Shown here: one piece after another, positions 1 to 64,000 of the stretch
Layout of the letters: every line of letters begins with the position of its first letter
Position numbering within the stretch: the stretch's first letter is position 1
Assembly: GCF_014652575.1 (NCBI RefSeq)
Contig: NZ_BMZB01000001.1
Span: 186,001 to 250,000 of the forward strand
Length of the DNA: 64,000 nt
Origin: Asticcacaulis endophyticus
Lineage (GTDB): Bacteria; Pseudomonadota; Alphaproteobacteria; Caulobacterales; Caulobacteraceae
Direction: 5' to 3'
Made by a program: the position numbers and the translations under genes
Notes under the pieces: model-generated
The model's database searches: none
Told to the model about the DNA's origin: nothing
Seen by the model: the letters and a program-made list of their open reading frames with translations, nothing else

Positions 1-343
1 GTATAGAGACCATTGTAGTACGCCCTAAGTCGCTCAGATTGGCAAGACTCCGCGCACAATTTGAAGCCCTAAAACCACGTTTCCAAACAAAATGAAGCTA
101 ACAATAAATGACCTTAATTTGGCCGTTCATTTGCCTGGATGGGGCGTAAATATATTTGTGTCGGTTGGGCCGCCAAGAGCGGGTTCCCCCCTGAACAGCC
201 CCCCCACAGCCCGAACCGGTTCGGGGCGGCTCAACCGATAAAATTTAGAGCCCCTCTCTAAAAACACTAAACTAAACGCATCAAAAGCGCTTGTGCTTCA
301 TCCCCTTGGCACAGGCGTTTTTTGCGTTTTCAGCTCAAAGAAA
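1..343. other. Intergenic stretch without a recognisable gene
   Basis: No reading frame with coding character and no RNA gene was recognised in this left-edge stretch. It contains C-rich runs near 186-215 and lies beyond the terminator of acnB. Its other flank is outside the window. Confidence 0.5.
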
Positions 344-369
344 AAGCCCCACCGTTTCCGATGGGGCTT
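344..369 (-). terminator. Rho-independent terminator of acnB
   Basis: On the minus strand a 7-bp stem (AAGCCCC/GGGGCTT) is followed by a T-rich tract. It lies about 35 bases after the acnB stop codon and fits as its terminator. Confidence 0.85.
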
Positions 370-404
370 GAGTTTAAGTTTCGGGTGCAGGGACTAAGTC
401 CCTG

Positions 405-2987
405 CTAAACGTAGGCCTTGGCCGCTTCGGCATATTCTTCGATCTGATCAAAGTTCATATAGCGGTAGACGCTTGTGCCCGCCGCATTCACCACACCCAT
501 ATCGGCATGATATTCCTCTAAGGTCGGCAGGCGGCCAAGCTTTGAGGCAATGGCTGATAGTTCCGCCGAGGCGAGGAAGACGTTGGCGTTCTTACCCAAG
601 CGGTTCGGGAAGTTGCGGGTCGAGGTTGAGACCACCGTCGCACCTTCGCGCACCTGAGCCTGATTGCCCATGCACAGCGAACAGCCCGGCATTTCCATAC
701 GCGCACCGGCAGTCCCCAGCACGTTGTAGTGGCCTTCCTTGGTCAGTTCGGCGGCATCCATCTTGGTCGGGGGGGCTACCCACAGACGGGTCGGAATGTC
801 CTTCTTATCCTTAAGCAGCAGAGACGCCGCCCGGAAGTGACCGATATTGGTCATACACGAACCGATAAACACTTCGTCGATGTGTGTACCCGCCACTTCG
901 GACAGCAGGCGCGCATCGTCCGGATCGTTCGGGGCACACAGGATCGGCTCAACGATCTCATTCAGGTCGATGTCGATGATGTAGGCATATTCGGCATCGG
1001 CATCAGGCTCCATCAGCACCGGATCAGCGATCCAGTCTTCCATCGCCTTGATGCGGCGGCTGAGCGTGCGGGCATCGGCATAACCGTCCGCAATCATGTT
1101 CTTCATCAGCACGATGTTCGAAGTCATATATTCGATAATCGGTTCTTTGTTGAGCTTGACGGTGCAACCCGCCGCAGAACGCTCCGCCGACGCATCGGAC
1201 AGCTCAAACGCCTGTTCGACCTTCAGGTTCGGCAGTCCTTCGATTTCCAGAATCCGCCCGGAGAATTCATTGACCTTACCCGCCTTGGCGACCGTCAGCA
1301 GACCCTGCTTGATGGCGTAGTACGGGATGGCGTGGACCAGATCACGCAGGGTGATGCCCGGTTGCAACGCGCCTTTGAAACGCACCAGAACGGACTCCGG
1401 CATATCGAGCGGCATAACACCGGTCGCCGCACCAAAGGCCACAAGGCCCGAACCGGCCGGGAAAGAAATCCCGATCGGGAAGCGGGTGTGCGAGTCACCG
1501 CCAGTGCCAACCGTATCGGGCAGCAGCAGACGGTTCAGCCAGGAGTGGATAACCCCATCGCCGGGACGCAGGGCAACCCCGCCACGGTTGGAGATAAAGG
1601 CGGGCAGTTCGCGGTGAGTTTTGACATCGACCGGCTTCGGATAGGCCGCCGTGTGACAGAAGGACTGCATAACGAGATCTGCCGAGAAACCCAGGCAGGC
1701 GAGGTCTTTCAACTCATCGCGGGTCATTGGGCCGGTCGTGTCCTGAGAGCCGACCGTCGTCATCTTCGGCTCGCAATAGGTGCCGGGACGGATGCCTTGG
1801 CCTTCACCCAGACCACAGGCCTTACCGACCATTTTTTGCGCCAGGGTAAAGCCTTTATCCGAGCCTGCGGGCGGCACCGGCAGACGGAACTCGGTCGAGG
1901 CGGGCAGGCCCAGAAACTCACGCGCCTTGGCGGTCAGCGAGCGGCCTATGATCAAATTAATACGGCCACCAGCCTGAACCTCATCCAGAATAACATGAGA
2001 TTTCAGCGAAAAATCGGCGACCTTGACGTCGTTCTTTTCGATCTTTCCGGCATAGGGATAGATGTCGATGACATCGCCCATGTGGAAATCCGTGACATCG
2101 ACTTCGATCGGCAGTGCGCCGGAATCTTCCTGGGTGTTAAAGAAGATCGGCGCGATCTTGCCGCCCAGGGTCACGCCGCCGAAGCGCTTATTCGGCACGT
2201 AAGGAATGTCTTCGCCGGTCGCCCAGATAACCGAATTGGTCGCCGATTTGCGCGACGAGCCGGTGCCGACCACATCGCCAACATAGGCGACCAGATGGCC
2301 CTTCATCTTCAGGTCTTCGATAAACTTGATCGGGCCGCGCTTGCCGTCTTCTTCGGGGGTGATGCCGTCGCGGGTGTTTTTCAGCATGGCCAGATAATGC
2401 AGGGGGATATCCGGGCGCGACCAGGCATCGGGGGCGGGCGACAGGTCGTCAGTGTTGGTCTCACCAGTGACCTTGAAGACGGTGACCGTAATTCGTTCGG
2501 GGACCTTGGGGCGCGAGGTGAACCATTCGGCATCGGCCCACGACTGCACAACCTCTTTGGCATTGGCGTTACCGCCCTTGGCCAGTTCGGCGACATCGTG
2601 GAAGAAGTCGAACATCAACAGGGTTTTCTTGAGCGCCTCACCGGCGATCTTGCCCACCACCGCATCGGTCAAAAGATCAATCAGCGGCTTGACGTTATAT
2701 CCGCCGACCATGGTGCCGAGCAGTTCGGTCGCGCGCTCGCGCGAGATCAGCTCAACCGGAAAATCACCGTGCGCCACAGCCGATAGGAACGACGCCTTAA
2801 CCTGAGCCGCATCGTCCACACCGGGAGGGACGCGGTAAGTGATCAGGTCGAGCAGGAAATCGGCTTCACCGGCAGGTGGGTTTTTGATCAGTTCGATGAC
2901 TTCGGCGGTTTGAATGGCGGTCAGGGCTAAGGGCGGAATACCCAGAGCGGCGCGTTCGGCTACATGGGCGCGGTAAGCTTCAAGCAT
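405..2987 (-). CDS. acnB: Aconitate hydratase B (bifunctional with 2-methylisocitrate dehydratase)
   Basis: This is an AcnB-type aconitase of about 860 residues, interconverting citrate and isocitrate in the TCA cycle in the cytoplasm. Known AcnB enzymes also dehydrate 2-methylisocitrate. The N-terminal HEAT-like region ([14 protein letters not shown]), the swivel domain before the catalytic core, and the cluster-binding CSLCMGNQ motif near the C-terminus are visible; the domain order is AcnB, not AcnA. An in-frame GTG lies 30 bases upstream at 3017, but the ATG at 2987 matches the usual AcnB N-terminus. It follows acnA in the same direction, with a hairpin terminator between them, so it probably also has its own promoter. 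Confidence is high. Confidence 0.96.
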
Positions 2988-3060
2988 GGGAGAAAACCTT
3001 GAATGAATGTCGGGCACGGATCATCCATGCCATATCGCAAATGCGAAAAATTGAACAGGA

Positions 3061-3090
3061 AAAACCCCGCGCGGCAAAAACCGGCGGGGC
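3061..3090 (-). terminator. Terminator between acnA and acnB
   Basis: A GC-rich hairpin (arms around CCCCGCCGG and CCGCGCGGGG on the minus strand) is followed by five T's. It lies directly after the acnA stop and before acnB, so acnB transcription may be at least partly independent of acnA. Confidence 0.75.
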
Positions 3091-3098
3091 TAAAAGGC

Positions 3099-5789
3099 TT
3101 AGTCGGCAGATACGCGCGCGAGGTTTCTCAGGACATAGGGCATAACACCGCCATTGCGGTAGTATTCCAGTTCCGTCGGGGTATCGATGCGGCAACGCAC
3201 CGGGAAACGCGCCATCTTGCCGTCCGATGGGCGGAACAGCTCAACAATCAGTTCCTGACGTGGCTGGACGTTTTCAAGCCCGCGAATGGTGACGATTTCT
3301 TCACCGGTCAAGCCAAGCTTGGCCCAGCCATCGACCTTGAACTGCAAGGGCAGCACGCCCATGCCGACAAGGTTAGAGCGGTGGATGCGTTCAAACGACT
3401 CTGAGATCACGGCGCGCACGCCCTGAAGGCGCGTGCCCTTGGCGGCCCAGTCACGCGACGAACCTGTGCCGTATTCCTTACCGGCAAAGATCACCAGCGG
3501 ACGGCCTTCGCCCTTATAACGCATGGCGGCGTCATAGATCGGCATGACATCGCCCGACGGGAAGTGCTTAGTCACCCCGCCTTCGATTTCCGGCGTGATC
3601 TTGTTGCGGATGCGGATATTGGCAAAGGTGCCGCGCATCATGACTTCGTGGTGACCACGACGGGCGCCGTAAGAGTTGAACTCCGATGCTTCGACACCGT
3701 GTTCGGTCAGCCATTGACCGGCAGGCGAGGTTTTCTTGATCGAACCGGCCGGCGAAATGTGGTCGGTCGTGATCGAGTCGCCAAAGATACCCAGTACACG
3801 CGCTTCGACAATGTCCGTGACCTTTTCAGGGGTCATGGTCATGCCTTCGAAATAGGGCGGGTTAGCGACGTAGGTCGATGAGCCTTCCCAGTCATAGGTC
3901 TGACCGCCGGAGACCTTAATGGCCTGCCAGTGCTCATCGCCTAAGAACACATCTGAATAGCGGGACTTGAACTTATCAAGCGTGACGTGGGCGCGCTGGA
4001 TTTCGGCAATTTCCGCGTTCGACGGCCAGATGTCCTTAAGGTAAACGGGCTCACCATTTGAGCCTGTGCCAAGCGCATCCACCGCGATATCGACATTGAG
4101 CGAACCGGCGATGGCATAGGCCACCACCAGCGGCGGTGAGGCCAGGTAGTTGGCGCGCACATCCGGATTGACGCGGCCTTCGAAATTGCGGTTGCCGGAC
4201 AGCACGGATGCCGCCACCAGATCGCCTTCGGTGATGGCGGCCGATACGGCTTCCGGCAGCGGGCCGGAGTTACCGATGCAGGTCGTGCAGCCATAGCCGG
4301 TCAGGTTAAAGCCGAGCGCATCGAGATCGGCCGACAGGCCGGACGCATCGAGATAATCGGTCACGACCTTGGAGCCGGGCGCCAATGAGGTCTTGACCCA
4401 CGGCTTGGACATCAGACCCAACGCGCGCGCCTTGCGGGCCACCAGACCGGCGGCGATCAAAACCGACGGGTTGGAGGTATTGGTGCAGGACGTGATGGCG
4501 GCAATCACGACATCGCCGTGATTTATGCTGTAGTCGGTGCCTGCTACGGCGACTTCTTTGGAGGCTTCGCCGCCCTTGCCGAACTCACCGGCCAGAGACT
4601 TGGCAAATTCTGACGCCGCTTCGGTCAGTAGCACGCGGTCTTGTGGACGCTTCGGGCCCGCCAGCGACGGCACGACGGTCGACAGATCAAGCTCTAACGT
4701 GTCGGTGAATACCGGATCATTTTCCGGATCAAGCCACAGGCCTTGCGCCTTGGCATAGGCTTCAACCAGCGCCACGCGCTCAGGCTCACGGTTGGAGGCG
4801 GTAAGGTAATCAATCGTCGCCTGTGAGATCGGGAAGAAGCCGCAGGTTGCGCCATATTCCGGCGCCATATTGGCAATCGTTGCCTGATCTTCGAGGGTCA
4901 GCGACAGCAGGCCGTTACCGAAATATTCAACGAACTTGCCGACCACGCCTTTTTTACGCAGCATCTGGGTGATGGTGAGCACCAAGTCGGTGGCGGTCGC
5001 CCCTTCCGGCAGCTTACCCGTCACCTTAAAGCCGATCACTTCGGGGATCAGCATCGGGATCGGCTGGCCCAGCATAGCGGCTTCGGCTTCGATCCCGCCC
5101 ACGCCCCAACCGAGAACGCTCAGGCCGTTGATCATAGTAGTGTGCGAGTCCGTGCCGACGACCGTATCGGGATAGGCAATCGTCTTGCCCTCGGCCACAT
5201 TGGTCCACACGGTTTGCGCCAGATATTCCAAATTGACTTGGTGACAGATGCCGGTGCCGGGAGGCACCACGCGGAAATTATTGAACGCCGAGGAGCCCCA
5301 GCGCAGGAAGTTATAGCGCTCAATATTACGCTCATATTCGCGTTCGACATTCTTTGTGGCCGCATCGGCGGTGCCGAAATAGTCGATCATGACCGAGTGG
5401 TCGATCACCAGATCCACCGGGTTGAGCGGATTGATCTTGGCCGGATCGGCGCCCAGCTTGACCATCGCATCGCGCATGGCGGCAAGGTCAACCACGGCGG
5501 GCACGCCGGTGAAATCCTGCATCAGCACGCGCGCCGGACGGAAGGAGATTTCGTGCTCGACCGAGCCCTTATTGTCAACCCAGTTGGCAATGGCCTGAAT
5601 GTCGGCCTTGGTGACCGATACGCCGTCTTCGTTGCGCAGCAGATTCTCCAGCAGCACCTTCAGCGATGCCGGCAGACGCGACACATTGCCAAGGCCTTCG
5701 GCTTCGGCGGCAGGCAGACTATAATAATCGTAGGATTTATCGCCAACCTCTAGGGTGGCATGCGACTTAAAGCTGTCGAGTGAAGACAT
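3099..5789 (-). CDS. acnA: Aconitate hydratase A
   Basis: An 896-residue AcnA/IRP-type aconitase that interconverts citrate and isocitrate. Cluster-ligand motifs [10 protein letters not shown] and [10 protein letters not shown] are visible, as are the late swivel-domain motif [10 protein letters not shown] and the C-terminal order typical of AcnA. The start at 5789 is chosen because it has a good ribosome site (AAGGAAG) and gives the usual MSSLDSFKS-type N-terminus; the open frame extends 90 bases further upstream without support. It diverges from ccmA. The side-by-side arrangement with acnB is unusual, since the two isoenzymes are often unlinked. Confidence 0.97.
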
Positions 5790-6011
5790 TTTAGCTTCCT
5801 TTTCAATGTGACCGCCCCTACAAACAGCCCCGATGGCCATTTTTTGTCTCTTGATCGCGCGCATGAAAGGGGAACTCACAGGGTTCCACGCTTACGCGAC
5901 GCGATGCCAAAGTCAGGCGGTCAATTGCCCTTCTAAACTTGTTATGGCTTTTCGTCTATTAAGGCCCCAACATATTTTCGGGTTATTTTGGGTGAACGGG
6001 ACGTCGTTTTC

Positions 6012-6662
6012 ATGTCGCTGAGCGTGACACTTGATAACATCAGCCTGAGAAAAGGCTATAACCTTCTGATTTCCAATCTGAATCTGGAAGTAGGAAGTGG
6101 CGACGCCATAAGCCTGACCGGCCAAAACGGCGTCGGCAAAACCACGCTCCTGCGCGCCATAGCCGGTTTTTTTTCACCTCACGCGGGTAAAATCTCAGCC
6201 TCTGACGCGGGCGGCCCGATTGATCCCGTAAGATTTCGCACAGAATTGATCCACTATCTGGGTCATCAGGATGCGTTAAGCCCGACGCGAACCACAGAGC
6301 AGGAGCTTAGGTTTCAGGCGCAATACTTAAACGCAAATGAGAATAATTATCAATTTGCAGTCCAATACTTAAACCTGTCGCCTCTGCTGGATCTGGAAAC
6401 GCGGCTGCTGTCCGCCGGTCAGAAACGCCGAGTGTCCTTCGCAAGGTTGCTGATTGCGCAACGCCCGGTCTGGTTGCTGGATGAGCCGATGTCGCCACTC
6501 GATGCCGATCAGCGCGATGTGGCGGCGCGCCTGATGCAGGATCATTTAAGTGACGGCGGCATCATTATCGCCGCGGTCCATGACCCGCTGCCGTTTGAGA
6601 CGCGCATTGTCCACCTGACACGGCCTGACATATCTGCGCAGGAGGTAGCCCTTGTCGACTAA
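6012..6662 (+). CDS. ccmA: Heme exporter ATP-binding protein CcmA
   Basis: ABC ATPase subunit of the CcmABCD complex of system I cytochrome c maturation, which drives release of heme-loaded CcmE at the inner membrane. The 216-residue protein shows Walker A (GQNGVGKTT, residues 37-45), the signature LSAGQ (133-137) and Walker B (WLLDEP, about 154-159). A GTG codon 24 bases upstream is in frame, but the ATG at 6012 gives the standard N-terminus. Its last 11 bases overlap ccmB, so the two are translationally coupled. Confidence 0.95.
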   Translation: MSLSVTLDNISLRKGYNLLISNLNLEVGSGDAISLTGQNGVGKTTLLRAIAGFFSPHAGKISASDAGGPIDPVRFRTELIHYLGHQDALSPTRTTEQELRFQAQYLNANENNYQFAVQYLNLSPLLDLETRLLSAGQKRRVSFARLLIAQRPVWLLDEPMSPLDADQRDVAARLMQDHLSDGGIIIAAVHDPLPFETRIVHLTRPDISAQEVALVD

Positions 6663-7341
6663 GATCAATGCAGGCCCCCATGCCGCCCTGTCCCTTCTGA
6701 AACGGGACCTCAGCCTATCCCTGACCCGCGGCGGCGGGCCGCTTTTGGCGGTTGGGTTTTATCTGACCCTGATGGCCATGATCCCGCTAAGCCTCGGTTC
6801 CGACAGCGGCACGTTGTCGCGGGTCGCCCCCGGCCTGACGTGGTTATGTCTGGCGCTGGCCTCGCTGCTGTCGCTGGAGCGACTGTTTGAGCGCGATTAC
6901 GAAGACGGTTTGTTTGACATTTTGCGCCTTGGGCCGCTACCTATGGAAGTCATCGCCCTGCTGAAATGCCTGGCCCAGTGGCTGGGCACCGGGCTCATGC
7001 TGGCCGTGTTGACGCCATTTGTCATGATTATTCTGGGCGCACCGGTGGATGCCGCGTTTATCAGCCTGATCGCCGCCATCCTTGGCAGTTTAAGCTTTGC
7101 TATCATCGGCGGGATCGGCGCGTCTTTGAGCCTCGGCACCCGCAAGGGCGGCGTTCTGATCGCGCTGCTGGTGCTGCCGTTCTATGTGCCGCCAGTCATT
7201 TTTGGTGCGGGTCTGATGCAGGCTTATCTTACCGGCGCACCGGTTGTTCAGGCCTTGAGTTTGCTGACCGCCTACGCCCTGTTCGCGCTGGCGCTGGGGC
7301 CGATTGCGATGGGGGCTGCGCTCAAAAGCGCGCTCAACTAG
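6652..7341 (+). CDS. ccmB: Heme exporter membrane protein CcmB
   Basis: Membrane subunit of the cytochrome c maturation ABC transporter, 229 residues with about six hydrophobic segments. The start appears to be TTG at 6652, preceded by a near-ideal ribosome site GGAGG at 6641-6645 inside the end of ccmA; no ATG fits better. Family features such as an early LKRDL-like motif and a long hydrophobic C-terminal half are seen. It acts with CcmA, CcmC and CcmD in the same operon. Confidence 0.92.
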   Translation: MSTKINAGPHAALSLLKRDLSLSLTRGGGPLLAVGFYLTLMAMIPLSLGSDSGTLSRVAPGLTWLCLALASLLSLERLFERDYEDGLFDILRLGPLPMEVIALLKCLAQWLGTGLMLAVLTPFVMIILGAPVDAAFISLIAAILGSLSFAIIGGIGASLSLGTRKGGVLIALLVLPFYVPPVIFGAGLMQAYLTGAPVVQALSLLTAYALFALALGPIAMGAALKSALN

Positions 7342-7342
7342 A

Positions 7343-7369
7343 ACTTCCCCTGATGCAGGGGAGTTCTTA
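7343..7369. repeat. Palindrome between ccmB and ccmC
   Basis: An inverted repeat around TCCCCTG-ATG-CAGGGGA with flanking GAACT/AGTTC pairing sits immediately after the ccmB stop. There is no T tract after it, so it is more likely an mRNA stem or a repeat copy than a terminator. Confidence 0.5.
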
Positions 7370-7410
7370 AGAGACTTGTCCGAAAGCCTCAAAAGCCCTA
7401 TGTCGAAACC

Positions 7411-8130
7411 ATGATCACCTGGCTGGCTAACCCTGAGCGATTTACGCGCGTCTTTGCCCCGATCCGCCCCTATATTGGCGGGCTGGCGGCAGCGTTGTTC
7501 GTCTGGGGGCTGTACCTGTGCTTTGCCTCGCCCGAAGATTATCAGCAAGGCGACACGGTGCGCATCATGTACCTGCATGTGCCCGCGGCATGGATGGCAA
7601 TGATGGTTTACCTGATTATGGGCATCGCCTCTTTCTTTGGGCTGATTTTCCGTCACGCGCTGGCCGATGCCGCCGCCAAGGCCGCCGCCCCCATTGGTGC
7701 GGTTTTCACGGCTCTGGCGCTGATCACCGGGTCTTTGTGGGGTAAGCCGATGTGGGGGACATGGTGGGAATGGGACGGGCGCATGACGTCGGTGCTGGTG
7801 CTGTTTTTATTTTATATCGGCTATATCGCCCTGCATGCCTCGATCGACGATGAAGTGCGCGCCGCGAAATCGACAGCCATTCTGGCGCTGGTCGGGTTGG
7901 TTAATTTGCCGATTATCAAGTTTTCCGTCGACTGGTGGAACACCCTGCATCAGGGCACGTCGGTGGTACGGATGGACGGTCCGACCATTGCCCCCGACAT
8001 GCTGTGGCCGCTGCTGGTTATGGCGCTAGCGTTCAAGGCCCTGTTCGTCTGGCTGTGGCTGGTGCGCATAGATGCTGAGATCATAACCCGCCGCTACCGC
8101 ACCCTGCGGGCGCGCCTGAGCTTCCAATAA
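7411..8130 (+). CDS. ccmC: Heme exporter protein CcmC
   Basis: Heme-handling membrane protein that loads heme onto CcmE on the periplasmic side. The 239-residue sequence has about six transmembrane segments and the heme-binding tryptophan-rich motif WGTWWEWDGRMTS near residues 111-123. Conserved periplasmic-loop histidines are also visible, including the one in YLHVPAAW and one near DWWNTLHQG. It follows ccmB after about 70 bases and precedes ccmD. Confidence 0.96.
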   Translation: MITWLANPERFTRVFAPIRPYIGGLAAALFVWGLYLCFASPEDYQQGDTVRIMYLHVPAAWMAMMVYLIMGIASFFGLIFRHALADAAAKAAAPIGAVFTALALITGSLWGKPMWGTWWEWDGRMTSVLVLFLFYIGYIALHASIDDEVRAAKSTAILALVGLVNLPIIKFSVDWWNTLHQGTSVVRMDGPTIAPDMLWPLLVMALAFKALFVWLWLVRIDAEIITRRYRTLRARLSFQ

Positions 8131-8139
8131 GGTGTTCTG

Positions 8140-8310
8140 ATGGACCTCGATATGGGCAAATACGGGTTCTACGTCTGGGGTTGCTATGGCGCGACCTTTG
8201 TAGCACTGACCGCGCTCATCATAGCATCCCTACGCGCCCGCAGCGTGCAAAAGACAAAACTCGACGCCCTTCAGGATGCGCTCAAAGATGTCGCAAAACC
8301 TGACGCATGA
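8140..8310 (+). CDS. ccmD: Heme exporter protein CcmD
   Basis: A 56-residue protein that fits CcmD, the small single-span subunit that helps release holo-CcmE. It begins MDLDMGKYGFYVWG, has one hydrophobic helix (about residues 16-30) and a charged tail, which is the usual CcmD layout. It lies between ccmC and dsbE, and its TGA overlaps the dsbE start as ATGA at 8307-8310. Assignment rests on size, topology, position and the Y/W-rich N-terminus. Confidence 0.88.
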   Translation: MDLDMGKYGFYVWGCYGATFVALTALIIASLRARSVQKTKLDALQDALKDVAKPDA

Positions 8311-8828
8311 AACGGCTGCTGGCTTTCATTCCGCTGATCGTGCTGGCCGCTCTGGTGGGCGTGTTCGGCTACTTCAATTTTCACAAAAAAACCGAATACC
8401 AGCCGCGTGAGCTGGTCGGGCAGCCTGTGCCGATGCGCGCCCTGCCCGATCTGAAAACCGCCGAACTGCGCGACCTGAAAACCCTTGCGGCGACTTACGA
8501 TAAACCCATCGTGGTCAATATCTTTGCATCCTGGTGTACGCCCTGTCTGGCCGAACATCCGTTTCTGCTCGATATGAAATCAAAAGGTGCTGTCATCATC
8601 GGCATTGCCTACAAAGACACACCGGTAAACAGCCTGAATTACCTCGTTAAGCACCGTGATCCCTATGCCGTGGTCATCAGCGATGAACCGGGCGATATGG
8701 GACTGGACCTTGGCATTTCAGGTGTGCCCGAAACCTATATCGTAAGCCCGGACGGGGTAATTATTGATAAGGTCACCGGCCCACTGGATCAGCAACGGTC
8801 CGATGATCTGATGGCTAAAATCAAATAA
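8307..8828 (+). CDS. dsbE: Thiol:disulfide interchange protein DsbE/CcmG
   Basis: A membrane-anchored periplasmic thioredoxin that keeps apocytochrome c cysteines (and CcmH) reduced for heme attachment. The 173-residue protein has an N-terminal anchor (about residues 4-22), the active site WCTPC (Cys77, Cys80) and the cis-proline motif GVPETY (Pro141). It overlaps ccmD by four bases. The remaining maturation genes ccmE, ccmF and ccmH are not in this window. Confidence 0.95.
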   Translation: MKRLLAFIPLIVLAALVGVFGYFNFHKKTEYQPRELVGQPVPMRALPDLKTAELRDLKTLAATYDKPIVVNIFASWCTPCLAEHPFLLDMKSKGAVIIGIAYKDTPVNSLNYLVKHRDPYAVVISDEPGDMGLDLGISGVPETYIVSPDGVIIDKVTGPLDQQRSDDLMAKIK

Positions 8829-8868
8829 TACAATTTATAATTATGACCAATGAACGAGGGGGCTCACA

Positions 8869-9252
8869 GTGTCATTCGTAGAAATAAAAGTATTGACAGC
8901 GACGGTTTTTATTTTCGGTTTTTTCGCGATCATATTCTGGATCATTAAGGAGAAGCTGAAGTCACGGGGTTTCGATCTCGATAGCTTATCAACAGACTCT
9001 AAGGCTTTAGAATCAATTAAAAATATAGCCTTAAAACTGTTAGTGGTCTGGCTACTGATTTATGCTGTTTTCGGAGCAACGGGGTTAAGTCTACTAATTT
9101 TATTTAACGTAGACTTTGATCAAGCTTTACAGAAAAACGTCTTATCAGCGCTTATGGCGCTTCCAGCCATATACGCCATAACACTATTGAGTCAAATTTT
9201 CGAAAACTGGCTAAAGAGGCGTAAGGCTAAGCCACCTTCTAACCCGCTTTAG
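8869..9252 (+). CDS. Small membrane protein of unknown function
   Basis: Not recognised. The 127-residue product has an N-terminal hydrophobic segment (about residues 8-26) and two more around 56-81 and 90-108, then a Lys/Arg-rich end. The likely start is GTG at 8869, preceded by a G-rich ribosome site. The DNA is visibly more AT-rich than its neighbours, which hints at a different origin. Its last bases overlap the convergent GH2 gene. It sits after dsbE but has no visible link to cytochrome maturation. Confidence 0.55.
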   Translation: MSFVEIKVLTATVFIFGFFAIIFWIIKEKLKSRGFDLDSLSTDSKALESIKNIALKLLVVWLLIYAVFGATGLSLLILFNVDFDQALQKNVLSALMALPAIYAITLLSQIFENWLKRRKAKPPSNPL

Positions 9253-11113
9253 TTTTGTAATAATCCGACAGGACATTGAACGCCAGCTTACGTTCGCCGG
9301 TTTCTGAAATCACGCCCTTGCGGTTCCAGCCCTGCTGATAGACCGGATGCTGACGGCGCGGGGCCTGAAAATCCTTCAAGATCCACGGCGACAGACCGCG
9401 TAAGTTAGGTATCTTATCGGCCATCGCCAGCGTATAGCGATAATAGTCAGCCTGATATTCCTCTGAGAATTTGCGCTTAAGCTGCGGGTCATGGAACCCG
9501 GCCTTAGAGTCCGCCCCGAACTCGGAAAAGATCATCGGCTTTTTGCCATCGGCCCGCCACACGGTCGACGGCAGGGCCTCCAGCTTATCATCGCCGTACC
9601 AGCCGTTATAGGTATTGACCGACATGATATCGAGCGCGGGTATGAGCGGATCATCGATGTGCATATCGATGTGGCCATCGACGATTTTGCGCTCAACCAA
9701 AAGCGCGGCACTGACCAGACGGGTTTCATCCAGATCACGGGCCGTTTGTGCCAGCGTCCGTAAAAATTTATTGCGCACCTCAGTTTGCGGCGTCTCATTG
9801 GCGATCGACCAGATGATGACCGACGCCCGGTTACGATCGCGTAGGATATTTTCGGTCAGCATGGTTTGCGCGGTTTTCAGCGTATCGGGATTACCAAAAT
9901 TAACCGCCCAATAGACCGGAATTTCGCTCCATACCAACAGCCCCATCTCATCACATAGTCGCACCGTAACCTCTGAGTGCGGATAGTGCGACAGGCGGAC
10001 ATAGTTGCCGTTCAGGCCGGTCTTGATCTCGGTCAGAAGCCTGCGCGCTGCGTCTTCGGTGATGACGCGAGCGGGGTTGGTGCCAATCTCTTCTTCATGG
10101 TGGGAAATACCGCGCAGGAAAATCGGCTTACCATTGAGCAGAATATCCTCACCCCTGACCTCAACCGTTCGGAACCCGATGCGGTCGGTGAATACATCAC
10201 CGGCGGCTTCGATACGCACCTCATGCAGGGTCGGGGTTTCCGGTGTCCATAATTTAAGCGATTTCGGCGCCTTGACGCTCAGTTCAGCCCGGCCATTGCC
10301 ATCAGTCGTGGCCGTAAGCGCCTTTAGCCCCTTGATGGTCAGCACCACCTTCTGGTTCGCCGCTGCGGCCCCGTTAAGCGTAACCGACGCTCGGATAATC
10401 CCATCCTTACCCAGCCGCACAAAGGCATCATCGATATAGGTCAGGGGCGTGGTGATAAAGCGGATCGGACGGGTCACGCCGCCGTAAATATCCCAATCGG
10501 TAATGACCGGCGGCACGGCATTGGCGTCATGTTCAGAATCGACCCCAAGGGTCACGCGGTTTTCGCCGTCGCGCAGCACCTCAGTGACTTCAAACGCGAA
10601 CGGCGTGAACCCGCCGACATGGACGCCCAGTTTCTTACCATTCAGATAAACATGGGTGGTATAGTTAGACGCCTCGAAATAAAGAAACGCCCGCTTTCCG
10701 GCTTCAGCTTGCGCCTCAAATGCCCGCTGATACCACATCAATCCGTCATAATAGCGCCACTCCGGCCTTTGCGCGTTCCACGATCCGGGCAGGGTCACGG
10801 TGTCTGAGCGGCGCATGTCCTGCTCAAAGAAGGTGCCGGGGTTTTTAACCTCGGCGTCCTCAACGTGAACATCAGCATAGCGCCAGTGACGCGGCTTTGA
10901 CGGATCACCGACCGCATCGACCAAACCGGCGCGGTACGGATCAATCGACACATGCCACTCACCGGACAGGTCAAGCTTTGTGCGTGCCGTGGCATTGGCC
11001 AAAACGATGTTGGGTTTGGCAACCGATGACGCTGTCCCTTGCGCCCACGCGGACGCGCCCGGCAGCAGGGCCGCGACCGCGACGCTGGCCTTAATCAGAT
11101 CACGCCGGTTCAT
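9239..11113 (-). CDS. Exported glycoside hydrolase family 2 (beta-glucuronidase/beta-galactosidase type)
   Basis: A 624-residue GH2 enzyme that should remove beta-linked galactose or glucuronic acid side groups in the periplasm. A twin-arginine signal (NRRDLIK, then a hydrophobic stretch ending ASAWAQ) is followed by the GH2 sugar-binding domain, an immunoglobulin-like domain and a TIM barrel. Candidate catalytic residues are Glu440 (acid/base, SIANE) and Glu531 (nucleophile, IFSEFG). Its start overlaps the stop of the PL26 gene as ATGA, so the two are coupled. The exact substrate cannot be told from sequence; RG-I side chains are likely from context. Confidence 0.85.
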   Translation of the reverse strand: MNRRDLIKASVAVAALLPGASAWAQGTASSVAKPNIVLANATARTKLDLSGEWHVSIDPYRAGLVDAVGDPSKPRHWRYADVHVEDAEVKNPGTFFEQDMRRSDTVTLPGSWNAQRPEWRYYDGLMWYQRAFEAQAEAGKRAFLYFEASNYTTHVYLNGKKLGVHVGGFTPFAFEVTEVLRDGENRVTLGVDSEHDANAVPPVITDWDIYGGVTRPIRFITTPLTYIDDAFVRLGKDGIIRASVTLNGAAAANQKVVLTIKGLKALTATTDGNGRAELSVKAPKSLKLWTPETPTLHEVRIEAAGDVFTDRIGFRTVEVRGEDILLNGKPIFLRGISHHEEEIGTNPARVITEDAARRLLTEIKTGLNGNYVRLSHYPHSEVTVRLCDEMGLLVWSEIPVYWAVNFGNPDTLKTAQTMLTENILRDRNRASVIIWSIANETPQTEVRNKFLRTLAQTARDLDETRLVSAALLVERKIVDGHIDMHIDDPLIPALDIMSVNTYNGWYGDDKLEALPSTVWRADGKKPMIFSEFGADSKAGFHDPQLKRKFSEEYQADYYRYTLAMADKIPNLRGLSPWILKDFQAPRRQHPVYQQGWNRKGVISETGERKLAFNVLSDYYKTKAG

Positions 11114-13881
11114 TTTACAACTCCGGCAAGTGTTGCGGCTTCATCAAGGCTGTCACCAATCAGGGCCATATTCTGGATCGCCGCCAGACCCCATTGCGCC
11201 GTGCCATTGGTCGAGAGGCTGTTGTCCTCATCCAGTGGCCGCAGCGTCGCCACCCCGTCAATGCGGGTGGTGCGGCGACCCAAACCGCCGTCGGATTCGC
11301 GCCCTTCGTTACCGAAGAACTCGCTCCACGCCCGCATGGCCAGCACTTTGTCGTTTTCATGATAGGCCGCATAGGCCGTCAGGCGCGAATGGGAATCGCG
11401 TAAATTACGCCCACGCGGCACGGTGCCAAGCAGGGTCTGAAGCTCATCATTGGGCGCATTGTAATAGCGGCAATATTCCAGCCAGGCCTTACGGTAGAGC
11501 GGCTCATCAATCAGCGACAACAGTTCGGAACTCATCTCAACCACGCCGAAAACACCATTCAGGTGCGAAATGGCGATATAGTCGCCTTCGCCCAGGAACT
11601 TACCGGTCTTGAGATCGTAAGGCGCCGATGACGCAAACCAGCGGCGCTTAAGGCCCCCGATCGTGACCATGCCATTGATGATCCGGTCGCGCCATTTGGT
11701 ATCGCCCGTGCGCTCCCACTCGGTCAGCCAGGCCGAAATGAACGATCCCCACGACGTGCCAAACGAGGAATTAACAACGCCTTCGGGGGTTGCGCGTTCT
11801 GCCGACGGCGGCAATTTACGCGAAATATCGACGTTCTTGAGCGAGAAGTCGGATTCATTCAAATCACGCATCAAATCGCCCACCCGCTCATCGGCGGTCA
11901 GGAAGTAATAGATGCGCCGGTAAGCGGCGTTTGACACCCGCGGCTGCTTGGACGAGTCCGACCACGGCTGCACGCCATGCCGGGTGCCAAAGCCTTTGAA
12001 GCGCCCCAGATGATAGACATCGACCTCGCCGGTCTGGCGGGTCATGGCTTCACCGAACTTAAAGACATCGGCCCGCCCGGTTCTCAGATAGGTGTACCAG
12101 ATCCACAGATCGGTCGAGAGTTCGGAATTGTCCCACGCATAGCCGCCGATATCATAGCGCCACATGTGCCGGTCGGCGTCATAGGTGTGCATGACATCGC
12201 CGTAGGTCCAGAACCCGTACCAGCGGTGAGCCTCGACCTGCTGCATATAATAGTCGATCTGATAGGTCAGACGGTCTTCGAGGATTTTACGGGCCGGCGT
12301 CGTAGCATTGACCACATCCCAGTCACCAAACACACCGGCGGCATGGATGCGCTCCGGCGAGACCATCAGGCGCGGCGGATTGGCGACACGTTCGGCCATG
12401 CCGGAAAAGACCTCATGGCTCGGCGTCGTCGGCAGCACCCACAGATTAAGCTCAGAGGTCCGTGCCACACCGTGCGCGGTATCCCAGCCCTTTTCGTAGT
12501 CCTCATAGGTGATGTTCAACCCTTCGATCTCCTCGGGATGGGTGTCCATTTCACCGGCCGAGCGATAGGGGCGCACATCCATGGCCGGTGCGTCCGGCGA
12601 CCACAGCCAGGCCGTGATCTCCGCCAGATCGGTATGGGCGTTGCGGATATCGATGGCCGTCGGCGAGCGTTGCCAGAAGTCCTTGAAGCCCAGCGCCACG
12701 CCACCGGCAGCCCCACCGACATAACCCAGCCCCTTGGTGCGCGACCCGGCATTGGAGTCGATCCAGGCGTGACCTTTTTCGGTGCGTTTTTTAAGCGTAA
12801 AGCCATCGGGTGTCAGTTGCGACAGCGAGAAATCACCCCATTCCGGAATCCATTTCAGACCGTCCTGAACGGGCTTGGCGATGTCGTCAATCCTGACCGC
12901 CTCACCGGCAATCTGGGCGGCCTGAGCCTTTTTACCCGCCTGACGACGCAGGCCCGTCAGCGGCTTGACCGCCTCACCCCACACACCGACACCTTCGCCC
13001 GACAGGCGGATATGGCGGTTATAGGTCTCGTCCGACATGGCGACCTTCGCCGTCACCCCTAGGCCACGGATAAAGTCTTTGAAAGGGTCGCCGTCAAAGA
13101 TGAAGCTATGGACGATACGCACACTTTGCGTACCCGCATAGAAATAGAGCCGCACCGAAAACGGCAGCCAGTCGCGGCCACCGCCGCCCCCCGCTTGACC
13201 TGAGTGCGTGCCTTCGACCTTAAGCACAGCCCGCACAGGCCCGGTTTGTTCGACCGTGACCTTGGTGACTTTTGAGGTGAACTGAGATTGGGTGACGCTG
13301 CCGGTCGCTTCGAGATCAGCCTGATCCTGAGAGCGCGCCACCAGCTTCATGTCGCGCAAGGTCGTGCGCCCGGCCTTGGTGGCTGAGGCAATCAGGGCCT
13401 CACCCGACGTCGGCACCTGCCAGGTCAGATCGCCGGATTTGATAGTGATCAACGCCGGGGTTTGGGTGACGCGCACGGCATTGGCCGGTACTTTAGGCTT
13501 ACCCATCACCACAGATGCGCCCGTAAGGCCCTCGGAACCGGCGACCGCATGGGCCGACCATTTCAGCGACCCGTCCGGCCAGTAGGCCAGCGGCCACGAC
13601 TGCGACGCCACTTCCTGCCCGTCGGCTCCGGTGAGTTTCAACGCCTGAGCGGCCTTCACCGTCCCGCGCGGCCACGGAACCCCCATCGTCGTGCCATCAA
13701 AGCGGTTCGGTGCCACCTTATCCATCCATGACAAAGGCGTGGCCGATACCGGCTTGCCCTTGCCAGAAACCTGCCCTGTAGCCGCACTGGCCGACATAGC
13801 ATTACCGGCGGCAAACGCCACCGCGCCGAAAGCCGCCGCCGACTGCAACATGTGACGACGTGAGATAAATTGTGAAGACAT
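11110..13881 (-). CDS. Exo-rhamnogalacturonan lyase-like protein, PL26 / PcRGLX family
   Basis: A 923-residue protein resembling the PcRGLX / YetA-like family, where the characterised fungal member is an exo-acting rhamnogalacturonan lyase (PL26). It has a twin-arginine signal (SRRHMLQSAAAF) cleaved near ASAAT, a beta-rich N-terminal part with VPWPRGT and WPDGSLKW, and a large C-terminal helical part. It would release unsaturated disaccharides from RG-I ends in the periplasm. It heads a two-gene operon with GH2 and diverges from GH95. The ribosome site before 13881 is AAGGTAGG. The family call is from recognisable motifs and length; catalytic residues were not assigned. Confidence 0.75.
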   Translation of the reverse strand: MSSQFISRRHMLQSAAAFGAVAFAAGNAMSASAATGQVSGKGKPVSATPLSWMDKVAPNRFDGTTMGVPWPRGTVKAAQALKLTGADGQEVASQSWPLAYWPDGSLKWSAHAVAGSEGLTGASVVMGKPKVPANAVRVTQTPALITIKSGDLTWQVPTSGEALIASATKAGRTTLRDMKLVARSQDQADLEATGSVTQSQFTSKVTKVTVEQTGPVRAVLKVEGTHSGQAGGGGGRDWLPFSVRLYFYAGTQSVRIVHSFIFDGDPFKDFIRGLGVTAKVAMSDETYNRHIRLSGEGVGVWGEAVKPLTGLRRQAGKKAQAAQIAGEAVRIDDIAKPVQDGLKWIPEWGDFSLSQLTPDGFTLKKRTEKGHAWIDSNAGSRTKGLGYVGGAAGGVALGFKDFWQRSPTAIDIRNAHTDLAEITAWLWSPDAPAMDVRPYRSAGEMDTHPEEIEGLNITYEDYEKGWDTAHGVARTSELNLWVLPTTPSHEVFSGMAERVANPPRLMVSPERIHAAGVFGDWDVVNATTPARKILEDRLTYQIDYYMQQVEAHRWYGFWTYGDVMHTYDADRHMWRYDIGGYAWDNSELSTDLWIWYTYLRTGRADVFKFGEAMTRQTGEVDVYHLGRFKGFGTRHGVQPWSDSSKQPRVSNAAYRRIYYFLTADERVGDLMRDLNESDFSLKNVDISRKLPPSAERATPEGVVNSSFGTSWGSFISAWLTEWERTGDTKWRDRIINGMVTIGGLKRRWFASSAPYDLKTGKFLGEGDYIAISHLNGVFGVVEMSSELLSLIDEPLYRKAWLEYCRYYNAPNDELQTLLGTVPRGRNLRDSHSRLTAYAAYHENDKVLAMRAWSEFFGNEGRESDGGLGRRTTRIDGVATLRPLDEDNSLSTNGTAQWGLAAIQNMALIGDSLDEAATLAGVVK

Positions 13882-13964
13882 ATGCCCTACCTTATTGGCG
13901 TGTTATCGGCCCCTGCTGCCGCACTTATAGCTTATACGCACGCGTTGTACTTTTCCGGCGCAAA

Positions 13965-13979
13965 ATTGGTCAAACCAAT
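13965..13979. promoter_or_regulatory. Candidate operator ATTGGTCAAACCAAT
   Basis: A perfect 15-base inverted repeat (ATTGGT-CAA-ACCAAT) lies in the 234-base divergent region between the PL26 and GH95 genes. The TGGT-N3-ACCA core is of the kind bound by FadR-subfamily GntR regulators (family knowledge). Related sequences occur at 20685 and 20779. No GntR gene is in this window. Confidence 0.5.
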
Positions 13980-14115
13980 GGCCGATCTTGATTAAAAAAG
14001 ACGCCATTACGCAAGACATGTCAATATCAATCACAACGGCTTGCCAAGTCACCGGAAATAGCATTTCATATGAATAAAATAATTTTACTTATAAAAATAA
14101 AACAGGGGCAATCTT

Positions 14116-16500
14116 ATGAAACCACCTCGCCATCGCGTCAGATATGTACCCATTGATCGCCGCCGCCTATTAAGCACGGTGGGCGCCGCCGGTTTGATGA
14201 TACCAGCCTTATCGCAGGCGCAAACCGCCTCCCCCGCGCGGCCCTTAACCTCCCCAAACCGGCTATGGTACACCCAATCGGCAACCGAATGGGTACAGGC
14301 CCTGCCGGTCGGCAACGGCCGTCTGGGCGGCATGGTGTTCGGCGGTGTCGCCTTTGAGCGCATCCAGCTTAATGAAGACAGCTTCTTTGCCGGATCGCCC
14401 TATAACCCGACCAACCCGAAATCTGGCGAAGGCCTGCCGCGCGTGCGTCAACTGGTGTTCGAGGGCAAGTTCCGCGAAGCTGAAAAGCTGGCTAATGAGA
14501 CTCTGATTTCCACCCCGAACAAACAGATGTCGTATCAGCCGCTAGGCGATCTGATCATGCTGTTTCCCGGCCTTGATAACACCAGCCGCTATGAACGTGA
14601 ACTGGACCTCGAACAGGCCATCGTCGCGACCGAATTTAATGCCGGCGGTAATCGCCACCGCCGCGAAGTCTTTGTCTCTGCGGTCGATCAGGTCATGGTC
14701 GTTCGCCTGTCGTCTCAGCGCGGCAAGGCCATTACCGTCGACCTCAGCCTGTCCACCCCGCAAAACGCGGCCGTAGAGACCATAGATGGCGACACCATAG
14801 TCATCAAAGGCATCAGCCCAACGCAACAGGGCATAGATGGCAAACTGCCGTTCGAGTTCCGCGCCAAGGTCATCGCCCCCACCGGTACCCTGACCTCCCG
14901 CGAAGGTGGGGTCTATGTGGCGGGTGCCGAAGAGGTCGTGATTCTGATCGCTGCGGCGACCGGGTATGTGCGTTATAATGACATCTCTGGCGATCCAGTC
15001 GCTAAAAATGCCGCGATGATTTCAGCGGCCACGGCCAAAGGTTATGCCGCTCTTAAGGCCGATCATCTCAAAGATTATCAGACCATCTACAACCGCCTGA
15101 GTGTTGATCTCGGCACCAGTGACGCGGCGCTGAAACCCACCGATGAGCGCATCCGCAACTACGCCAGCGGCCACGATCCGCACCTCGCAGCACTCTATGT
15201 GCAATATGGTCGCTACCTCCTGCTGTCGTCGTCGCGCGGGTCGCGCCAACCCGCCAATCTTCAAGGCATCTGGAACGACAAGATCAACCCGTCCTGGCAG
15301 TCAAAATGGACGCTGAACATCAATGCCCAGATGAACTATTGGCCGGCCTTGCCGGCTAATCTGGCGGAGACCATCCCGCCCCTGTTCGATATGGTCGAAG
15401 ACCTGTCTGAAACCGGCGCGAAGCTGGCCAAAGACATGTACGGCGCACGCGGCTGGGTCGTGTTCAACAATACTGATGTCTGGCGCGTCGCGTCACCGCC
15501 CGACGGAGCTGTGTGGGCCCTGTGGCCGATGGGTGGGCCGTGGCTACTGCAAAACCTGTGGGAAACCTATGCCTACACTCTGGACAAGGATTATCTGAAG
15601 CGGCTCTACCCGTTGATGAAGGGATCAGCCCAGTTCTATCTCGACACCCTCGTCAAAGACCCGAACACCGGCTACATGGTCACCAACCCGTCCAATTCGC
15701 CGGAAAACAGCCATGGCAAAGGCTCATCGCTGGCTGCCGGTCCCGCTATGGACAACCAGCTTCTGCGCGACCTGTTCGGCCATGTGGCTGAGGCCTCAAA
15801 AGTTCTGGGCATGGATGCCGCGTTTGCCCGCCAATGCACCGCCATGCGCAAAAAGCTGCCGCCTGAAAAGATCGGCAAGGGCGGCTACCTTCAGGAATGG
15901 CAAGATGACTGGGATATGGAGGCCCCGGATATTAAGCACCGCCACGTTTCGCACCTCTATGCTCTGCACCCGTCCGACCAGATTACGGTCGAGGACACGC
16001 CAGAGCTGGCCGCCGCCGCAAAAAAATCGCTGGAGATCCGCGGCGATGACGCCACCGGCTGGGGCATAGGCTGGCGTATTAACCTGTGGGCACGCCTGAA
16101 AGACGGCGACCATGCCCATGAGGTCGTAAAGCTGTTGCTGGCCCCCAAGCGCTCATATCCCAACCTGTTTGACGCCCATCCGCCGTTTCAGATCGATGGC
16201 AATTTCGGCGGCACCGCCGGCATTATCGAAATGCTGCTGCAATCGCACAGAGGCCGGATCGAGCCCTTGCCCGCCTTGCCATCCGCCTGGCCCAAAGGGG
16301 AGCTAAAAGGGGTATTGGCCCGTGGCGGATTTGTCTGTGATCTGAAATGGGCCGAAGGTGAACTGACCCATCTAACCGTATCCAGCGCCAAGGGCGGCCC
16401 GTGTCATATTGTCTATAAGGGGGCACATCTGCGCCGGATATTAAACGCTAATGAACGCCTGTCTCTATCCTTTAAATCCGGGAAACTGACACCCATATAA
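14116..16500 (+). CDS. Exported GH95 alpha-L-fucosidase / alpha-L-galactosidase
   Basis: A 794-residue GH95-family enzyme, which inverts alpha-L-fucosyl or alpha-L-galactosyl linkages. It carries a twin-arginine signal (DRRRLLSTVGAAG, ending SQAQT), the N-terminal motif ALPVGNGRLGGMVFGG, and the core motif WTLNINAQMNYWPALPANLAE near residues 398-418. The helical (alpha/alpha)6 barrel includes NSPENS and HRHVSHLYALHPS. Both substrates are known in the family and the sequence alone does not decide. The ribosome site is AGGGGC. It is a single gene ending in a strong terminator and diverges from the PL26-GH2 pair. Confidence 0.9.
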   Translation: MKPPRHRVRYVPIDRRRLLSTVGAAGLMIPALSQAQTASPARPLTSPNRLWYTQSATEWVQALPVGNGRLGGMVFGGVAFERIQLNEDSFFAGSPYNPTNPKSGEGLPRVRQLVFEGKFREAEKLANETLISTPNKQMSYQPLGDLIMLFPGLDNTSRYERELDLEQAIVATEFNAGGNRHRREVFVSAVDQVMVVRLSSQRGKAITVDLSLSTPQNAAVETIDGDTIVIKGISPTQQGIDGKLPFEFRAKVIAPTGTLTSREGGVYVAGAEEVVILIAAATGYVRYNDISGDPVAKNAAMISAATAKGYAALKADHLKDYQTIYNRLSVDLGTSDAALKPTDERIRNYASGHDPHLAALYVQYGRYLLLSSSRGSRQPANLQGIWNDKINPSWQSKWTLNINAQMNYWPALPANLAETIPPLFDMVEDLSETGAKLAKDMYGARGWVVFNNTDVWRVASPPDGAVWALWPMGGPWLLQNLWETYAYTLDKDYLKRLYPLMKGSAQFYLDTLVKDPNTGYMVTNPSNSPENSHGKGSSLAAGPAMDNQLLRDLFGHVAEASKVLGMDAAFARQCTAMRKKLPPEKIGKGGYLQEWQDDWDMEAPDIKHRHVSHLYALHPSDQITVEDTPELAAAAKKSLEIRGDDATGWGIGWRINLWARLKDGDHAHEVVKLLLAPKRSYPNLFDAHPPFQIDGNFGGTAGIIEMLLQSHRGRIEPLPALPSAWPKGELKGVLARGGFVCDLKWAEGELTHLTVSSAKGGPCHIVYKGAHLRRILNANERLSLSFKSGKLTPI

Positions 16501-16531
16501 ATAGGGTCTCTTCCTGAGTGAAACCAATGAT

Positions 16532-16571
16532 CCGCGGCGTGAGCTTATCCCCCTCACGCCGCGGTTTTTTT
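16532..16571 (+). terminator. Terminator of GH95 gene
   Basis: A 12-bp perfect stem (CCGCGGCGTGAG with its complement) is followed by seven T's, about 30 bases after the GH95 stop. Confidence 0.95.
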
Positions 16572-16585
16572 GTGCGCCTGAAACG

Positions 16586-16617
16586 AAAAAACCGCCGCCT
16601 GATCACTCAGGCGGCGG
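16586..16617 (-). terminator. Terminator of TonB-dependent receptor gene
   Basis: An 11-bp perfect stem (CCGCCGCCTGA with its complement, loop of four bases) is followed on the minus strand by six T's. It lies just after the receptor stop codon, back to back with the GH95 terminator. Confidence 0.95.
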
Positions 16618-16652
16618 CAGTCGGGTTACGATGTACGCTTACTCAACTCGAA

Positions 16653-19600
16653 CTATTGCATGCGGTAGGTGACACCGAAGGAGAAGGTACGACCACCATA
16701 GTTCAGGTTATGAACCGTAGGCGTCCCGTCTGCAAAGGTACGATCAGCACCGTTTGAGGTCGTTGTGCCTTGCTTAGTCAGGTTACGGCCCTCGACATAG
16801 AATTCTACGTTCGGGCGGAACTTGTGGGTGATCTTGGCATCAACATACTTAGTCTCATCCTGCCAGACGGCATTACCCGGCTGATAAGGCGCAGGACGGG
16901 CATCAAAACCAATCTCGCTCGGATAATTGTTCCGGCCGTTACTACCGCAAGATTCAATACAGATGAAATACTCACCACGCGCCTGATAGGTGATGCGGGC
17001 ATTGGTTTTACCGTCATCATACCACAGCGACAGGTTTGCAAAATAATCTGACTCTCGCTGCGGCGGCATGACCTCACCCGTGTTTGGGTTGATGATATTG
17101 GTCGCACCTTTGGACTCTAGCTTGGAATAGTTGAAGTCCGCACCAGTGTAACGGAAATACCAAGGCAGGAAGGTAAATGCCGTTTTAGAGGTAAACTCCC
17201 AACCTGTACGTTCAATACCCGGAGCATTTTCATACGTCGGATACGTAAATTCCAGATCAGCCAAAGCCTGCCCCGTAACAGGGTCGACATAGTCAGAACC
17301 GGCAAACAACTTGCCTGTGGCGCTGGTCCCAACGACATTACCGATAAGGACATCAAGCTTATGGGTGGCCAGAGAGAGCATGGTGTCACGGTTAGGATAC
17401 CATTCCACACTCAAGTTCTGGTCCCAGGCCGTATACGGCTTCAACTCAGGGTTACCTACCCGCACGCTACATGAGTTGTCGCCGTCAAAACCGATGACAT
17501 CCAATTCACGGCGCTCATCGACGGTGCAGGTACCGGCCGGTAACATGAAGTTAACGCCAGGACGTGAAATCGTCTTGCCCTTGTAATAGCGGACGACGAC
17601 TTGATCCGGCACAACCCATACACCGACGTTGTATGTCGGCAAATAATCGCGGGTGGTACGCGTAAATTCAACCTGTTGCGTATAGCTTGTGGTTACAATG
17701 CCCGCTGCCGCAGTCGGGTTAAGCGGATCAAATGCCGCTGTCGTACGGACTGATTGCAGGGTGAAGGCTCCCTGACCCGTGGCTTCGGTTTCAACCGCTC
17801 GCAGACCAAAGTTACCAATCAGTTCCATACCAAGTGGCAGAGGCTGTTCAAACTCTGCCATATAGTAGGCCGCAGTAATCTTTTCGTCATAGCCTTGGAA
17901 GAACTGATCATACACCTTGCCATCGCTGGCAACACAACTCTTCATACAATCGAAGTTATAGTTCTGGGCCGAGGGCACAAGGCTGACCAGCTTTTCAACG
18001 TCAATGCCCTGCCAGTTCTCCATATTCTCAGCGCCTTCGTAACCATTGAAGAAATTGGAATCTGGCTGTGAAATGGTTGCTGCAATCAGAGCCTGCATTT
18101 CGGCAGGGGTGTATGTCGTCACGCCCGTCAGAGCGTTAAACATATTCGTGGCAGGCACATAACCATAGTTACAGGACTCAATCGACGTTGCCGTTGGCTG
18201 ACAAGCACGGAACGATCCGCGCATCAAGGTAGACGGCAAAACAACCGCCGGAATATAGTTAGGATTAACAGTACCATTCGTATTCAGATAGGTACCAACG
18301 GCGTTTGAGATTGTACGACCGCCCGGACGCGACCAAGCCTTACCTTGTGGATTACGCTGGCTCAAACCGATCTTGATAGCGCTGAAGAATGGCAATTTAT
18401 CTTCAAGATTATAGGTAACATCTATCTTTGCGGTGGTTTCAGTAGATTCCCCAATCCAAGCGTCAAAGTTCAAAGCAAAGCTGTTTGACACCAGAGGACG
18501 TTGCGCAACAGTAGTTACCGGAACGCCTGCTGGCACTTCATACGTAGGAGCCACAGCCGTCGTAATTGCCGCCTGAGAGTTCAATTGAACATAGTTGGCC
18601 GGATTGGTTTCGTCGTAGTTGCCCAATATCTCATGCGACCACAAACCACTGGGCTGCACAAAGAAGCGCGCCGCACCATAATTGAAGGAGCGGTTTGTCG
18701 AGATATTGAAGCGTTTATAATCGGCTTCAGACTTACCGACCATAAAATCAATCTTCAAAGGCCCGCTATTATAATTGCCTCCAAACTGGGCAAATGTATT
18801 TGTTGTGTCGAACGGCTCCCACGACTGAGTAATGTTCGAACTGGCATCTGTCAGCACATATTCTGTAACAAAGTGATTTTCATCAACTTTTACAGAGGAC
18901 GGATCAATACCGACTACGTTCCCAATTGCCGGGTTATTGTTGTAGATACCAACGCCATCATAGAGGAAATACTTCCCAGCAGCCGTCGGTGAAACGACCC
19001 GTTGTTGGTATGGTGAACCGGCTGCAATATTCCACACGCCGTTAGGATTGCCCGCTGTCGTATAAATATTGCCGGGGTTAATCGGTGTTTCTTGCCCGCC
19101 CTGAAGGCTACGCCAGCGATACTGGCGGTCAACTTCGCGCGTTGATTTGTTATATTTGGCAAATACGGTAAAATTATCGCTGATTTTGTAATCAAAGCGA
19201 ATGTCAGCAGAGAAACGCTCATCTAGCTGCGTATTATCGTAGCTGCGAACCAAATTCGGCTCAAGATCGTTCCATTGATTTAGACAAGTCTGAAGTTCGT
19301 AAACGCGCTGGTTCTTCACGGCAGCGGTACCCGTCGTCAATAGCGGAAACGCCGTGCTACAAGCGGCTTTGGTTTGCGCCGAAGCTGATCTTTCGACAAT
19401 TTGACGCGGTGTAAAACTTGAATTGGCTAGCAGCGTATCCGGGCTCAAAGTTGCACCAACGCCTGTGCCACCCACGGTCGAGGGGTTGAACTCAAACGTC
19501 TTTTCCGCAGAACCATCGAAATCAAGGCGCCCCAGATATCCGGTATTGTTAGCCGATGTCCCCTGAGAACTGGAATTGTTCTGATAATTACTCCCTGTGA

Positions 19601-20321
19601 GGCTCAAGACAACACCGAGGCGATCATTCAGGAACTTACGCGAAGCCACCAGATTATAATCCGGCTTCCACTGCTCCCCCAGCGAGTTGCGGCGTGCACC
19701 GACGCGAAGCGACAGATAAGGCTTTTTGAAATCAAGCCCTGTACGGGTTTGAATTTTAACACCACCGCCAAGTGACCCTTCGGTCATGTCAGCGGTAGAT
19801 CCTTTGATCACATCTACACTTTTAATAAGATCGGATGGCAGCGCCACCATATCAGCTCCGCGTGCGTTTTGAGTGCCGCTCAAGGCAAAGCTGGCGTTAC
19901 TGACCCCCATGCCGTCCAGTTCAACGCGCGTCTGCTCTGCGGTGTTACCACGGATATCGATTCCACTACCTTCACCGAATTCGTCACGCTGCAGCGCGAC
20001 GCCAGCGACACGCGAAATCGCTTCGTTCAGGTTTTTGTCAGGGAAGGCGCCGACATCGTCTGCGACAATAGAGTCCATTGCCGTCTTGGCGCGCTTTTTA
20101 CGGTCGTTAGATGACTGCTGGGCGGCGCGGGCGCCGACGACGACGACTTCCTGGATATCCTCATCGGCAGCGGCGGCGACCGGAGCACCGGCCTGGCTGG
20201 ACGATACAATCGCGTCCTGAGCCATGGCCGTGCCTGAGAACGCCATCATGGAAATAAGCGTCATCGCCGTTCCCTGTTGCAGGGCTTTGGAGAATGACCG
20301 GTTACGGTTGCGGGTTAACAT
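16653..20321 (-). CDS. TonB-dependent outer membrane receptor, probably for pectic oligosaccharides
   Basis: A 1222-residue TonB-dependent receptor. It has a signal peptide ending TAMAQ, an acidic stretch with the TonB-box-like segment EVVVVGAR, a plug domain (SRVAGVALQRDEFGEG, then the GSTADMTEGSLGG region) and a large beta-barrel ending in GVTYRMQ with the typical aromatic-rich final strand. It would import large glycan fragments across the outer membrane using TonB energy. The ATG at 20321 is preceded by AGGAGG; a longer frame upstream is not supported. The pectin role is inferred from its position between GH95 and PL11. It belongs to the large Caulobacter/Xanthomonas receptor group. Confidence 0.93.
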   Translation of the reverse strand: MLTRNRNRSFSKALQQGTAMTLISMMAFSGTAMAQDAIVSSSQAGAPVAAAADEDIQEVVVVGARAAQQSSNDRKKRAKTAMDSIVADDVGAFPDKNLNEAISRVAGVALQRDEFGEGSGIDIRGNTAEQTRVELDGMGVSNASFALSGTQNARGADMVALPSDLIKSVDVIKGSTADMTEGSLGGGVKIQTRTGLDFKKPYLSLRVGARRNSLGEQWKPDYNLVASRKFLNDRLGVVLSLTGSNYQNNSSSQGTSANNTGYLGRLDFDGSAEKTFEFNPSTVGGTGVGATLSPDTLLANSSFTPRQIVERSASAQTKAACSTAFPLLTTGTAAVKNQRVYELQTCLNQWNDLEPNLVRSYDNTQLDERFSADIRFDYKISDNFTVFAKYNKSTREVDRQYRWRSLQGGQETPINPGNIYTTAGNPNGVWNIAAGSPYQQRVVSPTAAGKYFLYDGVGIYNNNPAIGNVVGIDPSSVKVDENHFVTEYVLTDASSNITQSWEPFDTTNTFAQFGGNYNSGPLKIDFMVGKSEADYKRFNISTNRSFNYGAARFFVQPSGLWSHEILGNYDETNPANYVQLNSQAAITTAVAPTYEVPAGVPVTTVAQRPLVSNSFALNFDAWIGESTETTAKIDVTYNLEDKLPFFSAIKIGLSQRNPQGKAWSRPGGRTISNAVGTYLNTNGTVNPNYIPAVVLPSTLMRGSFRACQPTATSIESCNYGYVPATNMFNALTGVTTYTPAEMQALIAATISQPDSNFFNGYEGAENMENWQGIDVEKLVSLVPSAQNYNFDCMKSCVASDGKVYDQFFQGYDEKITAAYYMAEFEQPLPLGMELIGNFGLRAVETEATGQGAFTLQSVRTTAAFDPLNPTAAAGIVTTSYTQQVEFTRTTRDYLPTYNVGVWVVPDQVVVRYYKGKTISRPGVNFMLPAGTCTVDERRELDVIGFDGDNSCSVRVGNPELKPYTAWDQNLSVEWYPNRDTMLSLATHKLDVLIGNVVGTSATGKLFAGSDYVDPVTGQALADLEFTYPTYENAPGIERTGWEFTSKTAFTFLPWYFRYTGADFNYSKLESKGATNIINPNTGEVMPPQRESDYFANLSLWYDDGKTNARITYQARGEYFICIESCGSNGRNNYPSEIGFDARPAPYQPGNAVWQDETKYVDAKITHKFRPNVEFYVEGRNLTKQGTTTSNGADRTFADGTPTVHNLNYGGRTFSFGVTYRMQ

Positions 20322-20684
20322 CAAAATAGTCCTCCTGGTGCTGGCTTTTTCAAAGCCCGGCGCCATGTGTCGGCACCTGCCCCAGAGGTTGAAAAGAGAA
20401 TGTAATCCGCACAGGTCAGCGATGCCGCCGCCCGCACATTCATTACTGATGACCGTGAAGTGTCGCTGCCTATGGGGCTGAAACGCAAAACCCGGCTCGG
20501 CATTATCCGAGCGGACGCATTCCTAAAAGCCCTTCCGCAAGCGGACGGTTTCCGGTGTCATCTCCCTTTTATTGGACCGTTAGTCGGTCTCATTTATCAA
20601 CCCCTATGGGATGGCCTAAGCTTTGTTGATTGATTGTGGCAAGTCAAGATACATTTTGATCATTTGCGCCATATTGTCCGTCAA
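20322..20684 (-). promoter_or_regulatory. Long leader and promoter region of the receptor gene
   Basis: About 360 bases upstream of the receptor carry no convincing gene. A TTGACT-like hexamer on the minus strand (20642-20647, read in reverse complement) could be a -35 element, giving a leader of about 300 bases. A GGTC-type inverted repeat (GACCGACTAACGGTC in reverse complement) lies near 20577-20591. The reading is tentative. Confidence 0.35.
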
Positions 20685-20699
20685 ATTGGTCAGATAAGT
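20685..20699. promoter_or_regulatory. Candidate operator half-site ATTGGTCAGATAAGT
   Basis: This shares ATTGGTCA with the palindrome at 13965 and lies upstream of the putative receptor promoter. The second arm is degenerate. A further partial copy (CCATATTGTCC) begins at 20669. Confidence 0.35.
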
Positions 20700-20778
20700 G
20701 AGCCTGCGTTACAAAAAGAACACAATTTTTCTAACAAATCGCCACATTCATGCCCGCTCAGGCAAAGACGTGCACCAT

Positions 20779-20793
20779 ATTGGTCAAATCACT
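20779..20793. promoter_or_regulatory. Candidate operator half-site ATTGGTCAAATCACT
   Basis: The third copy of the ATTGGTCA motif, preceded by CCAT as in the partial copy at 20669. It lies between the receptor promoter region and the candidate small RNA, so either could be its target. Confidence 0.35.
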
Positions 20794-20937
20794 GAATCGT
20801 CGCACCCTTCGATATTACGAACTCGCCTTAACCAAACTATTGAATAATATGAAACTAATATCCACGACGCAAAAATCTGACATTTTGAAGCGTCTGAAAC
20901 ATGATAGCGCTAACAAAATGAACCCGGAAAATCGATT

Positions 20938-20968
20938 TTGATTACTATTGCGCAATACAGATTATTAT
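20938..20968 (+). promoter_or_regulatory. Candidate promoter of the structured RNA
   Basis: TTGATT (20938-20943) is followed after 17-19 bases by ATTATTAT, which resembles a -35/-10 pair in an AT-rich stretch. It would start transcription near 20975, just before the run of hairpins. Inferred from spacing only. Confidence 0.35.
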
Positions 20969-20974
20969 CGTACT

Positions 20975-21159
20975 AATTTGCGCAGCATGACTCTTGGTGT
21001 TCATTTCAAGCGTTTTGTCGGCCACGCTTCCAGGTGATTATGACGTGCTTTGCCGTCATGATCGCGGAGGCAACCTTCCCGAAATAGCTTCAGGCCGCGT
21101 CCCGAAGCTATTGACTGACAACGGTGACAGCCATTCCCTTGGCTCTCACCGTTTTTTTT
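20975..21159 (+). ncRNA. Candidate structured small RNA with its own terminator
   Basis: No plausible protein is encoded here, yet four hairpins follow one another. Stem 1 is AAGCGT/ACGCTT (21008-21029), stem 2 ATGACG/CGTCAT (21040-21059), stem 3 AATAGCTTC/GAAGCTATT (21083-21112), and stem 4 a 13-bp terminator with one mismatch (21120-21153) ending in a run of eight T's. No upstream plus-strand gene needs this terminator, so it most likely ends a free RNA of about 180 nucleotides or a leader that attenuates the PL11 gene 170 bases downstream. I do not recognise a known RNA family. The 5' end is a guess. Confidence 0.5.
21120..21159 (+). terminator. Strong intrinsic terminator upstream of the PL11 gene
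   Basis: Arms AACGGTGAcAGCCA and TGGCTcTCACCGTT pair over 13 bp with a single C-C mismatch; the stem runs into eight consecutive T's. It lies 169 bases before the PL11 start codon in the same orientation. Confidence 0.9.
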
Positions 21160-21327
21160 GCCTTGCGCGCCACGCTATGATTGATATCGCGCACGATCGA
21201 TCAAATTGCGCTTGTCTCGCTCATTACAAAGGCGTAGCCTCCGCCGATAAAATAAAAGGCACCCCGGTTTAACCGATCCGGCAGGGCCAGCCTTTCACGG
21301 GGAAACTGAATTCAAGGATATAATCAG

Positions 21328-23292
21328 ATGCATGATCTGAAACTTTACCTTCGCCGCTCAGGGGCGATTCTGCCGGCACTCGCCGCACTCGCCATGTCAA
21401 CGGTCGCACTGGCGCAAACGGGCCCGCGCCATATGGAAGCCATCGACCGCGGCGTGGTCGCTGTTCCGGCCACCAATGGCGTGCTGGTTAGCTGGCGCCT
21501 GCTGGGCAATGATGCGGATAAGACGACCTTTAATCTCTATCGCGACGGTAAGAAAATCACGCCAAAGCCCATCAGCGCGACGAATTTCGCAGACGCTAAG
21601 GGTAGCGCGACATCCATCTATAAAGTCGCAGCAATCACGGGTGGCAAGGCAACCGGCACCTCAGCCGATGCGCGCGTGTGGGCAGAGGGCTACCTCAACA
21701 TTCCGCTGAACAAGCCCGCTGACGGCACCACGCCGGATGGCCAAACCTATAGCTACAATGCCAATGACGCTTCGGCCGGAGATCTTGATGGTGACGGTCG
21801 TTATGAGATCATCCTGAAGTGGGACCCCAGCAATTCCAAGGACAATTCCCAGGGCGGCTATACCGGCAATGTCTTTATCGATGCCTATACGCTTGACGGC
21901 AAACAGCTTTGGCGCATCGATCTGGGCCGCAATATCCGCGCCGGCGCCCACTACACCCAGTTTCAGGTGGCCGACTATGATGGTGACGGCAAGGCCGAAC
22001 TGATCGTCAAAACCGCCGATGGCACCAAAGACGCTCAGGGCAAGGTCATCGGCGATGCGAATGCCAATTGGGTAGAAGGTGATGGCGAGGTCGCTCAGAA
22101 CGATCGCACCGGCTCCGTCGTCGCACCCGACGGTAAATTGATGGCGCAATTTAAAGGCCGCATCCTTAAGGGGCCGGAATATTTAAGCGTCTTCGAGGGC
22201 GCCACCGGGCGTGTGCTCGATACTGTCGATTTTGCCAATACACGCGGCACGACCGGGCCGGACGCCACCCCGGAAGAACAAAAAGCCCGCTGGGGCGACG
22301 CCTACGGCAACCGGTCGGAGCGCTATCTGGCCGGTACAGCCTGGCTGGACGGTGTGCATCCGTCAGTGGTTATGGCGCGGGGCTATTACGCCCGCACAAC
22401 CCTGTCGGCCTATGATTTCCGCGATGGTAAGCTGACCAAGCGCTGGTACTTTGATTCCGAAGCTGATGGCGCGCCGGACGGCTATTCGCATCAGGGCAAC
22501 CACCAGTTCTCGGTCGCTGACGTCGATGGCGACGGTAAGGATGAAGTCATCTATGGCTCCATGACGTTGGATGATGACGGCAAGCCCCTGTGGAGCGCCA
22601 AACTCGGTCACGGCGACGCCATGCATGTCTCCGATCTTGATCCATCCCGCCCAGGTTTTGAGAAATTTGGCGTGCATGAAAGCATGCGCGACAGCGGCAA
22701 CCGCGGCTCAGCCATGCTGGATGCCAAAACGGGTGAAATGCTGTGGTCGACTCCGGCCGACAAGGATACCGGGCGCGGCGTCTCCGCAGATATTGACCCG
22801 CGCCATCTGGGGGCAGAATCATGGGCCTCTAACTCGTCCAACCTCTATAATGCCAAGGGCGAGATAATCTCGGACAAGCGCCCGCGTTCGATGAACTTTG
22901 CGATCTGGTGGGACGGCGATCTGACCCGCGAACTGCTGGATGGCAATAAGATATTTAAATGGGACTGGAAGACGGGCGATTCACCCGTCATTTTTGAGAT
23001 GACGGACACCACCTCCAACAATGGCACCAAGTCCAATCCGGCGCTGCAGGCCGACATACTCGGTGACTGGCGTGAAGAGGTCATTATGCGCACCACCGAC
23101 AATACAGCCTTACGCATCTATTCGACCAATATTCCAACGACCTACAGCTTTACCACCCTGATGCACGATCCGGTTTACCGGGCGGGCATCGCCTGGCAGA
23201 ACACGGCCTATAACCAGCCGCCGCATGTCAGCTACTATCTGGGTGAAGGTATGAAAACCCCGCCCAAAGCCAATATTAAAATCGGCAAATAG
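21328..23292 (+). CDS. Rhamnogalacturonan lyase, PL11 family
   Basis: A 654-residue PL11 lyase resembling the YesW/RhgW type, which cuts RG-I between rhamnose and galacturonic acid by beta-elimination. The N-terminal export signal ends VALAQ. The family's calcium-rich beta-propeller shows as DLDGDGRYE (about 152-160), DYDGDGKAEL (216-225) and DVDGDGKDEV, with NHQFSVAD and WREEVIMRT further on. It acts in the periplasm or at the surface. The ribosome site AAGGAT is modest. The 170-base leader follows a strong terminator, so attenuation is possible. Endo versus exo action is not decided by sequence. Confidence 0.92.
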   Translation: MHDLKLYLRRSGAILPALAALAMSTVALAQTGPRHMEAIDRGVVAVPATNGVLVSWRLLGNDADKTTFNLYRDGKKITPKPISATNFADAKGSATSIYKVAAITGGKATGTSADARVWAEGYLNIPLNKPADGTTPDGQTYSYNANDASAGDLDGDGRYEIILKWDPSNSKDNSQGGYTGNVFIDAYTLDGKQLWRIDLGRNIRAGAHYTQFQVADYDGDGKAELIVKTADGTKDAQGKVIGDANANWVEGDGEVAQNDRTGSVVAPDGKLMAQFKGRILKGPEYLSVFEGATGRVLDTVDFANTRGTTGPDATPEEQKARWGDAYGNRSERYLAGTAWLDGVHPSVVMARGYYARTTLSAYDFRDGKLTKRWYFDSEADGAPDGYSHQGNHQFSVADVDGDGKDEVIYGSMTLDDDGKPLWSAKLGHGDAMHVSDLDPSRPGFEKFGVHESMRDSGNRGSAMLDAKTGEMLWSTPADKDTGRGVSADIDPRHLGAESWASNSSNLYNAKGEIISDKRPRSMNFAIWWDGDLTRELLDGNKIFKWDWKTGDSPVIFEMTDTTSNNGTKSNPALQADILGDWREEVIMRTTDNTALRIYSTNIPTTYSFTTLMHDPVYRAGIAWQNTAYNQPPHVSYYLGEGMKTPPKANIKIGK

Positions 23293-23355
23293 GTAAAAAG
23301 CGCCACCCAAAAAGTGGCACCCGGTTTTTGGAAAAATTGCGCGTCTAACAAATAA

Positions 23356-23381
23356 CCCCCGGAGTTCGCTCCGGGGGTTTT
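23356..23381. terminator. Terminator between PL11 and PL22 genes
   Basis: A 9-bp perfect stem CCCCCGGAG/CTCCGGGGG with a TTCG loop and TTTT on the plus side; the minus side is AT-rich too. It sits between two convergent genes and could serve both. Confidence 0.85.
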
Positions 23382-23398
23382 AATTTGTCCAAACCGTC

Positions 23399-24727
23399 TT
23401 AAACCTTGGCGACCTCGACCGCATAGGTATGGATCGGGCCGTGCATACTGGAGCGGAACAGCAACCACTTGCCATCTGGCGTGAATTGCAGGTTCGGCTC
23501 AACCCGGTAATCGTGCTTAGCCATGTTGAGGATTTTGGTCGATTTCAGCTTACCCGGCCGCACCAGATCCGCCGCGTTCGGCGCGGAAACCCCTAAGTCC
23601 TCAATGATCTCCGGCTCGAACAGATAAAGCCATTTGCCGTCCTTGGCCTTAGCGACCATTTCCTCATCGCCGCCGTCACCGGCGAACAGCTTGCCGTCGC
23701 GTGATATCTGGAAATGCACCGACCATTCATTGCGCTCCATATGGTACCAGATGCGCTTGCCGGTCTTAAGATTATAGGACGCCAGCCAGAAATCCTCACC
23801 GCGCGGGGTTTGCAGGTCATACAGAATCTGCTCGCCATCAAAAGAGAAAAACTCATGACCGGCGATTTCCATATTCATGGTGCGCTTATGGATATCACGC
23901 TTATCGCTACCGTCAGCGCGGATCGTCCAGATGCGGTCGACCATGTGCCAGGGGCCTTCGTGGCAGTACATGATCTGCTGAGGGTCGGTCGGGGAAAACT
24001 GAATGTGGTTGAGCCAGTCAGTCGACGCCGTCACCACCTTGCGCTCACCGGTTTTGATATCGAGGGTGAAGATTTCCATCGGAATGTTTTGCGCCAGCCG
24101 GTCGGCCATGCGCACTTCCTTGGCCGCCGCAAACGACAGAGGCTTGCCGTCCGGGCCAATGGCATTATAGCCACCATCGGTGCCTGCAATCTTCGGCCCC
24201 GGCTGAAGTTCATAGTGACGCTCAGCCCACACCCCCAGCAACAACGTATCGTCAGCATTGACCGACCCGATCCAGCCGCCGACGTTTTTGGCAATCACGG
24301 TCGCCTTACCCGTATTGATATCGACGGCATAGTAATCAAGGCCGAGAGCACCCTTGCCTTGACCCTGTAGCTTGGCCTGACGGACATAGACGATCGGTTT
24401 GGTGCGCGACACCATGATCACTTCGAACAGGTGGGCGTTTTTGGCCTTGGTAAGGGCAGAGACTTTCCAGGTGCCAATCTCGGCCTTCATGACACCGTTC
24501 GGGCCGTTGAAGACCATCCACTTGCCGTCGCCGGTAAAGGCGTTGTCGTGGAAATAGAGGAACTTGGAATTATCCTCAGTCGAGACGCGGCGCACCCGGT
24601 GGCCGGTGTCGGCATCGACCCATTCGACGGGAATATCTTTGGTTGGCGTTGGCGTTTGCGCCTGTGCGGGCATAGCCGACAGTGCCGCCAAAGCGGCAGC
24701 GCCCGTCAAAAAAGTGCGTTTTTGCAT
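23399..24727 (-). CDS. Exported oligogalacturonate lyase-like protein, PL22 family
   Basis: A 442-residue protein of the oligogalacturonide lyase family (PL22), a seven-bladed beta-propeller that breaks short galacturonides by beta-elimination. The signal peptide ends PAQAQ, so unlike the cytoplasmic Ogl of enterobacteria this one is periplasmic. Histidines likely to match the catalytic and metal positions are His241 (LNHIQFSP), His291 (IAGHEFFSFDG) and His338 (SVHFQIS, with Gln340); these are inferred by motif. It is the last gene after rhaI and the YesU-like gene on the minus strand. Confidence 0.82.
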   Translation of the reverse strand: MQKRTFLTGAAALAALSAMPAQAQTPTPTKDIPVEWVDADTGHRVRRVSTEDNSKFLYFHDNAFTGDGKWMVFNGPNGVMKAEIGTWKVSALTKAKNAHLFEVIMVSRTKPIVYVRQAKLQGQGKGALGLDYYAVDINTGKATVIAKNVGGWIGSVNADDTLLLGVWAERHYELQPGPKIAGTDGGYNAIGPDGKPLSFAAAKEVRMADRLAQNIPMEIFTLDIKTGERKVVTASTDWLNHIQFSPTDPQQIMYCHEGPWHMVDRIWTIRADGSDKRDIHKRTMNMEIAGHEFFSFDGEQILYDLQTPRGEDFWLASYNLKTGKRIWYHMERNEWSVHFQISRDGKLFAGDGGDEEMVAKAKDGKWLYLFEPEIIEDLGVSAPNAADLVRPGKLKSTKILNMAKHDYRVEPNLQFTPDGKWLLFRSSMHGPIHTYAVEVAKV

Positions 24728-24807
24728 GAATAATCCCTGCTGAGTGTTATTAGGCTTTCAGTCTTTTGCCGGAACACTAGCGCGAATTTCACAACAATCA
24801 ATCATAA

Positions 24808-25554
24808 TCACGCAATTTTGCGCACCGTCAGATCCGCGTAATCGGCAATCAAAGGCGCCATCTGCCGGAACCCAATCGACCCTGATGTCGGACTGCCGGG
24901 CGTTACATCCCAGTGCACGACTGGCAAGTCATTGATCAGGAAATCAACCGCCTTATGGGTCTTGCGAATTTTAACATCATAGGGCGGGGTGGCGTCTTCG
25001 ACATCCGGCAGAGGGTCAGCCCCTTGTGCCAGCAACTGAAAGCCCGGCGCGCGGCGCAAATTGGCCAGATGAAAGGCCCGCTCCTCCGCCCACCTGCGGC
25101 GGAAATAGGCGATTTGCAGAGCATCGACATCGCTCTGGGTATATTGATCATAGATACCGGCGCGGGGCTTGAGCCCTTTATCGAGTACATGCACCCGCTC
25201 GCCATTCAATATCCCGCCCGCCGAAAAAAACAGGATGCACAGACCGGGCTCGGCCACCGGCCAGAATTTCCAGCTTATCTCGACATTGTCCGGGAATGTT
25301 TCCGGGCACCAGAACACAAAGTTTGATGCTTGACCTTCGGACGGATCGCGCGCGTTCTGCAAGGTCATGCGGCCGCGCTCAAAACTGATTTTGGCCTCAC
25401 CTTCCAGTTTAAACGCCGCGATGTCTTCCGGTTTGGCAAAGGGGTTGTGGTAGATGATGTCGCCCACCTTGGCCGTTTGCGCCGCCACGGTTGTGGCTGT
25501 CCCGACCAAACCCAAAGCGCTTAAACCGCCTGCCAATTGCCGCCGCGAAATCAT
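24808..25554 (-). CDS. YesU-like DUF1961 protein
   Basis: A 248-residue protein matching the DUF1961 family, whose member YesU sits in the Bacillus rhamnogalacturonan cluster; its biochemical role is not established. A twin-arginine signal (SRRQLAGGLSALG) and a cut near VAAQT place it in the periplasm. It looks like a concanavalin-like beta-sandwich, with KISFERGRMTL, NFVFWCPETFPDN and GSIGFRQMAP visible. It starts 9 bases after the rhaI stop and precedes PL22, so all three are probably one operon. It may bind or cut a pectic glycan. Confidence 0.72.
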   Translation of the reverse strand: MISRRQLAGGLSALGLVGTATTVAAQTAKVGDIIYHNPFAKPEDIAAFKLEGEAKISFERGRMTLQNARDPSEGQASNFVFWCPETFPDNVEISWKFWPVAEPGLCILFFSAGGILNGERVHVLDKGLKPRAGIYDQYTQSDVDALQIAYFRRRWAEERAFHLANLRRAPGFQLLAQGADPLPDVEDATPPYDVKIRKTHKAVDFLINDLPVVHWDVTPGSPTSGSIGFRQMAPLIADYADLTVRKIA

Positions 25555-25563
25555 AGCTTACTC

Positions 25564-26871
25564 CTAAACAATACCGCCGCCGGTCGCGCCCTGAGTGATA
25601 CGAATGGCAGCTTTTTGTGCGCGATAACCAGACGCCCGATAAACCCCAACCGGATCAATCGCAGCCCCCACCCTCAAGCGCGCGATTTTCAGGATCGGCC
25701 GCACATCGGTGTCATAGGCCTCTTTCAGGGTGGCATGAGCCATCAGCGGATCATTGCCGTCCTGATAGCCGCGCAGTGTCACACGATCAATCAGCAGAGC
25801 CCTGGTTAAAGCCTGCTCGATCGACCCGACCGACATCATCAGGCTTTCGATCGGGTCGGTAATATTGTGCGACTGATCCAGCATATAGGCCGGATCAAAC
25901 CCGTGAGGATCGCGGCTTTTAGCTTCCACCAGCTCGTTGAACACCAGAAACAACTGGAACGGATTAACCGACCCGGCATCCAGATCATCATCGCCATATT
26001 TGGAATCGTTGAAATGAAACCCGCCCAGCTTGCCAAACTGCGACAGGCGCGCCACGATCATTTCGATATTCACGTTCGGCGCATGATGGCCCAGATCGAC
26101 CAGACACTGCGCCTTGGGCCCCAGTTTTTGTGCGCACAAAATCGACGTGCCCCAGTCCTGAATCACCGTCGAATAAAAAGCCGGCTCATAGAGCTTATGC
26201 TCCATGAACACGCGCCAGTCGTCGGGCAAACCGGCATAGACTACCGCCATACTGTCGAGATAGCGCTCAAGGGCACGGGTAAAATCGCTCTGGCCCGCAA
26301 AGTTGGAGCCATCGCCCAGCCAGACGGTCAGGGCCTTGGCGTCCAGCTTTTGGCCGATCTCGATACATTCCAGATTATGGTCAATCGCCTGCTGGCGCGT
26401 GGCCGCATCGGCATGGGTCAGGGAGCCGAACTTATAGGACAGTCCCTGCCCCGCCTGATCCTGAAAGGTGTTGGAATTGACCGCATCAAATCCCAACCCT
26501 TGCGCCGCCGCAAAGCCTTTGAGTTCGTCATAATCCTTAACCTTGTCCCACGGAAAATGCAGAGACACCCGCGGCGTGGCCTGCGTCAGTTGCTGAATGA
26601 CGGCGCAGTCTTCGATCTTTTCAAACAGGGTATTCGGCCCGCCCGCAATCGGATAACGGCCAAAGCGCGTACCGCCGGTGCCTAGGCCCCAGCTTGGTAC
26701 CGCTACGCTAAACGCCATGACCTCGGCCAGAACCGCCTCGACATCAATCCCCCGGCGCGCAAGCTGCTCACCCAGATGCGCATAGTCGCGGACGGCCTCA
26801 GCCTCCAGACGGGCATTGCTGGTGTCTATCTGATCCGGGGTAATGGCAGGTGTTGCCACCGTGTTCCTCAT
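25564..26871 (-). CDS. rhaI: L-rhamnose isomerase (RhaI type)
   Basis: A 435-residue enzyme of the L-rhamnose catabolism isomerase family (Pseudomonas stutzeri type), which converts L-rhamnose to L-rhamnulose with divalent metal in a TIM barrel. Motifs include SLHFPWDKVKDY, the WLGDGSNF loop, VFMEHKLYEPAFY, LVDLGHHAPNVN and GGFHFNDSKYGDDDL, which hold the metal-binding Glu, Asp and His residues. ATG at 26871. It diverges from rhaK, sharing a 261-base promoter region, and is followed by the YesU-like gene. Confidence 0.92.
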   Translation of the reverse strand: MRNTVATPAITPDQIDTSNARLEAEAVRDYAHLGEQLARRGIDVEAVLAEVMAFSVAVPSWGLGTGGTRFGRYPIAGGPNTLFEKIEDCAVIQQLTQATPRVSLHFPWDKVKDYDELKGFAAAQGLGFDAVNSNTFQDQAGQGLSYKFGSLTHADAATRQQAIDHNLECIEIGQKLDAKALTVWLGDGSNFAGQSDFTRALERYLDSMAVVYAGLPDDWRVFMEHKLYEPAFYSTVIQDWGTSILCAQKLGPKAQCLVDLGHHAPNVNIEMIVARLSQFGKLGGFHFNDSKYGDDDLDAGSVNPFQLFLVFNELVEAKSRDPHGFDPAYMLDQSHNITDPIESLMMSVGSIEQALTRALLIDRVTLRGYQDGNDPLMAHATLKEAYDTDVRPILKIARLRVGAAIDPVGVYRASGYRAQKAAIRITQGATGGGIV

Positions 26872-27132
26872 GACCTGGCCTCATCTTTTGGTCCCGCTTC
26901 ACATACGGGTGCGCATTTTTACACGCGTCTTATGGCGGCAACCGGTCGGTTTGTCAGTCTTTTTTCATATCTATGGTATTTATATAACATGAGGCGGCTT
27001 AGTGACACCTCACTGTCATAAACACGCAGCGTTGATTGCGCCCTTTGCGGTGATGCTATAATCTGAGCCGCTTAAGCCGTCGCAGAACGGTGACACAAAA
27101 GATGGTAACGGGAAACGATAAGAGGCCACAGG
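26872..27132. promoter_or_regulatory. Divergent promoter region of rhaI and rhaK
   Basis: A 261-base gap between two rhamnose genes read outward. It is AT-rich around 26965-26995 and holds a short inverted repeat TGACA-CCTCAC-TGTCA near 27003-27018. The DeoR regulator encoded downstream is a likely binder, but no operator was proven. Confidence 0.4.
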
Positions 27133-28551
27133 TTGGGAGACATCCGGCAAAAAGACACGGTTTGCGTCGTGTTGGACATCGGCAAGAGCTTTGCCAAGGT
27201 CAGCCTCATCAATCATGAAGGTAAGATCCTTAGTGAGCGCCGGGTGGTGACACCGCGCCTGCACGCGCACCTTTATGCTGCCTATGATGTCGACCGCCTC
27301 CATAGCTGGTTTCTGGGGCAGTTGCGCGAACTGTCGGTGCGTTACGACATCGACAGGATCGTGCCGGTCACCCACGGCGCGACCTGCGCCTTCCTGAGCG
27401 AAGACGGCCAGTTGCTGCAACCGATTCAGGATTACGAAGCCGCCATCCCGCAGCTTTACCGCGAAGCCTATAATGCCATCCGCCCGCATTTTTCGCACAC
27501 CCTGTCGCCCAGCCTGCCCAACGGTTTGAACATGGGGTGCCAGATCTATTGGCATGCCCGCAGAGATCCTAAATTTTTCGAGCGGGTGCGCTGGATACTA
27601 AGCTATCCGCAATACTGGACCTGGCGCTTAAGCGGAGCGCTGACCACCGAAGTCACGTCCATGGGGTGCCACACTGACCTGTGGGCGCCCTTACAAAAAA
27701 CCTACTCCTCCATGGCCATCCGTCAGGGCTGGGTTGAGCGTTTCCCGGAGCTTAAAAACGCCTGGGACGAAGCGGGCCCGCTGCGCCCCGACATTGCCGA
27801 TGCCACCGGCATCAGCCGTGACTGCAAGGTGCTGGTCGGGCTTCACGATACCAATGCGGCGCTGGCTTCGGTCATTGTGCGTCAGCACCGCGACCCGTCA
27901 TTTGTTCCCCCCGCCATGTTGTCGACCGGTACATGGTTCATTGCGCTGGCGCCCGAAACCTCGGTCAGCGATCTTAAGGCCGAACGCGACTGTCTGGCCA
28001 AGGTCGATGTGTTCGGCAATCCGGTCGCCTGTTCCCGCTTTATGGGTGGCCGGGCCTATGATCTGATCACCCACGGCATGACCGCAACTGATGTCGACCC
28101 GGCCATCACTCAGGCGGTGATGCGCGACGGCGCTCTGGCCCTGCCCAGTTTCGATGATGCGGGCGGCCCGTATCAGGGGCGGCGCGGCGAAATCCGCGGC
28201 CTAAAGGTTGATACCCCAGCCCATCGTGCGGCTCTGGGCCAGCTTTATCTGGCCATGGTCAGCGACACCTGCCTTAACCTGATCCATGCCGATGGCCCGT
28301 TGCTGATCGAAGGGGTGGCAGCCCGTCATCCCCATCTGTGCGCCCTGATCGCGTCAGTCAGGAGTACGCCGGTCTATGTCAATGACACCTCAAACGGGGT
28401 TACCCTGGGGGCCGGAGCCATTGCCTATTACCATGAGGCGACCCCGCCCGCGCCCAATTACCGGCGCATTGACCCGCTGCTTAAGGACGAGGTTCTGAAG
28501 TACCGCTCGGTCTGGTCGCAGGCCCTGCTGGAGACCGGAAAAGCCGCGTAA
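27133..28551 (+). CDS. rhaK: L-rhamnulokinase-like FGGY carbohydrate kinase
   Basis: A 472-residue FGGY-family sugar kinase, here most likely phosphorylating L-rhamnulose. Visible features are the N-terminal phosphate loop VLDIGKSFAKVSL, the mid-domain GLHDTNAALASV and STGTWF motif of the ATP-binding fold, and the C-terminal LLIEGVAARHP and SNGVTLGAGA. The start is read as TTG at 27133, after AGAGG; no ATG fits. It faces away from rhaI and is followed by a DeoR regulator. Specificity for rhamnulose rather than fuculose or xylulose rests on the neighbours rhaI and rhaM. No rhamnulose-1-phosphate aldolase is in the window. Confidence 0.8.
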   Translation: MGDIRQKDTVCVVLDIGKSFAKVSLINHEGKILSERRVVTPRLHAHLYAAYDVDRLHSWFLGQLRELSVRYDIDRIVPVTHGATCAFLSEDGQLLQPIQDYEAAIPQLYREAYNAIRPHFSHTLSPSLPNGLNMGCQIYWHARRDPKFFERVRWILSYPQYWTWRLSGALTTEVTSMGCHTDLWAPLQKTYSSMAIRQGWVERFPELKNAWDEAGPLRPDIADATGISRDCKVLVGLHDTNAALASVIVRQHRDPSFVPPAMLSTGTWFIALAPETSVSDLKAERDCLAKVDVFGNPVACSRFMGGRAYDLITHGMTATDVDPAITQAVMRDGALALPSFDDAGGPYQGRRGEIRGLKVDTPAHRAALGQLYLAMVSDTCLNLIHADGPLLIEGVAARHPHLCALIASVRSTPVYVNDTSNGVTLGAGAIAYYHEATPPAPNYRRIDPLLKDEVLKYRSVWSQALLETGKAA

Positions 28552-28698
28552 GTCTCATATTGTGAACAGACATTCGACAAGCGCGAAAAACCTGTTTAAT
28601 ATAAACAATCATCTTTAATCATGATTCCCGTCCGTGTCAGGACACACAGGCTTTGCGTCGCCGTTCGGGACAATAAAAACCAAGGGGACGGACCGTAC

Positions 28699-29520
28699 AT
28701 GCATTTTCAGGATCGCTGGAAACTGATCATTGATGAGCTTAATCATGACCGGGTCACCTCTGTCGATGAACTGACCGCCAAGCTGGGGGCGTCACCCGCC
28801 ACCATCCGTCGCGATCTGAACGAACTGCATGAACTGGGGCATTTGCTGCGCGTCCGTGGCGGAGCCATGCGCATTGAAGGCGCCCATATCGGGCTTAAAG
28901 TCACCAGCGACGACCGCCGCAACAGCCTGACCGGTCAGGCGCCGTTTTTCGAGAGCGTCATCCACTACGCCCCCGCCAAAAAAGCCATTGCGCGCGCCGC
29001 CCTTGACCTGCTCAAGCCCGGCATGTCGATGATTATCGACGGCGGAACGACCACCTATATGCTGGCCTCGATCATGCCGAACGACAGCTATAATGTGCTG
29101 ACAACCTCGATCCCGATCCTGCAAAGCCTGCTGGATCGCACGCGCATTCGGGTTACCCTGCCCGGCGGGGAACTGTTCCGTGAGCAGCGCATAATCCTCA
29201 ACCCCTATGAAGACGGTATGCTGCAAAATTTTGCGGCTCAGCGCATGTTTATCGGCGCGCAGGCGATCACGCCCAACGGCCTGATGCAGACCGATACCTT
29301 GCTGGTGCAATCTGAACGCCGCCTGATCGAGCGCGCCCAGCAGGTCGTCGTGCTGGCTGACTCGTCAAAGATCAATGCACCCGCGTCATTGTCGGTGTGC
29401 CCACTGACCGAGATCGATATTCTGATTACCGATTCCGGCCTCAGCACCCGCGACAAGCTATGGCTTGAAGATGCCGGTATCGATGTCCGCGTCGTCGATA
29501 TCCTGGCCGAAGATCAATAA
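28699..29520 (+). CDS. DeoR-family regulator of rhamnose genes
   Basis: A 273-residue DeoR-type repressor with an N-terminal helix-turn-helix (RVTSVDELTAKLGASPATIRRDL at about residues 18-40) and a sugar-phosphate sensing domain with the DGGTTTYMLA motif. The ATG at 28699 has a clear ribosome site AAGGGGA; an in-frame ATG 78 bases upstream lacks one. It probably senses a rhamnose metabolite and controls rhaI, rhaK and CE12-rhaM. It lies directly downstream of rhaK. Confidence 0.88.
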   Translation: MHFQDRWKLIIDELNHDRVTSVDELTAKLGASPATIRRDLNELHELGHLLRVRGGAMRIEGAHIGLKVTSDDRRNSLTGQAPFFESVIHYAPAKKAIARAALDLLKPGMSMIIDGGTTTYMLASIMPNDSYNVLTTSIPILQSLLDRTRIRVTLPGGELFREQRIILNPYEDGMLQNFAAQRMFIGAQAITPNGLMQTDTLLVQSERRLIERAQQVVVLADSSKINAPASLSVCPLTEIDILITDSGLSTRDKLWLEDAGIDVRVVDILAEDQ

Positions 29521-29521
29521 G

Positions 29522-29551
29522 AAAAAACCCCGGTTAAAGCCGGGGTTTTTT
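29522..29551. terminator. Bidirectional terminator between DeoR gene and rhaM
   Basis: A symmetrical hairpin AAAAACCCCGG-TTAAAG-CCGGGGTTTTTT gives a T run on either strand and separates two convergent genes. Confidence 0.95.
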
Positions 29552-29556
29552 ATAGC

Positions 29557-29874
29557 CTATGCCATGTGGAAGACGTGCTTCAAATCCTTAGCGACCGGCG
29601 AATTGTCCGGATTGCTGTCCATAATATCGGCCATATAGGCCCACCACTTTTTCATAATCGGCAGACTGGGCAGATCATCCATCGTGTGATTGTCCGTGCG
29701 CTTTAAGACCCCAAACAGGGTCAGCGTCTCAGGGTCGAGAAATATCGAATAGTCCGACACGCCCGCCTGATGCAGCAGGTCAGACAGTTCCGGCCAGATT
29801 TCATCGTGACGCTTTTGGTACTCGGCTTCAAAGCCGGGCTTAAGCTGCATTTTAAAGCCGTGAATTTGGGTCAT
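29557..29874 (-). CDS. rhaM: L-rhamnose mutarotase
   Basis: A 105-residue RhaM-type mutarotase that interconverts the alpha and beta anomers of L-rhamnose so that the isomerase or dehydrogenase receives its preferred form. The N-terminal GFKMQLKPG, the [12 protein letters not shown] segment with the conserved histidine, DYSIFLD, and the tryptophan pair [11 protein letters not shown] are typical. It begins three bases after the CE12 stop, so it is cotranscribed with that esterase gene. Confidence 0.93.
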
Positions 29875-29877
29875 AAT

Positions 29878-31215
29878 TTAGTTCCCTGATATCTTAGTGA
29901 CGACGTCGCGCATGACGGGCCAGTCGGTGGGTTTAAGTTCAAAATTTTTCGGATCAGCCGGTTTGGCCGGATCAAAGGCCACAAAATCGGGCGCAGCCTT
30001 GAGGTTCAAGCCACTTGCAGGGTCGGTGATCGTTTGCGCAACATAGTTGGCAATCACAAATGCCCCATAAGCATTGTGGTGCGTGCCGTCCTTGCCACCA
30101 TTCCCGAACGCCTGCGGGCTGACCTGCGGCCCCAGCGCCTCATAAAGCGTCGCCGTTTTGGCGGTCAGATCGATAAACGGCACATTTAGCTCGGTCGCGA
30201 CTTTGCGCACGGCATCGTCATAGCCGGCCAGCGTATTGGTGATCTTGCCATCCTTGAACGTGCGGCGCGAGACCGGTGAGATCAGCACGACCTTCATACC
30301 ATGAGCCTGCGCATCGGCGGCAAAGGCTTTCAACCACGCCGGATAGGACTGCTCAGCGCTGACATAGGTGCGCGGCCATTGTTTCTTCTGGTCATTGTGG
30401 CCGAACTGGATCAGCAACACATCGCCCGCCCGCGCTTCACTTAGCAGTTTATCCCAGCGCAGACTTGTGACGAACGACTTCATGGTCTCGCCCGAACGGG
30501 CATGGTTGGCGACCGATACGTCGCCTTGCAAAAACCGCGGCAGCATCTGCCCCCATGACGCATAGTCCGTGCCGCCCTGATCAGTGACGGTGGAATCCCC
30601 CGCCATAAAGACGCGCCGTGCGGTCACAGGCGCAATCTCAACCGACTGCACGGCGGGCGCTTCACCTGAAAACGCCACAGTCAGCTTGTCATCCCAAGTA
30701 CGGCTCTCGGTCGCCTCATCACCGCGCAACCCTACGCGCGGGGCCTTAGCCGCGTCCTGCTCAGAAGTCGCCAGCGAGGCATTACGGACATTGACGATAA
30801 ATTCGACGGTTTTGACCTCGCCTTTTTTCAAGGCCACCGGGGCCATCATCAGGCGGCGGTCTTCGGCCCAGATCGAGGTGCGGCTGGCGGCTTTTTTAGT
30901 ACCGAGCGTCACCCGCACACGATAATCACCGGGGGCGACCTTAACCGCCAGCGCCTGCTCATTGCCGTCCTTGGTATTGGTGAAGCCATAGCCCTTGGTC
31001 TCATCATAGGCCTGCGCCGGGATCAGACTGACCGCACCCACACTACCTTTAACTGCTGGATCGAGGGTGAATCTATAGCTGACAACAGGGGCGCTCACAG
31101 ACGTCGTGGTACCTTGAGCTAATACCGCGTCAGAGGATATGGCCATAATCCCAGCACTCATCATCAGAGCCGCCCACAGTGCCTTAGTCCCATTTTTTTG
31201 ATTATTTTTGATCAT
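29878..31215 (-). CDS. Exported rhamnogalacturonan acetylesterase, CE12 family
   Basis: A 445-residue SGNH hydrolase that should remove acetyl groups from galacturonate in RG-I, making the backbone open to the lyases. After a signal peptide (ending VLAQG) comes a beta-rich N-terminal domain of about 160 residues, then the esterase domain. The catalytic serine is Ser208 in AGDSTV, the oxyanion asparagine is in GHND (272-275), and the Asp-His pair is Asp376/His379 in DGTHH. It is coupled to rhaM. No twin-arginine pair is seen, so it likely uses Sec export. Confidence 0.9.
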   Translation of the reverse strand: MIKNNQKNGTKALWAALMMSAGIMAISSDAVLAQGTTTSVSAPVVSYRFTLDPAVKGSVGAVSLIPAQAYDETKGYGFTNTKDGNEQALAVKVAPGDYRVRVTLGTKKAASRTSIWAEDRRLMMAPVALKKGEVKTVEFIVNVRNASLATSEQDAAKAPRVGLRGDEATESRTWDDKLTVAFSGEAPAVQSVEIAPVTARRVFMAGDSTVTDQGGTDYASWGQMLPRFLQGDVSVANHARSGETMKSFVTSLRWDKLLSEARAGDVLLIQFGHNDQKKQWPRTYVSAEQSYPAWLKAFAADAQAHGMKVVLISPVSRRTFKDGKITNTLAGYDDAVRKVATELNVPFIDLTAKTATLYEALGPQVSPQAFGNGGKDGTHHNAYGAFVIANYVAQTITDPASGLNLKAAPDFVAFDPAKPADPKNFELKPTDWPVMRDVVTKISGN

Positions 31216-31408
31216 AATTATGAAATTCCGCCCTTATTCCAGCACTAAGATGCTCGTTTATGATATTTTTTCATTGATATGATCATTAGTCAATGTCATC
31301 TTAATGAACGAATGTTGACCGGCCGGACGGGCATGGGCGTTTAAGACCCAGCGGTTTTTACCGTCGCCGGACTTTGGTTGAGGAAACTTAAGTTACAGAG
31401 GACTTTAA

Positions 31409-34400
31409 ATGCCCTACCCTAAGTCGCTGCGCAAACGTGCAGCCCTTTCGCGTGTTTCGCAAATCGGCCTGCTGACGGCGCTTATGGGAACGCTGGCCTT
31501 TGGGTCATTTGCGCAGGAACTGGGCATCCCACAGGCATCCGATGCCCAAAAAGCTGCGGCTCAGAATGCCGCCCAAAATGCCGTAAAAGACGCACCCGTC
31601 TTTATAATGTCGAGCTTCATGGCGACGTCTCAGAACACGCTCAGCCTGTTTACCTCGCCCGACGGCATCACCTTCAATACGCTGGCGTCCGAGGTCTATA
31701 CCCCTGAAAAACGCCTGCTGCGTGACCCGTCGATCATTCGTCATTCGGACGGCTATTATTACATCGTCTATACGACCGACTGGAACGGCTCTGATTTCGG
31801 AATCGCCCGCTCGAAAGACCTGCGCGACTGGCAACTGGTGCGCGAGGTAAAAATCACTCTGCCGGGCACCACCAATACCTGGGCGCCGGAATGGTTCCGC
31901 GACAAGAACGGCGCGCTGAAAGTGGTCGTCTCCCTGTCAAAAGGCGGCACCAAAGGCCCGTTCGGGGCCTATGTGATCGAACCCAATTCTGATTTCTCGC
32001 AATGGTCCGACCCTAAGCCGATGGCGGGCCTGCAAGGCAATTTTATAGACACCTTTGTGGTCTCGACCGACGGCGGCTACACCGCTTTTGTCAAGAACGA
32101 GACGACCAAGTTTATCGAACTGGCGACCTCGAAATCCCTGCTGGGGCCGTGGAAGCTGGAAAAGACCGGCGACTGGGCCGGATGGGGAAGCTGGCGCGAA
32201 GGTCAGGCGCTGGTGAAGCTGCCAAATGGTGGTTACCGCATCTATTTCGACGACTACATCACCAAGCACTATTGGTATTCAGACAGCCTTGACGGCTTCA
32301 AGACCTGGACGCCGAAAAAAGAAATCGGCGGCGTGTCGGGCGTTGTGCGCCACTTTACCGTCCTGTCCGAAGACCCCAAAGCCTTCACTGAGGCCACCAA
32401 GCCCAAAGGTACGCCTCAGAAAATCACCTGGGATAAAAACTCCCTGATGGTCGATGGTGAGCGCATCATGGTCTGGTCCGGCGAAATCCATCCGTTCCGC
32501 CTGCCCAACCCGTCCTTGTGGCGCGATGTGATCCAAAAGATGAAGGCGTCAGGCTTTAACGGCGTCGCTTTTTACTTCGACTGGGGCTACCACTCGCCGT
32601 CACCGGGCGTCTATGATTTCTCGAACGTGCGTAACGTAGAGCGCGCGCTCGAGATCGCCAAGGAAGAGGGCATGTATGTCATTGCCCGCACCGGCCCCTA
32701 TGTGAACGCCGAACTGACCGGCGGCGGCTATCCCGGCTGGATGCTGCGCCAACGCGCCGAAGCCCGCACCGATGATCCGCTTTATCTGGCCGCCACCGAT
32801 GAGTGGATGACCCAGATCAACGCCATTATCGCCCGCCATCAGCTCACTACGGGCGGCGGCACGGTCATCGCCTATCAGCTAGAGAACGAACTCGGCAAGG
32901 TCGAGCCGAAGCACGTCCGTCAGATGGAGCATCTGGCGAAAAAGGCGCGCGCCGATGGCATCACCGTGCCGTTCTTCCATAATTCGGCGGGTCGTCTGCC
33001 TGACTGGACACCCAAGGATTCGACCGCACCGTGGGCCAATCCGGGGCCAACCGACATCTACGCCTTTGACGGCTATCCCGGCGGCACCTGTAATGTCCAT
33101 GCCGACGCGTCCGGCCCCAACAAGGCCCCCGACTGGGGCATGTACGGCACAACGGCACCTAAGATCGGTGCCCTGTCGTCGCCCAAGACGCCGGGTTTTG
33201 CGGCGGAACTAGGCGGTGGCTGGTTCGATTACTGGGGCTCAAACGGCACCTATGACTGCACGTCGCAGCGTCAGGGCAAGGGCTATCAGCGGGTATTTTA
33301 TGGCACCAACCTGATCAACGGCATTTCGATCCACAACGTCTATATGACGTTCGGCGGCACGTCGTGGGGCTGGCTGGCCGGGCCGGTGGTCTATACCTCT
33401 TACGACTATGGCGCGGCTATTTCCGAAGACCGGGGTTTGCGCGAAAAAGCCTACGCGCTAAAGCAACAGGGCATGTTCGTCCAGGCGACTGAGGCCGTGA
33501 TGGCCGAGATGGACAAGGGGCCAGTGCTTAAGGTCTCCAACGACAAGATCAAGGTCTATCACAACGTCAATCCGACGCTGAAGACGCATATCCTGTTTGC
33601 CGTGCATAATCCGTCGGATGCCATCACCGATGATCGCGGCACGTTTGACGTGACCACCAAGGACGGCACCTATAAGATCCCGGTGCGCGTCAATGGCCAG
33701 GACGCCAAGATGCTGCTGGCATCCTATGCGATGGAGCGTCAGCATCTGGTCTATTCCAACTCCGAAATCCAGACTCATTTCCAGAACGGTGAGCAGGACA
33801 TCGCCCTGCTGCATGGCCGCAACCGTGAGGACGGCGAAACGGTTCTGCGCTATACCTCTGCACCAAAGGTCGAAGTGTTGTCGGGTAAGGTCACCTCGAA
33901 ATTCGATGCTCGCAAAGGCGATGTTAAGCTTAACTACACTCATGATGGCCTGACGCGTGTGCGCATTTCCGGCGGCGGGCGCGCCCCGCTGCTGCTGCTG
34001 ATTGCCGATGAGACGACCAGCTTTAACATGTGGCGTCAGGACACCGCACAGGGCACTGTGCTACAACACACGCCTGCCCTTGTGCGCACCGCGAAAATCG
34101 AGAATGGTACGCTCAACCTGACCGGCGACACCACGGCTGACAGCGCCTTTGAAATCTGGGGCCCTGCTGTCAGCGCCGCCACCTTCAATGGCGAGGCCCT
34201 GACCCTGACGGCGCAACCTGATGGCAGCTATAAGACCTCAAGCGTGCGTGGCCCCGATACGATCACCTTGCCCGATTTGGCCACGCTGGAATGGACTCGC
34301 CGTGCCGATAGCCCCGAAGCCAAACCCGGTTTCGACGACTCAACATGGCTCAAGGCCGACACCCGCCCCTCTGCCGCCCAGACCTGGACGACGCCGGAGC

Positions 34401-35305
34401 GCGGCCAGCCTACGCTTTCCATGAGCGATTACGGCTTCCACCACGGCGATGTCTGGTATCGCGGCCACATCGACATCACCGACACCAAGACCAATCAGCT
34501 TGAACTGTTTTACGGTGCCGGTGGCGCGGGCCTGATTCAGGTCTGGATCGACGGCAAATATATCGGTCAGGACGAAATGGACACAGGTCGTCAGTTCCCC
34601 GAAACCACCGACAGCCTCAAGCTGTCACTCGGTGATCTGACACCGGGTAAGCACGTCGTCTCGGTCATGGTGCGCAACAATTCGCACAACTGGGATCTGA
34701 TGGCTGACGATCAGCACCGTGAAGCTCGTGGCCTGATTTCGGCGTCGCTGACCTCCAAAGGTGGCAACCGCTTTGCTGTGCCGATCGAGTGGCGCATTCA
34801 GGGCAATAAGGGCGGGGAAAAGATCGCTGATCTGGTGCGCGGCCCGATGAACAATGGCGGCCTTTATGGTGAGCGCGAAGGCTGGTACCTGCCCGGCAAA
34901 AAAGCCGATTGGGATAAGGTCAGCCCCACCGCCGCACCGCCAGCGCCCGGCACCTACTGGCTGAGCACGACCTTTAATCTCGATCTGCCCAAGGATCATG
35001 ACGTGCAACTGGGTCTGGCCTTTGGCGATACCACCAAGCCGCGTTCTGACCGCACCAACCGCGCCCTGATCTTCGTCAACGGCTGGAACATGGGGCAGTT
35101 CATCGCCAATATTGGCCCGCAGCGCACCTTTGTTATTCCGCCCGGCATTCTCAACCCCAATGGCGAAAATACCATTAGCTTTGCCGTGACAACCGACGGA
35201 AAAGCTGAGAATGCTCTGGAGCCGGTCAAGCTGGTCAATCTGCGTACCGTCCGTGGCGGTGTGCCGCTGGAGATCATGCCCGCCACTCGTAATCTGCAAC
35301 GCTAA
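31409..35305 (+). CDS. Exported GH43-like and GH35 beta-galactosidase fusion
   Basis: A 1298-residue two-enzyme protein. A signal sequence (cut near GSFAQ) is followed by a GH43-like propeller (about 60-320), with candidate acidic residues Asp106 (LLRDPS), Asp214 (NFIDTF) and Glu264 (WREGQ). Then comes a GH35 barrel (about 338-700) with WSGEIHPFR, acid/base Glu494 (LENELG) and nucleophile Glu600 (AAELGGGWFDYWG), then C-terminal beta domains. GH35 removes terminal beta-galactose. GH43 members cut arabinan, xylan or galactan, so the pair may strip galactan or arabinogalactan branches. The ribosome site is AGAGGAC. It heads an operon with GH105 and the symporter. Confidence 0.85.
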   Translation: MPYPKSLRKRAALSRVSQIGLLTALMGTLAFGSFAQELGIPQASDAQKAAAQNAAQNAVKDAPVFIMSSFMATSQNTLSLFTSPDGITFNTLASEVYTPEKRLLRDPSIIRHSDGYYYIVYTTDWNGSDFGIARSKDLRDWQLVREVKITLPGTTNTWAPEWFRDKNGALKVVVSLSKGGTKGPFGAYVIEPNSDFSQWSDPKPMAGLQGNFIDTFVVSTDGGYTAFVKNETTKFIELATSKSLLGPWKLEKTGDWAGWGSWREGQALVKLPNGGYRIYFDDYITKHYWYSDSLDGFKTWTPKKEIGGVSGVVRHFTVLSEDPKAFTEATKPKGTPQKITWDKNSLMVDGERIMVWSGEIHPFRLPNPSLWRDVIQKMKASGFNGVAFYFDWGYHSPSPGVYDFSNVRNVERALEIAKEEGMYVIARTGPYVNAELTGGGYPGWMLRQRAEARTDDPLYLAATDEWMTQINAIIARHQLTTGGGTVIAYQLENELGKVEPKHVRQMEHLAKKARADGITVPFFHNSAGRLPDWTPKDSTAPWANPGPTDIYAFDGYPGGTCNVHADASGPNKAPDWGMYGTTAPKIGALSSPKTPGFAAELGGGWFDYWGSNGTYDCTSQRQGKGYQRVFYGTNLINGISIHNVYMTFGGTSWGWLAGPVVYTSYDYGAAISEDRGLREKAYALKQQGMFVQATEAVMAEMDKGPVLKVSNDKIKVYHNVNPTLKTHILFAVHNPSDAITDDRGTFDVTTKDGTYKIPVRVNGQDAKMLLASYAMERQHLVYSNSEIQTHFQNGEQDIALLHGRNREDGETVLRYTSAPKVEVLSGKVTSKFDARKGDVKLNYTHDGLTRVRISGGGRAPLLLLIADETTSFNMWRQDTAQGTVLQHTPALVRTAKIENGTLNLTGDTTADSAFEIWGPAVSAATFNGEALTLTAQPDGSYKTSSVRGPDTITLPDLATLEWTRRADSPEAKPGFDDSTWLKADTRPSAAQTWTTPERGQPTLSMSDYGFHHGDVWYRGHIDITDTKTNQLELFYGAGGAGLIQVWIDGKYIGQDEMDTGRQFPETTDSLKLSLGDLTPGKHVVSVMVRNNSHNWDLMADDQHREARGLISASLTSKGGNRFAVPIEWRIQGNKGGEKIADLVRGPMNNGGLYGEREGWYLPGKKADWDKVSPTAAPPAPGTYWLSTTFNLDLPKDHDVQLGLAFGDTTKPRSDRTNRALIFVNGWNMGQFIANIGPQRTFVIPPGILNPNGENTISFAVTTDGKAENALEPVKLVNLRTVRGGVPLEIMPATRNLQR

Positions 35306-35330
35306 CGTCCTTCCCCGTAAAGTTTGTCAC

Positions 35331-36506
35331 ATGCCTGTAAATACTAAAAACCAGATCCTTAAGCCGACCGATCCGTTCAACATCCATCCGCTGCTGCAAC
35401 ACCAATCAGCGGCTCTGGATGCTGACCGTGACGATTACCGCCATGCGATCGACCTACTGATCAATAATCTGGTCAATATCGAAGATACTTCGGGTGAGTT
35501 CCTGCTGCGCCTGACCGATGGCCGCGTGATCGACACCAAGGCCTGGCACGGCTTTGAGTGGACACAAGGCGTCGGCCTTTACGGCATGTATAAGATCTGG
35601 GAGATGACCGGCGATAAACGCGCCTGGGACATCATGATCAACTGGTTTGAGGACCGCTTTGCCGAAGGCTCACCATCGCGCAATATCAATACGGTCGCCC
35701 CGTTCATTACGCTGGCCTATTTGTTTGAGCGCACCGGCGACCGCCGTTACCTGCCCTATCTCGATGTCTGGGCTGAGTGGGTCTACAATGAGCTGCCGCG
35801 CACCGAAGAAGGCGGTTTCCAGCACATCGTCTATAATTCGGTCAACAATCAGCAACTGTGGGACGACACCCTGATGATGTCGGTTCTGCCGCTGGCCAAG
35901 ATCGGCCTGCTGCTTAACCGTCCGCACTATGTCGAAGAAGCCAAGCGCCAGTTCATGGTGCACATTAAGTACCTGACCGACCGTAAGACCGGTCTGTGGT
36001 TCCACGGCTGGACATTTGAGGGCCGCCATAACTTTGCCAATGCCCTGTGGGGCCGCGGTAATTCATGGGTCACCATCGTGATCCCGGAATTTATTGAACT
36101 GCTGAACCTGCCGAAAGATGATGCCTTCCGCATGTTCCTGATCGAGACCCTTGAGGCGCAAGTTAAGGCGCTGGCGCAATATCAAGCGCCGTCGGGCCTA
36201 TGGCGCACTATCCTCGATGATGAGACATCGTACGAAGAAGCTGCGGCGTCCGCAGGTTTTGCTTACGGTATTCTGAAATCGGTGCGTAAGGGCTATATCT
36301 CCAAAGAATATGAGGCCATGGGCATCCGCGGGGCCAAGGCCGTACGCGCCCATATCAATGCTGAGGGTGAACTGACGCAGGTGTCGTTCGGTACGCCTGT
36401 GTTCAATTCCATTCAGGAATACAAAGACATCCCACTCACCTCCATGCCGTTCGGGCAGGCCATGGCGCTTCTGACCATGGGCGAGTTTATGTATCGGTTT
36501 ATCTAG
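35331..36506 (+). CDS. Unsaturated rhamnogalacturonyl hydrolase, GH105
   Basis: A 391-residue GH105 enzyme (YteR/YesR type) that hydrates the unsaturated galacturonyl end left by lyases and so splits the disaccharide into rhamnose and a keto-uronate. It has no signal peptide, so it is cytoplasmic. The (alpha/alpha)6 barrel shows GFEWTQGVGLYGMYK, LWDDTLMM (catalytic Asp at 178-179), WGRGNSW and the late EEAAASAGFAYGI. ATG at 35331 fits; the longer frame overlaps the fusion gene. It sits between the periplasmic fusion enzyme and the symporter, matching import of unsaturated disaccharides. Confidence 0.93.
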   Translation: MPVNTKNQILKPTDPFNIHPLLQHQSAALDADRDDYRHAIDLLINNLVNIEDTSGEFLLRLTDGRVIDTKAWHGFEWTQGVGLYGMYKIWEMTGDKRAWDIMINWFEDRFAEGSPSRNINTVAPFITLAYLFERTGDRRYLPYLDVWAEWVYNELPRTEEGGFQHIVYNSVNNQQLWDDTLMMSVLPLAKIGLLLNRPHYVEEAKRQFMVHIKYLTDRKTGLWFHGWTFEGRHNFANALWGRGNSWVTIVIPEFIELLNLPKDDAFRMFLIETLEAQVKALAQYQAPSGLWRTILDDETSYEEAAASAGFAYGILKSVRKGYISKEYEAMGIRGAKAVRAHINAEGELTQVSFGTPVFNSIQEYKDIPLTSMPFGQAMALLTMGEFMYRFI

Positions 36507-36654
36507 TACTCGCGGAAAAGTTTCTGGCCCCTCATGGGGCCAGAATACGTTTTCAGCGGGACTGGTTTGAAAAAATTTCTTCTGGGCGGCCCTTCAGAAA
36601 TTTTTGCTTTTTAAAGTGGTGGCGCCTCGTCACATGGCCGCAGGGAGTTTTAAT

Positions 36655-38253
36655 ATGGCAGGTGAAATCGCCGCAAAGAAGACGACATGGATCAATCACT
36701 GGGGCTGGGGCTCCGGCGATATGCTGGGGGCTGGCGCACAGGCCGTCATCACCGGCTGGTTGTTTTACTTCTTTACCACCTTCTGCGGCCTGAGTGCCGT
36801 TGAAGCCGGTTTGATCCTTGGCCTGCCGCGTCTGCTGGAAGCCATCACCTGCCCGCTGATCGGCTATGTGTCTGATAATCTGCGTCACACCTGGATCGGC
36901 CGCAAGATCGGTCGGCGTAAGATCTTCCTGATGCTGACGATCCCGCTCCTGCCCAGCTTTGCCCTGATCTTCATGACCGGGCATGACTTCTATTATTACC
37001 TGCTGACCTTTATCTTCTTTGAATTCCTTTACACCATGTTCCTGATCCCATGGGAAACTCTGGCGGCGGAAATGACCAAGGATTACAAGGAAAAAGCCAA
37101 GTTTGCAGGCGCGCGCATGATTGTGGCCCAGTCCTCGGCCATTCTGGCATCTTACCTGCCGACCCTGATCATCAACAATTTCGGCGGCAAGGATTCGCCC
37201 AACACCTTCTTCATCATGGCCGCCATCTTCGGCGTGCTGTTCAGTCTTGTCGTGCTGATCGTGGTGGTAACGACGTGGGAGCGCCCTTACACCGATGAGG
37301 AAAAGCTGATCCAGCCGGAGCCTTTTAACGCGTCTAAGGCCTTGATGATTCCGGTCAATATGTTCCGCGATCTATTTTCGACCCTGCGCATCAAGGCGTT
37401 TCGTCAGCACCTGTCGGTCTATCTGGGCGGTTACATCTCTCAGGATATCTTCAATACCGCCTTCCCGATCTTTGTGGCGACCGTGCTGATGGGGGCGACC
37501 CTGATTATCTCCCAGCTCATGACCGCCATGTATGTCGCGCAACTGATCTCGGTCATGATCGCCATCAATATCGTCATTCGGACCGGCCCCGTCATGGCGT
37601 ACCGTATCGCTATCGGTTTCTTTTCGGGCGCGTTGCTGCTGTATCTGGCCTTTTACCTCATTACGCCCGCAGGTTTCAGCACCGGTCTGACGGCACTCGG
37701 CGGCAATATCTTTGACGCCTTTGGTCAGGGTAATGTCAGCCTGATCTTCTGGCTGTTCGTGCCGATCCTGCTGGCCGGTCTGGGACGCGGGACACTCAAC
37801 TTCGTGCCGTGGTCGGTCTATAACTACCTGCCCGATATTGATGAAGCCGTCACCGGTCAGCGCCGCGAAGGCATCTTTGCCGGGGTCATGACTCTGGTGC
37901 GCAAAGTGGCCCAGTCGGGTGCCATCATTGTCACGGGCTGGATCATCGACAGCGGTGGCTATATCTCCCCACCCAAGCCGGTTGATGGCGCCCCGGCAGT
38001 GGTCATCACCCAGACACCGGAAGCCATTCATACGATCGTGGCTCTGCTGGTAATCGGGCCGATTATCATGATGATCTTTGGCCTGATCGTGTCGTGGAAA
38101 TTCCACCTCAATGGCAAAACCCACGCCGTTCTGGTTCACGAGGTTGAGCGACTGCGCGCCGGGGCGACCGAGCCTGAAACGCCCGAAAGCGGAAAGGTCG
38201 TCGAAGACCTGACCGGCTGGAAATACTCCACCCTGTGGGGCCGTGGCCGGTAA
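36655..38253 (+). CDS. GPH-family sugar:cation symporter (MFS)
   Basis: A 532-residue membrane protein of the glycoside-pentoside-hexuronide:cation symporter family, with about twelve hydrophobic segments and the loop GRKIGRRKIFL (near residues 83-93) typical of MelB-like carriers. The ATG at 36655 has the ribosome site AGGGAG (36642-36647). Its place right after cytoplasmic GH105 suggests it carries unsaturated rhamnogalacturonan disaccharides into the cell; this substrate is inferred. The soluble tail after the last helix is about 50 residues. Confidence 0.85.
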   Translation: MAGEIAAKKTTWINHWGWGSGDMLGAGAQAVITGWLFYFFTTFCGLSAVEAGLILGLPRLLEAITCPLIGYVSDNLRHTWIGRKIGRRKIFLMLTIPLLPSFALIFMTGHDFYYYLLTFIFFEFLYTMFLIPWETLAAEMTKDYKEKAKFAGARMIVAQSSAILASYLPTLIINNFGGKDSPNTFFIMAAIFGVLFSLVVLIVVVTTWERPYTDEEKLIQPEPFNASKALMIPVNMFRDLFSTLRIKAFRQHLSVYLGGYISQDIFNTAFPIFVATVLMGATLIISQLMTAMYVAQLISVMIAINIVIRTGPVMAYRIAIGFFSGALLLYLAFYLITPAGFSTGLTALGGNIFDAFGQGNVSLIFWLFVPILLAGLGRGTLNFVPWSVYNYLPDIDEAVTGQRREGIFAGVMTLVRKVAQSGAIIVTGWIIDSGGYISPPKPVDGAPAVVITQTPEAIHTIVALLVIGPIIMMIFGLIVSWKFHLNGKTHAVLVHEVERLRAGATEPETPESGKVVEDLTGWKYSTLWGRGR

Positions 38254-38264
38254 TAACAGACACG

Positions 38265-38293
38265 AAAAAGGGCCGGGAAACCGGCCCTTTTTT
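38265..38293. terminator. Bidirectional terminator between symporter gene and lldD
   Basis: AAAAAGGGCCGG-GAAA-CCGGCCCTTTTTT forms a perfect hairpin with T runs on both strands, between two convergent genes. Confidence 0.95.
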
Positions 38294-38313
38294 ATTGTGC
38301 GCTGTCTTCGGGT

Positions 38314-39450
38314 TTAAGCTTTGGTGAGCAATTCCGGTGTGATGTCGGCAATCGACTTGGCGCCCGTCAGCACCATAGCCACCCGCATTTCTTTCTCAAA
38401 CAGATCAAGCAGGTTAGCCACCCCTGCCCCACCGGCGGCTGCCAGCGCATAGATAAATGCCCGGCCCAGCAACACGCCATCGGCCCCAAGGGCAATCATG
38501 CGCACGACATCGAGGCCGGTGCGGATGCCGGAATCGGCCAGTATGGTCAGGTCGCCCTTGACGGCGTCCGCTATGGCTGGCAGAGCCCGCGCTGACGACA
38601 GGACACCGTCAAGTTGCCGTCCGCCATGATTGGACACTACAATACCGTCCGCGCCGAATTTTACGGCGTCCTTGGCATCTTCGGGGTCGAGGATGCCCTT
38701 GATGATCATCGGGCCTTTCCAGAAATCGCGTATCCATTCCAGATCAGACCACGAAATCGACGGATCAAAATTGTTGCCCAGCCAGCCAATATAGTCGGCA
38801 AGGCCCGTCGGCTTACCCATATAGGCGGAGATATTTCCCAGATCATGGGGCCGCCCCATCAGCCCGACATCAAAGGCCCATGACGGATGGGTCGCCGCCT
38901 GCCACAGACGGCGAATCTCGGCATTGGGGCCGCTCATACCCGAATGGGCGTCGCGGTAGCGCGCGCCGGGCGTCGGCATATCGACCGTGAACACCAGAGT
39001 CTCAATGCCCGCGGCTTGTGCGCGCTCCAGCGCATTTTTCATAAAGCCGCGATCCTTCAGCACATAGAGCTGAAACCAGATCGGGGCCGGGCATTGCGAT
39101 TGCACCTCTTCGATCGGGCAAACGCTGACGGTCGATAACGTAAACGGGATGCCCTTGGCGCAGGCAGCTTTGGCGGCCTGGACCTCACCCCGCCGCGCAT
39201 ACATACCCGTCAAACCCACCGGTGCCAGCGCGATCGGCAGGGACTGTTTCTTGCCAAACAGGGTCGTCTCAAGGCTGAGGTCGGACATGTTTTTCAGCAC
39301 CCGCTGACGCAGCGCGATATCGGCCAGATCCGACACATTGCGTTTCAGGGTATGCTCGGCATAGGCCCCGCCATCGATATAGTGGAACAAAAACGCAGGC
39401 AGCTTGCGCCGAGCGGCTTCACGATAATCGGTCGAGGCGGAGATAATCAT
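38314..39450 (-). CDS. lldD: L-lactate dehydrogenase (FMN, quinone-linked)
   Basis: A 378-residue LldD-type enzyme that oxidises L-lactate to pyruvate at the inner membrane, feeding electrons to quinones. It is very close to the E. coli protein throughout, with [13 protein letters not shown], the FMN-site residues in FTLSTVS and [11 protein letters not shown], and the catalytic histidine in [10 protein letters not shown]. The ATG at 39450 gives the standard [12 protein letters not shown] start. It ends about 18 residues earlier than E. coli LldD. Its place in the rhamnose operon fits, because the diketo-hydrolase route gives L-lactate. Confidence 0.95.
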
Positions 39451-39532
39451 AGGTCTATTCCAAACAGGTTTATGCCCCCGCCACATGGGCAGGGGCAAAG
39501 CTTAGTAGCACCAGCGCATAAACGCCGGTGAA

Positions 39533-40612
39533 TTAGTGGCCGCCGCCCGCGCCGCCGATATAGTTGCCATAACCGATAACGACGGTCGAGGCGATCAGCA
39601 GCAGCAGACCGGCAAACACATAGGTCAGGGTCTTACGGCTTGAGCCCTTCCATTCCTTAAGGGCAAAACCCCACAGGCTGGAAAATATGATGATCGAGGC
39701 CATGTGCAGGGTCCAGCTTGAGAAGCCATACGACCCCATCTGGCTTTCGCCCATGGTGTAGAAAAAGAACTGGAAATACCAGGTCGTCCCCGCCAGCGCA
39801 CACAGCAGATAGTTCACACCAATCTTGGGGCGCGTGCCGTCTTCGCGGGCATGGGTTTGGGTGACTTCACCGGCGGTCTTATTCTTGAGTATCAGATAGC
39901 CGCACCAGACGATATTGGTCAGCGCCCCGCCCAGCAGCACCATGCACAGCACCGGTAAGCCGACAAATAGCGGATCAGTACCCGCCGCTGCCGACAGCTT
40001 TTGCACCGGCGCTCCTGACGCCAAGCCATAGGCAAAACATGACGACATCAGGCCGCAAAAAACCGCCACCCAGATGCCTTTTTTCAGGTCAAATTCTTTG
40101 AGCACCTCACGGCGTTTCTCTTCGGTAAGGTCGTTGTTTTTGCTGGCCCCGCCCATGCCGATGACACAGATCCCTGCCAGACAGAGGAACAGGCCAAACA
40201 GCACGATCTGACCGTGGGTGGTCGGCAGAATTTCGGTAAAGAAGCTGCCATCAACAATCGGCGGCATCAGGGTGCCGAAAAACGCACATAACGACAGGGC
40301 GATGGCCGTGCCCAAACCCAAGCCCAGATAGCGCATGGTCAGGCCGTAGGTTAAGCCGCCCATGCCCCACAGCAGGCCAAACATTACGCACAGGCCCCAG
40401 ACATCGGCCGGTGCCGCCGACAGCACGCCCAGCAGGTCTTTGGTTTGCAGCGACGCGAAAATCCACGGGGCAAATACCCAGCTAAACAGGCCGCCGATCA
40501 GCCAGTAGATTTCCCACGACCAGCCGCGCACGCGCCGGTACGGAACATAAAAACTGGCCGAGGCAAAGCCGCCGATCCAGTGAAACAGTACGCCTAAAAT
40601 CGGATTTGGCAC
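39533..40612 (-). CDS. rhaT: L-rhamnose/proton symporter RhaT
   Basis: A 359-residue protein matching RhaT, the proton-coupled L-rhamnose importer of the drug/metabolite transporter superfamily, with about ten hydrophobic helices. Family motifs include the N-terminal HWIGGFASASFYVPYRRV, GLTYGLTMRYLG and the late WYFQFFFYTMGESQMG. It lies between the lactonase and lldD genes on the same strand, so uptake and oxidation of free rhamnose are cotranscribed. Confidence 0.95.
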   Translation of the reverse strand: MPNPILGVLFHWIGGFASASFYVPYRRVRGWSWEIYWLIGGLFSWVFAPWIFASLQTKDLLGVLSAAPADVWGLCVMFGLLWGMGGLTYGLTMRYLGLGLGTAIALSLCAFFGTLMPPIVDGSFFTEILPTTHGQIVLFGLFLCLAGICVIGMGGASKNNDLTEEKRREVLKEFDLKKGIWVAVFCGLMSSCFAYGLASGAPVQKLSAAAGTDPLFVGLPVLCMVLLGGALTNIVWCGYLILKNKTAGEVTQTHAREDGTRPKIGVNYLLCALAGTTWYFQFFFYTMGESQMGSYGFSSWTLHMASIIIFSSLWGFALKEWKGSSRKTLTYVFAGLLLLIASTVVIGYGNYIGGAGGGH

Positions 40613-40684
40613 TTAAGTCTCCCTTGGGTTCATGTGCATTGTCTCCCGGTTATCATCCGGCCCTTAAGAGCTCTGGCTAATGGT

Positions 40685-41590
40685 TTAAAGATCAAGATTC
40701 AGGCGATAAGCGCGGTTGGCATTGCGGCCAAACATATCGCGGCGCTCATCGTCGGAAAAATCTGCGGTAATCTCATCAAAAGAATTGATGATGGTGGCAT
40801 AGTCCGAAAACAACTTATCGGTCGGCACGTCGGAGGCGAACATGACGCGATCCGTGCCGAAAATCTCAATGACCTTAAGCACCAGCGGGCGGATCGAGGC
40901 GGTCGTCCAGGTACGCTCGACAAAGCCCATGCCGGAAATCTTAGCCCAGACATGGGGCTGTGCGGCTAGTAATTTCATGCCCGCTTCCCAGCGCACCAGG
41001 TGGTCGTCGCCATCCTTCACCGGCATACCGGCGTGGTTGAGCATAACCGGAATATCCGGGTGTTTGGCGGCAAGCTCTGCGGCCTGCGCCATCTGGTTGG
41101 CATAGATTTGCAGATCGAACGACAGATTATGTTTGGCCAGTTTGGCATAGCCCGCCTGCCACTGCGGATCATCCAGCAAATTGGCGGGTGTATAGCTGAA
41201 AAAACTATCCGGATGCCAGTTGAGGATATGACGGATGCCGCGCACGGATTTATGGTGACTGTGGGCCTCCAGCAAGGCCTCGACATTGGGATCATTCAGG
41301 CCCGCAAACGCAACAAGCGCGGTCGGTAAGGCTTCGGCATCGGACAAACCCTGCAACCACTGCGTCTCATTCAACGCCTGATCCGCACGCGCCCCGGCAT
41401 CGACATGGACGGTGCCGCGTACATCAAAACCGGTGGCATCAGCAAGGTAATCAGAGGGCAAATAGGTCTTAGCGATCGCTTCGGTCGAGCCATTGACGCC
41501 GGTGTCGTCAAATGGCGCTGACAGCCAGTCATAGCGCAGCTTTTCCAGATCCCAGAGATGGATATGAGCATCAACAAAAGGCAGCTTCAT
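40685..41590 (-). CDS. Amidohydrolase-family sugar lactonase, probably L-rhamnono-lactonase
   Basis: A 301-residue member of the amidohydrolase (COG3618-like) family. The N-terminal DAHIHLW, an internal RGIRHILNW, the MLNHAGMP segment and late MFASDVPTDK are the metal and substrate motifs of sugar lactonases such as L-fuconolactonase. In this operon, between the rhamnose dehydrogenases and RhaT, its likely job is opening L-rhamnono-lactone to L-rhamnonate. This is inferred from context; no signal peptide, so cytoplasmic. A GC-rich inverted repeat separates it from the upstream dehydrogenase gene. Confidence 0.78.
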   Translation of the reverse strand: MKLPFVDAHIHLWDLEKLRYDWLSAPFDDTGVNGSTEAIAKTYLPSDYLADATGFDVRGTVHVDAGARADQALNETQWLQGLSDAEALPTALVAFAGLNDPNVEALLEAHSHHKSVRGIRHILNWHPDSFFSYTPANLLDDPQWQAGYAKLAKHNLSFDLQIYANQMAQAAELAAKHPDIPVMLNHAGMPVKDGDDHLVRWEAGMKLLAAQPHVWAKISGMGFVERTWTTASIRPLVLKVIEIFGTDRVMFASDVPTDKLFSDYATIINSFDEITADFSDDERRDMFGRNANRAYRLNLDL

Positions 41591-41610
41591 GCGCGTTCCC
41601 CCATCAATAT

Positions 41611-41770
41611 CTCCTCCCCTGTAGCCAAGCGTACGGGGGAGGTGGTGCGGGAGTCGCCAAAGGCGAAAACCGCGACGGAGGGGGCAAAGAAAGGAGGGGC
41701 TGCCCCCTCCGTCATCTCTGCGCCCTCACGGGCTTTAGATGCCACCTCCCCCGCTTGCGCAGGGGAGGAG
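41611..41770. repeat. Long GC-rich nested inverted repeat between operon genes
   Basis: Outer arms CTCCTCCCCTG (41611-41621) and CAGGGGAGGAG (41760-41770) are perfect complements. Inside them, imperfect arms with GGGGGAGGTGG and CCACCTCCCCC follow. Inner 13-base arms (41674-41686 and 41701-41713) pair perfectly. This looks like an intergenic palindromic repeat element or a small non-autonomous mobile element. Copies elsewhere in the genome would settle it. Confidence 0.7.
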
Positions 41771-41778
41771 GATTAACA

Positions 41779-42525
41779 TTAGTAAGTGGTTCTACCACCC
41801 GACGTGTCAAACACCGACGCCGTGGTGAACGAACATTCTTCCGACGCCATGAACGTCACCATCGCGGCCGATTCATCGACAATGCCCAAACGGCCCATCG
41901 GGATTTTTGAGCGCATGTAATCGACCTGAGACTGCGGCAATTGCGCCAGGATCGGCGATTCAAACGTGGCCGGTGTCAGCGCATTCACGATCACGCCCTT
42001 GCCCGCTAATTCCTTGCCCAGCGACTTGGTGAAACCAATCACGCCGGCCTTGGACGCCGAATAGGCCGAGGCGTTTGGATTGCCTTCCTTGCCCGCAACC
42101 GAAGCCACATTGACGATCCGGCCATAGCCGTTTTGCAACATATACGGGATGATCTCACGGTTGCAGTAGAACAGGCCATTGAGGTTGATATCCATGACCT
42201 TGAGCCAGCTATCGACCGGAAATTCCCACACGGGCACGGTCGCGCCCGTAATGCCTGCCGAGGCGATCAGGATGTCGATCTTGCCCAAAACTTCCGCAGA
42301 TGTTTTGGCCGCAGCGGACACGTCATCTAGCTTTGAGACATCCAGCGCCACAAAACCAGCCGCGCCGATTTCGGTTGCCGTAGCTTCCAGGACTTCGGCA
42401 TTGAGATCCCACAGGACGACCTTGCCGCCCTCTGCAATAATGCGAATAGCAGCCGCCTTACCCAGACCACCTGCGCCGCCGGTGATGACCGCACAACGGC
42501 CTTCGTAACGATTAGCGTATGTCAT
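41779..42525 (-). CDS. Short-chain dehydrogenase, probably 2-keto-3-deoxy-L-rhamnonate dehydrogenase
   Basis: A 248-residue SDR protein with the cofactor motif TGGAGGLGKAAA and the catalytic set Ser142, Tyr155 and Lys159 (NVASVAG, YSASK). By its place between the rhamnonate dehydratase/FAH pair and the lactonase, it is best read as the dehydrogenase that oxidises 2-keto-3-deoxy-L-rhamnonate to the 2,4-diketo acid, as in the Sphingomonas route. Its ATG overlaps the stop of the FAH gene (TAATG at 42523-42527), so the two are coupled. Substrate is inferred. Confidence 0.82.
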   Translation of the reverse strand: MTYANRYEGRCAVITGGAGGLGKAAAIRIIAEGGKVVLWDLNAEVLEATATEIGAAGFVALDVSKLDDVSAAAKTSAEVLGKIDILIASAGITGATVPVWEFPVDSWLKVMDINLNGLFYCNREIIPYMLQNGYGRIVNVASVAGKEGNPNASAYSASKAGVIGFTKSLGKELAGKGVIVNALTPATFESPILAQLPQSQVDYMRSKIPMGRLGIVDESAAMVTFMASEECSFTTASVFDTSGGRTTY

Positions 42526-43397
42526 TAACCGATGATCTCCTGATCTTCGAGTGAGAACGCCACCACCGTCTGGCGCTGCTCACCCAGTTTCGAGACACCG
42601 AGGTGCATATTATCGCCGACATTGAGATAGATCGGGTCAGGCTTCTTGCCTTCGCCTACGCCCGGAGGGGTGCCGGTGATGACCAGATCGCCCGGTTGCA
42701 GGGTGATGAAGCGCGAAATGTAGGCAATGGCTTCCGCGACCGGGAAGATCATGGTGCGGGTATTGCCGGTTTGCATGCGCACGCCATTGACGTCGAGGAA
42801 CATATCCAGTTCCTGCGGGTTGCCAACTTCGTCAGCGGTCACCAGCCATGGGCCGGTCGGACAAAACGTGTCACAGCCCTTACCCTTGACCCACTGGGTG
42901 CCGCGCTCTTTCTGGAAGGCGCGCTCGGACACATCGTTGACCAGCACATAACCGGCGACGTGATTCAGGGCCTCAGACTCTTCGACATAGCGGCAGGTCT
43001 TACCGATGATGATGCCCAGTTCGACTTCCCAGTCCATTTTGGTCGCATCGCGCGGCTTCATGACATCGTCATTGGCACCGCAAAGCGAAGTGATCGCCTT
43101 GGTAAAGAAGATCGGCTCAGGCGGCACCGGCAGATTGGATTCGGCCGCATGGTCAGCATAGTTCAGACCCACGGCGATGATCTTGCCGATGTTCTTGACC
43201 GGCACGCCGTAACGGACATCGCCTTCTACCACCGGCAGGGCGGCGACATCAGCGGCCTTAAGGCCCGCCAGCTTTGACAGACGCACCTCTTCGGAGGTGA
43301 TGTCGGCCACAACCGACGACAGATCGCGCAGTTTGCCTTCGGCATCAACAACACCGGGCTTTTCCTGGCCCTTGGGGCCAAAACGGACGAGTTTCAT
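42525..43397 (-). CDS. FAH-family hydrolase, probably 2,4-diketo-3-deoxy-L-rhamnonate hydrolase
   Basis: A 290-residue fumarylacetoacetate hydrolase-family enzyme. Metal and catalytic motifs include VGLNYADHAAES, MDWEVELGIIIGK, NDVSERAFQKERGTQW and the late GTPPGVGEG. In the known Sphingomonas route, this family member splits the diketo acid into pyruvate and L-lactate; that role is inferred here from the neighbours rhmD and lldD. The ATG at 43397 follows AAGGAT. A longer frame starting at 43424 lacks support. Confidence 0.85.
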   Translation of the reverse strand: MKLVRFGPKGQEKPGVVDAEGKLRDLSSVVADITSEEVRLSKLAGLKAADVAALPVVEGDVRYGVPVKNIGKIIAVGLNYADHAAESNLPVPPEPIFFTKAITSLCGANDDVMKPRDATKMDWEVELGIIIGKTCRYVEESEALNHVAGYVLVNDVSERAFQKERGTQWVKGKGCDTFCPTGPWLVTADEVGNPQELDMFLDVNGVRMQTGNTRTMIFPVAEAIAYISRFITLQPGDLVITGTPPGVGEGKKPDPIYLNVGDNMHLGVSKLGEQRQTVVAFSLEDQEIIG

Positions 43398-43421
43398 AGA
43401 GTTATCCTTAAAATAATAATC

Positions 43422-43451
43422 CACCCCAAAACGCTAAAGCATTTTGGGGTG
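43422..43451 (-). terminator. Hairpin between rhmD and FAH gene
   Basis: Perfect arms CACCCCAAAA and TTTTGGGGTG are followed on the minus strand by an AT-rich tract (ATTATTATTTT). It may partly stop transcription or stabilise the rhmD mRNA, since the downstream FAH gene is in the same direction. Confidence 0.65.
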
Positions 43452-43457
43452 AGGCAG

Positions 43458-44654
43458 TCAGTGCTCATAAGGGCGATAAAGCTTCACTTCGGGGTTCAGT
43501 TCAACCCCAAAGCCCGGCTTATCCAGCGCCGTAACTTTCAGGCGGCCGTTTTCCGGCACCGGCTCACCCAGCAATTGCGGATGGAACATCGGGGCGACAT
43601 GATCGGCCTTGGGGGCCATCATCAGGAACTCGGCAAACGGCGAATTGTGACGGGTAATGACGAAGTGGTAGCTGTATACGGATGACCCATGCGGCACCAC
43701 CAGAGTACCATTGGCATCGGCCAGCGCCGAAATCTTAAGCAGTTCGGTCACACCGCCGCACCAGCCGACATCTGGCTGAATGATATCGCAGCAGCCCATG
43801 TCCATCAGCATCTTAAAGCCCCAGCGGGTGCTTTCGTGCTCGCCGGTCGTCACCAGCATACCTTGCGGCACGTTTTTCTTGAGCTGGGCATAACCCCAGT
43901 AGTCGTCAGGATTGATAGCCTCTTCGATCCATTTCAGGCCATACTCATGGCACTTATGAGCCAGACGGGTCGCGTAGTTGACGTCAAGCGCCATCCAGCA
44001 GTCGTACATCAGCCAGAAATCTTCGCCAACTTTTGAGCGCATGTCCGCGACCAGTTCGACGTTTTTCTTAAGGCCTTCTTCGCCTTCGATCGGGCCGTGA
44101 TAGAGTGGCATCTTACCGCCGATAAAGCCCATCTCCTTGGCCAGATCCGGGCGCGCGCCCGTGGCATAGAATTGCAGTTCATCACGCACCGCACCACCCA
44201 GCATGTGATAAACCGGCTCCTGACGCAGCTTGCCCATCAGGTCCCACAGGGCCAGATCGACGCCGGAAATAGCATTCACGACAAGGCCTTTACGGCCATA
44301 GTATTGCGAGCCGAAGTACATCTGGTCCCAGATGCGCTCATATTCAAACGGGTTGCGGCCTTCGAGGAAGCGCGCGAAGTGCTTTTCGACCATATAACAG
44401 GCGGGCTCACCGCCGGTCGTCACGGCAAAACCGATCGTGCCGTCATCGGCTTCGATTTCAACGACCAGCGTACCCAGAACGTTGATACCAAAGCTTTTGC
44501 GCGACTGGCGGTACTCAGGATAACGCCCCATCGACGTCGCAATATGATTGTCGATCCAGTGGCCTTCGCCCTGATCGTGATAATCCGCGCCCCCGCCGCC
44601 TTCGCCGCCCTTAATCACATAGGCGCGAACCTGCTTAATCTTCGGGAATGTCAT
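43458..44654 (-). CDS. rhmD: L-rhamnonate dehydratase
   Basis: A 398-residue enolase-superfamily enzyme closely matching L-rhamnonate dehydratase, which converts L-rhamnonate to 2-keto-3-deoxy-L-rhamnonate. The N-terminal segment with [16 protein letters not shown], the metal ligands in [21 protein letters not shown] and TTGEHES, and the catalytic pair in QPDVGWCGG and [11 protein letters not shown] are visible. The start at 44654 ([13 protein letters not shown]) has an AAGGAC site; the longer frame at 44708 runs through the palindrome. It heads the minus-strand oxidative rhamnose operon. Confidence 0.93.
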
Positions 44655-44701
44655 GAGTGTCGTCCTTGGCCTGCTTTGGAATGATTGGAAATTCGTAAAT
44701 T

Positions 44702-44717
44702 TGAGCAATTATGCTCA
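44702..44717. promoter_or_regulatory. Candidate operator TGAGCA-ATTA-TGCTCA
   Basis: A perfect 6-base inverted repeat with a 4-base spacer in the divergent region between rhmD and the IclR-type gene, with AT-rich flanks (TAAATT on the left, TTTCC on the right). Its position makes it a likely site for the adjacent regulator. Confidence 0.5.
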
Positions 44718-44797
44718 TTTCCACGCTTGTCAATCTTTTAGTTCCAATATATGACTTGAATGACTATATTACAGAGCAAAAAACGTCAATCTCGAAA

Positions 44798-45211
44798 ATG
44801 ATAATGCGCAGTGAGGACAAGGGCGACGCAAAACCAATCACGGGCAGTCAGACTCTTATCCGGGGCCTGAACATTATCGAAGCCGTGAGCCGTGGGGCTT
44901 CGTCTCTTAATGCACTGTCAAATGATCTGGGGCTGACGCGCTCAACGACCTACCGGCTGGCCTCGGCCCTGGTGGAGCGCGACTATCTGGTGACCGTACC
45001 GCGCGGCGGTTATGCCCTTGGCCCGCGTCTGCAAGCTTTGCGGCCAGAGCCGGGCTTAAGTGCCGCCGTCATGTCGGGCGGGGCTCAGGTGGCGACACTT
45101 GAACTGTGCCGGTTCGCCCTGCCGGTCAATGCGGCGCGGATGGAGGTTTTGAGTGAGGCGATGCGTCTATGTGCAAAGACCATAGGTGATCGGCTAACTC
45201 AGGATGACTAA
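44798..45211 (+). CDS. IclR-type regulator lacking the effector domain
   Basis: The product keeps an IclR-type DNA-binding domain (TLIRGLNIIEAVS, ALSNDLGLTRSTTYRLASALVE, GGYALGPRLQAL) and a short C-terminal helix with the usual AARMEVLSEAMRLCAKTIGDRL ending. The roughly 100-residue GAF-like ligand domain that normally lies between is missing. From ATG 44798 it is about 137 residues against a usual 250 or so. The start is uncertain; an in-frame ATG at 44711 lacks support. It diverges from rhmD and precedes the L-rhamnose dehydrogenase gene. It may be decaying, or may act as a constitutive DNA binder. Confidence 0.75.
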   Translation: MIMRSEDKGDAKPITGSQTLIRGLNIIEAVSRGASSLNALSNDLGLTRSTTYRLASALVERDYLVTVPRGGYALGPRLQALRPEPGLSAAVMSGGAQVATLELCRFALPVNAARMEVLSEAMRLCAKTIGDRLTQDD

Positions 45212-45310
45212 AGAGTGAGGGCTAAGGGACCAAAATCCCCGATGCCAATGAGACAGGGACAACAGGACATTTCAGAGCCTGGGACGGTTGAGACAACGAA
45301 GAGAGATAAA

Positions 45311-46072
45311 ATGCTGCTTGAAAACAAAGTCATGCTGATCACCGGCGCCTCAAAAGGGATTGGACGCGGCATCGCCGTAGGTGCCGCAAAACATGGCGCC
45401 AAAATCGGTATCAACTATGCCGGTGACGATGCCGCAGCCGCAGCCACGGTCGCTGAGATCAAGGCCGCAGGCGGTGAGGCCTTTGCGCTTAAGGGCGATG
45501 TCTCTGACCCGCAGTCGGCCAAGGACTTCATTCAGGCTGGCGTTGACCATTTCGGCAAGATCGACAGCTTTGTATCGAACGCGGGCATCTGCCCGTTCCA
45601 CGCCTTCCTCGACATGCCGCAGGAGGTGCTGGAGCGCACCCTGCGCGTCAATCTGCACGGCGCCTGGTATATGTCTCAGGCCGCCGCCAACCAGATGGTG
45701 AAACAAGGGCATGGAGGGACCTTGATCGCTGTATCCTCGATCTCCGCGCTTGTCGGCGGTGAGTTCCAGACTCATTACACCCCAACCAAGGCCGGTGTAT
45801 TGTCGCTGATGCAATCGACTGCGATTGCGCTGGGTAAGCACGGCATCCGCTGCAACGCCCTGCTGCCGGGCACCATCCTGACCGACATAAATAAGGACGA
45901 TCTGGCCGACGACGCCAAGCGTCAATATATGGAAAGCCGCACCTGCCTTGGCCGTCTGGGTCAACCCGAAGACATGGCGGGACCTGCGGTATTTCTGGCG
46001 TCCGATCTGGCCGGATATGTCACCGGCGCGTCGCTGCTGGTAGACGGCGGTTTATTCGTAAACCTGCAATAG
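45311..46072 (+). CDS. L-rhamnose 1-dehydrogenase (NAD(P)+)
   Basis: A 253-residue SDR closely resembling characterised L-rhamnose 1-dehydrogenases, in particular the distinctive run NAGICPFHAFLDMP, SSISALVGGE, QTHYTPTKAGV and the C-terminal LLVDGGLFVNLQ. The cofactor site is TGASKGIGRG; catalytic residues are Ser143, Tyr156 and Lys160. It oxidises L-rhamnose to the lactone, the first step of the oxidative route. The ATG at 45311 follows GAAGAGAG. It lies behind the shortened IclR gene and ends in a strong terminator. Confidence 0.92.
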   Translation: MLLENKVMLITGASKGIGRGIAVGAAKHGAKIGINYAGDDAAAAATVAEIKAAGGEAFALKGDVSDPQSAKDFIQAGVDHFGKIDSFVSNAGICPFHAFLDMPQEVLERTLRVNLHGAWYMSQAAANQMVKQGHGGTLIAVSSISALVGGEFQTHYTPTKAGVLSLMQSTAIALGKHGIRCNALLPGTILTDINKDDLADDAKRQYMESRTCLGRLGQPEDMAGPAVFLASDLAGYVTGASLLVDGGLFVNLQ

Positions 46073-46092
46073 CCCACAAACTCCGTACAAAT

Positions 46093-46130
46093 CTTTTGCC
46101 ACCCGAAGTCCTTTCGGGTGGCAAAGTTTT
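46093..46130 (+). terminator. Terminator of L-rhamnose dehydrogenase gene
   Basis: A stem of 13 or more bp (TTTGCCACCCGAA with its complement) followed by TTTT lies about 20 bases after the stop codon. Confidence 0.9.
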
Positions 46131-46183
46131 ATGAGACAGTTTATTAACCATATAACCACTGATTTTCATGTAGGTTTGCGGTT

Positions 46184-46495
46184 ATGGCCACCCCGATTCG
46201 TCCGTCTCTAGCCGATGCTTTGCGCGCCCGCCCCAATGCGAGCCCTACGCCAGCGACACCCGTGAATGCAGAGACCGCGCGCCTTGATGCTCAGCGGGCC
46301 TTTTTCCAGAAAGTTCTGGGCAATACCACCGCGCAACCAGCAGCCAACACGCCTGCTACAATAGCCCCGGCCCGTACGCAGGTTCAGCCCGCCATAACAC
46401 CGGCAACATTCAAAGCCGCCGATATCGCCAGCAATGCGGGCGCTGAGAACCTGACACCTCTGCGCCCCGGTTCATTGCTGAATATTATCGTCTAA
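46184..46495 (+). CDS. Small Ala/Pro/Thr-rich protein of unknown function
   Basis: Not recognised. The 103-residue product is low in complexity, rich in Ala, Pro and Thr, with a charged patch at AETARLDAQRAFFQKVLG (about residues 29-46) and a hydrophobic end. No signal peptide or membrane segment is seen. Its stop overlaps the convergent MarR gene by four bases. It starts about 110 bases after the rhamnose dehydrogenase gene, behind that gene's terminator. Confidence 0.55.
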   Translation: MATPIRPSLADALRARPNASPTPATPVNAETARLDAQRAFFQKVLGNTTAQPAANTPATIAPARTQVQPAITPATFKAADIASNAGAENLTPLRPGSLLNIIV

Positions 46496-47172
46496 ACTTC
46501 GGGCTCTTTAACGAGTTCCGGCGCTTCAGCCTGAGTCATATCCGCACCTCCGCTGAGCGGCGGAAACGGCAGTTTCTCATCGGCTTTTTTCGCCTTCTTG
46601 CCGTCTTTTTTGGGCTTCTTGTCTTTTTTAGGTTTGTCGGCCTTAGCCGCCTTTTTGGTGGCTTTCAGGGCCAGCTTTTCCTCATCGCTTAACGGCGCAG
46701 GGGCGCTCAGTTCCGTCTCACGCGCTGAGGTGATTTTGCGCAGCAATTTGACAAAACTATCGCGCTTGGGCGGGGCCAGCATCGAGAGGATTTTCTCATC
46801 GGCGGCCAGAACCTTGGGCGTCATGTCGGCCAGAGCCGCCACCCCGTCATCCGCCAGCCGCACCAGATTGGCACGGGCATCAAGGGCAGACTTTTCACGG
46901 GCCAGCAGACCCTTGGTGATCATGCGTGCGACCATATCCGCCAGCGTCGAGCGGTCAATGCCAGTGGCCCGCACCAGATCGGTCTGCGTCAACCCTTCTG
47001 AGCCGTCCAAAGCCTTTAGCAGAGCGTACTGACGCTGGGTCAGGGCACTGCCGCCGGTTTCCGAACCATAGATATCAAGGGCGATTTGCAAAACCCGGTG
47101 CAGCAAATGGGACGGTGAATCTTCGAGAACGCTTTTCGCGGACATAACGCGCTTAACCTTATGCTTTTTCAT
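46492..47172 (-). CDS. MarR-family regulator with a lysine-rich tail
   Basis: A 226-residue MarR-type protein. The winged helix lies near residues 40-110 (LTQRQYALLKAL, LTQTDLVRATGIDRSTLADMVARM), with the wing at DARANLVRL. After the dimer helices a tail from about residue 160 is highly basic, with repeated KK, KPKKDKK-like stretches, then acidic at the end. Such a tail is not normal for MarR and may aid nucleic-acid binding. Target and ligand are unknown. ATG at 47172. Confidence 0.8.
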   Translation of the reverse strand: MKKHKVKRVMSAKSVLEDSPSHLLHRVLQIALDIYGSETGGSALTQRQYALLKALDGSEGLTQTDLVRATGIDRSTLADMVARMITKGLLAREKSALDARANLVRLADDGVAALADMTPKVLAADEKILSMLAPPKRDSFVKLLRKITSARETELSAPAPLSDEEKLALKATKKAAKADKPKKDKKPKKDGKKAKKADEKLPFPPLSGGADMTQAEAPELVKEPEV

Positions 47173-47263
47173 AGATTCCCACCTCGAAACTCATCGTAGC
47201 GGCATCTTCGCACCATTATATATCAGAATTACGACATTACCATCCGCACACGGACAACCATCG

Positions 47264-47983
47264 CTATTCCTTATCGGTGCCGATCATGTTTTTCATCAGA
47301 AACGGCACTAATGCGATAGTTAACAAAATAGGGCCGCCGATCAGCGACAACATTTTCCATCCTACCCAAACTGCATCAGATTGGGTTCGCCATATAATTT
47401 CATTAGTGACGGCCATAGCCAAGTAAAACAAGGCATAATAAATCGTCAGGCGCGGCCATGCCTCATCTTTTAGCGGTAGAGAACTGCCCATGAGGGACTT
47501 GAAAGGATTTTTGCCCATCCTAAGCGCTATCAGCAATCCCCCGCCAATTAACACGTTGACAATGGTCATCTTGATTTTAACGAAAATAGGATCTCTGAAT
47601 ACTACCGTTAGTACGGCAAATGGAATTCCAATAATCGCAACAATGAGGGGCACCCACGCAATACGTTTTTCTAACAGCAACCCGAGCAGAACCGCGATGA
47701 GAGAGGTAATAGCCAGAACCGCTGAGGCCCAGATCAGTGCCGTATTTTTATCTGAGCTCTCATTAATCAGAACGATGCCTTGCCCTGAAATAAACGCTGG
47801 AATTTTATTAGCCAGGCCTAAAATCGGGACAAGGAAGAAGGTTGCACCAAAGGCAATAATTGGCCCGTAATCGATCCCCATCTTGACCCAGTTGGTCGCC
47901 ACAGGTGCCGGGGCATCCGCATCTATCGGCGTGATAACGGGTTCGATTTCCGTGGTTTCGTTATTCTTAGCAGGTTCCGACAT
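47264..47983 (-). CDS. yciB: Inner membrane septation protein YciB/IspZ
   Basis: A 239-residue membrane protein of the YciB/IspZ family, linked to cell-envelope and septum integrity. Several hydrophobic segments follow an acidic, proline-containing N-terminal tail of about 40 residues; the family motif WPRLTIYYALFYLAMAVTNEIIW is seen in the C-terminal third. The ATG at 47983 lies 5 bases after the ftsY stop, and the longer frame at 48076 runs through ftsY. It belongs to the dapF-mtaB-ftsY-yciB run. Confidence 0.85.
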   Translation of the reverse strand: MSEPAKNNETTEIEPVITPIDADAPAPVATNWVKMGIDYGPIIAFGATFFLVPILGLANKIPAFISGQGIVLINESSDKNTALIWASAVLAITSLIAVLLGLLLEKRIAWVPLIVAIIGIPFAVLTVVFRDPIFVKIKMTIVNVLIGGGLLIALRMGKNPFKSLMGSSLPLKDEAWPRLTIYYALFYLAMAVTNEIIWRTQSDAVWVGWKMLSLIGGPILLTIALVPFLMKNMIGTDKE

Positions 47984-47987
47984 AGGC

Positions 47988-48932
47988 TTATCCCAAGGGC
48001 TCAAGACCGACCATGGAACGGGCAAATTCCCGCGCCCTGAACGGCTGCAAATCATCAATATCTTCGCCCACACCAATCAGCTTGATAGGGGCATCGGACG
48101 CCTTGGCGATCGGCACCAGAATCCCGCCGCGCGCCGTGCCATCAAGCTTGGTCATGACCAAACCCGACACAAAGGCCTGCCGACCAAAAATCTGCTCCTG
48201 CGCCAGCGCATTACGGCCCACCGTCGCATCAAGCACCAGCAGGGTTTCATGCGGCGCGCCATCGATGACCTTCTTGATCACCCGCACGATTTTCAGCAGT
48301 TCATCCATAAGCTGCTGCTTGTTTTGCAGACGCCCCGCCGTGTCGATCAGGACGACATCATAGCCTTCTTCTTTCGCCCGCACGCAGGCGTCATAGGCCA
48401 GACCCGCCGCATCGGCACCTGTTTTGCGGCCCATGAAATCAGCCCCAGCCCGCTGAGCCCAGACCTTAAGCTGCTCAACCGCCGCCGCCCGGAAGGTATC
48501 CCCCGCCACGATCAGAACCCGCGCCCCTTTGGATGTCAGGTCAGCCGCGATTTTGCCGAGCGTGGTCGTCTTGCCCGAACCGTTCACGCCGACAAACAAC
48601 ACGATATAGGGCTTGGGGCCTGACAGGGCATCGAAAGTATCTTCGCGCCCTTTCAGTTCATCAGCAATAGCGTCGGCCAAAGCGGCCTTGATGGCGTTGG
48701 TGTCCTTGGGGTCGTTGAATTTTTGCTGCGACAGTTTTTGCGCAATATCAGCGGCAATCTGCGGGCCAAAATCGCTTTCGATCAGCAGATCTTCGAGGTC
48801 TTCGAGTGCCTTTTCATCCAGCGGCTTTTGCGTGAATACGGACGTGATTTGCTGGCTGATCTCAGTCGAAGTCTTGGTCAGCCCTTGCGTCAACCGCGAC
48901 AGCCAGCCGCCTTTTTTCTTATCGTCGCTCAT
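47988..48932 (-). CDS. ftsY: Signal recognition particle receptor FtsY
   Basis: A 314-residue SRP-family GTPase that docks ribosome-nascent chain complexes at the inner membrane. It has the N domain, then the G domain with GVNGSGKTTT (P loop), the DTFRAAAVEQL motif, DTAGR, and TKLDGTARGG. The acidic A domain of E. coli FtsY is absent, as is common in alphaproteobacteria. It lies between mtaB and yciB on the same strand, in a conserved housekeeping run. Confidence 0.97.
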   Translation of the reverse strand: MSDDKKKGGWLSRLTQGLTKTSTEISQQITSVFTQKPLDEKALEDLEDLLIESDFGPQIAADIAQKLSQQKFNDPKDTNAIKAALADAIADELKGREDTFDALSGPKPYIVLFVGVNGSGKTTTLGKIAADLTSKGARVLIVAGDTFRAAAVEQLKVWAQRAGADFMGRKTGADAAGLAYDACVRAKEEGYDVVLIDTAGRLQNKQQLMDELLKIVRVIKKVIDGAPHETLLVLDATVGRNALAQEQIFGRQAFVSGLVMTKLDGTARGGILVPIAKASDAPIKLIGVGEDIDDLQPFRAREFARSMVGLEPLG

Positions 48933-48944
48933 AAATATCCAGAC

Positions 48945-50282
48945 TTAAATAAGCTCAGCGCCAATAAGCTTAGCATGGGCGCGTTTACCGTCATGGCCGG
49001 TTATGCGCAAGCGCGCAAGCCCGCCGACGGTCGCCTCACCCGTAAAGGTCACTTCGGTGAAATCAGGGGCGCGCGCAAAACCGGGTTTTTCGACCACCGC
49101 CATGACCTCACGGCCTGACTGACGATCCAGGTGACGGATCAGGGCTTGCGCCCCCTTAGCCCGCAATTGCTCGGCGCGGGCCTTGATCAGCGGGCGTGGA
49201 TGTTGCGGCATTTTGGCCGCAGGCGTTTGCGGACGCGGACTGAACGGAAACACATGCAGGAAACTAAGGTCACAGGCGTCAACCAGCGACAGGGCACCCG
49301 CAAAATGCGCCTCGGTCTCAGTCGGGAAGCCCGCAATCATATCGGCCCCAAAGGCAATATCAGGCCGCACTGATCGGATTTTTTGCACCAAAGCAATGCT
49401 ATCCGCGCGGCTATGACGGCGCTTCATGCGCTTGAGGATCATGTCGTCACCGTGCTGCAACGACAGATGCAGATAGGGCGCTAGACGTTCCTCTTCGGCA
49501 AAGGCCTTAAGAAGGGTATCATCAATTTCCGCCGCATCGATGGACGATAACCGAAGGCGTTTTAGATCCGGCACATGCTTTAATATACGCGCCACCAGAT
49601 GCCCCAATTGCGGCGTTCCGGGCAGGTCCGCCCCCCATGAGGTCATGTCGACACCGGTGAGGACGACTTCATTATAGCCCTCGCCCACCAGACGTTGAAT
49701 CTGCCCCACCACATCACCGGCAGCGGCCGAGCGCGAATTACCGCGGCCATAGGGGATAATGCAAAACGTGCAGCGGTGATCGCAGCCGTTTTGCACCTCG
49801 ACATAGGCGCGGGCGCGATCTTTCAGACCGTCAATCAAATGCCCCGCCGTTTCCTTGACAGAGAAAATATCGTTGACCACGATGCGCGCACTGTCAGGTG
49901 TCAGCGCATAGGCGCCTGATTTGGCCTTATCGCCATTGCCGATCAGGTAATCGACTTCGGGCATGTTGGCGAACGTGTCCGGATCGGTCTGGGCCGCGCA
50001 GCCGGTGACAATCAGCTTGGCGTCAGGGTTTTCCTTACGTGCACGGCGGATGGCCTGACGCGCCTGACGGACCGCTTCGTTGGTGACCGCGCAGGTGTTG
50101 AAGATGATCGCGCCATCCAAACCGTCACTTGCAGCCGTTTTACGGATCACTTCCGATTCATAGGAATTAAGACGGCACCCAAAGGTCACGACTTCGACGC
50201 CGGTGGCGACATTCACCGGCACCTCTGGCGTCTCATTCAGCGCCTCGTGTTCATGGTGATGCGAGTGCAGGGTATCAGCCAT
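48945..50282 (-). CDS. mtaB: tRNA t6A37 methylthiotransferase MtaB
   Basis: A 445-residue radical SAM enzyme that converts t6A37 to ms2t6A37 in tRNAs reading ANN codons. The N-terminal cluster cysteines are Cys36 (TFGCRLN), Cys64 (NTCAVT) and Cys95 (TGCAAQ). The radical SAM triad is Cys167, Cys171 and Cys174 in NGCDHRCTFCIIPYGRG, and a TRAM-like C-terminus follows. The ATG at 50282 overlaps the end of dapF by eight bases, so translation is coupled. A longer frame starts at 50309 without support. Confidence 0.94.
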   Translation of the reverse strand: MADTLHSHHHEHEALNETPEVPVNVATGVEVVTFGCRLNSYESEVIRKTAASDGLDGAIIFNTCAVTNEAVRQARQAIRRARKENPDAKLIVTGCAAQTDPDTFANMPEVDYLIGNGDKAKSGAYALTPDSARIVVNDIFSVKETAGHLIDGLKDRARAYVEVQNGCDHRCTFCIIPYGRGNSRSAAAGDVVGQIQRLVGEGYNEVVLTGVDMTSWGADLPGTPQLGHLVARILKHVPDLKRLRLSSIDAAEIDDTLLKAFAEEERLAPYLHLSLQHGDDMILKRMKRRHSRADSIALVQKIRSVRPDIAFGADMIAGFPTETEAHFAGALSLVDACDLSFLHVFPFSPRPQTPAAKMPQHPRPLIKARAEQLRAKGAQALIRHLDRQSGREVMAVVEKPGFARAPDFTEVTFTGEATVGGLARLRITGHDGKRAHAKLIGAELI

Positions 50283-51117
50283 CAAGCTGGCCCTCAAATT
50301 CAACTTCAACGGGGCCGGTCATGATGACATGGTCGTCCGCCGCGCGCCACAAAATATGCAGCGGCCCGCCGTCCATGATGACATTGCCGTGGCGTTCGGT
50401 CAGACCGCGCCGCGCCGCCGCCACCAGCGTGGCACAGGCCCCGGTGCCGCAGGCCTTGGTGATACCCGCCCCACGCTCCCACACCCGCATGCGGATAATG
50501 TTGCGATCAATCACCTGCGCAAATTCGACATTCACCCCTTCGGGGAACAGCGGGTGGTGTTCGATCAGGCTGCCCGACCGCTCAACATCGACGGCCATGA
50601 CATCATCAACAAAAAACACCACATGCGGATTACCCATGCTGACCGCGACCGGCGTGTGATAAAGCGGCGCGTCGATCGGCCCGATTTGTAATTCTAACCT
50701 AAGCGTATCCATCTCTTCGCTCAAAGGGATTTGATCCCAGTTCAGCCGTGGCTTACCCATATCGACGCTGACCATGCCGGTGCGGGCATCCGCTTCCAGC
50801 ACCTTGGCTGTCGTTAGTCCGCCCAGAGTATCGATGGTCAACTCATCGCTATCGGTCGCCTTATCCAGCACCCAGCCGACACACCGCAAAGCATTGCCGC
50901 AGGTCTCGACCGTGCCGCCATCTGAGTTCCATACCCGCATAAAGGCGTCGCCGGTCTCAGACCCTTCGATAGCGATCAACTGGTCAAAGCCAATGCCGGA
51001 CGCACGGTCACCCCACGCGCGGATATCTTCCGTGCGCGGTGCAAAGCCAGCGTCGCGGGCATCGATGACAATGAAATCATTGCCGAGGCCATTCATCTTT
51101 AGAAACGGGCGCGTCAT
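50275..51117 (-). CDS. dapF: Diaminopimelate epimerase
   Basis: A 280-residue DapF that interconverts LL- and meso-diaminopimelate for lysine and peptidoglycan synthesis. The two active-site cysteines are Cys73 (ETCGNALRC) and Cys223 (KACGTGAC). Start motif FLKMNGLGNDF is typical. It is the first gene of the dapF-mtaB-ftsY-yciB run. Confidence 0.96.
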   Translation of the reverse strand: MTRPFLKMNGLGNDFIVIDARDAGFAPRTEDIRAWGDRASGIGFDQLIAIEGSETGDAFMRVWNSDGGTVETCGNALRCVGWVLDKATDSDELTIDTLGGLTTAKVLEADARTGMVSVDMGKPRLNWDQIPLSEEMDTLRLELQIGPIDAPLYHTPVAVSMGNPHVVFFVDDVMAVDVERSGSLIEHHPLFPEGVNVEFAQVIDRNIIRMRVWERGAGITKACGTGACATLVAAARRGLTERHGNVIMDGGPLHILWRAADDHVIMTGPVEVEFEGQLDG

Positions 51118-51170
51118 AGGCGGCTATATAGTCGCAAAATGTCCAAAATTGTAGGGGTTTGTTGAAAAAG

Positions 51171-51557
51171 CTAAGCTTGACTGAGATGCAGTCTGATCCA
51201 GTCTGCAAAATCCGTCTCGGTAATATCATCGCTGGCAACATTCAGCATAGTCAGCACACAGGCAGCATCATCCGCAGTCAACTCAAAGCCATTCAAAATC
51301 AGAAAGAGCTCAACCGCCACAAAAGCTGTGCGCTTATTACCATCCATGAACGGATGATTGCGCGATATGCCATAGCCATAGGCCGCTGCTAGTTCGGCAA
51401 TATCCGGCTGCCCATAGTGCATGATCTGCTGCGGACGCGCCACCGCTGACTGCAAAAGCTTCAGATCACGAATCCCTGCCAGCCCGCCATGTTCGGCAAG
51501 TTGTTCGTCATGAATGGCTAAGAGCGTATCTTCCCTAAGCCAACGATATTCGCTCAC
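51171..51557 (-). CDS. doc: Doc-like toxin (Fic fold)
   Basis: A 128-residue Doc-type toxin. Doc proteins are Fic-fold kinases that phosphorylate elongation factor Tu and stop translation. The active-site motif HPFMDGNKRT (residues 68-77) keeps the His, Asp, Asn, Lys and Arg expected for activity. Its start overlaps the antitoxin stop by four bases. The partner is AbrB-type, not the classic Phd type. Confidence 0.9.
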   Translation of the reverse strand: MSEYRWLREDTLLAIHDEQLAEHGGLAGIRDLKLLQSAVARPQQIMHYGQPDIAELAAAYGYGISRNHPFMDGNKRTAFVAVELFLILNGFELTADDAACVLTMLNVASDDITETDFADWIRLHLSQA

Positions 51558-51775
51558 TTGGCCAATTCCCGCAGCACATTACGGCGCTTTTTCATAATGG
51601 CGCGGGCCGCATCCATTTGGACGCTAAATTCGGGATCGTAAGGTGTCAAGGTATAGCCCGATGGTGACTCGTTCAGCCACAGGCTATCGCCCTTATCGAC
51701 CTTGAGATGCCCAGCGACCTCTTTGGGTAGTATAACCCCCAGAGAGTTGCCGATTTTCGTTATTTTGAGTTCCAT
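51554..51775 (-). CDS. AbrB/MazE-type antitoxin
   Basis: A 73-residue protein with an N-terminal AbrB/SpoVT swapped-hairpin DNA-binding domain (KITKIGNSLGVILPKEV, then LKVDKGDSLWL) and a short charged tail that would wrap the toxin. It is immediately upstream of the Doc gene with a four-base overlap, the usual antitoxin-first order. Two GTTATAAC palindromes lie just upstream and are probably its own operator. Confidence 0.88.
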   Translation of the reverse strand: MELKITKIGNSLGVILPKEVAGHLKVDKGDSLWLNESPSGYTLTPYDPEFSVQMDAARAIMKKRRNVLRELAK

Positions 51776-51785
51776 GACGCACCTC

Positions 51786-51805
51786 GTTATAACAAAAGTT
51801 ATAAC
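51786..51805. promoter_or_regulatory. Double GTTATAAC operator of the toxin-antitoxin pair
   Basis: Two identical 8-base palindromes (GTTATAAC) separated by AAAA lie about 10 bases before the antitoxin start codon. This is the expected place for an autorepressed antitoxin operator. Confidence 0.6.
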
Positions 51806-51814
51806 AAACTTTCA

Positions 51815-52726
51815 TCACGCCTGCAAGGTCTTGGCCAGCAGCCGCGCCTCGGCGGCGCGTGAGGAACCGGCGCGCCAGATGACGACGATATCGCGGAACG
51901 CCTTATCGGATGACAAGGGCCGGATAGAGACTTCGCTGCCGCCGGCAAGGCCTGCCTCAACCGCCATAGCCGGCAGGAGCGACACCCCAAGGCCAGACCC
52001 AACCATCTGCACCAAAGTGTTGAGAGAGGTCGCGGCAAAACCCCCGGCCAGGGTCTGCGGCCCGGTCATATCGACATTGCTGCCGCCGTTCCACTGACAG
52101 GCACCCAAAGCATGGTCGCGCAGGCAGTGACCGTCCTCCAGCAGAATTAGCTCCTCACTTTTGAGGTCATCCGGCGAAATGCTGGTCCCACGCGCCAGCG
52201 GATGATCGCACGGTGTCGCCGCCAAAATAGCGTCCCTGCAAATAAACGCATGATCAAGCCCGCCCAGATCGTAGGGCAAGGCGATAATCGCCGCATCCAG
52301 CGAACCGCTTTTGAGGGCCGTGATCAGTCGCGCCGTCTGATCCTCGCGCAGGAACAGCTTCAACTGTGGAAACTCTTTGCGCAAAGACACCAGCGCCTTG
52401 GGCAACAAATACGGTGCCACCGTAGGTATTACCCCCAGACGGAACCGGCCCGACAGCGGATGATTGGCGGCTTGGGCTGCCTCGACCAGATCTTCGGCCC
52501 GGGCCAGAATATCCTCGGCGCGTTTAAGGGTCTCTTCGCCAACCTTGGTCAGAATGACCTTACCGCGCGCCCGGTCAACCAGCCGCGCCCCCAGAATTTT
52601 CTCTAATTCGGCAATGCCTGACGACAGGGCGGGTTGAGAAACATGGGCGGCTTCGGAAGCGGCCATGAAGCTTTGGTGATGGGCCAGAAGCTTGAGGTAC
52701 TGAAGTTGTCTTAAGGTAGGTAACAT
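51815..52726 (-). CDS. oxyR: Hydrogen peroxide-sensing regulator OxyR
   Basis: A 303-residue LysR-type activator. The N-terminal helix-turn-helix includes LRQLQYLKLLAHHQSF and SQPALSSGIAELE. The peroxide-sensing cysteines are in the OxyR hallmark LLEDGHCLRDHALGAC (Cys201 and Cys210, equal to Cys199/Cys208 of E. coli). It diverges from ahpD, the first of three peroxide genes, and is likely to activate them when oxidised. Confidence 0.94.
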   Translation of the reverse strand: MLPTLRQLQYLKLLAHHQSFMAASEAAHVSQPALSSGIAELEKILGARLVDRARGKVILTKVGEETLKRAEDILARAEDLVEAAQAANHPLSGRFRLGVIPTVAPYLLPKALVSLRKEFPQLKLFLREDQTARLITALKSGSLDAAIIALPYDLGGLDHAFICRDAILAATPCDHPLARGTSISPDDLKSEELILLEDGHCLRDHALGACQWNGGSNVDMTGPQTLAGGFAATSLNTLVQMVGSGLGVSLLPAMAVEAGLAGGSEVSIRPLSSDKAFRDIVVIWRAGSSRAAEARLLAKTLQA

Positions 52727-52877
52727 AACTGTCTATATAAGGCCGATTTATCGCACATGCAAAATCAATCAATTAATTTTTACCACCCCAGTGTTTATGT
52801 TGCACAGTCAGACCCTGCACAAAGCGCACAAACAGGCCTATATTACCCGCAACAAAGACAGAAGAGGAAACAGGCTT

Positions 52878-53447
52878 ATGTCCGTTCAGTCCCTAACTCA
52901 CCTTATACCCGCCTATGCTCGCGATATTGCGGTGAACCTGACCAATCTGGCCGAAGAAACCCTGCTTACCGAACAGCAAAAGTGGGGCACCTTTCTGGCC
53001 TGCGCCCATGCGGTTGGGGTCGCCGAGGTCATTCAGCATATTGAGGCCATAAGCGCTGCCATCTTATCGGACGAAGCCGCCGATGCCGCCCGGTCAGCCG
53101 CGGCGATCATGGCGATGAACAATGTCTATTACCGGTCCCTGCACCTGATGCACAATCAGGAATACGCATCCCTGCGCGCCAGTTTGCGGATGAACGTGCT
53201 GGCTAATCCGGGCGTGCCTAAACTTGATTACGAACTGTGGTCGCTGGCGGTATCGGCCATCAATGGCTGCGGGCTATGTCTGGATTCCCACGAAAAAGTC
53301 CTGCGTGGCCACGGCATGAGCAATGTGCAGGTTCAGGCGGCCTTGAAAATCGCGGCTGTGGTCAATGCGATCTCATCGGTCATCCGCGCCGAAAGTGCGC
53401 GCCAAGGCCCACTGTCTCTCACTAATATTCCGCACGCGGCTCAATAA
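52878..53447 (+). CDS. ahpD: Alkyl hydroperoxide reductase AhpD
   Basis: A 189-residue AhpD with the active-site motif INGCGLCLDSHE (Cys131, Cys134, His138) and Glu119 upstream, an alkylhydroperoxidase that in mycobacteria recycles AhpC through a thiol relay. The ATG at 52878 follows AGAGGAAACAGG. The open frame reaches 87 bases further upstream without support. Its position before ahpC and ahpF is noteworthy because AhpF usually does the recycling. Confidence 0.95.
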   Translation: MSVQSLTHLIPAYARDIAVNLTNLAEETLLTEQQKWGTFLACAHAVGVAEVIQHIEAISAAILSDEAADAARSAAAIMAMNNVYYRSLHLMHNQEYASLRASLRMNVLANPGVPKLDYELWSLAVSAINGCGLCLDSHEKVLRGHGMSNVQVQAALKIAAVVNAISSVIRAESARQGPLSLTNIPHAAQ

Positions 53448-53450
53448 GAA

Positions 53451-53482
53451 AAATCTATTCTAATTTAAAATAAAATAGATTT
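53451..53482. promoter_or_regulatory. AT-rich inverted repeat upstream of ahpC
   Basis: Perfect 9-base arms AAATCTATT and AATAGATTT are separated by 14 AT-rich bases, between ahpD and ahpC. The CTAT/ATAG half-sites recall OxyR sites, but the spacing is not the classic one. It could also end ahpD transcription, since T's follow. Confidence 0.45.
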
Positions 53483-53544
53483 GATTTTTGCGGCCCGATT
53501 GGGAATAACCGTGGCTCTGCACTGCACAACCACGAGGAAGACCA

Positions 53545-54108
53545 ATGGCCCTTATCAACACCCCCATCAAGCCGTTCAAAGCCACCGCCTACAAAGAAGG
53601 CAAGTTCGTCGACATTTCCGACGCCGACACCAAAGGCAAGTGGTCGATCTTCTTCTTCTATCCGGCTGACTTTACCTTTGTTTGCCCGACTGAACTCGAA
53701 GATCTGGCCGGCATCTACCCGACCCTGAAAGACATCAATGTCGAAGTCTATTCGGTCTCGACCGACACGCACTTCAGCCATAAGGCCTGGCACGACACCT
53801 CGCCTGCCATCGGCAAGATCAACTATTTCATGGTCGGTGACCAATCCGGCACCATCACCAACAATTTTGACGTGATGCGTCCGGGTGTTGGTCTGGCTGA
53901 CCGCGCCACCTTCCTGGTCGATCCGGAAGGCATCATCCAGTTCATGGAAATCACGTCCGAAGGCGTTGGCCGTAACGCCTCCGAACTGCTGCGTAAGGTT
54001 AAGGCCGCGCAATACGTCGCGTCTCACCCCGGCGAAGTGTGCCCGGCCAAGTGGGAAGAAGGCGAAAAGACTCTCGCTCCGTCTTTCGACCTTGTTGGCA
54101 AAATATAA
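53545..54108 (+). CDS. ahpC: Alkyl hydroperoxide reductase peroxiredoxin AhpC
   Basis: A 187-residue typical two-cysteine peroxiredoxin that reduces peroxides. The peroxidatic Cys47 is in FTFVCPTE and the resolving Cys166 in GEVCPAKW; the C-terminal tail DLVGKI is typical of the sensitive type. It follows ahpD by about 100 bases and is followed by several hairpins before ahpF. Confidence 0.97.
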
Positions 54109-54112
54109 AAAT

Positions 54113-54139
54113 CATGGGGGAAACAATCTTTCCCCCATG
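54113..54139. repeat. Hairpin directly after ahpC
   Basis: Perfect arms CATGGGGGAAA and TTTCCCCCATG start about five bases after the ahpC stop. No T tract follows. It may protect the ahpC mRNA 3' end. Confidence 0.6.
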
Positions 54140-54157
54140 TGCCCCCTTTGACGTTGA

Positions 54158-54195
54158 GAAAAGCGCCCCTTGGGGCGGCCCTGCGGGCGCTTTTC
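54158..54195 (+). terminator. Attenuator-like hairpin between ahpC and ahpF
   Basis: Perfect 11-bp arms GAAAAGCGCCC and GGGCGCTTTTC with an internal TTTT in the second arm. It would let much less ahpF than ahpC be made. A further CGGGCT/AGCCCG hairpin lies at 54210-54227. Confidence 0.6.
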
Positions 54196-54272
54196 ACATT
54201 CTCCTTATCCGGGCTTTGCGGAGCCCGAATATGGACAATGATTTCCCCTGAATTTTAAACTGGAGCCGTGCC

Positions 54273-55865
54273 ATGCTTGATGACGCAGCGAAAACGCAAC
54301 TGAAAACCTATCTGGTAAATCTGCGCACGCCGATCGAACTGGTAGCGCATGTTGATGATCAGCCAAAATCGCGCGAACTGGTTGACCTGCTCGAAGATAT
54401 CGTTGCCGCCTCGGATAAGGTGACGCTTAAGGTATCGACAGGCGGAGAGCGCGTCCCGTCCTTTGATATCGTGCGCGCTGACAACCCCGAAGTGGCCACA
54501 ACCTTTGCGGGCCTGCCGATGGGCCATGAGTTCACCTCGCTGGTGCTGGCCCTGCTATGGGTCGGCGGCCACCCGCCCAAGGTCGAGGCTGAGACCCTCG
54601 AAGCCGTCAAGGCGCTTGATATCGACGGTGAACTGCGCTTTGAAACCTACTTCTCCCTGTCGTGCCAGAACTGCCCCGACGTAGTGCAGGCGCTCAGCCT
54701 GATGAGCGTCTTAAACCCCAAGATCAAGCACGTCGCCATTGACGGTGCGTTATTTCAAGCCGAAGTCGAGGCCCGTCAGGTCATGGCCGTGCCCAGCATC
54801 TATCTCAACGGCGAAGTCTTTGGTCAGGGCCGCATGGGCCTGGAAGAAATCCTGGCCAAGATCGACACCGGTGCCCACGCTAGAGAAGCCGAAAAGATCA
54901 ACGCCAAGTCGGAATTTGACGTGCTGATCGTGGGCGGCGGCCCGGCCGGTGCGGCCTCGGCCATCTATGCGGCCCGCAAAGGCATCCGCACCGGTGTGGT
55001 TGCGGAACGCTTCGGCGGTCAGGTGCTCGATACCATGGCGATCGAAAACTTCATCTCGGTCTCCCACACCGAAGGCCCGAAACTGGCCAGCGCGTTGGAG
55101 CAGCACGTTAAGGACTATGATGTTGATATCATGAACCTGCAACGGGCCGTCGAACTGATCCCGGCAAAGCAACATGGCGGTCTGATTGAGGTGAAACTGC
55201 AAAACGGCGCCTCGGTCAAATCACGCACGGTCATCATTTCCACCGGCGCCCGCTGGCGTCAGATGGGTGTGCCCGGCGAAGACCAGTACCGCAACAAGGG
55301 CGTGGCCTATTGCCCGCACTGCGATGGCCCGCTGTTCAAGGGTAAGCGCACGGCGGTTATCGGTGGCGGCAATTCCGGCGTCGAAGCGGCGATTGATCTG
55401 GCCGGTATCGTCGCCCACGTCACGCTTTTGGAGTTCGCGCCTGAACTGCGGGCAGACGCGGTGCTGCAACGCAAGCTCTATAGCCTGCCGAACGTGACCG
55501 TGATCACCAACGCCCAGACGACCGAGGTTCATGGCGATGGCTCAAAGGTCAGTGCTTTGTCCTACAAAGACCGCATCCATGACACGGCTCACACGATTGA
55601 GCTTGAGGGCATATTCGTCCAGATCGGCCTGCTGCCCAACACCGAATGGCTGAAAGGCACCGTCGCCTTGTCACCGCGTGGTGAAATCGAGATCAATGAT
55701 CGCGCGGAAACGTCTGTGTCAGGTGTGTTTGCAGCGGGCGATGCCACGACCGTGCCCTATAAGCAGATTATCATCGCGATGGGCGAAGGCTCCAAGGCCG
55801 GACTGTCGGCCTTTGATCACCTGATCCGCACCTCGGCTCCGGCCGATACTTTGGCGGCGCAATAG
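54273..55865 (+). CDS. ahpF: Alkyl hydroperoxide reductase subunit F
   Basis: A 530-residue flavoprotein disulfide reductase that passes NAD(P)H electrons to AhpC. The N-terminal thioredoxin-like pair holds CQNC (Cys131, Cys134); the FAD motif [10 protein letters not shown] (221-230) and the redox pair CPHC (Cys347, Cys350) follow, with the second nucleotide site GGGNSG. It is downstream of ahpC with a hairpin-rich spacer of about 160 bases. Confidence 0.96.
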
Positions 55866-55868
55866 TCT

Positions 55869-56795
55869 CTATTCCGGTGCGCTGATCTTCAGGCCTCTTG
55901 CCTGCAATTGATCCAGCGCACCGCCCTGCCTCAACAGCGGCGACAGCGGCACGATTACTACTGTCTTACCCGGCGTTTGCAGACCGCTGTTGATCGCGCC
56001 CACTATGTCATCGACGCTGCGCTCCAGCATGGCCGTCCCAACATCTGAGCCTTCCAGACAGGCGGCCATCGCCCCGCCCTGATAGTTGGCCCGCACGGTA
56101 CGGATATCACCGACCGCCCAAGCGGCCGCGGCCTTAGGCGCACGGTCCATATTAAAATCAATATCGCCCAGCGTATAGCGCAGGCAATCCTGACTATCCT
56201 GATCGCTCAGGCGGTTCAGGTCTTTCAGCACCGGCCCGGTTTTATATTTGCCCGCAGGTCTGACCGGCACGCCCTGTTTACGGGCGATGCGTACAATCGT
56301 ATCGGTCGGTTCATCAGCTCTCAGGCGGCGCTTTTCCAGCACTTCACGCCGCAGTCGCGCCCCCGCCCAGACCGGCTTATCGCGTGCAAAGGATTTGGCC
56401 GATACCCCGGCCCGTTTGGCCGTCGCTTCAAAACGGGCATTTAGGTCAGGCGGCAGCACGTCTTTCAGGGTCTGTTTGCCGGGCAACCCTTTGGTGCGCA
56501 AAACCCGCACCGCATCGCCCGCACTGGTCTTGGCATCGGGCGGGGTAATCAGAACTTTCGCACCATGCAAAGCATTTTCGAGGCGTTTCTGATTCCAACC
56601 TTGCGATTTCGGAAAGACCGGCAGGATGCCGACGATCACCACCTCGGACTCACCGGATTTGACGCGCCATAGGGCCGGGCCGGGCGGACGCTTGGCCGCG
56701 ACCACCACTTCGGTATGGTTCCAGTCTTCCGCCCCTGCCTGAACGGGTAGCGGTGCCAATATAAGCATCAAGAAAACGAGCACGATACGGATCAT
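55869..56795 (-). CDS. GumN/TraB-like exported protein with altered active-site motif
   Basis: A 308-residue secreted protein (signal peptide ending VQAG) resembling the TraB/GumN family. Family members carry a conserved histidine in a GTxH-type N-terminal motif; the matching segment here reads VGILPVFPKSQGW, with no histidine. The rest keeps the expected WNQKRLENALHGA region, a cysteine-containing middle (DSQDCLRYTL), and the late VGDIRTVRANY and ERSVDDIVGAI. Function is unknown; loss of the histidine suggests no metal-dependent activity. ATG at 56795; a GTG at 56810 is possible. Confidence 0.65.
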   Translation of the reverse strand: MIRIVLVFLMLILAPLPVQAGAEDWNHTEVVVAAKRPPGPALWRVKSGESEVVIVGILPVFPKSQGWNQKRLENALHGAKVLITPPDAKTSAGDAVRVLRTKGLPGKQTLKDVLPPDLNARFEATAKRAGVSAKSFARDKPVWAGARLRREVLEKRRLRADEPTDTIVRIARKQGVPVRPAGKYKTGPVLKDLNRLSDQDSQDCLRYTLGDIDFNMDRAPKAAAAWAVGDIRTVRANYQGGAMAACLEGSDVGTAMLERSVDDIVGAINSGLQTPGKTVVIVPLSPLLRQGGALDQLQARGLKISAPE

Positions 56796-56837
56796 GAGGG
56801 TGTCATACACTCACTTTATGACCGTTTTTTTGCACAC

Positions 56838-57701
56838 TCAGGCTACCACTTGCGCCGCCGAAAAGGTGAGCGGTGCGCCCCAAAAGGTTTCAATCAGGGC
56901 CGACTGGGTTTTTGGCTCACCCGTCGTCAGGAACACCCGCTTGCCCGATGATCCGACATCGTACTCGGTGTGACGCTCAACATAGCGGCCCATCGCCGCC
57001 GCCACCGACGATGGCTGATGGATCAGGGGCGTTCCGGCGGGCAGGGCCGCTTTGAACAGGTCAGCCACAATCTCATAGTGGGTGCAGCCCAAAATTGCCC
57101 GATCCGGGAACCGTCCGATCCGGGCCTTGAGGGCGGCCACATGGCCGTCGATCTTCGCCTTAAGCGCGTCACGATCCGCCCCCTGCTCGATCATGTCGGC
57201 AAGGCCGGGGCAAGCTTCCGCAAACACCGCCAGATCCTGACGGCGCTTATCGATTTCGATCTCATAGACGCGCGAATTGGCCGTCGCACGGGTGCAAAAC
57301 AGGCCGAGTATATCCAGGTTTTCGATCTTCGGCCCGCGCCGTTCGGCTTCATGCTCCCACGGCAGTCCGGTCGCGGCCTCAATGGTCGGGACGATGATCC
57401 CCAGCACATTCACGGGCCGTCCGGCGGTTTTGCGATAGTCGGAAAGCCAGGTCGATTGCAGCCGCCGCAGCGCCACAGCGGACGCCGTATTGCACGCCAG
57501 TATAACCAGAGACGCCCCCTGATCAAACAGGGTCTCGCAGCCTTGGCGCGTCAGATTGACGATATCTTCGCCCGTCCGTTCACCGTATGGGGCGTGTTTC
57601 TGATCGGCCAGATAGACAAAATCGGCCTGCGGCAACCGCTCAACCAAGGCCCGATGGATGGTAAGCCCCCCGACACCGGAATCAAAAACGCCAATCGCCA
57701 T
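56838..57701 (-). CDS. murI: Glutamate racemase
   Basis: A 287-residue MurI that makes D-glutamate for peptidoglycan. The start IGVFDSGVGGLT and the two catalytic cysteines, Cys70 (LACNTASA) and Cys206 (GCTHYE), are typical. It lies upstream of the GumN-like gene on the same strand with a gap of about 42 bases, and diverges from the M3 peptidase gene. Confidence 0.96.
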   Translation of the reverse strand: MAIGVFDSGVGGLTIHRALVERLPQADFVYLADQKHAPYGERTGEDIVNLTRQGCETLFDQGASLVILACNTASAVALRRLQSTWLSDYRKTAGRPVNVLGIIVPTIEAATGLPWEHEAERRGPKIENLDILGLFCTRATANSRVYEIEIDKRRQDLAVFAEACPGLADMIEQGADRDALKAKIDGHVAALKARIGRFPDRAILGCTHYEIVADLFKAALPAGTPLIHQPSSVAAAMGRYVERHTEYDVGSSGKRVFLTTGEPKTQSALIETFWGAPLTFSAAQVVA

Positions 57702-57845
57702 AATCTGAACTATCCGTAATTCGCCAAACCCGTCCCGCCATGCTTAAGCTAAGCCTCTGGCGTCGTCTATACATCTTGTGTGTTGCCACACCGGCATCCA
57801 TATGATTTCTATTGTGACGATTATGTGAACTTTCGAGGATTATTC

Positions 57846-59963
57846 ATGACCATCGACCGCCGCACGACTTTGGGCCTCATGGCCGCTGCTGCCGCCGCAC
57901 CTGCTGTTGGCTTTGCGCAAGGTGCTACCGCTAATCCGCTGACGGCAGTATGGACCGGCCCCTATGGCGGCGTCCCGGCATTCGATAAGGTCAAGGTCTC
58001 GGATTTCGAGCCGGCCTTTGACGATGCCATGAACATGCACCGCAAGGAAATTGACGCCATCACCCGCGTCAAATCCATGCCGACGTTTGAAAACACCATC
58101 GTTGCGCTTGAAAAATCCGGTCAGGCGGTTGAGCGCGTCTATACCTATTACGGCATCTGGAGCGGCAATCTGTCGTCCCCCGACGTTCAGGCGGCGTCCA
58201 AGGTCCTCAGCCCGAAATTGGCGGCATTTAGCGACGAGATCAGCCAGAACGAAGCCCTGTTTCAGCGGGTCGAGAGCGTCTACCAAAATCAGGATAAAAT
58301 GAACCTGACGCCGGAGCAAAAGCGCCTGTTGTGGGTGACTTATATCGGCTTTGTGCGCTCAGGGGCCAAGCTGTCAGCGGCGTCAAAAACCCGTATCGCT
58401 GCGATTAATAAAGAACTGGCCGGACTGTTTACCCAGTTCAGCGACAACCTGCTGCACGATGAAGAACAAGTCACCTACCTGACCAAGGCGCAACTGAACG
58501 GTATGCCTCAGGCATATATCGACAGCGCTGCCGCCACCGCCAAGAAAAACGGCAAGGACGGCCAGTATGGCATCGTCAATACCCGCTCCGCCGCCGATCC
58601 GTTCCTGACCTTCGCCACCGATCGTGGTGCGCGCGAAGTCATCTGGAAGGCCTTCGTCAATCGTGGCGATAATGGCGGCGCGCACGATAACAATGCCCTG
58701 ATTTCCAAGATCCTGAAGCTGCGTTTTGAGCGCGCGCAATTGCTGGGCTATGCCACTCACGCCCACTGGCGACTGGAAAACGCCATGGCCAAGACCCCCG
58801 ACAATGCCACCAAGCTGATGGAAGCCGTCTGGCCCGCCGCCGTCGCCCGCGTCAAGGAAGAAGTGGCCGATATGCAAAAGATCGCTGATTCCGAAGGCGC
58901 CAAAATCAAGATCGCGCCATGGGATTACCGCTTCTATGCCGAAAAAGTGCGCAAGGCCCGCTACGACCTCGATGAAAACGCCATCAAGCCCTATATGCAG
59001 CTTGATAAGCTGGTCGAGGGCATGTTCTGGGCGTCGGGTCAGATTTACGGCTTCAGTTTTGAGCCGGTGACCGATGTGCCGGTCTATCACGAAGATGTCC
59101 GCGTCTGGAAAGTCAATAAAGCCGGTAAGATGATCGGCCTGTTCTACTTTGATCCCTACGCCCGTCAGGGTAAGCGTTCCGGCGCGTGGATGAACGCCTA
59201 CCGTTCGCAGTCGCGCATGGACGGCAAGGACATCCTGACCATCGTGTCCAACAACTCCAACTTCATCAAAACCGCCGATGGCTCGCCGGTGCTGATTTCC
59301 TGGGACGATGCCTCGACCCTGTTCCACGAATTTGGCCACGCCATCCACGGCCTGTTGTCCAACGTCACCTATCCGTCGCTGGCCGGCACGTCGGTGGCGC
59401 GCGACTATGTCGAGTTCCCGTCGCAGCTTAATGAGGACTGGCTGGGGACGCCGGAAGTGCTCAACAAATTCGCTCTGCACTATGAAACCGGAAAGCCTAT
59501 CCCGGCGGATCTGGTCGCCAAGATCGAAAAGGCCGACACCTTTAATCAGGGTTTCGGGACGGTCGAATATCTGGCCTCGGCCCTGATCGACATGAAGTTG
59601 CATCTGGCCGGGGGGGCTGATATCGACGCCGATGCGTTTGAACGCGAAGAACTGACCAAGCTTGGCATGCCGTCCGAAATCGTCATGCGTCACCGCACAC
59701 CACAGTTTGCGCACGTCTTCTCATCGGATGGCTATTCGGCGGGGTACTACTCCTACCTGTGGTCGGATACCCTGACCGCCGACTGCGCCGAAGCCTTTAC
59801 CGAGGCGGGCGGCTTCTACGACAAGACCGTGGCCAATAAGCTGGTCAAGGAGGTCTTGAGCCGCGGCAATACGGTCGATCCGGCCGAAGCCTATCGCAAC
59901 TTCCGGGGTCGTGATGCCGGCATTGCACCCCTGATGCGCAAACGCGGCTTCCCGGTCGCGTAA
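57846..59963 (+). CDS. dcp: Exported M3-family metallopeptidase (dipeptidyl carboxypeptidase-like)
   Basis: A 705-residue oligopeptidase of family M3, the Dcp/thimet type, which cuts small peptides in the periplasm. A twin-arginine signal (DRRTTLGLMAAAAAA, ending GFAQG) is followed by a long helical part and the zinc site HEFGH (494-498) with FNQGFGTVEYLASAL further on. The ATG at 57846 follows GAGGAT; the frame upstream is not supported. It is a single gene with its own terminator. Confidence 0.93.
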   Translation: MTIDRRTTLGLMAAAAAAPAVGFAQGATANPLTAVWTGPYGGVPAFDKVKVSDFEPAFDDAMNMHRKEIDAITRVKSMPTFENTIVALEKSGQAVERVYTYYGIWSGNLSSPDVQAASKVLSPKLAAFSDEISQNEALFQRVESVYQNQDKMNLTPEQKRLLWVTYIGFVRSGAKLSAASKTRIAAINKELAGLFTQFSDNLLHDEEQVTYLTKAQLNGMPQAYIDSAAATAKKNGKDGQYGIVNTRSAADPFLTFATDRGAREVIWKAFVNRGDNGGAHDNNALISKILKLRFERAQLLGYATHAHWRLENAMAKTPDNATKLMEAVWPAAVARVKEEVADMQKIADSEGAKIKIAPWDYRFYAEKVRKARYDLDENAIKPYMQLDKLVEGMFWASGQIYGFSFEPVTDVPVYHEDVRVWKVNKAGKMIGLFYFDPYARQGKRSGAWMNAYRSQSRMDGKDILTIVSNNSNFIKTADGSPVLISWDDASTLFHEFGHAIHGLLSNVTYPSLAGTSVARDYVEFPSQLNEDWLGTPEVLNKFALHYETGKPIPADLVAKIEKADTFNQGFGTVEYLASALIDMKLHLAGGADIDADAFEREELTKLGMPSEIVMRHRTPQFAHVFSSDGYSAGYYSYLWSDTLTADCAEAFTEAGGFYDKTVANKLVKEVLSRGNTVDPAEAYRNFRGRDAGIAPLMRKRGFPVA

Positions 59964-59987
59964 GCTACCAAAATATATTGCTAATTC

Positions 59988-60022
59988 AGGGGCTCCGTCT
60001 TACCAATGGAGCCTCTTTTTTT
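59988..60022 (+). terminator. Terminator of M3 peptidase gene
   Basis: AGGGGCTCC pairs with GGAGCCTCT (one wobble) and runs into seven or more T's shortly after the stop codon. Confidence 0.85.
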
Positions 60023-60039
60023 ATTCAGAGGTTGACCCC

Positions 60040-60165
60040 ATGAAACGTCTCCTGATCATCGCCCTGATCGCTACCCTGCCGGTTCTATCGGCCTGCAACA
60101 CCGTCAAAGGCGTTGGCCGCGACATCGAATCTGTCGGTGACGCCATGGACAGGGCCACCAAGTAA
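60040..60165 (+). CDS. Entericidin-like small lipoprotein
   Basis: A 41-residue lipoprotein with a Lys-Arg N-terminus, a hydrophobic stretch and the lipobox LSAC, then NTVKGVGRDIESVGDAMDRATK. The repeated VGRDIESVGDA pattern is that of the entericidin family, whose E. coli members form a toxin/antidote pair. Only one member is present here. The ribosome site is AGAGG. Too short for ordinary gene finding, but the pattern is clear. Confidence 0.88.
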   Translation: MKRLLIIALIATLPVLSACNTVKGVGRDIESVGDAMDRATK

Positions 60166-60202
60166 CCTTGCGTACACCATCCGTTGCGCGACGGAGGATA
60201 AG

Positions 60203-62368
60203 ATGAACAAACCCATCGTCGGCGGCGGCCCCAAAAAAGTGCTCTATGCGCTGAAAACCGCCCGCCGTATCGGCTTGGAAAATACCGCCAAGGCCCTGAC
60301 CGCCCATAATACCTGCAAGGCCTGCGGGCTGGGCATGGGCGGCCAGCGCGGCGGCATGACCAATGAACTGGATGAGTTCCCCTCCGTCTGCAACAAATCG
60401 ATTCAGGCCCAGTCGACTGACATTCAACCGGGTATTCCGGTTGAGGTCTTAACCCATGCCCTGGCCGATCTGCGCGAACTGGACGGTCATGAGCTTGAGC
60501 ATCTGGGGCGGCTATCTACGCCCATTTACAAATCCCGTTATGCTGACCGTTTCGAGCCGATATCGTGGGATGACGCCCTTGATCTCGCGGCACGCCGGTT
60601 TTTAGCCACCACGCCGGAGCGGACGTTTTTCTATTCGTCAGGCCGCTCGTCTAATGAGGCCGGGTTTGTGCTGCAACTGCTGGCGCGGGCGTACGGCACC
60701 AACAATGTCAACAACTGCTCATATTATTGCCATCAGGCGACCGGCGTGGGACTTGGCACCACCATCGGCACCGGCACGTCGACGGTTGAACTGGAAGACT
60801 TAAGCCTGTGCGATTTCATTCTGGTGATCGGTGCCAATCCGTCATCGAACCATCCGCGCTTTATCCATCAACTTAAAAAATGCCGGGAACGCGGCGGCGA
60901 AGTGGTCATCATCAACCCTGCCAAAGAAGCGGGCCTCGTCAAATTCGCCATTCCCAAGAGCCCGAAGTCCATGCTCAAGGGCGGGGATTTTATTGCCTCG
61001 GATTACCTGCAACCGCGCATTGGCTCGGACATGGCCGTGCTCAAAGGGCTGGCCAAGGCGGTGCTTGAAATGGGTGCCGAAGACGCGGGCTTTATTACGC
61101 AGCATAGTCATGATTTCGCAGCCTTTCGCGCCGACATAGAGGCGACCGATTGGGCCGATATCGAGACCGCGACGGGGTTATCGCGCGCCGATATCGAGCG
61201 GGTCGCCGCCCTTTACTCAAAAGCCAAATCCGCCGTGTTCGCCTGGGGCATGGGCATTACTCATCACCTGAACGGTGTCGATAATGTCGAATATATCGCC
61301 AACCTCGCCCTGCTGCGCGGCCAGATCGGGCGTGTGGGCGCGGGTCTTTTGCCTCTGCGCGGTCACTCAAACGTACAGGGTATAGGCACGATCGGCGTTA
61401 AGCCGGTGCTGGCCAAAGAGGTCATGGCGAAGATGGAAGCGGCCTTTGGCCTCACCCTGCCGCTTGATCCCGGCCTTGACACCATGGCCTGCATGAAGGC
61501 GGCGGCAGACGGCAAGATGGATGCGGCGCTTCTTATGGGCGGCAACCTTTATGAAGCCAACCCCGATAGTACCTGGGCCGCGAAAGCGCTCAGTCAGATC
61601 GGGTTTAAAATGTACCTTACCACCACGCTCAATAAGGGCCATATCCACGGCATCGACAATTCCGAAGCCCTGATCCTGCCGGTCACGGCCCGCGACGAAG
61701 AATGGCAACCGACCACGCAGGAATCCATGTTCAACTATGTGCGCCTGTCCGATGGCGGCATTACGCGTCTGAAAACCGTGCGGCCGGAAAGCGATATTTT
61801 GTGCGATCTGGCCACGCGCCTGATGCCGGACTCGCCCGTCGATTTTCAGGCGTTCAAGGCCCACAAAACCATTCGCGAAGCCATTGCGGGGATCGTGCCC
61901 GGCCTTGAGGGTCTGGCCGATATCGATGTGGCCAAACGTGAATTCCATGTGCGTGGCCGGCTGATGCACACACCGGAATTTCATACACCCGACGGTAAGG
62001 CCCGCTTTATAACCCGGCCTCTGCCGCCGGTGCGGGGGGACACTTTGCTGCTGACCACCGTACGTTCAGAAGGCCAGTTCAACACCATCGTCTATGAGTA
62101 CAAAGACAGCTACCGCGGTATGGACGACCGCTGGAGCGTTATGCTGAACGCCGACGACCTCAAGGCTCACGGCCTGAAAGATGGCGACAAAGCCACGCTG
62201 CTGTCTGATCATGGGATGATGGCAGACGTTACCGTGAGGGCGTTTGATATAGCGCGCGGGTCGGTCATGGCCTATTACCCCGAAGCCAATATCCTGACCG
62301 GCACCGCCGTCGATCCGCGCAGCAAAACACCGGCGTTTAAATCCACGCCGGTGCGTATTATGGCCTAA
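60203..62368 (+). CDS. FdhF/YdeP-family molybdopterin oxidoreductase
   Basis: A 721-residue member of the molybdopterin oxidoreductase family related to YdeP and formate dehydrogenase FdhF. Near the N-terminus Cys38, Cys41 and Cys63 (NTCKACGLGMGG, SVCNKS) could bind an iron-sulfur cluster, but the usual fourth cysteine is not obvious. The likely molybdenum ligand is the cysteine in NNCSYYCHQATGVGL. The molybdopterin-binding segments GANPSSNHPR, GHSNVQGIGTIG and the C-terminal YEYKDSYRGMDDRW follow. No signal peptide, so cytoplasmic. The substrate is unknown. The ATG at 60203 follows GGAGG. Confidence 0.85.
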   Translation: MNKPIVGGGPKKVLYALKTARRIGLENTAKALTAHNTCKACGLGMGGQRGGMTNELDEFPSVCNKSIQAQSTDIQPGIPVEVLTHALADLRELDGHELEHLGRLSTPIYKSRYADRFEPISWDDALDLAARRFLATTPERTFFYSSGRSSNEAGFVLQLLARAYGTNNVNNCSYYCHQATGVGLGTTIGTGTSTVELEDLSLCDFILVIGANPSSNHPRFIHQLKKCRERGGEVVIINPAKEAGLVKFAIPKSPKSMLKGGDFIASDYLQPRIGSDMAVLKGLAKAVLEMGAEDAGFITQHSHDFAAFRADIEATDWADIETATGLSRADIERVAALYSKAKSAVFAWGMGITHHLNGVDNVEYIANLALLRGQIGRVGAGLLPLRGHSNVQGIGTIGVKPVLAKEVMAKMEAAFGLTLPLDPGLDTMACMKAAADGKMDAALLMGGNLYEANPDSTWAAKALSQIGFKMYLTTTLNKGHIHGIDNSEALILPVTARDEEWQPTTQESMFNYVRLSDGGITRLKTVRPESDILCDLATRLMPDSPVDFQAFKAHKTIREAIAGIVPGLEGLADIDVAKREFHVRGRLMHTPEFHTPDGKARFITRPLPPVRGDTLLLTTVRSEGQFNTIVYEYKDSYRGMDDRWSVMLNADDLKAHGLKDGDKATLLSDHGMMADVTVRAFDIARGSVMAYYPEANILTGTAVDPRSKTPAFKSTPVRIMA

Positions 62369-62866
62369 TTACTTAGGCTGAATATCAATCAGTTCGATCT
62401 TGAAGACCAGCACGCTGCCCGCCGGAATGGGGCCCATCGCCTGATCGCCGTAGCCCATTTCGGCCGGGACATAGAGCATCCAGGTATCGCCCTTGTGCAT
62501 CTTTGGGATAGCAATCTGCCAGGCCTTGACCAGCCCTTTTAGAGGAAACGCTGCGGGTACGCCACGGTCATAGGACGAATCGAACGTGGTGCCGTCGATC
62601 AGCTTACCTTCATAATGAACCTTAACTGTGTCAGTCACGGCAGGCTGGGGAGCCGTTGGTGTCGGAGACGACACGACCTTATAGTACATCCCACCCTCTA
62701 ACGGCAGGACGCCCTCTTCCTTGGCGGTTTTTTCAAGGAAGACCTTGCCCGCCTCGGCATTAGCCGCGACCGCGACCGGATCAGGGCCTTTGTTGCAGGC
62801 TGCCACAGCCATGACCGTCACGGCCGTAAGCGCTGCTAACGCGCGTTTAATCCATTCTGAGCGCAT
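62369..62866 (-). CDS. FKBP-type peptidyl-prolyl isomerase lipoprotein
   Basis: A 165-residue lipoprotein with the lipobox MAVAAC, a short N-terminal segment, and an FKBP domain (DTVKVHYEGKLIDGTTFDSSYDRG, then WMLYVPAEMGYGDQ, VFKIELIDI). It likely helps fold exported proteins. The ATG at 62866 follows GGAGAAC and overlaps the end of the upstream threonine dehydratase gene by 20 bases. Confidence 0.92.
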   Translation of the reverse strand: MRSEWIKRALAALTAVTVMAVAACNKGPDPVAVAANAEAGKVFLEKTAKEEGVLPLEGGMYYKVVSSPTPTAPQPAVTDTVKVHYEGKLIDGTTFDSSYDRGVPAAFPLKGLVKAWQIAIPKMHKGDTWMLYVPAEMGYGDQAMGPIPAGSVLVFKIELIDIQPK

Positions 62867-64000
62867 AGCCCGTTCTCCGCAAAGCTTCTTCAATTTCATA
62901 GGCATGGCGGGCGTCCTGGGTCTCGACCATGATGTCGAACTCAGCGCCCTTAGCCGGGACATCGAGCACCAGACGATTGTGCGCCACATCGACGATGTTG
63001 CCGCCCTTATCAGATATCACATCAGCCATGCGCGACAACATACCCGGACGGTCATCGCCCAGAATCCGATAGGTCACGAGGCGCTTTTCACGCACCAGCT
63101 CACGCTGAAGCACGCTGGCCAACAGACGCAGATCGATATTACCACCGCACAGAACCAGACCAACCTTCTGGCCTGCAAACCGTTCGGCATGGCGCAGAAC
63201 CGCCGCGAGGCCCGTAGCCCCCGCGCCTTCGGAGACGGTCTTCTCGACATTGACGAACATGGCGATGCCGCGTTCGATATCGGATTCGTCGATTACGATT
63301 ACATCGTCTACCAAGGGATTGGCGACCGCAAAGGTCAGTTCGCCCACTTCCTTGACCGCAATACCCTCAGCAATAGTCGCCCCACCGGACACGACATTCT
63401 GACGGTTGCGCTTGGCCGCAAAGGACGGATACATGGCCGCCTCGACACCGATGACCTTGATCTTAGGATTGATCGCCTTGGCCGCGACCGCCATGCCCGC
63501 GATCAGGCCACCACCCCCGACCGGCACCAGCAGTACATCAAGATCCGGCACGGTCTCAAGCATCTCAATCGCCAAGGTGCCCTGCCCCGCCATTACGTCA
63601 TAGTCATCAAACGGATGGACATAAACCGCCCCGGCTTCGCGGCACAGATCCTGCGCGTGGGCGGATGATTCGTCGTAGCTGGCACCCGCGATTACCACCT
63701 TGGCGCCAAAGCTCTGGGTCTTTTGAATTTTCACGAACGGCGTGCCCTGCGGCATGACGATGGTCGCCGGAATGCCTAAGCGCGTGGCATGATAGGCTAA
63801 CCCTTGCGCGTGATTGCCGGCCGAGGCCGCATAGACGCCGCGCGCGCGTTCCTCTTCGGTCAACTGCGCCAGTTTATTGAGCGCGCCGCGCTCCTTAAAG
63901 GCCGAAGTCATCTGCTGGTTTTCGTACTTGACCCACAGGCTGACCTTGGTGACCGCACTCAGGCGCTGGGAATAGGCGAACGGCGTCTTTAGCACGTGGC
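62847..64000 (-). CDS. ilvA: Threonine dehydratase (partial, cut by the right edge)
   Basis: The visible part of a PLP-dependent threonine ammonia-lyase, which makes 2-oxobutanoate from threonine. The lysine that binds PLP is in MTSAFKERGAL. The glycine loop is PVGGGGLIAG, and a C-terminal ACT domain (about the last 80 residues, VTYRILGDDRPGML) suggests allosteric control. The frame stays open to the window edge, upstream of the TPFAYSQ motif, so the start is outside. It could also be the catabolic type; the ACT domain fits the shorter IlvA form. Confidence 0.88.
   Translation of the reverse strand, partial: HVLKTPFAYSQRLSAVTKVSLWVKYENQQMTSAFKERGALNKLAQLTEEERARGVYAASAGNHAQGLAYHATRLGIPATIVMPQGTPFVKIQKTQSFGAKVVIAGASYDESSAHAQDLCREAGAVYVHPFDDYDVMAGQGTLAIEMLETVPDLDVLLVPVGGGGLIAGMAVAAKAINPKIKVIGVEAAMYPSFAAKRNRQNVVSGGATIAEGIAVKEVGELTFAVANPLVDDVIVIDESDIERGIAMFVNVEKTVSEGAGATGLAAVLRHAERFAGQKVGLVLCGGNIDLRLLASVLQRELVREKRLVTYRILGDDRPGMLSRMADVISDKGGNIVDVAHNRLVLDVPAKGAEFDIMVETQDARHAYEIEEALRRTGYALRMD

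Follow-up and report, generated by a model that had tools for sequence, protein, structure and literature searches.

A conserved candidate small RNA between divergent TonB-receptor and PL11 lyase genes in a sub-clade of Asticcacaulis

The 64,000-nucleotide stretch of Asticcacaulis endophyticus DNA that we analyzed (hereafter the window) contains a rhamnogalacturonan/rhamnose utilization locus. A gene for a TonB-dependent receptor (16653-20366, minus strand; TIGR01782), with its likely start codon at 20321 and an AGGAGG site preceding it, diverges from a gene for a PL11 rhamnogalacturonan lyase (21328-23292, plus strand; Pfam RGL11_C, 7e-233). Other products of the locus are a PcRGLX-type protein, GH95, GH2, a PL22-like protein, DUF1961, L-rhamnose isomerase, an FGGY sugar kinase, and a DeoR-family regulator (28621-29520). 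A single protein encoded at 31409-35305 (plus strand) has matches to GH43 as well as to GH35 beta-galactosidase domains and is possibly a fused pectin side-chain enzyme. More distant second copies of PL11 occur in G011 (L139/L142) and G003 (L141/L143), each in two adjoining pieces, representing either a frame interruption or a two-part gene.

The space between the receptor and PL11 genes had been described in the initial annotation as a region of about 1 kb without a convincing gene. This holds except for 20590-20745, where the divergent receptor has its conserved promoter/leader. The receptor promoter and its leader of ~270 nt (20320-20745, minus strand) are almost invariant in our genome and in two relatives, G013 and G008. 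They include GAAAAATTGTGTTCTTTTTGTAACGCA, and a hairpin, GGGCTTTGAAAAAGCC, sits immediately 5' of the ribosome-binding site. The leader may be a regulated one.

Farther toward PL11, the plus strand carries the predicted run of four hairpins ending in a terminator. We assign to it a small RNA of about 188 nt (20972-21159), taking the 5' end from a putative promoter and the 3' end from the terminator. Hairpin H1 with its loop (20985-21018) has 11 pairs with two small interruptions. Its sequence UUCAUUUCAAGCGUUUUG is identical in all five genomes that carry the RNA, and we propose this hairpin as a seed or protein-binding part. Hairpin H2 (21026-21071) has 18 consensus pairs and retains its fold while its sequence has diverged. 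A conserved, pyrimidine-rich linker, AACCUUCCCG (21072-21081), follows, the final three bases of which pair with 21019-21021 in the consensus. Hairpin H3 (21083-21112; AAUAGCUUC...GAAGCUAUU) has 9+2 pairs and shows compensatory changes. The initial stem lengths of 6, 6, and 9 bp were thus too short for H1 and H2. The intrinsic terminator with its T8 spans 21120-21159; its stem (21120-21153) has the 13 bp first reported but is not continuous, consisting of 8+5 pairs that flank one C.C mismatch. The eight T's are present at 21152-21159, although two of them belong to the stem. Only one terminator pair varies among the genomes, from A-U to G-U.

This segment folds far better than expected from its composition. 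The minimum free energy (MFE) of 20969-21165 on the plus strand is -74.1 kcal/mol, compared to -52.5 ± 3.9 kcal/mol for dinucleotide shuffles (z = -5.5; 0/200). The homologues also fold on their own, with MFE z scores of -4.1 (G013) and -5.3 (G008).

A DNA search of 60 relatives found four further copies, all in Asticcacaulis: G012 (99% identity), G003 (98%), G013 (84%), and G008 (73%). In 5/5 genomes, the RNA lies on the same strand as PL11 and ~170 nt upstream of it. Alignment statistics were computed from our sequence, G013, and G008. Because G012 and G003 are nearly identical to ours, the five sequences amount to effectively three independent observations. The consensus energy of the three is -51.3, whereas alignments with shuffled columns give -23.2 ± 3.8 (z = -7.5). 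The signal persists without the terminator (z = -5.6) and in each hairpin separately (H3, -6.1; H1, -3.5; H2, -3.5), and two flanking controls show no such signal (z = +0.2 and -1.5). Both partners have changed in 9 pairs; shuffles give 2.6 ± 1.3 such pairs, and sliding the partners gives 1-3. H2 has seven pairs with changes on both sides. Paired cells make up 95.3% of the total, a share that is 92.5% for shuffles and 37-43% after sliding. Since H1 and the terminator hardly vary, the support for their pairing comes from energy rather than from covariation. The minus-strand consensus is somewhat weaker (alignment z = -6.8), and the terminator is followed by a U-run on the plus strand only. Since several pairs vary via G-U, which is possible only on the plus strand, we take this to be the RNA strand.

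The initial annotation had treated loss of the stems in relatives as evidence against a new small RNA. The stems are instead conserved, and a covariance search for them returns the five Asticcacaulis copies, with compensatory changes present. This conservation and these changes support the candidate as a small RNA, as far as comparison of sequences can. It has two features expected of an intrinsically terminated intergenic bacterial small RNA: its own terminator, made of a stable GC stem and a U-run, and a conserved, structured, non-coding body. A small-protein gene, or hairpins arising by chance, would be a very unlikely explanation. There is a 16-codon frame from 20988, which lacks a clear ribosome-binding site, but G008 has ATA in place of its ATG, and in G013 a 1-nt deletion follows the ATG; folding and covariation are far above chance.

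Conservation across the intergenic region is partitioned. Identity to G013 and G008, respectively, is 55/42% in the upstream stretch, 86/69% in the promoter block (20937-20972), 93/85% in H1, 58/43% in H2, 88/100% in the linker, 88/68% in H3, and 93/93% in the terminator. It falls to 47/20% in the gap at 21161-21175 and rises again in a PL11 operator block (21176-21215; 90/80%) and the PL11 5'UTR (79/71%). On the other side, a diverged stretch separates the small RNA block from the strongly conserved receptor promoter/leader. The region therefore contains three conservation islands, the receptor promoter/5'UTR, the RNA with its promoter, and the PL11 operator/5'UTR, and the diverged gaps set the RNA apart as a separate island between two divergent units.

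As judged from genome searches, the small RNA is restricted to a sub-clade of Asticcacaulis. The covariance model R1 matches our genome at 20970-21160, and DNA, motif, and covariance searches of the genus and of samples of the family (299 genomes) and the order (398) found no sixth copy. Weak covariance matches at L161-L164 were dismissed on inspection as other hairpin sets or coding sequence. Two of these places, L161 1501-1626 and L164 1501-1689 (G019 and G005), hold a three-hairpin element, AATACCAAGAGTCATT...TTCGAGA...CAACGGCCGGA...CGGCCGTTGGTAT, that resembles a further intergenic RNA/DNA element, either structured or repeated. Separately, a palindromic repeat-like element, CTCCCCCTGAGGCAGGGGAGCTTGAAATGAAAC...GTTTCATTTCAAGAGGGGGTT, occurs at ~1480-1540 of both L144 and L145 (our genome and G008) and contains TTTCATTTCAAG, whose letters match those of the H1 loop. 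PL11 itself is found in 19/25 genomes of the genus, and the small RNA with its terminator in only five of these. Congeners without the RNA retain PL11, most of them with a divergent TonB receptor, and a related block directly upstream of PL11 is recognizable in them.

The initial annotation also placed a promoter-like pair just upstream of the hairpins. The pair, TTGATT (20938) and GATTAT (20960) separated by 16 nt (20938-20965, plus strand), does lie in the conserved block 20937-20972, where identity to G008 is 69% compared to 39-42% in upstream neighbors. It is weak, however: only 8/12 hexamer positions match, which is why a generic promoter scan missed it. Overlying its -35 and spacer is an operator-like site on the minus strand, TATTGCGCAATAGTAATCAAA (20937-20957), and a second exact copy, TATCGCGCACGATCGATCAAA (21185-21205, plus strand), lies upstream of PL11. 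Both match the 14-base motif TATNGCGCANNNNNNATCAAA exactly, and these are the only two exact matches in the 3.95-Mb genome, a count that is not an independent test because the motif was derived from those two sites. The small RNA and PL11 are probably co-regulated, given that the exact site is common to both and occurs only twice genome-wide. In G008, the PL11 copy is retained and the RNA-promoter copy is degenerate. Two copies of TATNGCGCANNNNNNATCAAA with a single mismatch exist, one of which closely precedes a GH115 glucuronidase gene (L170 1501-1521; C1:810216-810236 of our genome), inside a long dyad, TTTTGCGCACTTTTGATCAAAAATGCGCGCAAA.

A second kind of site lies farther upstream. The palindrome TGATAGCGCTAACA (20902-20915), which we take to be a LacI-family-like operator, is retained in G013 and absent from G008. 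In G011 and G017, a LacI-like palindrome, TTAGCGCTAA, instead lies ~155 nt upstream of PL11. Its position near PL11 in those genomes and near the RNA here suggests that the RNA was inserted between operator and PL11.

The same arrangement bears on whether the RNA acts freely or as a leader of PL11, alternatives that the initial annotation set side by side. As a leader, it would form the 5' end of the PL11 transcript and terminate conditionally, through attenuation by a ligand, a protein, or factor-dependent antitermination. The shared strand and constant ~170-nt distance in 5/5 genomes fit this idea, as do the strong terminator, the complex, riboswitch-like conserved fold, and the palindrome that precedes PL11 in two congeners and the RNA here. 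However, the terminator arms have no conserved alternative pairing: a search for an antiterminator in the three sequences gave only short, non-equivalent upstream pairings. No riboswitch in Rfam matches, and the interval between the terminator and the PL11 block is not conserved. PL11 also has its own operator/5'UTR block 3' of the terminator. Because congeners without the RNA keep both PL11 and this proximal block, the RNA would be dispensable as a PL11 leader. With the RNA in five genomes only, the PL11-proximal block present elsewhere, and no conserved antiterminator, the comparison favors an independent small RNA gene placed upstream of an existing PL11 promoter, and we consider the leader unlikely.

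A purely local role is less probable still. The RNA, once transcribed, could act locally or passively, its terminator insulating PL11 from transcription that arrives from upstream or transcription itself tuning the divergent promoters. It is located exactly between the TonB-receptor and PL11 promoters, and its terminator is nearly invariant. Yet an insulator has no need of an 18-nt invariant H1 block or of compensatory evolution in H2 and H3, and, as the initial annotation recognized, no plus-strand gene upstream would use the terminator; none there requires termination. Least probable of all is antisense regulation of the TonB receptor in cis, like that of susC by DonS in Bacteroides: the RNA is divergent to such a receptor in a polysaccharide locus, but the receptor mRNA should not overlap it because the conserved promoter/leader block is 20590-20745 and ends 200 nt from the RNA, and trans pairing with the receptor ribosome-binding site is marginal (47/500 shuffles do as well) and absent in G013 and G008.

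Comparison with known RNAs places the element in familiar company. Rfam 15, at gathering and relaxed thresholds, gave no family match to the RNA, the only hit being an irrelevant PtaRNA1 (E = 4.4) outside it, and we did not find it described in the Asticcacaulis literature on small RNAs or rhamnogalacturonan. We regard it as a new family within a familiar kind of RNA, set apart from ChvR and RusT by their descriptions. ChvR of Caulobacter crescentus is encoded upstream of recF/gyrB, is controlled by ChvI-ChvG, and represses chvT (PMC6237742). Compared by description, both are Caulobacteraceae small RNAs of narrow phylogenetic range with several stem-loops, and post-transcriptional control of a TonB receptor is a likeness that for the present RNA is predicted by analogy. 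They differ in that ours lies in a rhamnogalacturonan locus with another operator. RusT, also of C. crescentus, is conserved within Caulobacter and controlled by iron/NtrYX (PMC11005374). By description, it too has four stem-loops, the last a poly-U terminator, but it is 118 nt long rather than about 188 nt and differs in its iron/NtrYX control. Its conserved stem-loop seed and outer-membrane transporter targets are features that we propose for our RNA by analogy. CrfA and the alphaR8 small RNAs SisA-D, from the same bacterial family, control TonB receptors and plant-carbon use (PMC12559287). The single-stranded alphaR8 core of SisA-D, UUUCCUCCCU, is absent from the present RNA, which has the conserved linker AACCUUCCCG instead. 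In Bacteroides, DonS and GibS are tied to polysaccharide utilization (PMC7366714). Like our RNA and the TonB receptor, DonS and a SusC/TonB-type receptor are divergently arranged, but DonS acts as an antisense RNA of its susC, GibS has a largely unstructured 5' end, and both belong to another phylum.

Base-pairing sRNAs of Caulobacter such as ChvR, RusT, and CrfA/SisA mainly affect TonB receptors (PMC6237742, PMC11005374, PMC12559287). By analogy with them, the likeliest mode of action would be base-pairing through the H1 loop/3' arm and the linker. Within the window, complementarity between the RNA and gene starts is at background level, and no target prediction survived comparison across relatives. 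A search weighted by accessibility singled out the ribosome-binding site of the TonB receptor (-7.8 kcal/mol, RNA nt 22-32), a pairing that is lost in relatives. An 11-nt complement spanning the start codon of a PDDEXK_4 gene, seen in our genome and G008, we take to be a coincidence: the gene is absent from G012 and G003, and the complement is absent from G013.

Across relatives, the element keeps its fold with compensatory changes, and its terminator, upstream promoter-like block, and syntenic position are conserved as well. We think it likely that 20972-21159 (plus strand) is a small RNA gene that stands on its own, ends by intrinsic termination, and lies between the promoters of the divergent TonB receptor and PL11, and that its product is co-controlled and trans-acting. 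Transcription would start near 20972, and the operator-like site common to both genes would place it under joint control with PL11. In the mature RNA, the invariant UUCAUUUCAAGCGUUUUG of the H1 loop/3' arm and the linker AACCUUCCCG, which is accessible, would pair in trans, adjusting outer-membrane transporters or competing carbon pathways, and stability would come from H2, H3, and the terminator.

Few alphaproteobacterial small RNAs have been characterized, and the known Caulobacter ones act mostly on TonB receptors and carbon choice. If our interpretation is true, the present RNA by analogy probably fine-tunes other genes during feeding on plant pectin. A more specific scenario, which we offer tentatively, is that a young, clade-specific small RNA emerged within the rhamnogalacturonan locus, came under the lyase gene's operator, and now matches outer-membrane receptors to pectin feeding at the post-transcriptional level; Caulobacterales would then have a glycan locus that contains a small RNA and shares its regulation with it. 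Found in five genomes and missing from the same locus in close congeners, the RNA offers a testable case of small RNA birth, one that would show how such an RNA arises in a glycan-utilization locus and becomes wired into its regulon.
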